Positions 1 through 33,826 of a stretch of 33,826 nt of DNA are shown piece after piece. Position numbers and translations under genes: made by a program. Every line of letters starts with the position of its first letter. Positions within the stretch are counted from its first letter, which is position 1. The DNA is taken from positions 1 to 33,826 of the IMG/VR virus record IMGVR_UViG_3300029787_000177; one strand, given 5' to 3'. Below the pieces are notes generated by a model. The model worked only from the letters and a program-made list of their open reading frames with translations. It was not told the origin of the DNA and ran no database searches. The DNA is from a virus.

Positions 1-696
1 TATTTAGATAATATGTTTGGTTATTTTAACTCTACACAATCTGAAAACACACCGCAAAGTTATTGGATGTTTAGGCGTTATCCAAAAGTATTTGATACAG
101 TTGCTTACCTAGGATCAGGTAGTAATGGACATGAAGTAAAACATTCATTAGGCGTTGTGCCGGAAATGATTATGATTAAAAATATAACGGACACAGAAGA
201 TTGGGATGTAAGACACGCTAATTTAAGTTCCAATGGTGATTTTGGTACATTTGGAACAAGGTTAAAATTAAATACAAATGCCGGTGAAGCAAGCTATAGT
301 TCAATTCAAACTTCTGGAGTTACCGCTGCACACGTTACTCATCGATTATCCTACAACGATATCAATGCGAGTGGCGATAACTACATCATGCTGCTTTTTG
401 CGACTCTTGCCGGTATTTCAAAAGTTGGGGCAGTAACAGTTTCAGGAGCAACTAATGTAGATTGTGGTTTTTCTGGTGGAGCTAGATTTGTTTTAGTAAA
501 ACGCACAGACGCTACAGGTAATTGGTACTTGTGGGATTCGGTGCGCGGAATTGTATCAGGTAATGACCCTTATTTATTCTTAGATACGACGGATGATGAA
601 GTTACGAATCAAGATTTGATTGACCCACTGGATGCAGGTTTTACTTTATCATCAAATTTTACCGATGGAACATATATATTTTTAGCGTTAGCATAG
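1..696 (+). CDS. Tail fibre protein, C-terminal part (5' end outside window)
   Basis: The frame is open from base 1, so this is the downstream part of a longer gene; the ATG at 13 is probably internal. The protein carries the repeat unit common in marine phage fibres: an aromatic/basic stretch followed by FDTVAYLGSG, then HSLGVVPEMIMIKN, and a second copy-like block (GARFVLVKRTDATGNWYLWDSVRG). It ends in a hydrophobic strand (TYIFLALA). Such modules form the receptor-facing end of the fibre. The truncated gene at the right edge of the window starts with the matching upstream half of the same domain family, so the two pieces probably form one gene. A tail-assembly chaperone gene follows 9 bp later. 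The family call is from recognised sequence pattern; receptor unknown. Confidence 0.75.
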   Translation, partial: YLDNMFGYFNSTQSENTPQSYWMFRRYPKVFDTVAYLGSGSNGHEVKHSLGVVPEMIMIKNITDTEDWDVRHANLSSNGDFGTFGTRLKLNTNAGEASYSSIQTSGVTAAHVTHRLSYNDINASGDNYIMLLFATLAGISKVGAVTVSGATNVDCGFSGGARFVLVKRTDATGNWYLWDSVRGIVSGNDPYLFLDTTDDEVTNQDLIDPLDAGFTLSSNFTDGTYIFLALA

Positions 697-705
697 GAAC
701 TTAAT

Positions 706-1215
706 ATGACAGAATATTACAATTCAACCACAAAAAATATTGCGACGTGGGAGCAAATAAAAAAAGATAATTTTGAAACGTCTTTTCCAAAATTACCGAA
801 CGCAGATATTTTGACAAGTTTTGGTTATTCTGCTGTTTTCGAAACGCCTGTGCCATTACCGTCTGCTACAACAAAAAAAGTATTTAGAGATGGCGTTGAG
901 CAAGACGCAGATAAACGATGGGTTTTTAAATGGTCAGAAACAGACAGGTTTTCTGATTACGAATCTACTGATAGCGACGGTAAAAAAATTACGGTTACAA
1001 AGTCTGAACAAGATGCTGATTATCAAAAACAATTAGATAGTTCTGTCGCATCAAGTATGCGTAATCAACGTAATGCGCTTTTAGCTGAAACAGATTGGAT
1101 GGCATGTTCTGATGTTACTATGAGCAGCGCATGGAAAACATATCGTCAGGCTTTGCGTGATTTACCTGCACAGTCAGGTTTTCCAGATGTAGATTTTCCT
1201 ACTAAACCATCTTAG
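706..1215 (+). CDS. Phage tail assembly chaperone-like protein
   Basis: 169 aa. The C-terminal third (about 115-169) has the signature of the Phage_tail_APC / DUF4376-like chaperones that follow fibre genes: R-N-Q-R-N-A-L-L-A-E-T-D-W, then an A-W-x-x-Y-R-Q-A-L-R-D-L-P segment and a closing G-F-P...P-x-K-P. The N-terminal part is less conserved and charged. Family members help fold or assemble the fibre encoded immediately upstream, and the 9-bp spacing from the fibre gene fits that role. The start codon at 706 follows a weak AGGAAC element. Function is inferred from motif plus position. Confidence 0.7.
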   Translation: MTEYYNSTTKNIATWEQIKKDNFETSFPKLPNADILTSFGYSAVFETPVPLPSATTKKVFRDGVEQDADKRWVFKWSETDRFSDYESTDSDGKKITVTKSEQDADYQKQLDSSVASSMRNQRNALLAETDWMACSDVTMSSAWKTYRQALRDLPAQSGFPDVDFPTKPS

Positions 1216-1237
1216 TTTGGTAATCGAAGGTTAAACA

Positions 1238-1669
1238 ATGCCAGATCCAGTAACGATAATGATGGCTTCATTTGCAGCCGTAAAAGCAGGCGTGGCTGGT
1301 GCTAAGTCATTACACGAACTTGGTAAGGACATGGGTTCTTTATTTTCAGCAATTGATGACATCAAGGCTGATGCTGCAAGTGCTAAAAAAACTGGCGGCT
1401 CTAACGCGATGCAAAAGTTCATAGCCCTAAAACAAGCTGAAGATACAGAATACAATATTAGGCAAATAGTGATAGCAGCCAGAGGCGAGGCTGGATGGCG
1501 GCAACTCAAGCAATTACGGCAAGAAGAAAAACAACAAAAGATTGAAGGTAAATACCAAGCAACAAGACGTAAAAACCAGATTATAAATGCAATTGGTTGG
1601 ATGGTTTCAATATTTATTACGGCTGGTGGTGCTTACTTAATGTACCTTTTTGCCATGAAGTATAGATAA
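1238..1669 (+). CDS. Putative membrane-anchored phage protein, lysis region
   Basis: 143 aa. The N-terminus (MPDPVTIMMASFAAVKAGVAGAK) is Ala-rich and helical. The middle is highly charged (RQLKQLRQEEKQQKIEGKYQ) and probably coiled coil. One hydrophobic segment lies near the C-terminus (about 116-137), followed by a short basic tail, giving a tail-anchored topology. The organisation resembles a small protein often found beside lysis genes in marine phages, for which I know no assigned function. A start at 1238 is supported by AAGG eight bases upstream. It opens a run of five small membrane proteins ahead of the lysozyme, so a role in host-envelope disruption is plausible but not shown. Confidence 0.6.
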   Translation: MPDPVTIMMASFAAVKAGVAGAKSLHELGKDMGSLFSAIDDIKADAASAKKTGGSNAMQKFIALKQAEDTEYNIRQIVIAARGEAGWRQLKQLRQEEKQQKIEGKYQATRRKNQIINAIGWMVSIFITAGGAYLMYLFAMKYR

Positions 1670-1679
1670 TCTGGAGTAA

Positions 1680-1787
1680 ATGTTTGACCTGGGTAATAAG
1701 CAAATTGTGTTTATAACAATTGCTTTTTTTATAGTTGCTTATCTTAAAGCATTACATGAAGAACCAGCATGGATGATATTGAAATGA
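1680..1787 (+). CDS. Small single-pass membrane protein (35 aa)
   Basis: 35 aa with one strongly hydrophobic stretch (residues 9-22, IVFITIAFFIVAYL) and a short polar C-terminus ending WMILK. GGAG lies three bases before the ATG, 10 bp after the preceding stop. The 3' end overlaps the next gene, and its TGA overlaps an in-frame ATG of that gene (ATGA at 1784). Size, membrane segment and tight coupling to both neighbours argue for a real gene of the lysis cassette, for example a small holin-like or regulatory peptide. The exact role is unknown. Confidence 0.55.
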   Translation: MFDLGNKQIVFITIAFFIVAYLKALHEEPAWMILK

Positions 1788-2149
1788 AACAAAAAAAAGA
1801 ACAAAAGAAACTACAGCCAGGAAGTGCGTGGGAGCAGTTTGATCTTGACCAAGACGGCACGGTATCTGACGGCGAATTGGCAATGGCTCAGAAGATTGAG
1901 CAGCTAGAACATGATCGAGATATGCACGAAAACCTAGATCGTATGATGGATCAACAACGCATGATGGCCTGGCTAGCGATGGGTTCGATGGTTGTATTTA
2001 CAGGCTTGTTGTTTCTACCGCAACTCGATGGTTCTAAGATCATAAACTTTAGCGGCATCCTTAATACATTCTATGTTTCGCAGGCCGCTGTGGTCAGCGT
2101 CTTCATGGGAGCTACGGCTTACAGTAAAAGCAAGAACGGTAAATCATAA
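1769..2149 (+). CDS. EF-hand-containing membrane protein, lysis region
   Basis: 126 aa. Residues about 24-36 (FDLDQDGTVSDGE) match a canonical calcium-binding EF-hand loop: D-x-D-x-D-G-x-hydrophobic-S-x-x-E. A charged helix follows, then two hydrophobic segments (about 66-83 and 97-116). Similar EF-hand plus two-helix membrane proteins occur in the lysis neighbourhoods of marine phages; function unassigned. The start may be ATG 1769, or ATG 1784, which overlaps the previous stop as ATGA; neither has a clear Shine-Dalgarno. A calcium-responsive membrane protein ahead of holin and lysozyme is the inference. Only the motif and the membrane segments are seen. Confidence 0.6.
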   Translation: MDDIEMKQKKEQKKLQPGSAWEQFDLDQDGTVSDGELAMAQKIEQLEHDRDMHENLDRMMDQQRMMAWLAMGSMVVFTGLLFLPQLDGSKIINFSGILNTFYVSQAAVVSVFMGATAYSKSKNGKS

Positions 2150-2470
2150 GTGCCAAATCAACCAGTCAAGGAAGAAGATCACCCACTAACACTTGGAGCG
2201 GATAAACATATATCTGTTCCAATCAGTTCTTTGATTTCGATTGTGGTAGCAACAAGCGTTGCAACTATATTGTATTTTCAAGTTACGAGTCGGCTTGATA
2301 AGTTGGAATATGACAGAGATTTAATAGCTATCGAAGTCGAAGAAAATGATAGTTGGATAGATAACTTTGCGCCGCCACCAGCTGTACAAGATACTGTGCA
2401 ACGAGTGCGAGAACTAGAAAAGGAACTCTTAATTATGAAGTATGATTTGCAAAGATTGAAGGCTGAGTAA
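2150..2470 (+). CDS. Small membrane protein with coiled-coil tail
   Basis: 106 aa, starting at a GTG directly abutting the previous TAA. A polar N-terminus of about 25 residues precedes one hydrophobic segment (SLISIVVATSVATILYFQV, about 27-45). A charged region follows, ending in a heptad-like helix (VQRVRELEKELLIMKYDLQRLK). Topology (one membrane helix plus a long coiled coil) resembles spanin-like or holin-accessory proteins, but no lipobox or Rz/Rz1 overlap is seen. It sits between the EF-hand membrane protein and the holin candidate in one operon. Function remains open. Confidence 0.6.
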   Translation: MPNQPVKEEDHPLTLGADKHISVPISSLISIVVATSVATILYFQVTSRLDKLEYDRDLIAIEVEENDSWIDNFAPPPAVQDTVQRVRELEKELLIMKYDLQRLKAE

Positions 2471-2495
2471 TGTTGTCAATTCGGAAAGGCAAGGC

Positions 2496-2873
2496 ATGAT
2501 AGCACAGCTACTAGGTGCTGCTAGTGGATTAGCTTCTACATGGCTAGAAGGCCGTCAGGAAGCCGCTAAGAGCAAGTCAGCTATAGCCAAGGCTAAAGCA
2601 GAAGCAGAAGCGAAGGTGATGGTTTCTGCCGCCACAAGCACGGCTAAGTGGGAACGCATTATGGCTCAAAATTCTAGCGATAGCTGGAAGGACGAAGCCT
2701 GGACAGTTTTATTTATATTAATCATAGGCGCAAACTTTGTGCCGTTTCTACAGCCCTACATTGAGCAAGGCTTCATTGCTTTGGACAAATGCCCAGCATG
2801 GTTTCAATGGGCGATGTACGCAAGCATAGGTGCGAGCTTTGGTATTCGTGGATTAAAAGGATTTAAGAAATGA
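2496..2873 (+). CDS. Putative 3TM-type holin
   Basis: 125 aa. Features in order: an N-terminal hydrophobic patch (MIAQLLGAASGLASTWL), a Lys/Ala/Glu-rich helix (about 20-50), then W-K-D-E-A-W followed by a hydrophobic segment (about 70-88), and a second one (WAMYASIGASFGIRGL) near the C-terminus. The W-K-D-E motif leading into a membrane helix and the W-A-x-x-x-x-x-A-S-F-G-I-R ending are typical of the 3TM-type phage/GTA holin family. It precedes the lysozyme and overlaps it by 4 bp, the classic holin-endolysin arrangement. AAAGG/AAGGC upstream supports the start. Holins open the inner membrane so that endolysin reaches the wall. Confidence 0.65.
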   Translation: MIAQLLGAASGLASTWLEGRQEAAKSKSAIAKAKAEAEAKVMVSAATSTAKWERIMAQNSSDSWKDEAWTVLFILIIGANFVPFLQPYIEQGFIALDKCPAWFQWAMYASIGASFGIRGLKGFKK

Positions 2874-3316
2874 ACATAGACAGATTAAGACAACAACTTG
2901 AGATTGATGAAGGTGTTAAGTACGAAGTGTATAACGATCATCTTTCTAAAAAAACTTTTGGAATTGGGCATCTTTGTTTGCCGTCAGATCCAGAGTATAA
3001 TCAAGATCTTGGAACGCCTGTGAGCGATGAGCGTGTCAAAGAATGCTTTGATAAGGATGTAGAGTCTGTGCTTGTTGACTGTAAAAGATTGTATGATGAT
3101 TTTGATGATCTGCCTGACGAAGCCCAAGAAATTATTGCGAACCAAATGTTCAACATGGGCCTAACAAGGCTATCCAAATTTAAGGGTATGAAAGCAGCAG
3201 TTGATGCCAGGGATTGGAACAAGGCAGCTGATGAAATGGTTGACAGCCGATGGTATCGTCAGGTCACAAACAGAGCAGAGCGTTTGGTCAAGCGTATGCG
3301 TAGCTTGGCAGGCTAG
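2870..3316 (+). CDS. Endolysin, T4-type lysozyme (GH24)
   Basis: 148 aa. The active-site pattern of glycoside hydrolase 24 is present at the N-terminus: E14 (IDEGVKYEVY), D23 (YNDH) and T29 preceding F-G-I-G-H. The family conserves the Glu-8-Asp-5-Thr triad that cleaves the bond between N-acetylmuramic acid and N-acetylglucosamine. The C-terminal half has the usual N-M-G-L...KF and R...RVKRM helices. Length is normal for a single-domain phage lysozyme. No signal peptide or anchor is seen, so export should depend on the upstream holin. The start overlaps the holin stop (ATGA) with AGGA upstream. It is the last gene before the attachment site. Confidence 0.9.
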   Translation: MNIDRLRQQLEIDEGVKYEVYNDHLSKKTFGIGHLCLPSDPEYNQDLGTPVSDERVKECFDKDVESVLVDCKRLYDDFDDLPDEAQEIIANQMFNMGLTRLSKFKGMKAAVDARDWNKAADEMVDSRWYRQVTNRAERLVKRMRSLAG

Positions 3317-3473
3317 AAATAAAGTCACGCAAAGGGTGACAGGTCAGATAGGTAGGCATCTTGTAGGCAAACGGTGGGCAGGAACAGGAGAGATCATACG
3401 ATGAACTGTGATAAAGAAAACACAGGTTTATCTTATTTTATTATATATGCTCATATCTTCTTATCAAACAATA

Positions 3474-3498
3474 GGTTCGAGCCCCGTCAACCGCGCCA
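3474..3498 (+). other. attP core: 3' end of a tRNA gene (probably tRNA-Asp)
   Basis: The 25 bases read as a T-arm loop (GGTTCGAGCC), T-stem 3' strand, acceptor 3' strand (CAACCGC), discriminator G and CCA. The bases immediately 5' (ATA) no longer pair with the T-stem, so only the tRNA 3' end is carried, not a functional tRNA. Many phages carry such a segment so that integration rebuilds the host tRNA. G73 with a GCGGTTG acceptor partner best fits an alphaproteobacterial tRNA-Asp. tRNA-Asn also has G73, so identity is inference. Confidence 0.75.
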
Positions 3499-3541
3499 TT
3501 TAACTCCTTGTTTTTAAATGGTTTATGTTTTTAAATACGCC

Positions 3542-3664
3542 AAATGTGGGCAAAATGTGGGCAAAATGAGTTGATAGACTTGCCGTGATACGTTAATTTT
3601 AGGCTTGATTTTCTGCCCACAAATGCCCATCCTTATTAAATATTAAAAAAATATTTGCCCACAT
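3542..3664 (+). repeat. Arm-type integrase site candidates (11-bp direct and inverted repeats)
   Basis: ATGTGGGCAAA occurs twice in tandem (3544-3554 and 3555-3565) and once perfectly inverted (TTTGCCCACAT, 3654-3664). Partial copies are TGCCCACA (3614-3621) and TGCCCAT (3624-3630). A near copy, TGTAGGCAAA, lies on the other side of the tRNA core near 3363. Spacing and clustering next to the core resemble arm-type sites bound by the N-terminal domain of lambda-type integrases. Some copies could also bind an excisionase. The repeats are seen; the binding role is inferred. Confidence 0.6.
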
Positions 3665-3687
3665 GGGTCAAAATAAGGATGGGAACA

Positions 3688-4995
3688 ATGACAATACAAA
3701 TTAAATATTGGGAGAGTAATGCAAAAGCAAACAGACCAGCTTGGGTTGTTAGGCTTGGAAATAAAAAGAATTATTTTAGCACCAAAGAAAAAGCACAAGA
3801 GTTTTTAAAAATTATTAACACTAAGGAAGCAACCGATCCTGGCATGACGCTCGATACGCTGGTTGGCTCTGTACCTTCTTTAGCTGATGGCGGTTTACAT
3901 TCTTTCAAAGCAAACCTTAGTCACAACGGCAATCCACTTGATTATATTTCAAGGCAGCGTGAACGATATGACCGTGAACAAATTACTTGGAAGCAATATC
4001 AGCATTTAGCAAAAGTTGGTCAAGCAATGTGTGATGTTATTGTTCTTGGTAAACGCTTTGGATCTTTTAAGGTTTATGAAATTACTGGCGCATTTATGCG
4101 TGATGAAGTGATGAAGGCTTTGGAAGTAAAATCCATAAACAAAAAAACGAATGTAAAAATATTGCGTAGTTCAAAGACCTTGAAAGAATATTGGTCAGGG
4201 ATGAAACTTATTTTTAGTTTTGCGATTACAAAGAAAACTCTTATTCAGCAAAATCCTTGCGGCGAAGATATTGAATTTACAGATTATGGACAGATTACAG
4301 CAAAACAAGAAAAAGCTCGTAGGGTTGAAACAGATACTGTTAGTGCAATTATTGCAGCCATGCCGCATCCAAGGTCTAATGAAAACCGACAGCTTCTTGA
4401 TTGGCGGTTGATGGCAAACTTTGCTGCTCAAACTGGATTACGCCAGGGCGAACAGCGGCCACTACGATGGATGGATTTAGATTTAGAAAAACAGTTTGTC
4501 CATGTAACTCATTCAGTAACTTCAAAAGAAGAGGGCGATGTTGATGTTAAAGGAACAAAAGGCGATAGAGTAAAAAAGACTAATCAATATCAAAAACGCA
4601 AAGTGCCTCTCTCAGATAGTCTTGTTCAGGAACTTAAAGAGTGGTTTATGTTTTGCGGTTGTCCTAGCGCAGAAGAATATATTTGGAATGAAAAGTCAGG
4701 TTGCATTTTAAATGCTAATAGATTTTCTGATTTAATGGCTAGGGTTTGCGATCAGCTTATTGAGCAAAAAGCAATTACAGATCGAGTGTTATGGCATGAA
4801 TTTCGCCATTACTATGCCGCTGAACGGCTGATGCGAAACCGTGTAGAGCCTGTTAGCCGTGCGCTTGGTCACGCTAATATAAATATTACACAAGAGGTGT
4901 ACGGTCATTTTATTCAAGACGCTAAGTTCGATGCAGAAGAGCTAGAGAGCGCAAATAATTCTAGTTTAGTAATGGCACAAGCAGGGGCATCTTAG
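3688..4995 (+). CDS. int: Tyrosine recombinase integrase
   Basis: 435 aa from the ATG at 3688, which has AAGGAT eight bases upstream; an upstream TTG (3655) lies inside an inverted arm site and is less likely. An N-terminal arm-binding part and a core-binding part precede the catalytic domain. Catalytic residues, numbered from this start: R252 (TGLRQGE), H370 and R373 (HEFRH), H395 (LGHANI) and Y405 (EVYGH). This is a complete R-H-R-H-Y set, so the enzyme should be active. It would recombine attP with a host tRNA gene, helped by host IHF and, for excision, by the HTH protein at 5565-5831. It is followed directly by an intrinsic terminator and faces the left early operon tail to tail. Confidence 0.93.
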   Translation: MTIQIKYWESNAKANRPAWVVRLGNKKNYFSTKEKAQEFLKIINTKEATDPGMTLDTLVGSVPSLADGGLHSFKANLSHNGNPLDYISRQRERYDREQITWKQYQHLAKVGQAMCDVIVLGKRFGSFKVYEITGAFMRDEVMKALEVKSINKKTNVKILRSSKTLKEYWSGMKLIFSFAITKKTLIQQNPCGEDIEFTDYGQITAKQEKARRVETDTVSAIIAAMPHPRSNENRQLLDWRLMANFAAQTGLRQGEQRPLRWMDLDLEKQFVHVTHSVTSKEEGDVDVKGTKGDRVKKTNQYQKRKVPLSDSLVQELKEWFMFCGCPSAEEYIWNEKSGCILNANRFSDLMARVCDQLIEQKAITDRVLWHEFRHYYAAERLMRNRVEPVSRALGHANINITQEVYGHFIQDAKFDAEELESANNSSLVMAQAGAS

Positions 4996-5009
4996 CCCCT
5001 GTTTTTTTT
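4982..5009 (+). terminator. Intrinsic terminator after integrase
   Basis: A perfect 7-bp stem, CAGGGGC (4982-4988) with GCCCCTG (4995-5001), 6-nt loop, followed by eight T (5002-5009). The loop contains most of the integrase stop codon, so the hairpin overlaps the gene end. It terminates rightward transcription of integrase, and perhaps late read-through. Downstream it touches the stop codon of the oppositely oriented nuclease gene. There is no T-run for the other direction, so it looks one-way. Confidence 0.85.
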
Positions 5010-5529
5010 ATGCGTGAATTTTGGTTGTAAATTTAAGCCAAATTTGGTCTGGTGGATCAAGGATTTCTTGCGGTACAAACCAAACTGGACCTCTGCCTGG
5101 TTTAAATTCTTTTTGCCCTGCTTTTTCATCAAACAGTTCTTTGGTTATTCCACCGACAATCTGAACAACGTTTGGCTCGTATGTTGTTAAGACAAGAATA
5201 GCGTAATCAGACCTAAACCAATCCTTGTACTTAAAAAGTAAATTTGCATCACCAGATTTGCTTGCTTTTACATCAATACTAATCCCACCAAAATACAAGT
5301 CCACACCGTTGTCTGGCCCTGCTGCACATACATTAAAATTTAAGTTAAAACATTTGGCCACAGCCATTTCGCTTTTAAGTGCTAATGTGTTTCGATCAAA
5401 AGGAGTCATGCCAGATTTGGCCGCTTTATCTTTGCCGCCTGTCTGTTCAATAATCCAGCCGACATAGCTTCGCATATTCGCCGCTTGGTGAATTTGCGAT
5501 AGTTCTTCTTTACTCAGTCGTATCTTCAA
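5008..5529 (-). CDS. PD-(D/E)XK superfamily nuclease-like protein
   Basis: 173 aa from a TTG start with GAGG just upstream. A conserved-looking core holds an early glutamate in a helix (E54, KSEMAVAK), then G-V-D (D77) and I-D-V-K (D86, K88) on consecutive strands. This is the order E...D...(D/E)-x-K of restriction-endonuclease-like folds. The N-terminus resembles a helical DNA-binding lead-in. It is the last gene of the left early operon, after the excisionase-like gene, which is a common position for accessory or anti-host genes. Substrate unknown; possibilities include a structure-specific or restriction-type nuclease. An ATG at residue 19 is an alternative start. Confidence 0.55.
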   Translation of the reverse strand: MKIRLSKEELSQIHQAANMRSYVGWIIEQTGGKDKAAKSGMTPFDRNTLALKSEMAVAKCFNLNFNVCAAGPDNGVDLYFGGISIDVKASKSGDANLLFKYKDWFRSDYAILVLTTYEPNVVQIVGGITKELFDEKAGQKEFKPGRGPVWFVPQEILDPPDQIWLKFTTKIHA

Positions 5530-5587
5530 GTTGCCTCGCAGTTTTTAAACAGTCATACGCCAGGTCAATCAGCTCCTGTTTCGTCAT
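5510..5587 (-). CDS. Possible 25-aa ORF bridging excisionase and nuclease genes
   Basis: A short frame starting MTKQELIDLAYDCLKTARQ, helical in character. Its start lies inside the end of the HTH gene and its stop lies beyond the TTG start of the nuclease gene, so all three frames overlap in a chain. AAGG lies only three bases before the ATG. It could be a leader peptide coupling translation across the junction, or simply chance; a longer open frame extending upstream to 5827 in the same phase is a shadow of the HTH gene. Confidence 0.25.
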   Translation of the reverse strand: MTKQELIDLAYDCLKTARQLEDTTE

Positions 5588-5831
5588 TGGCCTTGTGTAA
5601 AATCCCTTGTGCCTCAACCACACGCAGAGCTGTCTTGGCCGTGGATAGACTATTAACTCCGAAGCCAAGCAAGGTTGCTCTTGATATGAGAGAGGTGCTG
5701 CCAAGTTTAAGGCACTTGATTTGTCCGTCTTTGCAGAGTCTGCGAAGCGCAAGCTCACCGCCTTTTCCTTTCCTGTTCGGAAATAGAAACTGAGCAGCTT
5801 CTTTAATTGTAAAAAATATTTGTTCATTCAT
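5565..5831 (-). CDS. Excisionase-like HTH protein (MerR/HTH_17 type)
   Basis: 88 aa. The N-terminal half reads as a winged-helix DNA-binding domain of the helix-turn-helix 17/Xis type: FTIKEAAQFLF, a basic helix (RRLCKDGQIKCLKLG) and a short wing (SLISRATLLGF). The C-terminal third is variable and polar. Proteins of this size and fold serve as recombination directionality factors or small regulators. With an integrase and attP about 2 kb away and a place in the early operon, excisionase is the best guess. It starts one base after the stop of the upstream gene. No direct evidence for DNA specificity. Confidence 0.55.
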   Translation of the reverse strand: MNEQIFFTIKEAAQFLFPNRKGKGGELALRRLCKDGQIKCLKLGSTSLISRATLLGFGVNSLSTAKTALRVVEAQGILHKANDETGAD

Positions 5832-5832
5832 A

Positions 5833-6177
5833 CTAGAACTCTATTTCTTCTGGCGTAATATTAATCTGGCTAGATGGATCTTGATAGCCGCTCGATGGCT
5901 TACTAAACGTGCCAGCTTCTTTCGGGCGGTTTACAAACAAGTTTATGTTGCCACGCTTTTCGTATTGATCGCCTACCTTTTCTTGTAATCCTATACTTAG
6001 TGTCATTCCATATTTGAGCAGCAGATCTCTGACATCGTTGGCTCGTTGACGATCTTCTTCAGACATATTAGGGCCGTCAGCAGTCTGAATCCAGGCTGAC
6101 GCTGAATAGGTATGGCCGCTTTGTAATGTTTGCATCAGGTTAATTTTACTGTTGCCTAATTGTGGTGCTTTTGACAT
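5833..6177 (-). CDS. Possible single-strand DNA-binding protein substitute
   Basis: 114 aa, no close family recognised. The body has alternating strand-like segments (HTYSASAWIQTADG, MTLSIGLQEKVG, GNINLFVNRP). The C-terminal 40 residues are Ser/Pro/Gln-rich and end in ITPEEIEF, an acidic tip closed by Phe, like the C-terminal peptide by which bacterial SSB proteins recruit partners. It lies between the ERF annealing protein (a TAAATG junction, with AAAGGAAAG as ribosome site) and the HTH gene. In lambda-type recombination operons an SSB often accompanies the annealase and exonuclease. The assignment is inference from tail, strands and context. Confidence 0.4.
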   Translation of the reverse strand: MSKAPQLGNSKINLMQTLQSGHTYSASAWIQTADGPNMSEEDRQRANDVRDLLLKYGMTLSIGLQEKVGDQYEKRGNINLFVNRPKEAGTFSKPSSGYQDPSSQINITPEEIEF

Positions 6178-6864
6178 TTACTTTCCTTTCAAATTTTCTT
6201 CTTGTGTTTTGTAGGCTGCTCTAACCTCTTCAAATTTATCTGGGTGCGCTTTTTGCAATCTGCCCAGCATAGTATTATTATCTTTCTTCCAAGCCATGAG
6301 CCGCCCAGGAAACGCAATCTCAGCTATTTCTTCCTTAGCTTGCTCAACAAATTTAAGAAGTGTTTTTGCCGTGTCATATTTTTCTGGTAAATTGAAGGGT
6401 GGATCTTCACCTGGCACAAAGATTTCTTTTGGCTCTGCCTTTGCCTGTTGTTTTGGCGGTCTAGCTGTTGAGCTAACACCATCGTCATCTTCAGATGCCA
6501 AGTTTAGAATAGCTTGCAGGGCGTACCGCCGTGTATAAGTTATCGTTGAACCTATGTTTTGCATGGGATTGGCGTTCTTCAATGACTGCGCTTCAAGATC
6601 CAAATAAAACTCACTTGATATTTCTTCACCAGAAGAGTGCAGCAGGGTTGTGATGAGCACAGAAGTCGGGGGCGATGTATCCCTGTAGCAAGCCGTAGTT
6701 TGCGTTACAGCAAGCTCAGCGGCGGCCAGAGGCTCTCTGATAACATCGAGCGTAGAACCTAAGTCTGCATACTTATACTGATGCGCCTGGCTCTGCTTTT
6801 TTATGTTGCCTTCCAATGCTCCATGAAACTTTACTAACGCCTTGTTCAGCTCTGGTGTACTCAT
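6178..6864 (-). CDS. erf: ERF-family single-strand annealing recombinase
   Basis: 228 aa. The ERF domain spans about residues 10-130: Q-x-H-x-Y-K-Y-A-D-L near the start, L-I-T-T-L-L-H-S-S-G-E-E-I in the middle, and G-S-T-I-T-Y-T-R-R-Y-A-L-Q-A-I-L-N-L followed by A-S-E-D-D-D-G. These are hallmark segments of P22 Erf relatives. The domain anneals complementary single strands and promotes circularisation or recombination of phage DNA. A charged C-terminal region (Pro/Lys then helical) is typical and variable. The ATG overlaps the stop of the upstream exonuclease gene (ATGA), so the two are translationally coupled and probably act together. Confidence 0.88.
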   Translation of the reverse strand: MSTPELNKALVKFHGALEGNIKKQSQAHQYKYADLGSTLDVIREPLAAAELAVTQTTACYRDTSPPTSVLITTLLHSSGEEISSEFYLDLEAQSLKNANPMQNIGSTITYTRRYALQAILNLASEDDDGVSSTARPPKQQAKAEPKEIFVPGEDPPFNLPEKYDTAKTLLKFVEQAKEEIAEIAFPGRLMAWKKDNNTMLGRLQKAHPDKFEEVRAAYKTQEENLKGK

Positions 6865-7805
6865 TCAATGCTCCATGTTTTTTTTGCTAAGTCTATTATT
6901 TCTGGTACTTCATCTTTCCAGGTAAAGTGATCGAAGTCAGGTGGGTCAAGCAGCTCAAACAAATCTTCAACTGTTTCTGATCTGCGAAGCATTGTTTCAG
7001 TACGCTTGTGCATCTGACTGATTTGCTCCACACAATCAGCTAGGAAGTCATCGCTTAATTCATCGCTGTTGTTAGGTGTAAATACCTGACAGTCTGTTGC
7101 TGTGGCATAGACTAAGAAGGGCGGTCTATGGCCGTTTAAATGCCACCAGCCAGCCGTTTGATAGACGTTGTTCATATCATACATACCCGACAAATTTTTG
7201 GGCGTTGAAATAGAACGAAAGCCAGACTTGGTAGCTGGCGCATAGCTTGCCCACTTTGTTTTTAAATCACCACGCCTGCCATAATCAGGCTTTGTGAAAT
7301 GTGGGATCTCGTTCTTAGGCATCAGCCCTATAAAATCCACTTCACCGATAATCTGATTGTCCTGGCTCATGGCTTCTTTAAGACCTTCTACAGCCATTTT
7401 AATTGTGTCTGGGATATCTGTTTTGTAGCGATCAATAGATGCAATATCCGAATCAGTAAGATCAGCACCGCCGTAGGTTCTGGGCTTCCAGGTTTCGGCA
7501 TCTTTTAAGACACGCTCAAACGCCTCAGAAGGGTCAACAGGCTCAGCTCCATCAACGCCTAGTATCAGGTCAGCTCCTAGCTGCACTAGCTGCCCAGCCT
7601 TCATTTTGGGATTCTGTGATCTGTTCCAGCTATAAGCCTTGGCCTGCTCCCTAGAGGCTTCTGTGTTTTCTTTGTAAAGTTTGTCTATAAGAGGGCGCAG
7701 TATGACCTTGCTGAAGAGCTTGTCAGATCGACTGCCGGACTTAGGATTGCTGTGATGAAAGTAGCTAAACTTTTCTGCCCATTCTGGTACAGGATTGAGG
7801 CTCAT
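6861..7805 (-). CDS. PD-(D/E)XK exonuclease partner of ERF
   Basis: 314 aa. A conserved nuclease core lies in the middle: G-E-V-D-F-I-G (E155, D157) and, on the next strand, G-D-L-K-T-K-W (D180, K182), as in the Cas4/RecB/YqaJ-like exonucleases. The N-terminal helical part (SRSDKLFSKVILRPLIDKLY) and Trp-rich middle (WKPRTYGG) are variable. Such enzymes resect double-stranded ends to expose the 3' strand on which the annealing protein loads. It is the first gene of the left early operon, with GGGAG before the ATG and a promoter candidate about 20 bases upstream. It overlaps erf by 4 bp. Polarity of digestion cannot be read from sequence. Confidence 0.72.
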   Translation of the reverse strand: MSLNPVPEWAEKFSYFHHSNPKSGSRSDKLFSKVILRPLIDKLYKENTEASREQAKAYSWNRSQNPKMKAGQLVQLGADLILGVDGAEPVDPSEAFERVLKDAETWKPRTYGGADLTDSDIASIDRYKTDIPDTIKMAVEGLKEAMSQDNQIIGEVDFIGLMPKNEIPHFTKPDYGRRGDLKTKWASYAPATKSGFRSISTPKNLSGMYDMNNVYQTAGWWHLNGHRPPFLVYATATDCQVFTPNNSDELSDDFLADCVEQISQMHKRTETMLRRSETVEDLFELLDPPDFDHFTWKDEVPEIIDLAKKTWSIE

Positions 7806-7825
7806 GTGGATCTCCCTTTTCAGAG

Positions 7826-7903
7826 AGATTAATAAAATTAACGCAAAACGGCAAGTATTAAGTTAAGAAAATTTAAATTAATATGAAATTTGCGTTAAGT
7901 TAA
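7826..7903 (-). promoter_or_regulatory. Left operator/promoter region (PL-like)
   Basis: The spacer between repressor and exonuclease holds TTAACGCAAAACGGCAAG (7838-7855), almost identical to a motif right of the repressor (8611-8628), and TTTGCGTTAAGTTAA (7889-7903), which contains the inverted TTAACGCAA. A leftward promoter candidate overlaps the first: TTGCCG (7849-7854), 17 bp, TAATCT (7826-7831). Its -10 is weak. The arrangement (same operator sequence on both sides of the repressor gene, overlapping divergent early promoters) parallels lambda OL/OR. Repressor binding is inferred. Confidence 0.6.
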
Positions 7904-8535
7904 AGTTCAACAAGGCCACAATCTTCTGGACGCATCACTTCCATCAATAAAGTTGTTCCCCAAACAAACGAAGTTTCTTCCAACATATTGTTACTAAAAA
8001 TTGATTGGACACGATATGTGCCGTCGCGGTTCTCCCAAGGTATACAAATCCAAATCTGGCCTGTTACTAATTTTACAATCGCTTTTTTGCCATGAATTTT
8101 TGGGCATACTTTTGATTGCTGGACAGCTTTATTACTAAATAACATAAGTGAACCGTTAAGATGACGGTTGAGAGCTGTAAGATCTCTGCGAACATATGTT
8201 ATGTCCGACGGCAGATCAAAAGCGTTGTAAATATAGACTTTTGCCTGACTTGCATCGTGGACTTTGATCGTTCCATCGTTGTTTGACGTAAGATAAGAAT
8301 CATCTAAAATACCAAACATTTCGATAGGGTCTTTATCAATTAATATATCTTTCACGCTGCATTGTAATATCTTTGCGTAATCTTCTGCGTCTTTAAGATT
8401 TATTTTATACAACCCAGAAATTTGGCGTGATAACGACTGAGGCGTAATACCTTTCGCATGGGCCACTTGGATCTTTTTAAGACCAGATTGTTTAATCATT
8501 CTATTTAAATTTTCACCACTCATTTGCAATGTCAT
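7900..8535 (-). CDS. Phage repressor (cI-like), HTH plus LexA-like C-terminal region
   Basis: 211 aa from the ATG at 8535, preceded by AAGGAG at six bases; an upstream TTG extension is unlikely. An XRE-type HTH occupies about 5-60 (LNRMIKQSGLKKIQVAHAKG, then TPQSLSRQISG). The C-terminal half (GKKAIVKLVTGQIWICIPW...YRVQSIFSN) resembles the beta fold of S24/LexA repressors, but I see no Ser-Met-x-Pro or catalytic Lys context, so self-cleavage may be absent. It should silence both early operons through the operator repeats flanking the gene and is likely autoregulated from the promoter at 8591-8619. Repressor identity rests on HTH and position. Confidence 0.78.
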   Translation of the reverse strand: MTLQMSGENLNRMIKQSGLKKIQVAHAKGITPQSLSRQISGLYKINLKDAEDYAKILQCSVKDILIDKDPIEMFGILDDSYLTSNNDGTIKVHDASQAKVYIYNAFDLPSDITYVRRDLTALNRHLNGSLMLFSNKAVQQSKVCPKIHGKKAIVKLVTGQIWICIPWENRDGTYRVQSIFSNNMLEETSFVWGTTLLMEVMRPEDCGLVEL

Positions 8536-8578
8536 AATGTACTCCTTTACTATGGTCAACCACTGTTAATTAACGTAC

Positions 8579-8639
8579 TGCGTTAAGGTTATTATTTTTT
8601 TATATAAAACTTGACGCAAAAAGGCAAGCAATTTAAAAA
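8579..8639. promoter_or_regulatory. Right operator region with divergent promoters (PRM/PR-like)
   Basis: Leftward, towards the repressor: TTGCGT (8614-8619 on the minus strand), 17 bp, AATAAT (8591-8596), a good promoter. Rightward, towards the Cro-like gene, there are two candidates: TTGACG (8611-8616), 17 bp, TAAAAA (8634-8639), which would start at about the ATG and give a leaderless mRNA; or CTGCGT (8579-8584), 18 bp, TATAAA (8603-8608). The operator-like motif TTGACGCAAAAAGGCAAG (8611-8628) overlaps these, and CTGCGTTAAGG (8579-8589) carries the inverted half. Bound repressor or Cro would therefore compete with polymerase. Confidence 0.6.
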
Positions 8640-8644
8640 GAGTT

Positions 8645-8839
8645 ATGACACTTGAAGAATATCGACAGACAAAAGGTTGGTCTTACTCGCATTTAGCCAA
8701 GATGGTTGGCTGCTCTCACGCTACTGTCGCATCTCGATGGTGCAAGGGCGAGATGATACCAAAACCAAAACACATGGAGCAGATTTCTAAATTAACGAAT
8801 GGAGCTGTGAGTCCAAATGACTTCTACAAGCATGACTGA
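8645..8839 (+). CDS. Cro-like small HTH regulator
   Basis: 64 aa, essentially a single helix-turn-helix domain: EEYRQTKGWSYSHLAKMVG (helices 1-2) and SHATVASRWCKGEMIPKPKHM (recognition helix and turn), then a last helix ending in NDFYKH. Size, divergent orientation from the repressor and first place in the right early operon match Cro/YdaS-type regulators. The ribosome site is weak (AAGAG two bases from ATG), compatible with leaderless initiation from the promoter ending at 8639. It should counteract repressor at the shared operators. The 3' end overlaps the next gene by 23 bp. Confidence 0.7.
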   Translation: MTLEEYRQTKGWSYSHLAKMVGCSHATVASRWCKGEMIPKPKHMEQISKLTNGAVSPNDFYKHD

Positions 8840-9233
8840 GGATCAGCTACAGAAACAGGTTGCAGCCTATCTGCACGTTGCCTTGCCGGATGGCTCTATC
8901 TTTCATCACTCGCCAAACGAAGGCACACGCCATGTAAACTTCAAGATGAAGCTGAAGAGCTTTGGTACGCAATCAGGTTGGCCAGACATAGAAATCTTTT
9001 GCCCAGGCACAGCAACCATTTTCATAGAATTAAAAAGAGCCAAGCCCAAAGGTAAGCTGTCGTTTAACCAGGCACTGCTTAGAGATCAGTTTGAAAACCT
9101 TGGCTTGCATTGGGCCATGTGCTGCACACTCGATGAAGTGGTGGATTTCCTAAGCCCTATCGTCAGGCTCAAGGGCGGTACACGCTTCATAAACCTAGCC
9201 AAGAACGACAACACAGGCAGAAGGGTGCGATGA
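8817..9233 (+). CDS. VRR-NUC domain nuclease
   Basis: 138 aa. The VRR-NUC fold is recognised from an N-terminal helix (EDQLQKQVAAYL), H-H-S-P-N-E-G, then G-W-P-D-I (D57), I-F-I-E-L-K (E71, K73) and a downstream helix with conserved Gln (SFNQALLRDQF). These residues form the PD-(D/E)XK active site of the small stand-alone phage type. VRR-NUC proteins act on branched or junction DNA, and small phage versions are thought to resolve recombination or packaging intermediates. The start may be 8817 or the ATG at 8832, both overlapping the Cro-like gene. It overlaps the methyltransferase start by 4 bp. Confidence 0.85.
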   Translation: MTSTSMTEDQLQKQVAAYLHVALPDGSIFHHSPNEGTRHVNFKMKLKSFGTQSGWPDIEIFCPGTATIFIELKRAKPKGKLSFNQALLRDQFENLGLHWAMCCTLDEVVDFLSPIVRLKGGTRFINLAKNDNTGRRVR

Positions 9234-10339
9234 TGGCTCATGTGGATCTCTGCTCTGGTATAGGCGGCTTTGCACTTGGCTTTGAGTGGGCAGGGCTGAG
9301 CAAGCCTGTTCTATTCTGTGACATTGAGCCTTGGTCTAGGAAGATACTTAAAAAGCATTGGCCTGATGTGCTGATATGCGAAGATGTAAAGGAGTTAGCA
9401 GATGACCCAGATCGATATGTTCCCAGACTTGATTGGTCAAACACAATTGTCAGCGGCGGCTACCCATGCCAAGCCTTTTCAGTCGCAGGCAGGCAAAAAG
9501 GCTGGGAAGATCCTAGAGCAATCTGGCCGTGGCTGTTTAAACTTGTTGCACTCAAAAGACCAAAGTTCTGCGTTTTTGAAAATGTTACTGGTCACATTGC
9601 CTTGGGCCTCGATAAGGTCATCCATGATTTGGAAGGTGAAAACTACTCCGTCACAACGCTTATTATTCCAGCTAGTGCAGTCGGTGCGCCCCACAAGCGA
9701 GAGCGGCTCTGGATTATTGCACACTCCAACAGCAACAGCCAATCAGATGTCACCAAGCATGAACAAGAGCGGTTGGTGGCCGACACCGAGAGCAGCAAGC
9801 GGTGGCCCAGGCAAGAACCCAAACAACAAAAGGGGGATGCACCAAGGCAATCCATTAGCAACGGCAGTAGCAATGTGGCCGACACCAACAACACAAGAAA
9901 TAGAGCATCCAAACATGAAACTGAGCAAGACAGGCAGACGGCTGACGAAGGACGGCAAGAACAGCCACAGTCTGAATTTAGCCGACAGCGTAACAATGTG
10001 GCCGACACCGAGAGCAGGGTTGGAAAAGCACTCAACGAAAGATGCTTATTGGAACAATCGCATACAGAAGGGCAGACAAACAGACATTCAGATGGAAGTT
10101 TACAAGCAAGAGCAATCGGGCAGCCTCAACCCAGAATGGGTGACCTGGCTGATGGGCTATCCACGGGGATGGACAGATTTGGAAAGCACGACGGATTTGA
10201 AGTAGAGCCTAGCGATATTCCTAGAGTTGCGTCCGGCATTAAGGACAGAGCCAATAGGCTCAAGGGCTTGGGTAACGCCATTGTGCCAGGTATTGCAATG
10301 CAGATTGGCTTAGCCATTAAGGAGAGCCAATGGAAGTAA
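9230..10339 (+). CDS. DNA cytosine-5 methyltransferase
   Basis: 369 aa. Motif I is DLCSGIGGFALG (6-17, AdoMet binding). Motif IV is G-G-Y-P-C-Q-A-F-S with catalytic C80. Motif VI is E-N-V (117-119), motif VIII is H-K-R-E-R-L-W (155-161), and motif X is G-N-A-I-V-P (348-353). All catalytic elements are present. The region between VIII and X (about 165-335) is polar and low in complexity, with three VADT repeats, where the target-recognition domain should lie. The enzyme would methylate phage DNA, probably for protection from host restriction; no partner endonuclease is seen. A second long ORF is nested in the +1 frame (9402-10205). Confidence 0.9.
   Translation: MMAHVDLCSGIGGFALGFEWAGLSKPVLFCDIEPWSRKILKKHWPDVLICEDVKELADDPDRYVPRLDWSNTIVSGGYPCQAFSVAGRQKGWEDPRAIWPWLFKLVALKRPKFCVFENVTGHIALGLDKVIHDLEGENYSVTTLIIPASAVGAPHKRERLWIIAHSNSNSQSDVTKHEQERLVADTESSKRWPRQEPKQQKGDAPRQSISNGSSNVADTNNTRNRASKHETEQDRQTADEGRQEQPQSEFSRQRNNVADTESRVGKALNERCLLEQSHTEGQTNRHSDGSLQARAIGQPQPRMGDLADGLSTGMDRFGKHDGFEVEPSDIPRVASGIKDRANRLKGLGNAIVPGIAMQIGLAIKESQWK
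9402..10205 (+). CDS. Nested +1-frame ORF inside the methyltransferase gene
   Basis: 267 aa, wholly inside the methyltransferase gene. AAAGGAG (9388-9394) lies exactly seven bases before its ATG. The sequence resembles phage proteins I recall as separate hypothetical or methyltransferase-associated ORFs: MTQIDMFPDLIG start, FQSQAGKKAG, SSMIWKVKTTPSQRLLFQL, several W-P-T-P/T-P-T repeats, and the ending SLNPEWVTWLMGYPRGWTDLE. The TGGCCGACACC repeat encodes WPTP here and VADT in the methyltransferase. Either a real dual-coding gene or a family made of out-of-frame translations; function unknown. The 804-nt open length plus a good ribosome site favour translation. Confidence 0.5.
   Translation: MTQIDMFPDLIGQTQLSAAATHAKPFQSQAGKKAGKILEQSGRGCLNLLHSKDQSSAFLKMLLVTLPWASIRSSMIWKVKTTPSQRLLFQLVQSVRPTSESGSGLLHTPTATANQMSPSMNKSGWWPTPRAASGGPGKNPNNKRGMHQGNPLATAVAMWPTPTTQEIEHPNMKLSKTGRRLTKDGKNSHSLNLADSVTMWPTPRAGLEKHSTKDAYWNNRIQKGRQTDIQMEVYKQEQSGSLNPEWVTWLMGYPRGWTDLESTTDLK
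9777..10017 (+). repeat. In-frame repeat TGGCCGACACC within methyltransferase/nested ORF
   Basis: TGGCCGACACCGAGAGCAG occurs exactly at 9777-9795 and 9999-10017, and the core TGGCCGACACC also at 9876-9886. Spacings of 99 and 123 bases are multiples of three, so both reading frames repeat: VADTES in the methyltransferase and WPTPRA in the nested frame. Repeats this exact over dispersed positions suggest duplication or recombination within the target-recognition region. Confidence 0.8.
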
Positions 10340-10509
10340 CAAGCTATGCAGTAATGATCCTCATGCAGTTCAGCTCCCTGGAAGCCTGCGAGGCTTACGC
10401 CATGAACCTTAACCATCACGACAAATGCGTAAAAATTATTAGCTACGAAGAACCAAGCAACGAAAGACCGCTGAAGCGGCCAGACATAATCGAAGGGATG
10501 AAGATATGA
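10330..10509 (+). CDS. Small phage protein (59 aa)
   Basis: 59 aa, too short for most ORF callers. It starts inside the end of the methyltransferase gene with GGAG five bases upstream and ends overlapping the ATG of the next gene (ATATGA). N-terminal EVTSYAVMILMQF is hydrophobic; then SLEACEAYAMNLNHHDKCVKI, a helix with two cysteines and a His pair; the C-terminus is charged. The pattern resembles short secreted or membrane-near phage proteins, but I do not recognise a family. Overlap on both sides and the ribosome site support a real gene of the right early operon. Confidence 0.55.
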   Translation: MEVTSYAVMILMQFSSLEACEAYAMNLNHHDKCVKIISYEEPSNERPLKRPDIIEGMKI

Positions 10510-10739
10510 AAATAAGTATAGCTGAAGAGTTTGCGCTAAAGCCCATAGGTAATGGCGCATATAGAAGTAACAAGATAGATCCACAATCTGTAGCCAAGCA
10601 TTACATCCAGTATCGGATGAGTAATTACTGGACGCTTCTTGATATTGCTACAGCATCAAATTTTGAGCTGCCGTTTGGCAAGACCAAGTGGACAAAAAAG
10701 CTGCTTACAGATGCCTGCGTTGAATGGCTCACCAAATGA
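10506..10739 (+). CDS. Hypothetical early protein (77 aa)
   Basis: 77 aa, unrecognised. Hydrophilic and mixed in character, with a central segment (KIDPQSVAKHYIQYRMSNYWTLLDIATASNF) suggesting two helices, and a Lys/Trp-rich end (KTKWTKKLLTDACVEWL). It could be a small DNA-binding or adaptor protein, but no motif decides. Both ends overlap neighbours (ATGA junctions). GAAGGGATGAAG upstream supplies a ribosome site. Its place between the methyltransferase group and the PP-loop enzyme says only that it is early. Confidence 0.5.
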   Translation: MKISIAEEFALKPIGNGAYRSNKIDPQSVAKHYIQYRMSNYWTLLDIATASNFELPFGKTKWTKKLLTDACVEWLTK

Positions 10740-11560
10740 ACCTAAACGCTCAGTCTAATCCTTACACGTTGCCAGAAGGTAATGTGCTAATAAGTTTTAG
10801 TGGTGGGCGTACAAGCGGCTATATGTTGCATCAGATCCTTGCTGTGAACGGTGATTTACCAAAGCGTTGCAAAGTTGTGTTTGCTAATACAGGGCGTGAA
10901 ATGCCAGAAACGTTAGACTTTGTGCAAGAATGCAGTCAGCGGTGGCAAGTGCCTGTGACTTGGCTAGAATACAGAAAACAAATGCCTAAGTTTGTAACTG
11001 TGAATCATAACTCTGCGAGTCGAAATGGTGAGCCATTTTCTGAGTGTATCGATAGCGTAACAAAATTTAGGTATCTTCCTAATCAAGCGCAAAGATTTTG
11101 TACTCAGCAAATGAAAGTTTTGACTATCAAAAGATATTTAGTAAGCCAAACATGGAAACAATGGACAAACACTATAGGCATTCGTGCAGATGAGGCTCAC
11201 AGAGTAAAACCATCAACAGATAATAGGTGGACAAATTGGTCACCATTAAACGATGCAATCGTGTCGGTGCATGATGTTCAAAGGTTTTGGAAGCAACAAC
11301 CATTTGATTTGAAAGTTACACCAGGATTTGGAAATTGCGATGGTTGTTTTTTAAAATCAGAAGCAACTCTTGCAGCTGTGTGGCGTGAACACCCACATCG
11401 AATGAAGTGGTGGTCTGACATTGAAAATACAGTTGGTTCTAAATTTCATAAAAACAGAACATACAAACAAATAGGCGATTTCGTTAGCCGTCAAGGCGAT
11501 TGGATCTTTGACGATGAAGCATACCTTTGCCAGGCAAATGATGGGGAGTGTACAGGATGA
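10736..11560 (+). CDS. PAPS reductase-like PP-loop protein
   Basis: 274 aa from the ATG overlapping the previous stop (ATGA); an in-frame ATG at 10724 is an alternative. It has the PP-loop S-F-S-G-G-R-T-S-G close to the N-terminus, then F-A-N-T-G-R-E-M-P, and G-I-R-A-D-E in the middle, a motif of the PAPS reductase/DndC family. Cysteines in R-F-C-T, N-C-D-G-C-F and near the C-terminus could bind an iron-sulfur cluster, as in DndC-type enzymes. The ECGLH motif of true PAPS reductases is absent. It probably adenylates a substrate in a sulfur or nucleotide reaction; DNA or tRNA modification is an inference from the nearby methyltransferase. Confidence 0.72.
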   Translation: MNLNAQSNPYTLPEGNVLISFSGGRTSGYMLHQILAVNGDLPKRCKVVFANTGREMPETLDFVQECSQRWQVPVTWLEYRKQMPKFVTVNHNSASRNGEPFSECIDSVTKFRYLPNQAQRFCTQQMKVLTIKRYLVSQTWKQWTNTIGIRADEAHRVKPSTDNRWTNWSPLNDAIVSVHDVQRFWKQQPFDLKVTPGFGNCDGCFLKSEATLAAVWREHPHRMKWWSDIENTVGSKFHKNRTYKQIGDFVSRQGDWIFDDEAYLCQANDGECTG

Positions 11561-11658
11561 ATACAAACAGCAGATTTTTTAATTTATGGGTGGATAAACG
11601 CCCTTGGTGGAACAAAATGTGGACTCAAATCACGAAGGGTATTGACAGATGGTTTTGA
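11557..11658 (+). CDS. Trp-rich micro-protein (33 aa)
   Basis: 33 aa starting in an ATGA overlap with the PP-loop gene; GGGGAG lies about eight bases upstream. Five of 33 residues are tryptophan (FFNLWVDKRPWWNKMWTQITKG...WF), with a net basic charge, suggesting an amphipathic peptide that may lie on membranes or bind a protein groove. No family recognised. It ends just before the AT-rich repeat region. Overlap and ribosome site support translation; function unknown. Confidence 0.45.
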   Translation: MNTNSRFFNLWVDKRPWWNKMWTQITKGIDRWF

Positions 11659-11848
11659 GTTACAGTATTCGTCAGAAGTCAGCTTACACATATAAGCTAA
11701 TATATATTAGCTTACCGTCTATATTGTGCTTAACAAGATATGCTTACATAATAAATAATATATTTAAAAAAAATATAAGCACTAAGAAAGAAGATAAGCA
11801 CTCCACTTTGAGCTTATCTATATTAGCTTATATACTGGGAAGCTACTA
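11659..11848 (+). repeat. AT-rich region with GCTTA/TAAGC iterons and a 22-bp palindrome
   Basis: 190 bp without a convincing gene. GCTTA or its complement TAAGC occurs nine times: 11682, 11693, 11710, 11728, 11742, 11776, 11795, 11812 and 11826. Two of them form the arms of a perfect 22-bp palindrome (11693-11714, centre TATATA). TATAAGCAC/GATAAGCAC and TTAGCTTA recur as longer forms. The density and AT content fit a replication origin with iterons or a multi-site operator just upstream of the putative late regulator. A 66-codon frame runs through it but mirrors the base composition. Role is inference. Confidence 0.6.
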
Positions 11849-12247
11849 ATGGGTAGCTACTCTATCACAGATCTCGATGATTTGTTTTCTGAGGCTGCGG
11901 AAACAGAGCGCAGGCTTCCGGCTGCGGTTAGGAAGCAAAAGATGGCAAGTTGGCCAGAGTATCTACGGGATTGGAAAAGCTACGGCTGGCAAGATTATAC
12001 GCCACGACTTTCACCAGCAACGACCAAAGCTGTTGATAGATTTGAGTTAGCTTTAGATCTTGGCATCAAGCATATGGACAAGGACGATAGAGCTTTAGTT
12101 TGGCTTGTATGCCATAGTGGAGCGTTTAACGAGCGTGGTCCTCGATGGACCAAGATTGGCAGAGCAATGGGCCTAGAGCGTAGGATTGTAAAGCGAAGAT
12201 ATGAACAGGCAATCATTAGGCTTTACTACAAGCTATTACATTCCTAG
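11849..12247 (+). CDS. DUF6362-like protein, candidate late-gene regulator
   Basis: 132 aa. The layout matches the DUF6362-type family known from alphaproteobacteria and their phages: a polar N-terminus, a W-P-E-Y-L-R-D-W...Y segment (about 35-50), then L-x-x-D-D-R-A-L-V-W-L and a C-terminal helix-turn-helix-like stretch (WTKIGRAMGLERRIVKRRYEQAI), similar to sigma region 4 and small antiterminators. It is the last early gene, immediately before the long leader and terminase genes, the place occupied by Q-type or activator proteins in other temperate phages. A role in switching on late transcription is inference. GGGAAG upstream of the ATG. Confidence 0.55.
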   Translation: MGSYSITDLDDLFSEAAETERRLPAAVRKQKMASWPEYLRDWKSYGWQDYTPRLSPATTKAVDRFELALDLGIKHMDKDDRALVWLVCHSGAFNERGPRWTKIGRAMGLERRIVKRRYEQAIIRLYYKLLHS

Positions 12248-12503
12248 AAAAAAATGCAGCCTCAAATTAAATAACTGTTGACTGAATGCCTGAAAGGACT
12301 CACATTCTGGATATAATCGGCAGATAGTGTCTGCCAAGCTCCCAAAATTCATGTTCCTCCCAGAACTGCTACGCCTCGTAGCATAAACTTGTAGCCAGGT
12401 TATAGCTGAGTACCAATATCATAGCAGATGGTGCGTCACAGGACAGCCGTAGCCTGGTTATTTTTTAGGTATCACCATGTTTAAACGAATAAAGGATTGG
12501 CTT
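12248..12503 (+). promoter_or_regulatory. Late leader: promoter candidate and hairpins
   Basis: A gene-free spacer of about 250 bp before the terminase cassette. A consensus -10 TATAAT (12312-12317) has no good -35 at normal spacing, so it may need an activator. Directly after it lies a perfect hairpin, GGCAGA (12319-12324) with TCTGCC (12330-12335), and further on TGCTACG (12367-12373) with CGTAGCA (12377-12383), loop of three. GTAGCCAGGTTAT and GTAGCCTGGTTAT form a near-direct repeat (about 12392 and 12449), the second ending in a T-run. This could be a Q-type pause/antitermination site or a structured RNA. Confidence 0.45.
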
Positions 12504-12641
12504 ATGTCTTTGTATAAGAACATCAACAAGCGTAAAGCTGCCGGAACAAGTCGGCCCAAGTCTAAGTCAACAATAAGCGACAAGGCGTATAAAAATATGA
12601 AGGCTGGCTTTCCAAAGAAAAAGAAAGCTAAGAAGAAGTAA
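12504..12641 (+). CDS. Small Lys-rich protein preceding terminase
   Basis: 45 aa (MSLYKNINKRKAAGTSRPKS...), closing in a run of lysines. I recall very similar short basic proteins directly before the small terminase gene in many podophages; function unassigned. The start at 12504 has AAAGGA seven bases upstream; an in-frame ATG at 12477 would add nine residues. The stop overlaps the terminase small subunit start (TAATG). A nucleic-acid-binding role in packaging or capsid assembly is plausible from charge and context only. Confidence 0.65.
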   Translation: MSLYKNINKRKAAGTSRPKSKSTISDKAYKNMKAGFPKKKKAKKK

Positions 12642-13045
12642 TGGTTAAGCGCAACGTCACGCAGGCTCAGTTTAAAGAGATCTGCGAACAATTGATTAAT
12701 GGCAAAAGCCTGGAAACAATCTGCAAGGCTGACAATTTGCCAAGCAGTAGAACCATTCTAAGATATGTGCAAGATGACGAGGATGCTTACAAGCAATACC
12801 GTGCTGCGAGGGCGATCCAGGCTGAAGTTCTCAGGGATTCAATAATTGAGCTTGTTGAGCGTGAGCTGCCAACAGATCCAAAGCTGGCTATGGCTGAAGT
12901 ACAAAGGCGTAGGTTAGAGGCTGACCAGAAGGATAAGTATATCAGGCAGCTTGCACCACTTGGCATTAGGGATCGATCAGAAGATAAGCAAGCGTCAGGT
13001 AGCATCACGTTATCGTGGGAAGGTGCAGAGATCGTTAGCAGCTAG
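12641..13045 (+). CDS. terS: Terminase small subunit
   Basis: 134 aa. The N-terminal half is a helix-turn-helix (FKEICEQLINGKSLETICKADNLPSSRTILRYV), as in Sf6 gp1-type small terminases. A helical oligomerisation region follows (AAR...LRDSIIELVEREL) and a charged tail with A-M-A-E-V-Q-R-R-R-L, typical of the family. The protein recognises the packaging site on concatemeric DNA and stimulates the large subunit encoded downstream. Length is normal. The start overlaps the preceding stop (TAATG). Confidence 0.85.
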   Translation: MVKRNVTQAQFKEICEQLINGKSLETICKADNLPSSRTILRYVQDDEDAYKQYRAARAIQAEVLRDSIIELVERELPTDPKLAMAEVQRRRLEADQKDKYIRQLAPLGIRDRSEDKQASGSITLSWEGAEIVSS

Positions 13046-13341
13046 GTAAGTTGTAGGAGTTGTAGGAGTTGTAACTTGTGTATATTGCACGTCCTGTGTC
13101 GGAGATCTCGCACACAAGGCAGCACCGCCGGCTTTTGTTTTTTGTTTTTGTTTGCCCAGGTTTTGCCTACATTCTGCCTACATATAAAGATACAGCCTTA
13201 TGTTATTGATTAAAGTGACAGGTGGACAGCCTGTCTTACTACTTTTTTGGCAATCCTCGATGCCCACCCTCCGATATTTTTTGCCGCCTTCTTATATGTA
13301 TAATATGCCTATCCTAGATTCACTCATTCACACACTGTTCC
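13046..13341 (+). other. Gap between terminase subunits: repeats and dyads, possible packaging site
   Basis: 296 bp with no supported gene. AGTTGTAGG is repeated in tandem from 13049 (two full copies and a partial third). An interrupted dyad, TGTGT (13095-13099), GAGATCTC (13102-13109), ACACA (13112-13116), follows. Then comes a T-rich track (about 13133-13153) and a hairpin GACAGG (13217-13222) with CCTGTC (13230-13235) near a T-run. A TATAAT at 13299-13304 lacks a good -35. The location and repeats suit a pac/cos recognition site or late transcript processing; neither is shown. Confidence 0.45.
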
Positions 13342-14622
13342 ATGAAAATAGAAATACCATATTCGCCGCGCAAGCTCCAGGCAGATTTGCACAAACGGCT
13401 CAGCGATAAGCGTTGGGGCGTTGTTGTATGCCACCGGCGCTTTGGCAAGACTGTAATGGCGATCAACCATCTGCTGAGGGACGCTATACTCTGCGATAGA
13501 CCCAATCCAAGGTTTGCCTATATAGCACCTACCTATAGGCAGGCTAAGGCGGTGGCCTGGGATTATTTGAAGCAGTTTGCTGAAAAGATTCCTATGGTGC
13601 GATTCCATGAAACGGAGCTGCGCTGTGATTTGCCTAACGGTGCTAGAATACAGCTCTTGGGTGCTGAGAACCCAGCCAGCTTGCGTGGATTATATCTTGA
13701 TGGCGTATGTTTAGATGAAATGGCCGACATGCCGGAGAGCCTTTTTCCTGAAGTTATACGGCCTGCACTCAGTGACCGTAAGGGCTATGCAGTTTTTATA
13801 GGTACGCCTCGTGGCCATAATGCATTCTACGAACTCTATGAGGCTGCTACAAGTCAGGACGATTGGGTTACGGCGGTGTATAAGGCTTCTGAAACTGGTA
13901 TTTTGGATAATGAAGAACTTGACGCTGCCAGAGCGATGATGAGTGCCGATCAGTACGCACAGGAATATGAGTGCAGCTGGCAGGCGAATGTGCCTGGTGC
14001 GATTTACGGCAAGGAAATGCAAGACGCATTTGAGGGCGGCAGGGTATGCAATGTTCCCTATGATTCTGGGCATAAGGTTCATACCTTCTGGGATTTGGGT
14101 ATTGGCGATTCAACGGCCATTTGGTTTGTGCAGAATGTTGGGCGCGCCGTTCATGTCATTGATTGTTTTGAAGCTAGAAACGAAGGATTGCCTTTCTATG
14201 CCAGGGTGCTGACAGAAAAGGGTTATCTTTATGGCAACCACCATGCGCCGCATGATATTGAAGTCAGGGAACTGGGATCAGGAAAATCACGCCGTGAAGT
14301 GGCTTATGATCTAGGAATAAACTTTCGGGTTGTTCCAAAGCTGTCTGTGGAAGATGGCATTCATGCAGCGCAGCTGCTGCTTGAGCGGTGCTGGTTTGAT
14401 CGCGATAATTGCAAGCAGGGCTTAGAGGCTTTGCGGCAGTATCATCGAGCCTATAACGAAAGAACACGAAGTTTTAGAACAAGTCCTGTCCATGATTGGT
14501 CATCGCATTTCGCTGATAGCTGGCGATATGTTGCCGTTGGCCTCAAGGAAGATCGTGGTTTTGACAGGCCACCACAGATTAAAGCGGATAATCATTATAA
14601 TCCATTGGCAGCATCCGCATAG
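13342..14622 (+). CDS. terL: Terminase large subunit
   Basis: 426 aa. ATPase domain: Walker A C-H-R-R-F-G-K-T (30-37), Walker B L-Y-L-D-G-V-C-L-D-E (about 114-123), then G-T-P-R-G coupling motif. The C-terminal nuclease domain starts with F-W-D-L-G-I-G-D, the first acidic residue of the RNase H-like fold, with further acidic residues around PHDIEVRELGSG and ending in HDWSSHFADSWRY. This is a complete packaging motor: it cuts concatemers and pumps DNA into the prohead through the portal. There is no Shine-Dalgarno before the ATG, but the M-K-I-E-I-P-Y-S-P-R start is typical. Downstream gene follows after 9 bp. Confidence 0.95.
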   Translation: MKIEIPYSPRKLQADLHKRLSDKRWGVVVCHRRFGKTVMAINHLLRDAILCDRPNPRFAYIAPTYRQAKAVAWDYLKQFAEKIPMVRFHETELRCDLPNGARIQLLGAENPASLRGLYLDGVCLDEMADMPESLFPEVIRPALSDRKGYAVFIGTPRGHNAFYELYEAATSQDDWVTAVYKASETGILDNEELDAARAMMSADQYAQEYECSWQANVPGAIYGKEMQDAFEGGRVCNVPYDSGHKVHTFWDLGIGDSTAIWFVQNVGRAVHVIDCFEARNEGLPFYARVLTEKGYLYGNHHAPHDIEVRELGSGKSRREVAYDLGINFRVVPKLSVEDGIHAAQLLLERCWFDRDNCKQGLEALRQYHRAYNERTRSFRTSPVHDWSSHFADSWRYVAVGLKEDRGFDRPPQIKADNHYNPLAASA

Positions 14623-14631
14623 GAGATTGAT

Positions 14632-15729
14632 ATGGCATACAAAATACCAGGCACAGATATTACAATTAAAGCACCTGATCCTATTATAAAAGGTACAGGC
14701 GATAAACGAGAGTCAGGCACAGGTGGTGGGCGTGATTTAAGTAAATTGAAAGATCGTGCCAATGAAGAAACATTTTATAAGGCAGGTGCGCTTACGACAG
14801 ATGCCTATAATGAAGATTATGCTGATTCAATACAAACTTTGAATGACGCTGGCGTATTTATAAATGCAAAAGGCGAAGTCACGACAACACCGACTGGGTA
14901 TGTTTATAAAGGCAAAGGCGCAGCACACAAAGGCGAATACAGAGTTAATGTTGGAAAAGATGTTCGTGAACTCGCTAATAATCTTGGTGTTGATGTTCCG
15001 ACTGGTTGGACCGGCAACAGGTCAACTGCTGCTGCTAATGCAACAAAATTTAATGACGAATTAAAAGCAGCAATTGAAGCTGATGCACAGGCAAATTTAA
15101 AAGAAGAAGTGACAACGACCACCGATGACGGTTTTAATGATCCGTTTCAAATAAATGTTGGCGATGGCGAATTTGTTGAAGCTGCAGATCCAGTTAATTA
15201 TGGTCTTGGCGGCGATGGCGATGTTGTTACAGATACAAGTACACTGCTGACAGATACGTTTGGCGGTACTAATCTTATTGATGAAACTGGCGGTACTGTC
15301 GTTGGCGGCGGTAATACCGAAAATTTTGATGAGGTTATATCTACGTCAGGCGATCCAAATGACAACTTTTCCACAAACACGCTTGCAGACGGTACATTTG
15401 TAGACAATTATCTTAGTGGAACTGGCAATGTTATTGAGGGGCTGGAAGGCGGTTTAAGCGTTAAAGAAGCAACAAGCGGCACTTCAATAGCCCCAGGGCA
15501 GTCCTCTGCAATATCAGGCGTTGTTGATACAATTTTAGCAACAGATAATTCCACCGGCGCAGCCGAAGATGAAGCGATTGCGGATTATACTGCAGGCACA
15601 CGCGGTACAATTATGACGTCACCGCAAGGATTGCTGACCGATGATGACGATTTTTTTACAGCAGCAAATTTAGAAGATGATCCTTTTCTAAGACCGACAC
15701 GAACTCTTGGCGGTGGGTTGCTGTATTAA
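14632..15729 (+). CDS. Hypothetical acidic protein between terminase and portal
   Basis: 365 aa, unrecognised. It is rich in Gly, Thr, Asp and Ala with few hydrophobic stretches. The N-terminal 130 residues contain basic patches (GGGRDLSKLKDRAN, YKGKGAAHKGEYRVNVG), and the rest is strongly acidic and repeat-like (TTTDDGF, DETGGTVVGGG, LTDDDDFF). GGAG precedes the ATG and the stop overlaps the next gene. Its position inside the head cassette suggests a structural or assembly role, perhaps a disordered virion protein. The charge opposition to the two small basic proteins directly downstream is noted but not proof of interaction. Confidence 0.6.
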   Translation: MAYKIPGTDITIKAPDPIIKGTGDKRESGTGGGRDLSKLKDRANEETFYKAGALTTDAYNEDYADSIQTLNDAGVFINAKGEVTTTPTGYVYKGKGAAHKGEYRVNVGKDVRELANNLGVDVPTGWTGNRSTAAANATKFNDELKAAIEADAQANLKEEVTTTTDDGFNDPFQINVGDGEFVEAADPVNYGLGGDGDVVTDTSTLLTDTFGGTNLIDETGGTVVGGGNTENFDEVISTSGDPNDNFSTNTLADGTFVDNYLSGTGNVIEGLEGGLSVKEATSGTSIAPGQSSAISGVVDTILATDNSTGAAEDEAIADYTAGTRGTIMTSPQGLLTDDDDFFTAANLEDDPFLRPTRTLGGGLLY

Positions 15730-15932
15730 TGGGCGCGCCAGTTAAAAGCGGCGATAATCCACGCCGCGCAGCATTCCTGGGCCGTATGGGCAACATGCCA
15801 GGACCAGAGCGCAAAAACGGTAAGAAAACGCCTCTTCTGCAATCTCTTAATGATTGGGGAGCATCGAGTAAGACAGATGCACGGCGCAAATCAAAAGCCA
15901 TATCCAAGCGCAATAAGGCTAAGAAAAAATGA
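15729..15932 (+). CDS. Small basic head-region protein (67 aa)
   Basis: 67 aa with an excess of Lys/Arg, above all at the C-terminus (KTDARRKSKAISKRNKAKKK). An R-R-A-A-F-L-G-R-M-G-N-M-P-G-P segment recalls short proteins near portal genes in podophages. The ATG overlaps the preceding stop (TAATG) and its own stop overlaps the next gene. Likely nucleic-acid-binding or a scaffold/portal accessory; no family function known to me. Confidence 0.5.
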   Translation: MGAPVKSGDNPRRAAFLGRMGNMPGPERKNGKKTPLLQSLNDWGASSKTDARRKSKAISKRNKAKKK

Positions 15933-16090
15933 TGTATTCCAAAAAGAAACCTAAAAACCTTGCGGGGCGTATGGGTAAGAAAGCACCGCAGCCATCAATG
16001 ATGCAAATGACAGTATCGCCAATGGGCAGGCTGGATCAAAAAGCGGCAGGCCGAAAGCAGGGCAAGTCCATGCGGAAAAGGAAAGCATAA
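15929..16090 (+). CDS. Small basic Met-rich protein (53 aa)
   Basis: 53 aa (MMYSKKKPKNLAGRMGKK...), ending G-K-S-M-R-K-R-K-A. The start is ATG 15929 (ATGA overlap with the previous stop) or the next ATG, 15932. The stop overlaps the portal start (TAATG). Many Lys/Arg and seven Met; no hydrophobic core. Like its neighbour it may coat nucleic acid or assist head assembly. Chained overlaps with both neighbours and absence of stops support coding; function unknown. Confidence 0.5.
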   Translation: MMYSKKKPKNLAGRMGKKAPQPSMMQMTVSPMGRLDQKAAGRKQGKSMRKRKA

Positions 16091-17697
16091 TGGCCACAGT
16101 AACCGAACAGGTTCTAAGCCTTGATAGACGCTTTGAAACGTTGCAGCGGCAAAGGAATGTCTTTGAGCATCATTGGCAAGACTGTGCAGACTATATGCTG
16201 CCACGCAAAGCCGATATTACAAAAAATAGAAGTGAGGGCGATAAGCGCACAGAATTGATTTATGATTCAACAGCTATTCATGCTGTGGAGCTTCTAGCGG
16301 CATCCTTGCATGGAATGCTAACATCGCCATCTGTTCCTTGGTTTACATTACAATATCGTAATGATCGAATAAACCAAAACGATGAAGCCTTAGAATGGTT
16401 AGAGGATTGTTCAAAAACAATGTACAAAGCGTTTAATCGCTCAAACTTTAACGATGAAATCCATGAACTCTATTTTGATCTGGTTGTCTTTGGAACGGCT
16501 GGTATATTTATAGAACCAGAAGAAGAGGGCTTGCGGTTTAGTGCCAGGCATATTGCGGAATTATATATTTCTGAAAATATGCAAGGGCGTGTTGATACGA
16601 TTTATCGTAAATTTAAAATGACGGCCAGGGCCATGCAGCAGCGATTCGGCGAAAAAACCATGCCAGAACCTGTTAAGAAAGCCTTAGAAGAGGATGTTTT
16701 TAAAGAGTTTTCAATCATTCATGTGTTATTTCCGAGAGCTGAAGCCAGCGGAAAGCTGGCAAAAAATAAACCCATTGCATCGATTTATTACGATAAGGAT
16801 ACAAAAACCGTTCTAAGTGAATCAGGCTTTGATGAAATGCCGATTGCTGTTTGCCGTTTTAATAAAGATTCGGTGAGTACGTATGGACGAAGCCCAGCCA
16901 TGTCATGTCTGTCTGATGTAAAAATGCTTAATAAAATGTCTGAAGTGACCATTAGGGCAGCGCAAAAACAAATTGATCCACCGCTCATGGTTCCTGATGA
17001 TGGCTTTATGTTGCCTGTTCGATCAACGCCAGGCTCGTTAAATTTTTACAGATCAGGCACAAGAGATCGTCTTGAGCCATTGCAGATTAATGCAAACAAT
17101 CCGCTTGGTTTAGCAATGGAAGATCAGCGCAGAGATGCAATTCGTCAGGCGTTTTATGTGGATCAGCTTTTGCTCAATCAAGGGCCATCTATGACGGCTA
17201 CAGAAGTGCTGCAACGTAATGAAGAGCGGATGCGCATGCTAGGGCCAGTTTTGGGCAGAATGCAATCTGAACTATTGCAACCGCTTATTAGCCGTTCTTT
17301 TGCTCTCATGCTACGATCAGGAGCCTTACCGCAGCCACCAGAAATGCTGCAAGGATCAGATATAGATATTGAGTATGTCAGCCCATTAGCCAAGGCTCAA
17401 AAACTTACAGACTTACAAAGCACGATGCGTGGTCTTGAGGTGATGATGCAGACCGCAGAGTTTGCGCCTGTTACGGATTATTTGGATCTTGATGGGCTGG
17501 TAAAATATCTAATTACTTCTACAGGAATGCCAGCCTCTGTAATTCGCTCAGATGAACAAGTGGCGCAGCTGCGCCGTCAGCAGGCCCAGGCACAGCAGCA
17601 GGCAGCCCAGCAGCAGCAGGCAGCGCAGACCGCTCAAAACGCAGGGGCTGTAGCCCCATTCATTAAAGCTGTTGATCAGGCGCAGACACAGCAATGA
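16090..17697 (+). CDS. Portal (head-to-tail connector) protein, T7 gp8-like
   Basis: 535 aa. The N-terminal two thirds match the head-to-tail connecting protein family: R-R-F-E-T-L-Q-R-Q-R-N, then D-Y-M-L-P-R, Y-D-S-T-A-I-H-A-V-E-L-L-A-A-S-L-H-G-M-L-T-S-P, the G-T-A-G-I-F-I segment, and later M-T-A-T-E-V-L-Q-R-N-E-E-R. The C-terminus is Gln/Ala-rich low complexity (about 495-525). Twelve copies form the ring at one capsid vertex through which DNA passes and to which the tail attaches. AAGGAAAG before the ATG is a strong ribosome site. It overlaps the Bbp19-like gene by 4 bp. Confidence 0.93.
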   Translation: MATVTEQVLSLDRRFETLQRQRNVFEHHWQDCADYMLPRKADITKNRSEGDKRTELIYDSTAIHAVELLAASLHGMLTSPSVPWFTLQYRNDRINQNDEALEWLEDCSKTMYKAFNRSNFNDEIHELYFDLVVFGTAGIFIEPEEEGLRFSARHIAELYISENMQGRVDTIYRKFKMTARAMQQRFGEKTMPEPVKKALEEDVFKEFSIIHVLFPRAEASGKLAKNKPIASIYYDKDTKTVLSESGFDEMPIAVCRFNKDSVSTYGRSPAMSCLSDVKMLNKMSEVTIRAAQKQIDPPLMVPDDGFMLPVRSTPGSLNFYRSGTRDRLEPLQINANNPLGLAMEDQRRDAIRQAFYVDQLLLNQGPSMTATEVLQRNEERMRMLGPVLGRMQSELLQPLISRSFALMLRSGALPQPPEMLQGSDIDIEYVSPLAKAQKLTDLQSTMRGLEVMMQTAEFAPVTDYLDLDGLVKYLITSTGMPASVIRSDEQVAQLRRQQAQAQQQAAQQQQAAQTAQNAGAVAPFIKAVDQAQTQQ

Positions 17698-17909
17698 CGC
17701 TCGATGAATTAAAACTAAACTACCGCCGCACTTTTGAAAGTGATGACGGCAAGGTGGTTTTGGAAGATTTAAAAAAACGATGTTCGTTTTATCAAACAAC
17801 GCATCAGCCAGGAGATCCGCATGAGTCGGCTTTCTTAGAAGGGCAGCGATACGCTGTTCTGGCAATCATTAACTTAATGTCGAACAACAACAAAGGAGAG
17901 AACGTATGA
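17694..17909 (+). CDS. Bbp19-like phage protein
   Basis: 71 aa. It resembles the small Bbp19 family of Bordetella phage BPP-1 and relatives: Y-R-R-T-F-E-S-D-D-G-K-V-V-L-E-D-L near the start, then G-D-P-H-E-S-A-F-L-E-G-Q-R. In these phages the gene sits between portal and scaffold, as here, with 4-bp overlaps on both sides. Function is not established; a capsid assembly accessory is likely. Mixed charge, no membrane segment. Confidence 0.75.
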   Translation: MTLDELKLNYRRTFESDDGKVVLEDLKKRCSFYQTTHQPGDPHESAFLEGQRYAVLAIINLMSNNNKGENV

Positions 17910-18754
17910 GCGAAGCAGCAGAGGCAATCCAGGATACTGGATCTCAGGAAGCAAGCGCAGCAGCAGTAGCACCAGCACAAAGTTTTCGTGATTCATTGCC
18001 CGAAGATCTTAGAAGCAATCCATCCCTTAAAAATATTAATGATGTTGGATCTTTGGCAAAATCTTATGTCCATGCCCAGCGTATGGTTGGAGCGGATAAA
18101 ATACCGCTGCCAGGCAGTAATTCAACAGACGATGATTGGATAAAGGTTTACGATAAACTAGGCCGCCCAGCCGATATCAAAGATTACGATGTAACGATGC
18201 CGGAGATGTTTGACGGCAATGGATTTCGTGAGTCCATTCATGCCGCTGGGTTAAATCAAAAGCAGGCCGCTAGTGTTGCACAGTTCATACATTCACAAAG
18301 TGAGGCCGCCAATGAAAAACTTAATGCTTACCAAGAACAGGCACGGCTTGATACAGAAGCTGAGCTAAGACAAGAGTACGGCAAAACTTTTGACGATAAG
18401 ATTAAAAGGGCGCAATCGACTGCAAAGTATTTACTTGGCTCAAAGGGCGATCCTTCTTCAAAGGATAACATCCTTGGTAATATACGGCTTGCTGATGGCA
18501 GAATGCTTGGCGATCATCCTGATATTATTCGTATGTTTGAAGCAATGTCTTATGAAATAGCGGAAGATGATTTGGACGGCGTAACAACCGAATCAGCGAT
18601 GACTCCGCAAGATGCACAAGAAGAAATAGACACAATACAGGCCGATAGAAATGGGCCGTACTGGAACAAGCACCATCCTGAACATGATAAGATGGTGGCC
18701 AGAGTCAACGAATTATTTGAGTATGTTCACCCAGAAGAGAACGTAGTCTTATAA
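17906..18754 (+). CDS. Capsid scaffolding protein
   Basis: 282 aa, acidic. The N-terminus is Ala/Glu-rich; then F-R-D-S-L-P-E-D-L-R and L-A-K-S-Y-V-H-A-Q-R-M-V-G, followed by D-D-W-x-K-V-Y-D-K-L-G-R-P, the usual opening of podophage scaffolds. A helical centre (NEKLNAYQEQARLDTEAELRQEYG) follows, with a C-terminal segment (DKMVARVNELFEYVHPEE) that would contact capsid subunits. Scaffold guides assembly of the procapsid and leaves before DNA filling. It lies directly before the capsid gene, with GGAGAG at its start. Confidence 0.85.
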   Translation: MSEAAEAIQDTGSQEASAAAVAPAQSFRDSLPEDLRSNPSLKNINDVGSLAKSYVHAQRMVGADKIPLPGSNSTDDDWIKVYDKLGRPADIKDYDVTMPEMFDGNGFRESIHAAGLNQKQAASVAQFIHSQSEAANEKLNAYQEQARLDTEAELRQEYGKTFDDKIKRAQSTAKYLLGSKGDPSSKDNILGNIRLADGRMLGDHPDIIRMFEAMSYEIAEDDLDGVTTESAMTPQDAQEEIDTIQADRNGPYWNKHHPEHDKMVARVNELFEYVHPEENVVL

Positions 18755-18891
18755 ATGTGGATAAGCGATAGCCCCACAACATCATAGCAATGCGATTGCT
18801 GGCGTAATTGGCCTTACCAATAGTCAGACCCATACGGATAATCTGGACGCAAATTAACTTTAAATTGCAATAACTTAAGAAAGGTTGTTAA
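18755..18891 (+). promoter_or_regulatory. Hairpin-containing leader of the capsid gene
   Basis: 137 bp between scaffold and capsid, unusually long for this tightly packed operon and without an ORF in any frame that looks coding. It contains a perfect hairpin, AGCAAT (18786-18791) with ATTGCT (18795-18800), loop of three, and a second short one, TTGG...CCAA, near 18810. AAAGG precedes the capsid ATG. It may stabilise or process the highly expressed capsid mRNA; no promoter consensus is seen. Confidence 0.4.
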
Positions 18892-19749
18892 ATGAGTACA
18901 ACTATTAGTACCGCCTTTGTATCGCAGTTTTCATCGAATGTGCAGCTCTTATCCCAGCAAATGGGTAGTCTATTAAGGGATGCCGTTTCAAATGAATCTG
19001 TGACAGGCGAAAAAAGTTTCCACGACCAGGTCGGTAGTTCGGCGGCGATAGCAAAGACGAGTCGACACGCAGATACCCCACTCATGGATACACCGCATAC
19101 CAGACGTATGATTACGATGACTGAGTATGAATATGCTGACCTTATTGATGATGGTGATAAAGTAAGAATGCTTATTGACCCAACATCAACCTATGCCAGA
19201 GCAGCTGCGGCGGCTATGGGCAGGGCTATGGATGATTCTGTTATCGCTGCATTAGGCGGTACGGCTTCAACAGGTAAGGACGGCTCAACGTCAACAGCGT
19301 TGCCATCTGCACAAAAAATCGTGCATGGATCTGCTGGCTTAACGATTGCTAAACTTGTATCTGCAAAAAAGATACTTGACCAAGGCAGCGTTGATCCATC
19401 AATCCAGCGATACATTGTTGTGTCACCAGAACAGATCGAAGATCTGCTCAACAATACAACAGTAACATCAAGCGATTTCAATACTGTGAAGGCACTTGCT
19501 CAAGGCCAAATTTCAGATTTTGTCGGGTTTAAATTTATTGTTAGCAACCGATTGACAGACGATGGCACAAGCAGACTTTGCTATGCCTGGGCTGAAGATG
19601 GCTGCATGATGGCAATCAACAAAGATGTCACCGCTCGTATCGAAGAGCGAGCTGACAAATCATACGCAACCCAAGTTTATTATTGCTCGTCTTTTGGAGC
19701 TTCCAGAATGGAAGAAGCCAAAGTCGTTCAAATAGCTTGTAACGAGTAG
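18892..19749 (+). CDS. Major capsid protein
   Basis: 285 aa, a short HK97-fold type capsid as in BPP-1-like podophages. Recognisable stretches are the N-terminal arm (VSQFSSNVQLLSQQMGSLLRDAV), F-H-D-Q-V-G, H-T-R-R-M-I-T-M, the Y-A-D-L-I-D-D-G-D block, A-A-A-A-A-M-G-R-A-M-D-D, and later the G-F-K-F-I-V-S-N-R-L strand and the R-I-E-E-R-A-D-K loop near the end. The scaffold upstream and the decoration-type gene 15 bp downstream fit. Hundreds of copies form the shell. High expression is suggested by its leader and the strong terminator after the decoration gene. Confidence 0.92.
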   Translation: MSTTISTAFVSQFSSNVQLLSQQMGSLLRDAVSNESVTGEKSFHDQVGSSAAIAKTSRHADTPLMDTPHTRRMITMTEYEYADLIDDGDKVRMLIDPTSTYARAAAAAMGRAMDDSVIAALGGTASTGKDGSTSTALPSAQKIVHGSAGLTIAKLVSAKKILDQGSVDPSIQRYIVVSPEQIEDLLNNTTVTSSDFNTVKALAQGQISDFVGFKFIVSNRLTDDGTSRLCYAWAEDGCMMAINKDVTARIEERADKSYATQVYYCSSFGASRMEEAKVVQIACNE

Positions 19750-19764
19750 GAAAGGAGATAGAAA

Positions 19765-20226
19765 ATGGCTACAGTATATTCTGTTCAACGAACTAACTCC
19801 AGAGCTACTCCATCTGTGATGAACCAATCCAACTTTTTGGGTGGGCGAGTCAGGGTTGCTCATGGTGTTTACGAAGCATCTTCACTAGCATCTGGCGATG
19901 TTATCGAGATGTTTATTCTACCAAACAATGCACGGTTGTTGCAGGGATCTTTAGCGCATGACGCTTTGGGTTCTTCAACCACATTGTCCGTAGGATATGC
20001 AGCTCATACCAACGCTGCTGGTACGGCTGTAAGTGCTGCCGCTGCTGCTTATAAAGCGGCCGCTGCATCAACGTCAGCTCAGAAGATTGATATCCTTGCC
20101 ACACTAGCATTAGGCTCTGGTACTGAAACGGACACCAATGAAGATGGTGTTACAGTTACAGTAACGCTTGGTGGAGCGTCTGGTAGTGGCACAATCGAGG
20201 TAACCATTCTTTATGTGGTTGATTAA
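19765..20226 (+). CDS. Capsid decoration/cement protein (Bbp16-like)
   Basis: 153 aa. Beta-rich, Ala/Thr/Gly-rich, with a G-G-R-V-R-V-A-H-G-V-Y-E-A segment, then D-V-I-E-M-F-I-L-P-N-N-A-R-L and alternating strands to the end (GSGTIEVTILYVVD), the profile of BPP-1 Bbp16-type cement proteins encoded right after the capsid. Such proteins clip capsid subunits together on the outer surface. AAGGAG at seven to eight bases gives a very strong start. It ends just before a perfect terminator. The call rests on position and overall pattern. Confidence 0.68.
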   Translation: MATVYSVQRTNSRATPSVMNQSNFLGGRVRVAHGVYEASSLASGDVIEMFILPNNARLLQGSLAHDALGSSTTLSVGYAAHTNAAGTAVSAAAAAYKAAAASTSAQKIDILATLALGSGTETDTNEDGVTVTVTLGGASGSGTIEVTILYVVD

Positions 20227-20232
20227 GTTAAG

Positions 20233-20262
20233 TGGGGGGCATTTTGCTCCCCATTTTTTTTT
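20233..20262 (+). terminator. Intrinsic terminator after capsid/decoration genes
   Basis: An 8-bp stem, TGGGGGGC (20233-20240) with GCTCCCCA (20246-20253), one G-T wobble, loop of five, followed by a run of T (20254-20262). It lies inside the late operon between the decoration gene and the tail genes, so it probably attenuates transcription: capsid genes high, tail genes lower by read-through. Confidence 0.88.
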
Positions 20263-20273
20263 AGGAAAAACAC

Positions 20274-20879
20274 ATGGCTTCTAATGTCAGTATCGTAAAT
20301 GGTGCTTTGAATCATCTTGGCGCAACGAATATATCCACGCTTGATGAAAACTCTAAAGCTGGCCGTATTATGAATCAGATTTTTACCAGGGTTCGTGATG
20401 ATGTATTTCGAGCGCATCCTTGGAACAGTTTAATTCGAAGGTCTGAGCTTGGTCAGGAAACCGATACGCCTGCTTATGGCTATTCGTTTCAATACGCCTT
20501 GCCAGCCGATCCTTATTGTCTGCGAGTGCTTGAGTTTAGCAATGGCACATTAACCTATCCTTATGACAATATGGTGGATAATTCTGGTGGGCCTGCTTTT
20601 GTTATTGAAGGGCGCAAGCTCCTGACAGATGAATCAGCGGTTAAAATTAAGTATATTGCAAGGGTAACAGATCCAAATGAATATGATGCAAACCTTATTT
20701 CGACTTTGGCTGCAAGGCTTGCTCAAGATGCCTGCTATGCCATTACAGGTTCAACATCGCTTATACAGGTGATGGCGGCTATGTATCAAGATCGGCTGAA
20801 AGAGGCACGATTTATTGATGCCACAGAAGGCGCAACGCAGCGCATAGAAAGCACAGATTTCATAGAAGCAAGGTTCTAA
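20274..20879 (+). CDS. Tail tubular protein A-like (T7 gp11-type) connector
   Basis: 201 aa. Family signature: V-S-I-V-N-G-A-L-N-H-L-G near the start, D-E-N-S-K-A-G-R-I-M-N-Q-I-F, V-F-R-A-H-P-W-N-S, then Y-A-L-P-A-D-P-Y-C-L-R-V-L. These segments belong to the T7 gp11-like adaptor that forms the ring between portal and tail nozzle in short-tailed phages. AGGA seven bases before the ATG. It follows the terminator and opens the tail cluster, with the next gene three bases on. Confidence 0.88.
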   Translation: MASNVSIVNGALNHLGATNISTLDENSKAGRIMNQIFTRVRDDVFRAHPWNSLIRRSELGQETDTPAYGYSFQYALPADPYCLRVLEFSNGTLTYPYDNMVDNSGGPAFVIEGRKLLTDESAVKIKYIARVTDPNEYDANLISTLAARLAQDACYAITGSTSLIQVMAAMYQDRLKEARFIDATEGATQRIESTDFIEARF

Positions 20880-20882
20880 CAC

Positions 20883-22919
20883 ATGGCTCGTTCTGCACCA
20901 GCCCTAGCCTCGTTTACGGCTGGCGAATTATCAGGAAGGCTAGAGGGCCGTACAAACATAAGTAAATACAGCGAAGGATTAAAAGATTGCACGAATATGG
21001 TTGTGCATCCGCATGGCGGTGTAACCAGACGGCCAGGCACAACTTTTCTAGGCGAAGTCAAAGCTAGCTCTGTCAAAGGCAGGTTGATACCGTTTATTTT
21101 TAAAACGTCCGATACTTACATCTTGGAATTTGGCGTATCAAAAATGCGTGTTTATCGTGAGGGATCTCAGGTCTTAACAGGCACAACAAAAACCATTACG
21201 GCTGTAACAAAAGCAAGTCCTGGCGTGATTACAAGTAACTCGCATGGCTTCAGCAACGGCGATGAAATCTTTGTTATTTCTGTTGGCGGTATGACAGAGC
21301 TTAATAATAGAAATTATCGTGTGGCTAACAGCACAACAAATACCTATACGCTGACAGATCTGCACGATGTTGCGATTGATACAACAAACTTTACAACGTA
21401 TACCAGCGGTGGAGCTGTCCAGGCAATATTGGAAATTACAAGTCCTTACGCGGAAGCTGACTTGCCGGATATTCGTTTTGCCCAAAGTGCAGATACAATG
21501 TTTCTTGTGCATCCATCTTATGCCATAAGAACGCTTACACGAACAAGTCACACGGCATGGACCTTTGCCACGCCTAGCATTACGGAAACCAGCGGCAATC
21601 CAGCTCTAACAAGCTCAGACAATTATCCATCTGTGGTTACATTCTTTGAACAACGCCTGGTGTTTGCCGGAACAAACAACAATCCACAAACCTTATGGTT
21701 TTCTAAGACCGCTGATTACGATAATTTTACAACAGGAACAGGCGCAGATGATGCGTTGATTTACACCATAGCCGCTAATACTGTATCGAGTATTCGATGG
21801 CTTTCAGCGACTCGTGTGCTGGCTGTTGGTACGTCTGGCGGTGAATATGTCGTAACGACAGAGAACAACGGCCCTATAACGCCTACAACCACGCTGATAC
21901 GCAAATACAGCAATTATGGCACGGCAACGGTTGAGCCTGTCCAATCGGCTGACGTAACTTTGTTTGTTCAGCGTGGTGGACGCAAGGTTCGTGAGTTTAA
22001 GTATGCAGGCGATGTCAATACCAGCGGCTATCAAGCTCCTGATATGACCATCCTGGCAGAGCATATTACCGAAGGCGGTTTAACGGAGTTTGCCTATCAG
22101 CAAGAACCAGACAGCGTAGTTTGGTGTATTCGTGGCGATGGCGTTTTGCTTGGCATGACCTATAGGCGTGAAGAACAGGTTGTAGCCTGGCACAAGCATG
22201 AGATTGGCGGCACTTATACAGGAACGCATGAAAGCCTGGCATCTGCGACTTATGCATATGGTATGGTAGAAAGCATTGCTGTGCTTCCGACTGATACTGG
22301 TGAAGATGAACTTTATATGATCGTAAAACGAACAATCGCTAGCGGTACAAAGCGTTATATTGAGCGCATGAAAACATTTGATTTTGGAACGGTTAGCACC
22401 ACAGCGCATTTCGTTGATAGTGGTTTAGCGTATAGTGGTTCAAGCACAACAACGCTAACAGGTCTCTATCATCTAAAGGCACTTAGTCTATCGGTTCTAG
22501 CTAATGGTGCAAGTCATGCCGATAAGACAGAAAGTTCTGGCGGTATTACAACAGACTTTGCTGTGACCACAGCAGCCGTAGGATTGGGTTATACAAGTAA
22601 GATACAAACCTTGCGCCTAGAGGCTGGTAGTGTTGACGGTACGAGTCAGGGCAAGCCAAAACGTATTCATAATATTGTTCTAAGATTGTTTAGAACGGTT
22701 GGCATCGAGGTAGGTACAGACGCATCTAGCGTTGATCGCATACCGTTTCGTGATAGCTCAATGGATATGGACACGGCTGTTCCACTTTTTACAGGCGATA
22801 AAGATATAGAATTTGATGGTGGCTTTGATGATGACGCAACACTTTATGTGCAGCAAACGCAGCCTCTGCCCATGACTATCTTAGCTCTTTATCCACGACT
22901 TAACACATTTGATATTTAG
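20883..22919 (+). CDS. Tail nozzle/stabilisation protein (tail tubular protein B analogue)
   Basis: 678 aa. The start is characteristic of the podophage stabilisation protein family: F-T-A-G-E-L-S-G-R-L-E-G-R-T-N-I-S-K-Y-S-E-G-L-K-D-C-T-N, then H-P-H-G-G-V-T-R-R-P-G-T. The body is beta-rich with F-E-Q-R-L-V-F-A-G-T, W-F-S-K-T-A-D-Y-D-N-F and N-T-V-S-S-I-R-W-L. By position it replaces T7 gp12, forming the nozzle through which DNA and internal proteins leave. Full length. It sits between the gp11-like and gp14-like genes in the usual order. Confidence 0.85.
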   Translation: MARSAPALASFTAGELSGRLEGRTNISKYSEGLKDCTNMVVHPHGGVTRRPGTTFLGEVKASSVKGRLIPFIFKTSDTYILEFGVSKMRVYREGSQVLTGTTKTITAVTKASPGVITSNSHGFSNGDEIFVISVGGMTELNNRNYRVANSTTNTYTLTDLHDVAIDTTNFTTYTSGGAVQAILEITSPYAEADLPDIRFAQSADTMFLVHPSYAIRTLTRTSHTAWTFATPSITETSGNPALTSSDNYPSVVTFFEQRLVFAGTNNNPQTLWFSKTADYDNFTTGTGADDALIYTIAANTVSSIRWLSATRVLAVGTSGGEYVVTTENNGPITPTTTLIRKYSNYGTATVEPVQSADVTLFVQRGGRKVREFKYAGDVNTSGYQAPDMTILAEHITEGGLTEFAYQQEPDSVVWCIRGDGVLLGMTYRREEQVVAWHKHEIGGTYTGTHESLASATYAYGMVESIAVLPTDTGEDELYMIVKRTIASGTKRYIERMKTFDFGTVSTTAHFVDSGLAYSGSSTTTLTGLYHLKALSLSVLANGASHADKTESSGGITTDFAVTTAAVGLGYTSKIQTLRLEAGSVDGTSQGKPKRIHNIVLRLFRTVGIEVGTDASSVDRIPFRDSSMDMDTAVPLFTGDKDIEFDGGFDDDATLYVQQTQPLPMTILALYPRLNTFDI

Positions 22920-22927
22920 GATTATTT

Positions 22928-23452
22928 ATGGTTGATGCAGTAAGTGCAATGATTGCGCTGCTTCAGTTAGGAGCTGGAGCAAAAGCAAAAAGTTCTGCGG
23001 ATAAGGCAGCAGCAGCAGCTCTTGAAGCAGGCAAGTTTAACGCTGAAATTATAGAGCGCGATCTTAATTTACTGGATATACAAAAGCAGATTGTAAATAA
23101 AAACTATCTGCAAACGGACGCAGAAAATCGGTATAATTTTCGCCAGCAGCAAGGGCAGGCCAGAGCCAACTATGCCTATGGCGGTGTTGAATTATCGAGC
23201 GGTACGCCTATTCAAGTCATGCGCCAAAATGCAAGGCTGTTTGAGTATGACCAGCATAAATTAAAGTTTGAAAAAACAATGACCGATTTACAGATAGAAG
23301 ATCGCAAAGAGTCGGTTCGGCTTAATGCAGAGCTAAGCAGAATGGAAGGTGGCATGGCTGCGGCCTCTGCTCGATCATCTGGGCAAGTATCATTGTTGCA
23401 GAGCTTTGGTGCGGCTGCAACAACCGCTGACAACGCAGGGTTCTTTGGCTAA
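22928..23452 (+). CDS. Internal virion protein, T7 gp14-like
   Basis: 174 aa. An N-terminal hydrophobic/Ala-rich helix (SAMIALLQLGAGAKAKSSADKAAAAALEAGKFNAE) is followed by a long helical charged region; G-V-E-L-S-S-G-T-P-I-Q-V-M is a conserved turn in gp14-like core proteins. These small internal proteins are ejected first and form the pore in the outer membrane for DNA entry. Position directly after the nozzle gene and before two long proteins repeats the T7 gp14-gp15-gp16 order. AGGA seven bases upstream; the end overlaps the next start (TAATG). Confidence 0.75.
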   Translation: MVDAVSAMIALLQLGAGAKAKSSADKAAAAALEAGKFNAEIIERDLNLLDIQKQIVNKNYLQTDAENRYNFRQQQGQARANYAYGGVELSSGTPIQVMRQNARLFEYDQHKLKFEKTMTDLQIEDRKESVRLNAELSRMEGGMAAASARSSGQVSLLQSFGAAATTADNAGFFG

Positions 23453-25266
23453 TGAAAATACCAGTATATCAAACAGGTCGAGTAGGTGGCGGCAATACGC
23501 TTCCAGGCGTTAGCCGTACAGCTCGTAAAAACCCTGGCGCAATGGCGCAGGCTGAGCTTAACAAGGCCGCACCCTTATTGACGGCTATGGAAGCGGCTAC
23601 AAGTTTTATGGTGCAACGCCAGAAGATGGCTACAGAAATACAGTATAATGAAAGTTTGCTTAGTGCTGAAGAAAGCATAAGAGAACTAACATTATCATCG
23701 TTAAAAGATCCAGATATTACAAATGTCCTTGAAGGCGAAAACAAGTGGAGTCAGCAAGTACAGGAAACAAAACAAACTTTACTTGAAAGCATTAATAATC
23801 GTGGAGCAAGGGCCAAGTTTAATTCAGCCTTTGATGGTTTAGAATTACAATATCGTTTTAAATTGCGTGGAGATCTTGATTCAAAATTATTAGCAAGAGC
23901 GGAAGCATCGCTAACGGCACTAAAAAAGAATACTGTAAGAGATCTATCCGATCCTTTTAGTGCAACAATACGAGATTACGATGAAAAAACTGGAAAAATA
24001 AAATTATCGCATAATGCTGGTGTTGAGTCTGGTCAATATAATCCAGAAGCTGTAACCGCTTCAGACAGTCAAATGGCGTTAGATATAAGCACAAATGCTG
24101 TCCAGGCTTTTATTGGCTCAGATGTTTCTAAAGCTAGAGAGTTAATATATTTCTACGAAGATTATAAAAAACTAAAACAAAATATTGGTATTACGGCTAA
24201 AGATGTTCGTGAACAAATACCAAAATATGTTGGAGCTGAGTACACGGCTTATACATTAACACAGCTTGATAACACCGCTGTTGGCGATAAACTTTTGTTT
24301 GATGCTTTAAAAGTAGCTTTAGACCGTGAAGATGATCTTAATAAACTTAATGAAGAAGCAGAAGCGATTGACGCTGAAAATATAACAAAAGCGTATCGTG
24401 CTATGTTTTCACTTCCAACAGATCAATCATATTCCAGAGATTTTTTTACAACTACATTTGGTATGTATTTTACGCCAGAACAAGAAAATGAACTATTTGC
24501 GGCTGGTAATGTATCGGCTGCTAAAGCAAAAAATATAATATACAATTTTTATACGTCTAATTTTCAATGGACAAAAGATCAGATAAAAAACGCAGAAAAA
24601 GAAATAGGCAGCGTTACCACAAATTTTGCAAGCCAAAGAAATGACGAAATATATGAAACAACAAAAGCTCTTATTATGCGTGGCAATTATAACGCTCTAA
24701 ATTTAATAGATTTAAAAAAGGATTTAACAGCAAAAGATTACGGTGAACTAGAAAGATTATTAGTGTCTACGGCTGATGATATATTAAAAACCTTTATTTT
24801 AGATGCTAAGCGTGAATTAGATTATAATGAATTTGCACAGATGGATAATACGCAATCCAAAGTTATAAGTGCAGAATTTTCGGCTGTTGCTGAAGCGTTA
24901 TCAGAGGCTGTGCGTAAGCGAAACCGTTTGCCCAAACCTGGTACGGATACTATTATTCCAATGACCTATAATGAAATATCTGATCTACAGCGAGAGCTTT
25001 TAGATAAGGGCAATCAAAACTTAATACTAAAAATGAAGCCTGATTTTGAAACCTTGTTAGGTGCAATCAATATTAACACATCAAACTATATTGGTGTTGA
25101 TTTGCGTGAAATTATGGCAACAAAAAATATTGCCAATCCAATTCTTGCGGTTGATGAGTGGCTCAAAGAAAATAACACAAAAGAAAATATTTCAGCAGCT
25201 ATAGCAACGAAGGACGCATTAAGAACATATCAAAAATATATAGACTTAGCTTACACAGGTAACTAA
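23452..25266 (+). CDS. Internal virion protein, gp15-position analogue
   Basis: 604 aa, no clear domain. Almost entirely helical and charged, with several likely coiled coils (for example EQENELFAAGNVSAAKAKNI and the NDEIYETTKALIMRGNYNALNL segment, a repeat seen in phage core proteins). A short basic Gly-rich N-terminus (YQTGRVGGGNTLPGVSRTARKN) precedes a helix. Its location between the gp14-like protein and the very long proteins suggests it is the T7 gp15 counterpart, forming the periplasmic part of the ejection channel. Inference by order and composition. Overlaps both neighbours (TAATG). Confidence 0.6.
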   Translation: MKIPVYQTGRVGGGNTLPGVSRTARKNPGAMAQAELNKAAPLLTAMEAATSFMVQRQKMATEIQYNESLLSAEESIRELTLSSLKDPDITNVLEGENKWSQQVQETKQTLLESINNRGARAKFNSAFDGLELQYRFKLRGDLDSKLLARAEASLTALKKNTVRDLSDPFSATIRDYDEKTGKIKLSHNAGVESGQYNPEAVTASDSQMALDISTNAVQAFIGSDVSKARELIYFYEDYKKLKQNIGITAKDVREQIPKYVGAEYTAYTLTQLDNTAVGDKLLFDALKVALDREDDLNKLNEEAEAIDAENITKAYRAMFSLPTDQSYSRDFFTTTFGMYFTPEQENELFAAGNVSAAKAKNIIYNFYTSNFQWTKDQIKNAEKEIGSVTTNFASQRNDEIYETTKALIMRGNYNALNLIDLKKDLTAKDYGELERLLVSTADDILKTFILDAKRELDYNEFAQMDNTQSKVISAEFSAVAEALSEAVRKRNRLPKPGTDTIIPMTYNEISDLQRELLDKGNQNLILKMKPDFETLLGAININTSNYIGVDLREIMATKNIANPILAVDEWLKENNTKENISAAIATKDALRTYQKYIDLAYTGN

Positions 25267-27179
25267 TGAGCGAACAAGATACAATCAACGGCGAAGAAGA
25301 GCTTAATAGATGGTTTACGGCAAGCACCAGCATTGATGCTAATTTACCGATAGAAGCTTATAATGAAAACAACGCTATCTTTCAGTATGACAAGAACACA
25401 AACACAGACAAAGTGTTAGTACCATTGGATACAGGCGGTTATGTGAGTGTTGGTTCTAAGCCTGCTGAATTTATGTCTACACCGTCATCAAATAAAATGA
25501 TGGGTATTGCAGTACCAAAATACTCTAATGGCAGAGGTTATGATAATTATTTTAACAACCTTGGCCGTGCTGTAAAAACAGTTGCAGATCCAATAATATC
25601 AGGTGTTGGTCAAGGCATTGATATGACAACTGATATGCTGTCTGATTTTGCTGGTAAATATATGCAGCTACGACTTGATCCTAATTTAATGGATGGCAAA
25701 TCATTGCCTGACATCAATCCAAAACAAATGTTGATGGATGCAACAGGTTTTCAAGGCGTTGACCTTTCTATGTTTGAACCAGAAACAACAGGTGGCAAAG
25801 CGGCAAAAGATATTATTACTTATATTGTTGCAGCAACCTTAACACCGTCAAAAGGTCTAGGGCCGTTTGGTACAGGCATCATTAAAACGGCTGGCTCTGT
25901 AGGCGCAACTGCGCCAGAGTTTGGCAATCTATTTACGTTAGCTAGAGATCTAGGTTTTGAAAACGATCTTGTTGCCTATCTTGATGCAAAGATTGAAAAC
26001 CCAGAAGATGCCACTCTTGATGAGCGTTTAGCATCACGATTAAAAGGTATGTCTGATGCGCCATTAGAAGCAGGCATTTTGTTTTCGGCTGCAAAAACCA
26101 TAGCAAATCGAGCTGTGCAACTAGCAACAGGTGCAGCGGCTGGCACGGCTTTGACGGCACAAGAAGCTGAAGGCGGCCCACTAGCTACATTTGTTAGGCA
26201 ATCTTTGAAAAGAGGCGTTAGACAAGTTGATAGTGTTCCACAGCCCAAAATAGATCCACAAGACAACATAGCTAGGATTGAAGCACCAACAGACAATAAG
26301 CCAGGCATCATAGCTTTTCATGGATCTGGTGCTAACTTTGACGAGTTTAGGCTTGATAAAATAGGAAGCGGCGAGGGAGCGCAAAAATTTGGGTATGGCC
26401 TATATTTTTCAGAAAACGAAGATATAGCAAAATTTTATAAAAATAATGTTTTGGCTAGAAAAAAAAGAGCCGTTTTAACTTATGATAATCAACCTATAAA
26501 ATCATTGCGTGATACTGATGCTGCTGAGTCTATGGATCGTAAAACACAACTTTTAGATGACATCGCTAATGATGTTGGTTGGTTCGATCAGCCTATTGCA
26601 AATGTTATTGCTAGTAGAATTAAACGTGCTGAAGATGGAATAAAACAATATAAAAAAGATCCAGATGAATTATCAGAGCTTATAATTAACTCATATCAAA
26701 ATGATTTGAAAATTTTAAACCAACTAGATGCTTCTAAATTTGGAAACACAGGTAAAACTTACAAAGTAGAGCTTTTACCAAAGCCAGAAGAATTGCTTAA
26801 TTATGATTTGCCGTTTTCTAAACAAACTGATTTTGTTAAAAATGCACTTAGAAAAGCTAGTGTTGTAACGGATGATTTTATGGGTTCATCTATTAAAGAA
26901 ATGCTTGAAAGTGGTGCAGATATACCAGGCAAAGAAATTATAGAAACTTTAAGAAAACTTGATGGTACAGGTCAAGCATCTTCACAGTTTTTAAATAAGT
27001 TTGGAATTAAAGGCATTACTCTTAGCGAAACTGGTAGAAAGGGTATTCAGCCTATAACTTACAGAAACTACGTTATCTTTGATGATGCAGCAATTAACAT
27101 ATTGGCAAAATATGGCATTGTCGGCCCTGTCGCAGTTACGGCTCTAAGCAAGCCAGAATTTACAAAAAACGAGCAATAA
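25266..27179 (+). CDS. Ejection protein fused to an ADP-ribosyltransferase domain (ART-PolyVal type)
   Basis: 637 aa. Residues 1 to about 330 are an unassigned structural part with hydrophobic segments (GKAAKDIITYIVAATLTP). The C-terminal half, about 345-610, reads as the ADP-ribosyltransferase domain of polyvalent proteins: A-F-H-G-S-G near 350, a K-I-G-S-G-E-G-A-Q-K-F-G-Y-G-L-Y-F-S-E-N block near 364-383, and R-N-Y-V-I-F-D-D near 600. The first two hold the His and Tyr that clamp NAD in this superfamily. It is probably carried in the virion and delivered at infection, modifying a host target by transferring ADP-ribose; target unknown. Confidence 0.7.
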   Translation: MSEQDTINGEEELNRWFTASTSIDANLPIEAYNENNAIFQYDKNTNTDKVLVPLDTGGYVSVGSKPAEFMSTPSSNKMMGIAVPKYSNGRGYDNYFNNLGRAVKTVADPIISGVGQGIDMTTDMLSDFAGKYMQLRLDPNLMDGKSLPDINPKQMLMDATGFQGVDLSMFEPETTGGKAAKDIITYIVAATLTPSKGLGPFGTGIIKTAGSVGATAPEFGNLFTLARDLGFENDLVAYLDAKIENPEDATLDERLASRLKGMSDAPLEAGILFSAAKTIANRAVQLATGAAAGTALTAQEAEGGPLATFVRQSLKRGVRQVDSVPQPKIDPQDNIARIEAPTDNKPGIIAFHGSGANFDEFRLDKIGSGEGAQKFGYGLYFSENEDIAKFYKNNVLARKKRAVLTYDNQPIKSLRDTDAAESMDRKTQLLDDIANDVGWFDQPIANVIASRIKRAEDGIKQYKKDPDELSELIINSYQNDLKILNQLDASKFGNTGKTYKVELLPKPEELLNYDLPFSKQTDFVKNALRKASVVTDDFMGSSIKEMLESGADIPGKEIIETLRKLDGTGQASSQFLNKFGIKGITLSETGRKGIQPITYRNYVIFDDAAINILAKYGIVGPVAVTALSKPEFTKNEQ

Positions 27180-30100
27180 ATGGCATTAAATCTAAGTTTA
27201 TCAGCAGAGGATCTGGCAGAGCAGAACCGAATGAACGAGGCTGAGCGTATGCGTGGTGACGTTACAGAAGTTAGCCAAGGGCCAGAAGTTGATAATAAAC
27301 CCATTCAAATGGCTGGTGGTAGTGCGCTTACAAATTTATTTAGAAATATAAGGGCGAATAGAGTTAAAGACATTACGCCTAGTGGTCAGCCAGGGCGTGT
27401 ACCAACACCGCAAGAAAAACCTATTATGCAAGATAGCGGTGACTTTTCTATGCGTAAAACGCAGCAAGAACAAGCAGAACGGTTACTATCTGAAGAAGGT
27501 CAAAAGCAATTTAAAGAACAAGGCTATAAAGCAGATTTACCGCAAGATGATTTATTATTTGATGCACAAAAGGCATTGGACGATGAGGTAAGCGAAGCTG
27601 AAAAACTAGCAACAGATGTCAACAAACAAGCAAACACAGCTTTAACAGCAGATAAACAGGGCTTTGGCCCTACAGATAAAAATGTAGCACCCGAAGAGTT
27701 AGCCGACGAGTTCTTAGAATTACGAAAGTCCGCAATAGATTTAGCTAATGGTGGAACTGATTTTAATTTTAAAAATATTAAAAGCACAGACCAGATTAAA
27801 GAAACTATTGAAACAATTAGTCAGCAATTTAAAGATCCGCAAAATGTTGTTACAAGAGGGATTCGAGATAATAAAACAACCAAAGAAGATGCTATTAAAC
27901 TATCGGCAGATGAAATTGGTTTAAAACGTAAAATATTAGCTCGAAAAGTTGGTGAAGGTTTTAACGCTGAACTACTTCTTGCTGCAAGACATTTGCTTGT
28001 TGACTCAGCCCAACAGCTAAATAATCTTGCTGTAAAAATAGAAGCTGGTAATGCAGACGCTATAGATCGTTTGGCGTTTCGCAGACAACTAGCAATTCAT
28101 GCTGGTATTCAACTGCAAATTAAAGGCGCACAAACAGAAGCAGCTAGGGCATTGCAGTCTTTTAATATTGATGTTGGCGGTGAAATGGATGCTTTGCGCG
28201 CAGGCCGTGAAGCACAGCGTATATTAAATGAAAATGGTGCAGCAGCCACAACAAATGAGTTAGCTGCAAAAATATTGAAATTGCAAAAGGAAGAAGGTCT
28301 TGGAGCGGTCAATGAGTTTGCTGAAAAAGGGTTTGGTTCTAAATTAAAAAGGCAAGTACATGAAGCGTACCTGGCTGGGTTGTTGTGGCAAACATCAACA
28401 CAATTTAAAAATATTATTGGGTCTGGTTCTTTTATGGCCTATCAACTTTTTAGTGAGCAGATAGCAGGCATATACGGATCAATTATAAGGGCTGGGTACA
28501 AAGCAACAGGTCAGGCAAGAAAAATACCAGAAGATCAGGTTTATCTTAATGATGCTTATTTACGTTTTCGTGGATGGATGGATAGCTTTAAAGACTCATT
28601 AAAAGTTTCATCTATTGCTATGAAAACGGAAACACCGTCAACGCAATACAACAGAGCTGACCTAGAAGATTATCGCTCAATAACAGCGGAAGTTGATGGA
28701 AGTGATACATTATATGGCCGCAGCCTTAATATGGCTGGCCGTCTAACTCGTTTGCCATTTACTTTGCTTCTTGGCGGCGATGAATATTTTAAAACTATTT
28801 CAATGCGAGGGGAGTTAAACACATTAATTAATCAACGGTATCAGTATCATCGCAATCAAGGATTAACAGATCAACAAGCGGCTGATAAAGCAGGGATGCT
28901 GGCGTTAGATCCTGACGCTGTAGCAAAAGAGTTAGATACCAAAGCTCGTTACGATACAATGATGTCAGATCTTGGACAGTTTGGTAAAGTGTCTGGTTTG
29001 GTGCAACGGACATGGCTTGGACGATTTATCTTACCGTTTTCAACAGCTCCTACAAACTCAGCGTTAGCAACGTCAGACTTTACGCCGTACTTTGCGCCAC
29101 GCACCTGGATGGATCTTACAGGCAAAAACGGTGCAAAACGCCATCAAATGGCTTTAGGCAAATTGGCAACTGGTGGAGCAACAATGGCGTTAGTTGCTGA
29201 ATACGCAACCGAAGGACGCATTACAGGCAGTTATCCAAGAGATAAAAAAGTTCGTGAGGCTTTGCCGCCAGGTTGGCAACCTTATTCCTTAGTATTTAAA
29301 AAGAATGAAGATGCGTGGCCAACTGACGAAAATGATAACCCACTTCCACTCTACGATAAATATGGGCGGCCAAACGGTGAATTAACCTATGTATCTTTTG
29401 GCGGTTTTGAACCTGTTGGAGCAATAGTTGGTATTACGGCTGACATAGTTCAGCGCATGGTATTAACAAGAGATCCAGAAATGCGCCAAGGGTTTATCAT
29501 GGCAGCTCTTGCAGCTACGGCTGACTATTATACACAGCTCCCCATGCTGCAAGGATTATCGGATATTACGTCTGCTATTGAAGATGGCAACATTACTAAT
29601 CTTGTTCGTGGCCCAGCCGAAGCTGCTACTCCACTATTAGGATTTCCAAACCCAATGAGCGGTTTGCAAAGAATGATAAATCGTATCAACGATCCCATAA
29701 AAACAAAAACAACTGTGCCTTTAGAATATTACAGTATTAAAGATGCTAAGCAAAAAAAGGAAGATGGTAGTCTTGTTTATGAACATCCGGCAGGCGGCCC
29801 AGATTATAGAATTGTTGGTTTAGCAAAGAATGATACGACAACGCAGTTTATGACTATCATAAAACAAATGGATGCGTACCAATCCAAAGACTCAATGTTT
29901 CGTGATGAAAAAGATCGTAATGTTGTTTTGTTTGATACATTAGGAAATGTCCTTGGTGCTGAAGATGCACATTGGGCCACAAAGCCAGGTGTTGCCTTAT
30001 GGAATAACATTACAGGTATTAAACTAAAAGACGGTGCTGAGCCATCTGAAATGGAACGTGAGCTTGTTAGAATTGCTGTTAATACGAATGGCTGGCCTTT

Positions 30101-30422
30101 AACAGAAGTTACAAATCGAAAAGCAAATTTACGTTTGTCAAATCGCAATGTCAGCGATTGGGTTAATCTGGCAAAGAATGAAATGTATCTTGATAAATAT
30201 GGCGCGCAAATGCAGTTTAGAGATGCGCTGCAAGTTCTTGTTTTAGCAGATGTAACTTATCAAAAACAAAACGATTTTGACAAAGCAAAACTAATTAAAT
30301 CTTTAGAGCGTGATTATCTTAATGCAGGCTTTGAAGCAATGATGGCATTAGAAGGAAATGAAAATTTGGCCAGAGCTTATTACGAAAAAGAAATGCTTAG
30401 AAAATATGGGGTTCGCAAATGA
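27180..30422 (+). CDS. Large internal virion/ejection protein (T7 gp16-position analogue)
   Basis: 1080 aa. The N-terminal 300 residues are disordered and charged, rich in Gln/Asp/Lys. From about 390 there is A-Y-L-A-G-L-L-W-Q-T-S-T-Q-F-K-N-I-I-G-S-G, then R-L-P-F-T-L-L-L-G-G-D-E-Y-F-K-T and a proline/aromatic run (FILPFSTAPTNSAL). These are features I associate with large polyvalent-protein associated domain 38 in podophage internal proteins. No transglycosylase or peptidase motif is evident. Such proteins line the head interior and are ejected to form the DNA translocation tunnel. Starts one base after the upstream stop; overlaps the fibre gene by 4 bp. Confidence 0.7.
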   Translation: MALNLSLSAEDLAEQNRMNEAERMRGDVTEVSQGPEVDNKPIQMAGGSALTNLFRNIRANRVKDITPSGQPGRVPTPQEKPIMQDSGDFSMRKTQQEQAERLLSEEGQKQFKEQGYKADLPQDDLLFDAQKALDDEVSEAEKLATDVNKQANTALTADKQGFGPTDKNVAPEELADEFLELRKSAIDLANGGTDFNFKNIKSTDQIKETIETISQQFKDPQNVVTRGIRDNKTTKEDAIKLSADEIGLKRKILARKVGEGFNAELLLAARHLLVDSAQQLNNLAVKIEAGNADAIDRLAFRRQLAIHAGIQLQIKGAQTEAARALQSFNIDVGGEMDALRAGREAQRILNENGAAATTNELAAKILKLQKEEGLGAVNEFAEKGFGSKLKRQVHEAYLAGLLWQTSTQFKNIIGSGSFMAYQLFSEQIAGIYGSIIRAGYKATGQARKIPEDQVYLNDAYLRFRGWMDSFKDSLKVSSIAMKTETPSTQYNRADLEDYRSITAEVDGSDTLYGRSLNMAGRLTRLPFTLLLGGDEYFKTISMRGELNTLINQRYQYHRNQGLTDQQAADKAGMLALDPDAVAKELDTKARYDTMMSDLGQFGKVSGLVQRTWLGRFILPFSTAPTNSALATSDFTPYFAPRTWMDLTGKNGAKRHQMALGKLATGGATMALVAEYATEGRITGSYPRDKKVREALPPGWQPYSLVFKKNEDAWPTDENDNPLPLYDKYGRPNGELTYVSFGGFEPVGAIVGITADIVQRMVLTRDPEMRQGFIMAALAATADYYTQLPMLQGLSDITSAIEDGNITNLVRGPAEAATPLLGFPNPMSGLQRMINRINDPIKTKTTVPLEYYSIKDAKQKKEDGSLVYEHPAGGPDYRIVGLAKNDTTTQFMTIIKQMDAYQSKDSMFRDEKDRNVVLFDTLGNVLGAEDAHWATKPGVALWNNITGIKLKDGAEPSEMERELVRIAVNTNGWPLTEVTNRKANLRLSNRNVSDWVNLAKNEMYLDKYGAQMQFRDALQVLVLADVTYQKQNDFDKAKLIKSLERDYLNAGFEAMMALEGNENLARAYYEKEMLRKYGVRK

Positions 30423-33400
30423 CAGTATCATCAACCAACACCAAGCGGCAGTTTAACGGCGATGGTAGCACAGCGGCCTTTGCGTATAATTTTAAGATTT
30501 TTGCTGAAGCCGATATGCAAGTCATTGTGCGAAGTTCTGCTGGTACGGAAACTGTTAAAACGCTGACCACACACTACACGCTGTCAGGTGTTGGTGAAAC
30601 ATCTGGCGGTACTGTTACATTCACAAGCGGCAACATTCCGGCAAGTGGCGAAACAATAACGCTACGTAGAGCTAAGACCATAGCGCAAGAACTTGATTTG
30701 GTTGCTAATGATCCTTTTCCAGCCGCTAATTTAGAAGATCAGCTTGACAAGCTAACGCATTTAATTTTGCAAAACAACGAAGAGCTTGACAGATCGATTA
30801 AGCTATCACGCACAAACACGATGACTTCTACAGAGTTTACAAACTCAGCAACGGACAGAGCAAACAAGTTGTTAAGTTTTGACAGCTCTGGTGAGTTATC
30901 TGTAGCGCAGGAGCTAGGCTCATTCAAAGGCGATTGGGGAGCTTCTACGGCCTATGTTGTTAGGGATTTGGTAAAGGACACAAGCACTAATAATATCTTT
31001 ATTTGCATCACGGCCCACACAAGCTCTGGCTCTCAGCCTCTTACGACAAACACAGATTCTGCAAAGTGGTCTTTAATTGTTCAAAACCTTATAACCACGC
31101 AGACAGATATTACATCAATCCTTAATTCAAGCCTGGTGGTTGGCCGTGATGCAAATAACAAACTCGACTTTGGAACGGCTGATACTGTTATCGTCAAAGC
31201 AGGGGGATCAAACCAGGTAAAAATTGTTGATGGTGCAGTCGTGCCGATTACAGACAATGCTTTGGATTTAGGTACAACTAACGATGAATTTAAAGATTTG
31301 TTTATTGATGGAACGGCCCATATCGATACGCTCGATGTTGATGTAAATGCTGCCGTAGGCGGTAATGCTACAGTTGCAGGCACATTAGGAGTAACAGGCG
31401 CAGTAACAGGATCATCTACGGTCCAGGGAACAGTGATTACAGCAACGACAGGCTTTGCCCCAGACGCATCTGACGGTGCGTATTTGGGTACAAGCTCATT
31501 GCAGTTTAGTGATTTATTTTTAGCTGACGGTGCAATTATAAAACTAGGGGATAACCAAGATGTAACGCTAACCCATGTTGCAGATGTAGGCGTATTATTA
31601 AATAGCACTAGCCAACTGCAATTTGGTGATAGCGGTACATATATTCATCAAAGTGCAGACGGTGTATTAGATTTAGTATCTGATACTGAAATTGAAATTA
31701 ACGCCACTACTATTGATATTAATGGTGCTGCCGATATTTCTGGTAATTTAGCTGTGGGTGGAACTCTTGGAGTAACAGGAGCAACCACATTAGCAGCCAC
31801 TTCCTTTGGCGATGCAAATATAACCGCTGTAGGTGATATTGCTCTTGACTCAATAAGTGCAACGGCAACGGACATAGCTGTAGCTGTATCTGATAATTCT
31901 GCCACGGCTTTAACTATTAAACAAGGTAGTAATGCTTATTTAATCATAGACACAGCAAATAGCAGTGAGTCAGTCGCTATTGGAACAGGCGTATCAGGAA
32001 CAGCAATTTCAATTGGCCATACAACTTCTGAAACAACCATCAATGATAACCTAACGGTAACAGGTGATTTAACGGTAAACGGTGCGACAACAACTGTTGA
32101 TACTACAAACACAAATGTTAAAGATAGCCTTGTTGGTTTAAATCAGGGCGCATCTACTGGTAACGATGCAGGCATAATTATTGAGCGTGGCTCTACAGGC
32201 AATGACGCTTTAATAATGTGGGATGAATCAGAAGGTAAATGGACTTTAGGTACAACAACCGCAACGGCATCGACCACTGGCAATTTAAACATCACCGCCG
32301 GAACTCTTGTAGCGAATTTGGAAGGTAATGTCACAGGCACAGCTTCAACAGCAACCGTTGCAACGACAGTTACAATTACGGATAATGAAAGTACTAATGA
32401 AAACAATGCGGTTGTATTTACGGCTGGTGGGGATGTTGACGGTGGAAACCTTGGATTAGAAAGTGACGGTAATTTAACATACAATCCATCTACAGGTAAG
32501 TTATCGTCTACACTTGTAAGCGGTGGAATACAAACAGCCTTAATAGAATTTACAGATGGAACGGATGCTATTACGGTTGCTAGTGGTGGCGGTATTACAG
32601 CCAATACAAGTTTAACTCTTGCCTCTGGCTCTACAGTTACAGCTATACTCGATGAAGATAATTTTGCTTCAGACTCAGCTACAGCATTGGCCACTCAGCA
32701 AAGCATTAAGGCGTATGTTGCAACGATTGCAGGGCAGTCTAATAATATTGTTGGGCTTCAAGCTACGGCCACTGAGCTTAATGTTTTAAGTTGTGCAAAT
32801 ACAACGCCTGCCACAGTAACGGTTGCTGATGGCGATGGTTTGGTTTTTTCCGATGGCGGAAACGGTGGAACTTTAAAGCAAATTACTGTTCAATCACTAG
32901 CTGCTTATTTAGACGATGAAATTACGAGTATGCCAAATTTGGCTGCTGTTGGAACAAATTTAACTGTTTCAGGTGTGATTGATATAACTGACACGACTGA
33001 CGCCAGCGATGCAACTGGTGATACAGGAGCTTTACGAACAGAGGGTGGTGCGAGTATTGCAAAAAAACTTTACGTTGGTACAGACTTAGATGTAGATGGA
33101 ACTGCTAACTTAGATGTTGTAGACATTGATGGTGCAGTTGATATGGCAAGTACGCTAGCCGTAGCTGGAGCAGCTACTTTTGCAGGCGAAATTACTGCCA
33201 ATGGTGGATTAAACGAAGATCATAATGCTGGCGCACTTTCAAATTCCAACGCAACTCTTACTTTAGATTGTCACAATGGAAATAATTTTAGTGTAACTTT
33301 AGCTGCAAATATTACAAGTTTTTCTGTCACAAACTTACCTTCTAGTGGTACAGCTTTTTTCTTCAGCCTTAAAGTTACACAGGATAGTTCTGCACGTTCG

Positions 33401-33547
33401 ATTACTTGGGGATCCGCAGTCAAATGGGCAGCAGGTACAGCTCCTACGCTTTCTTCTGGATCAGGAGATGTTGATGTATTTACTTTTTATACAATCGATT
33501 CGGGTACAACAATTTATGCATTTGTCGCAGGGCAGGCATTAGCATGA
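30419..33547 (+). CDS. Tail fibre protein with T7 gp17-like N-terminus
   Basis: 1042 aa. The first 150 residues match the virion-attachment domain of T7 gp17-like fibres (F-N-G-D-G-S-T-A-A-F-A-Y-N-F-K-I-F, Y-T-L-S-G-V-G, L-R-R-A-K-T-I-A-Q). A long beta-structured shaft follows, with repeated G-T-L-G-V-T-G-A motifs and a V-N-G-A-T-T-T-V-D-T-T-N-T-N-V-K-D block common in marine phages. It ends in a compact beta domain (SITWGSAVKWAAGTAPTLSSG). The fibre should link the tail to the distal receptor-binding protein encoded next. ATGA overlap at the start and an ATGA junction at the end. Confidence 0.88.
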   Translation: MTVSSTNTKRQFNGDGSTAAFAYNFKIFAEADMQVIVRSSAGTETVKTLTTHYTLSGVGETSGGTVTFTSGNIPASGETITLRRAKTIAQELDLVANDPFPAANLEDQLDKLTHLILQNNEELDRSIKLSRTNTMTSTEFTNSATDRANKLLSFDSSGELSVAQELGSFKGDWGASTAYVVRDLVKDTSTNNIFICITAHTSSGSQPLTTNTDSAKWSLIVQNLITTQTDITSILNSSLVVGRDANNKLDFGTADTVIVKAGGSNQVKIVDGAVVPITDNALDLGTTNDEFKDLFIDGTAHIDTLDVDVNAAVGGNATVAGTLGVTGAVTGSSTVQGTVITATTGFAPDASDGAYLGTSSLQFSDLFLADGAIIKLGDNQDVTLTHVADVGVLLNSTSQLQFGDSGTYIHQSADGVLDLVSDTEIEINATTIDINGAADISGNLAVGGTLGVTGATTLAATSFGDANITAVGDIALDSISATATDIAVAVSDNSATALTIKQGSNAYLIIDTANSSESVAIGTGVSGTAISIGHTTSETTINDNLTVTGDLTVNGATTTVDTTNTNVKDSLVGLNQGASTGNDAGIIIERGSTGNDALIMWDESEGKWTLGTTTATASTTGNLNITAGTLVANLEGNVTGTASTATVATTVTITDNESTNENNAVVFTAGGDVDGGNLGLESDGNLTYNPSTGKLSSTLVSGGIQTALIEFTDGTDAITVASGGGITANTSLTLASGSTVTAILDEDNFASDSATALATQQSIKAYVATIAGQSNNIVGLQATATELNVLSCANTTPATVTVADGDGLVFSDGGNGGTLKQITVQSLAAYLDDEITSMPNLAAVGTNLTVSGVIDITDTTDASDATGDTGALRTEGGASIAKKLYVGTDLDVDGTANLDVVDIDGAVDMASTLAVAGAATFAGEITANGGLNEDHNAGALSNSNATLTLDCHNGNNFSVTLAANITSFSVTNLPSSGTAFFFSLKVTQDSSARSITWGSAVKWAAGTAPTLSSGSGDVDVFTFYTIDSGTTIYAFVAGQALA

Positions 33548-33826
33548 GTTCTTCTAAAAAATTATTTGGAGCAAGCGGTGTTTTGGACGCAGCCTCTGGT
33601 GCATCTAATATTGAAGATTTGTATTCTACATTTGTGTATAAAGGTGATGGCAGCACAAGAAGCATTGTAAATGGATTAGATCTTAGCGGCGATGGTGGAC
33701 TTGTCTGGATTAAGAATCGAGATACAAACAGTCGTGACCACGTATTAATAGACACTGCACGAGGGGCTACAAAAGTTTTAAGTACAAACAATCAAAATCA
33801 AGAATCAACTGATTCGGATACTATTA
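33544..33826 (+). CDS. Tail fibre/receptor-binding protein, N-terminal part (truncated by window end)
   Basis: 94 codons are visible, starting in an ATGA overlap with the previous fibre gene. After a short lead (SSSKKLFGASG), the sequence F-V-Y-K-G-D-G-S-T-R-S-I-V-N-G-L-D-L and G-G-L-V-W-I-K-N-R-D...L-I-D-T-A-R-G-A-T-K belongs to the same marine fibre domain family as the fragment at bases 1-696. The frame is open to the last base. If the genome is circular the two pieces make one protein of about 340 aa. Joining the window ends directly would give a stop after three codons, so a short segment is missing. Confidence 0.8.
   Translation, partial: MSSSKKLFGASGVLDAASGASNIEDLYSTFVYKGDGSTRSIVNGLDLSGDGGLVWIKNRDTNSRDHVLIDTARGATKVLSTNNQNQESTDSDTI

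What the first reader, a model, noticed from the sequence alone, without database searches (positions are those of the whole stretch)
9388..10205. Long gene nested in the +1 frame of the cytosine methyltransferase
An 804-nt ORF lies wholly inside the methyltransferase gene, has AAAGGAG exactly seven bases before its ATG, and reads like a phage protein family I remember as separate ORFs (MFPDLIG start, RLLFQL, WPTP repeats, LNPEW...LMGYPRGWTDLE end). The alternative frames of the catalytic PCQ region and of the VADT repeats give the conserved-looking segments of that family. Either this is a widespread dual-coding (overprinted) gene never recognised as such, or that whole family is a shadow of C5 methyltransferases. 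Both outcomes matter for annotation.
Basis: partly seen in the sequence, partly recalled or inferred. Interest (0 to 1): 0.8.

Follow-up and report, generated by a model that had tools for sequence, protein, structure and literature searches.

The report
Nested subunit of a split methyltransferase
The same stretch of phage DNA is read in two frames to make two proteins of one DNA-methylating enzyme, and the hidden second frame appears to carry the swappable parts that choose which DNA sequences get methylated.

Summary
ORF 9402-10205 is a genuine, conserved gene nested in the +1 frame of a C5-cytosine methyltransferase (alpha, 9230-10339). In 81 loci chosen by alpha sequence alone, the +1 frame is always open over the catalytic region. 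In 66 of 71 loci not cut off it carries the same terminal motif, and three of the other five are variants my pattern missed. Substitutions per alpha codon position flip from third-position (single-coding parts) to first-position (modules and motif IX), as expected if the nested frame is the more constrained one there. The nested protein (beta) has a conserved N-terminus, ~40-residue 'WPTP' modules and a C-terminal LNPxWVEWLMGYP, which is methyltransferase motif IX and is missing from alpha; alpha keeps motifs I-VIII and X. I found no convincing standalone homologue. It is therefore the beta subunit of a split, overlapping C5 methyltransferase, a kind known from M.EcoHK31I; some phage records already annotate it (Shelly: 'g55 internal gene'). 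What seems new is its spread over hundreds of phage and bacterial loci, and evidence that the nested frame holds a swappable cassette array while alpha's VADT/NSNS region is mostly a passenger linker. That beta does the target recognition is inferred, not shown.

The parts
9230..10339 (+). alpha: C5-cytosine methyltransferase large subunit (motifs I-VIII and X, no motif IX)
   Evidence: PF00145 3.8e-36, phrog_363 1.3e-61; M.HhaI match covers only residues 4-168
9402..10205 (+). beta: nested subunit in the +1 frame (N-terminal domain, WPTP modules, motif IX)
   Evidence: phrog_1008 1.4e-23; +1 open in 81/81 alpha-selected loci; substitution pattern
9388..9394 (+). Shine-Dalgarno AAAGGAG for beta, 7 nt before its ATG, inside alpha codons
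   Evidence: sequence; AAGGA(G) in 79/81 loci; Lys codon AAG 73:1
9245..9271 (+). alpha motif I (DLCSGIGGF), SAM site
   Evidence: sequence; aligned to M.HhaI
9455..9481 (+). alpha motif IV (GGYPCQAFS), catalytic Cys, overlapped by beta N-terminus
   Evidence: sequence; aligned to M.HhaI
9575..9586 (+). alpha motif VI (FENV)
   Evidence: sequence
9695..9715 (+). alpha motif VIII (KRERLWI)
   Evidence: sequence
9624..9674 (+). beta conserved hairpin segment (MIWKVKTTPSQRLLFQL)
   Evidence: conserved W77, L91 and others in 80-82 betas; best-predicted part of the beta model
9717..9776 (+). beta module 1 (LHTPTATANQMSPSMNKSGW), short
   Evidence: module parse
9777..9875 (+). beta module 2 (WPTPRAASGGPGKNPNNKRGMHQGNPLATAVAM)
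9876..9998 (+). beta module 3 (WPTPTTQEIEHPNM...SLNLADSVTM); same module in 43 loci at array positions 0-4
   Evidence: single-coded homologue in L131
9999..10124 (+). beta module 4 (WPTPRAGLEKHSTKDAYWNNRIQKGRQTDIQMEVYKQEQSGS)
   Evidence: replaced in closest relatives L009 and L010
10125..10184 (+). beta motif IX (LNPEWVTWLMGYPRGWTDLE)
   Evidence: invariant L242 N243 P244 L250 M251 G252 P254; same segment lies at motif IX in one-piece relative L217, PF00145 2-319/324, opposite M.HhaI LHPRECARVMGYP
9722..10124 (+). alpha-frame passenger linker (HSNSNSQ... VADT repeats): same DNA as beta modules, kept open
   Evidence: 0 stops versus 4.2 expected over 64 loci; alpha-frame changes concentrated at alpha codon position 1
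10206..10339 (+). alpha 3' single-coding end with motif X (GLGNAIVPGIA, 10265-10297)
   Evidence: rates at alpha positions 1/2/3 .073/.052/.513

Best explanation
The locus encodes one C5-cytosine DNA methyltransferase as two proteins from overlapping frames. Alpha (9230-10339) holds the SAM-binding and catalytic core, motifs I-VIII, plus the closing motif X. Beta (9402-10205) starts from its own ribosome site inside alpha, reads the +1 frame, and supplies an N-terminal domain, an array of about four WPTP modules (typically ~40 residues) and motif IX. The two chains assemble into an active enzyme (inferred from architecture and the M.EcoHK31I precedent). Each WPTP module acts as a target-recognition cassette that directs methylation to a particular DNA sequence (inferred). 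Across the modules alpha's own frame is a polar, weakly constrained linker whose main duty is to stay open so ribosomes reach motif X. Likely use: the phage methylates its own DNA at several host restriction sites (inferred). Shown here: dual coding, which frame is constrained where, motif partition, cassette swapping. Inferred: assembly, target choice by beta, biological role.
For: (1) 80 loci picked only by alpha residues 1-165 plus the window: +1 frame open over the catalytic region in 81/81; motif IX in +1 in 66 of 71 not cut at contig ends, and three of the five misses are sequence variants in +1. (2) Substitution rates at alpha codon positions 1/2/3.144/.069/.462 before beta starts.073/.052/.513 after it ends.339/.121/.086 over modules.216/.078/.095 over motif IX.221/.130/.315 over the catalytic part; same with disjoint pairs. 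(3) Alpha frame has 0 stops over modules versus 4.2 expected given beta. (4) Motif partition. (5) Relatives where alpha ends after motif VIII and beta alone carries modules, IX and X: L131, L163, L224, L230, L246; a shared module is 56% identical in the beta frame versus 24% in the alpha frame, which has a stop in L131. (6) Cassettes: 965 modules, median 40 aa, mostly 1-6 per beta, same module at different array positions; window versus L009 is 88% and 86% identical either side of a replaced block, L010 has an inserted module.
Against: No protein-level or methylation data. AlphaFold models of beta alone (pLDDT 60, pTM 0.28) and of the one-piece relative L203 (pLDDT 56, pTM 0.27) are too poor to place the modules against DNA. 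A paper states that in M.EcoHK31I the predicted target domain is in the large subunit. Beta has no recognisable match in Pfam or the PDB.
Confidence: 0.85

Rival explanations
1. Beta supplies only motif IX and structural support, while target recognition lies in alpha's variable VADT/NSNS region, as predicted for M.EcoHK31I.
For: PMC3404938 places the predicted TRD of M.EcoHK31I in the large subunit.
Against: Over that region alpha changes mostly at its first codon positions and least at its third, the opposite of protein constraint in alpha. Staggered relatives lack this part of alpha. The alpha-frame version of a shared module is only 24% identical, with a stop.
Confidence: 0.1
2. Beta is not started separately; ribosomes shift +1 from alpha to make one fused methyltransferase.
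For: Motif order across the two frames is that of one enzyme; one-piece relatives exist (L203, L211-L219).
Against: Conserved ribosome site and start at 7-8 nt spacing with biased Lys codon; the conserved beta N-terminus overlaps alpha motifs IV-VIII and would be lost in a fusion; motif X stays in the alpha frame and is strongly conserved. I did not search for shift-prone sites.
Confidence: 0.05
3. The nested ORF is an untranslated shadow produced by alpha's composition.
For: Polar repeats read in a shifted frame can stay open; the start and ribosome site are favoured by alpha's residues (1,928/5,000 shuffles).
Against: Codon-shuffle odds of 1 in 20,000; reversed substitution pattern; single-coded homologues of the same modules.
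Confidence: 0.02
4. Beta is an independent protein (for example an anti-restriction factor) that merely overprints the methyltransferase.
For: No Pfam or PDB match to beta.
Against: Beta carries the motif IX that alpha lacks; in one-piece relatives that motif sits in the methyltransferase chain; no convincing standalone beta among 289 loci.
Confidence: 0.03

Closest known systems
M.EcoHK31I (and M.EaeI), two-polypeptide C5 methyltransferase (Lee, Kam and Shaw 1995, as described in PMC3404938)
   Same: Large chain with motifs I-VIII and X; small chain with motif IX. From memory, the small chain is encoded inside the large one in an alternate frame; I could not open the original paper. M.EaeI is placed here from memory.
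   Different: Here beta carries an array of exchangeable ~40-residue modules that look like the target-recognition part; the specificity here is unknown; no partner endonuclease was noticed, though none was searched for.
M.AquI, split C5 methyltransferase
   Same: Two chains share one set of motifs (PMC3404938); relatives L131, L163, L224, L230 and L246 have this partition (I-VIII / IX-X).
   Different: In the window motif X is in alpha and beta is fully nested.
Multispecific Bacillus phage methyltransferases (SPR, phi3T type; from memory)
   Same: Several short exchangeable target-recognition units between motifs VIII and IX.
   Different: Those are single-frame, single-chain enzymes; here the units are in the overlapping frame on a second chain, and multispecificity is only inferred.
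phrog_1008 / Paenibacillus phage Shelly gp56 ('g55 internal gene')
   Same: Homologues of the nested protein; the Shelly gene overlaps a methyltransferase gene.
   Different: Labelled 'DNA methyltransferase' or 'internal gene', without assignment as the motif IX and recognition subunit.

Membership tests
C5-cytosine DNA methyltransferase (PF00145) | motifs I-VIII, with catalytic Cys in motif IV and ENV in motif VI | tested here: met
   PF00145 3.8e-36; M.HhaI alignment 4-168
C5-cytosine DNA methyltransferase (PF00145) | motif IX followed by motif X in the same chain (single-chain form) | tested here: not met
   motif X in alpha (10265-10297), motif IX in the +1 frame (10125-10184); one-piece relatives meet it
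M.EcoHK31I-type two-subunit methyltransferase | large chain I-VIII plus X, small chain motif IX | tested here: met
   definition
M.EcoHK31I-type two-subunit methyltransferase | small chain encoded in an overlapping alternate frame of the large chain | tested here: met
   that this defines M.EcoHK31I is from memory, original paper not held
M.EcoHK31I-type two-subunit methyltransferase | target-recognition domain in the large chain (predicted for M.EcoHK31I) | tested here: inconclusive
   constraint and module data point to the small chain instead
M.EcoHK31I-type two-subunit methyltransferase | both polypeptides needed for activity; specificity YGGCCR | not testable with these tools
   needs expression and methylation mapping
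M.EcoHK31I-type two-subunit methyltransferase | cognate restriction endonuclease | not tested
   flanking genes scanned with PHROGs are a nuclease-like gene, PAPS reductase and phage genes; no dedicated endonuclease search was made
M.AquI-type split | small chain carries motifs IX and X | tested here: not met
   window beta stops at 10205, before motif X; met in L131, L163, L224, L230, L246
Multispecific phage C5 methyltransferase | tandem ~40-residue recognition units between motifs VIII and IX | tested here: inconclusive
   tandem ~40-residue exchangeable modules in that position, but on beta; recognition not shown
phrog_1008 | profile match | tested here: met
   1.4e-23; all 82 aligned betas match

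The most novel reading that the evidence does not exclude
Phages keep a large, shared library of DNA-target cassettes written in two overlapping frames. Each ~40-residue recognition unit is encoded in the nested frame, and every exchange must also keep a second, passenger frame open so that the catalytic chain reaches motif X. A split, multispecific methyltransferase is thus retuned by swapping dual-coded cassettes, and frame arrangement (nested, staggered, one-piece) shifts as cassettes recombine.
Probability: 0.6. Interest if true: 0.75.

Novelty: new variant of a known kind. Interest (0 to 1): 0.62.

Why it matters
Long same-strand overlapping genes in bacteria and their phages are usually dismissed by annotation. 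This one is strongly supported by substitution patterns, recurs in hundreds of phage and bacterial loci, and is left out of many annotations: RefSeq lists only alpha in E. coli 40EC (L127), and phage records L002, L003, L004 and L007 list only alpha. If the modules choose the target, the part that sets specificity of many phage methyltransferases is in the frame that annotation discards, so specificity predictions made from alpha alone are unreliable. It also gives a clear case for studying how two frames share constraint, with single-coding controls in the same gene.

Tried and rejected
AlphaFold of beta alone (80-row alignment) and of the one-piece relative L203 (mixed alignment) gave pTM 0.27-0.28, so no fold search was run. 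A profile of beta against PDB sequences found nothing credible; the staggered beta of L163 found nothing. The original M.EcoHK31I paper and Meister 2010 are not held. Paper searches for nested or alternate-frame cytosine methyltransferases gave no relevant hit. The ribosome site was first taken as strong evidence, then downgraded because alpha's residues favour it. A first run of the position test on alpha-chosen loci used too strict a pattern and kept 6 loci; it was corrected. The first position test of all used loci chosen by beta similarity, so it was repeated on alpha-chosen loci. Plasmid hit L128 lacks an intact overlap at its motif IX hit and looks degraded. L010/L290 has an exchange that shifts frames and may be broken or an assembly artefact.

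Full report
OBSERVATION. Permuting alpha's synonymous codons reproduces a +1 stop-free run that long once in 20,000 trials, and never in 5,000 trials with the window's codon usage. The ribosome site alone is not strong evidence, since alpha's own residues favour it (1,928/5,000 shuffles).

WHAT THE OUTER GENE IS. Alpha matches PF00145 and phrog_363. Its match to solved C5 methyltransferases (M.HhaI) covers residues 4-168 only, that is motifs I to VIII. It then runs through a polar stretch with VADT repeats and ends with motif X, GLGNAIVPGIA. A motif IX is not seen in alpha.

WHAT THE NESTED GENE IS. Beta matches phrog_1008, labelled 'DNA methyltransferase', as do all 82 aligned relatives. Its invariant end, LNPxWVEWLMG(Y/F)P, is motif IX: in one-piece relatives such as L217 the same peptide sits just before motif X in the catalytic chain, within a PF00145 match spanning 2-319 of 324, and pairs with M.HhaI LHPRECARVMGYP (that local pairing is weak on its own score). 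So alpha has I-VIII and X and beta has IX. This is the motif partition reported for M.EcoHK31I (PMC3404938).

IS IT UNDER SELECTION. To avoid choosing loci by beta, I fetched 80 relatives by alpha residues 1-165 only and added the window. The +1 frame is open over the catalytic region in all 81, the third frame is mostly closed, motif IX is in +1 in 66 of 71 not cut by contig ends, and AAGGA(G) precedes the beta start in 79. Three of the five misses are variant motifs in +1. Substitution rates at alpha codon positions 1/2/3 are .144/.069/.462 before beta begins and .073/.052/.513 after it ends, the usual single-gene pattern. Over the modules they are .339/.121/.086 and over motif IX .216/.078/.095. 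Alpha's first position is beta's third, so there beta is the more constrained frame. Over the catalytic motifs (.221/.130/.315) both frames are constrained. Disjoint pairs give the same values. Conversely, alpha's frame has no stops over the modules where 4.2 would be expected given beta, and its motif X end is strongly conserved, so alpha really is read through. At the ribosome site the Lys codon is AAG 73:1 against 184:129 upstream (the sequences are related, so this is not 74 independent events).

FRAME ARRANGEMENTS. Of 284 motif IX hits in 289 loci, 230 are nested in +1 of an ORF with the catalytic motif and motif X, and most of the rest are the same arrangement cut by contig ends or missed by a pattern. 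Informative exceptions: in L131, L163, L224, L230 and L246 alpha stops after motif VIII and beta alone carries modules, IX and X (an AquI-like stagger); in L211-L219 and L046, IX and X are in the catalytic frame while the +1 ORF holds only modules; L203 has most modules plus IX and X in the catalytic frame. In the staggered set the modules are single-coded. One module shared by L131 and the window is 56% identical in the beta frame and 24% in the alpha frame, with a stop there in L131.

MODULES. I parsed 965 WPTP-type modules from 315 betas (median 40 aa; mostly 1-6 per beta; 260 clusters at 60% identity); the same module occurs at different places in the array. The parse is by a simple header pattern, so counts are approximate: in the window it also produced a false unit from the hairpin and split module 2, leaving about four real modules. 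Between the window and L009, 88% and 86% identical stretches flank a block that does not align. L010 carries an inserted module. The window's module 3 has relatives in L011 and L041 largely confined to that module. This is cassette exchange.

MECHANISM. Shown: dual coding, constraint by frame, motif partition, cassette exchange. Inferred: alpha and beta assemble; beta's modules choose the target; several modules mean several targets; the phage uses this to escape restriction. The inference rests on position between motifs VIII and IX, size, exchangeability, and the precedent of multispecific phage methyltransferases (from memory). It disagrees with the statement that the M.EcoHK31I target domain is in the large chain, which is worth a direct test.

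NOVELTY. A two-chain C5 methyltransferase with a separate motif IX chain is known, and the nested protein has been annotated in some phages and clustered in PHROGs. Several records omit beta (E. coli 40EC; phage records).

Noticed in passing
L144-L148 (uncultured Roseovarius sp., OX638333.1): Five loci from one chromosome give the same match scores to the nested methyltransferase query, suggesting repeated copies or related prophages.
   Followed up: no
L041:2965-4470 and L048:2-925: Beta contains an unusually long inserted module (~110 aa) with a helix-turn-helix-like stretch (in L041 IKTLSEQTNIKKTTIEHWFRKD) shared, with small differences, by both.
   Followed up: no
L010/L290: A very close relative of the window has a module exchange that is not a multiple of three, so beta's N-terminal frame runs into motif X and motif IX falls in a third frame: broken copy, assembly error or transitional form.
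   Followed up: partly
L175 and L257: Motif IX is in the catalytic alpha frame but motif X in another frame, a further arrangement of the same parts.
   Followed up: partly
window 8817-9233: A nuclease-like gene (phrog_824; weaker endonuclease and Holliday junction resolvase profiles) overlaps the methyltransferase start by 4 nt; a VRR-NUC gene lies two genes upstream of the methyltransferase in Bacteroides phage BKO1-TP3.
   Followed up: no
window 10724-11560: A PAPS reductase-family gene lies downstream of the methyltransferase, as in phages C72C1 and BKO1-TP3.
   Followed up: no
L005 (uncultured phage KT997847): Alpha appears split by a frame change near its start, and the two annotated methyltransferase CDS are both in the beta frame.
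   Followed up: partly
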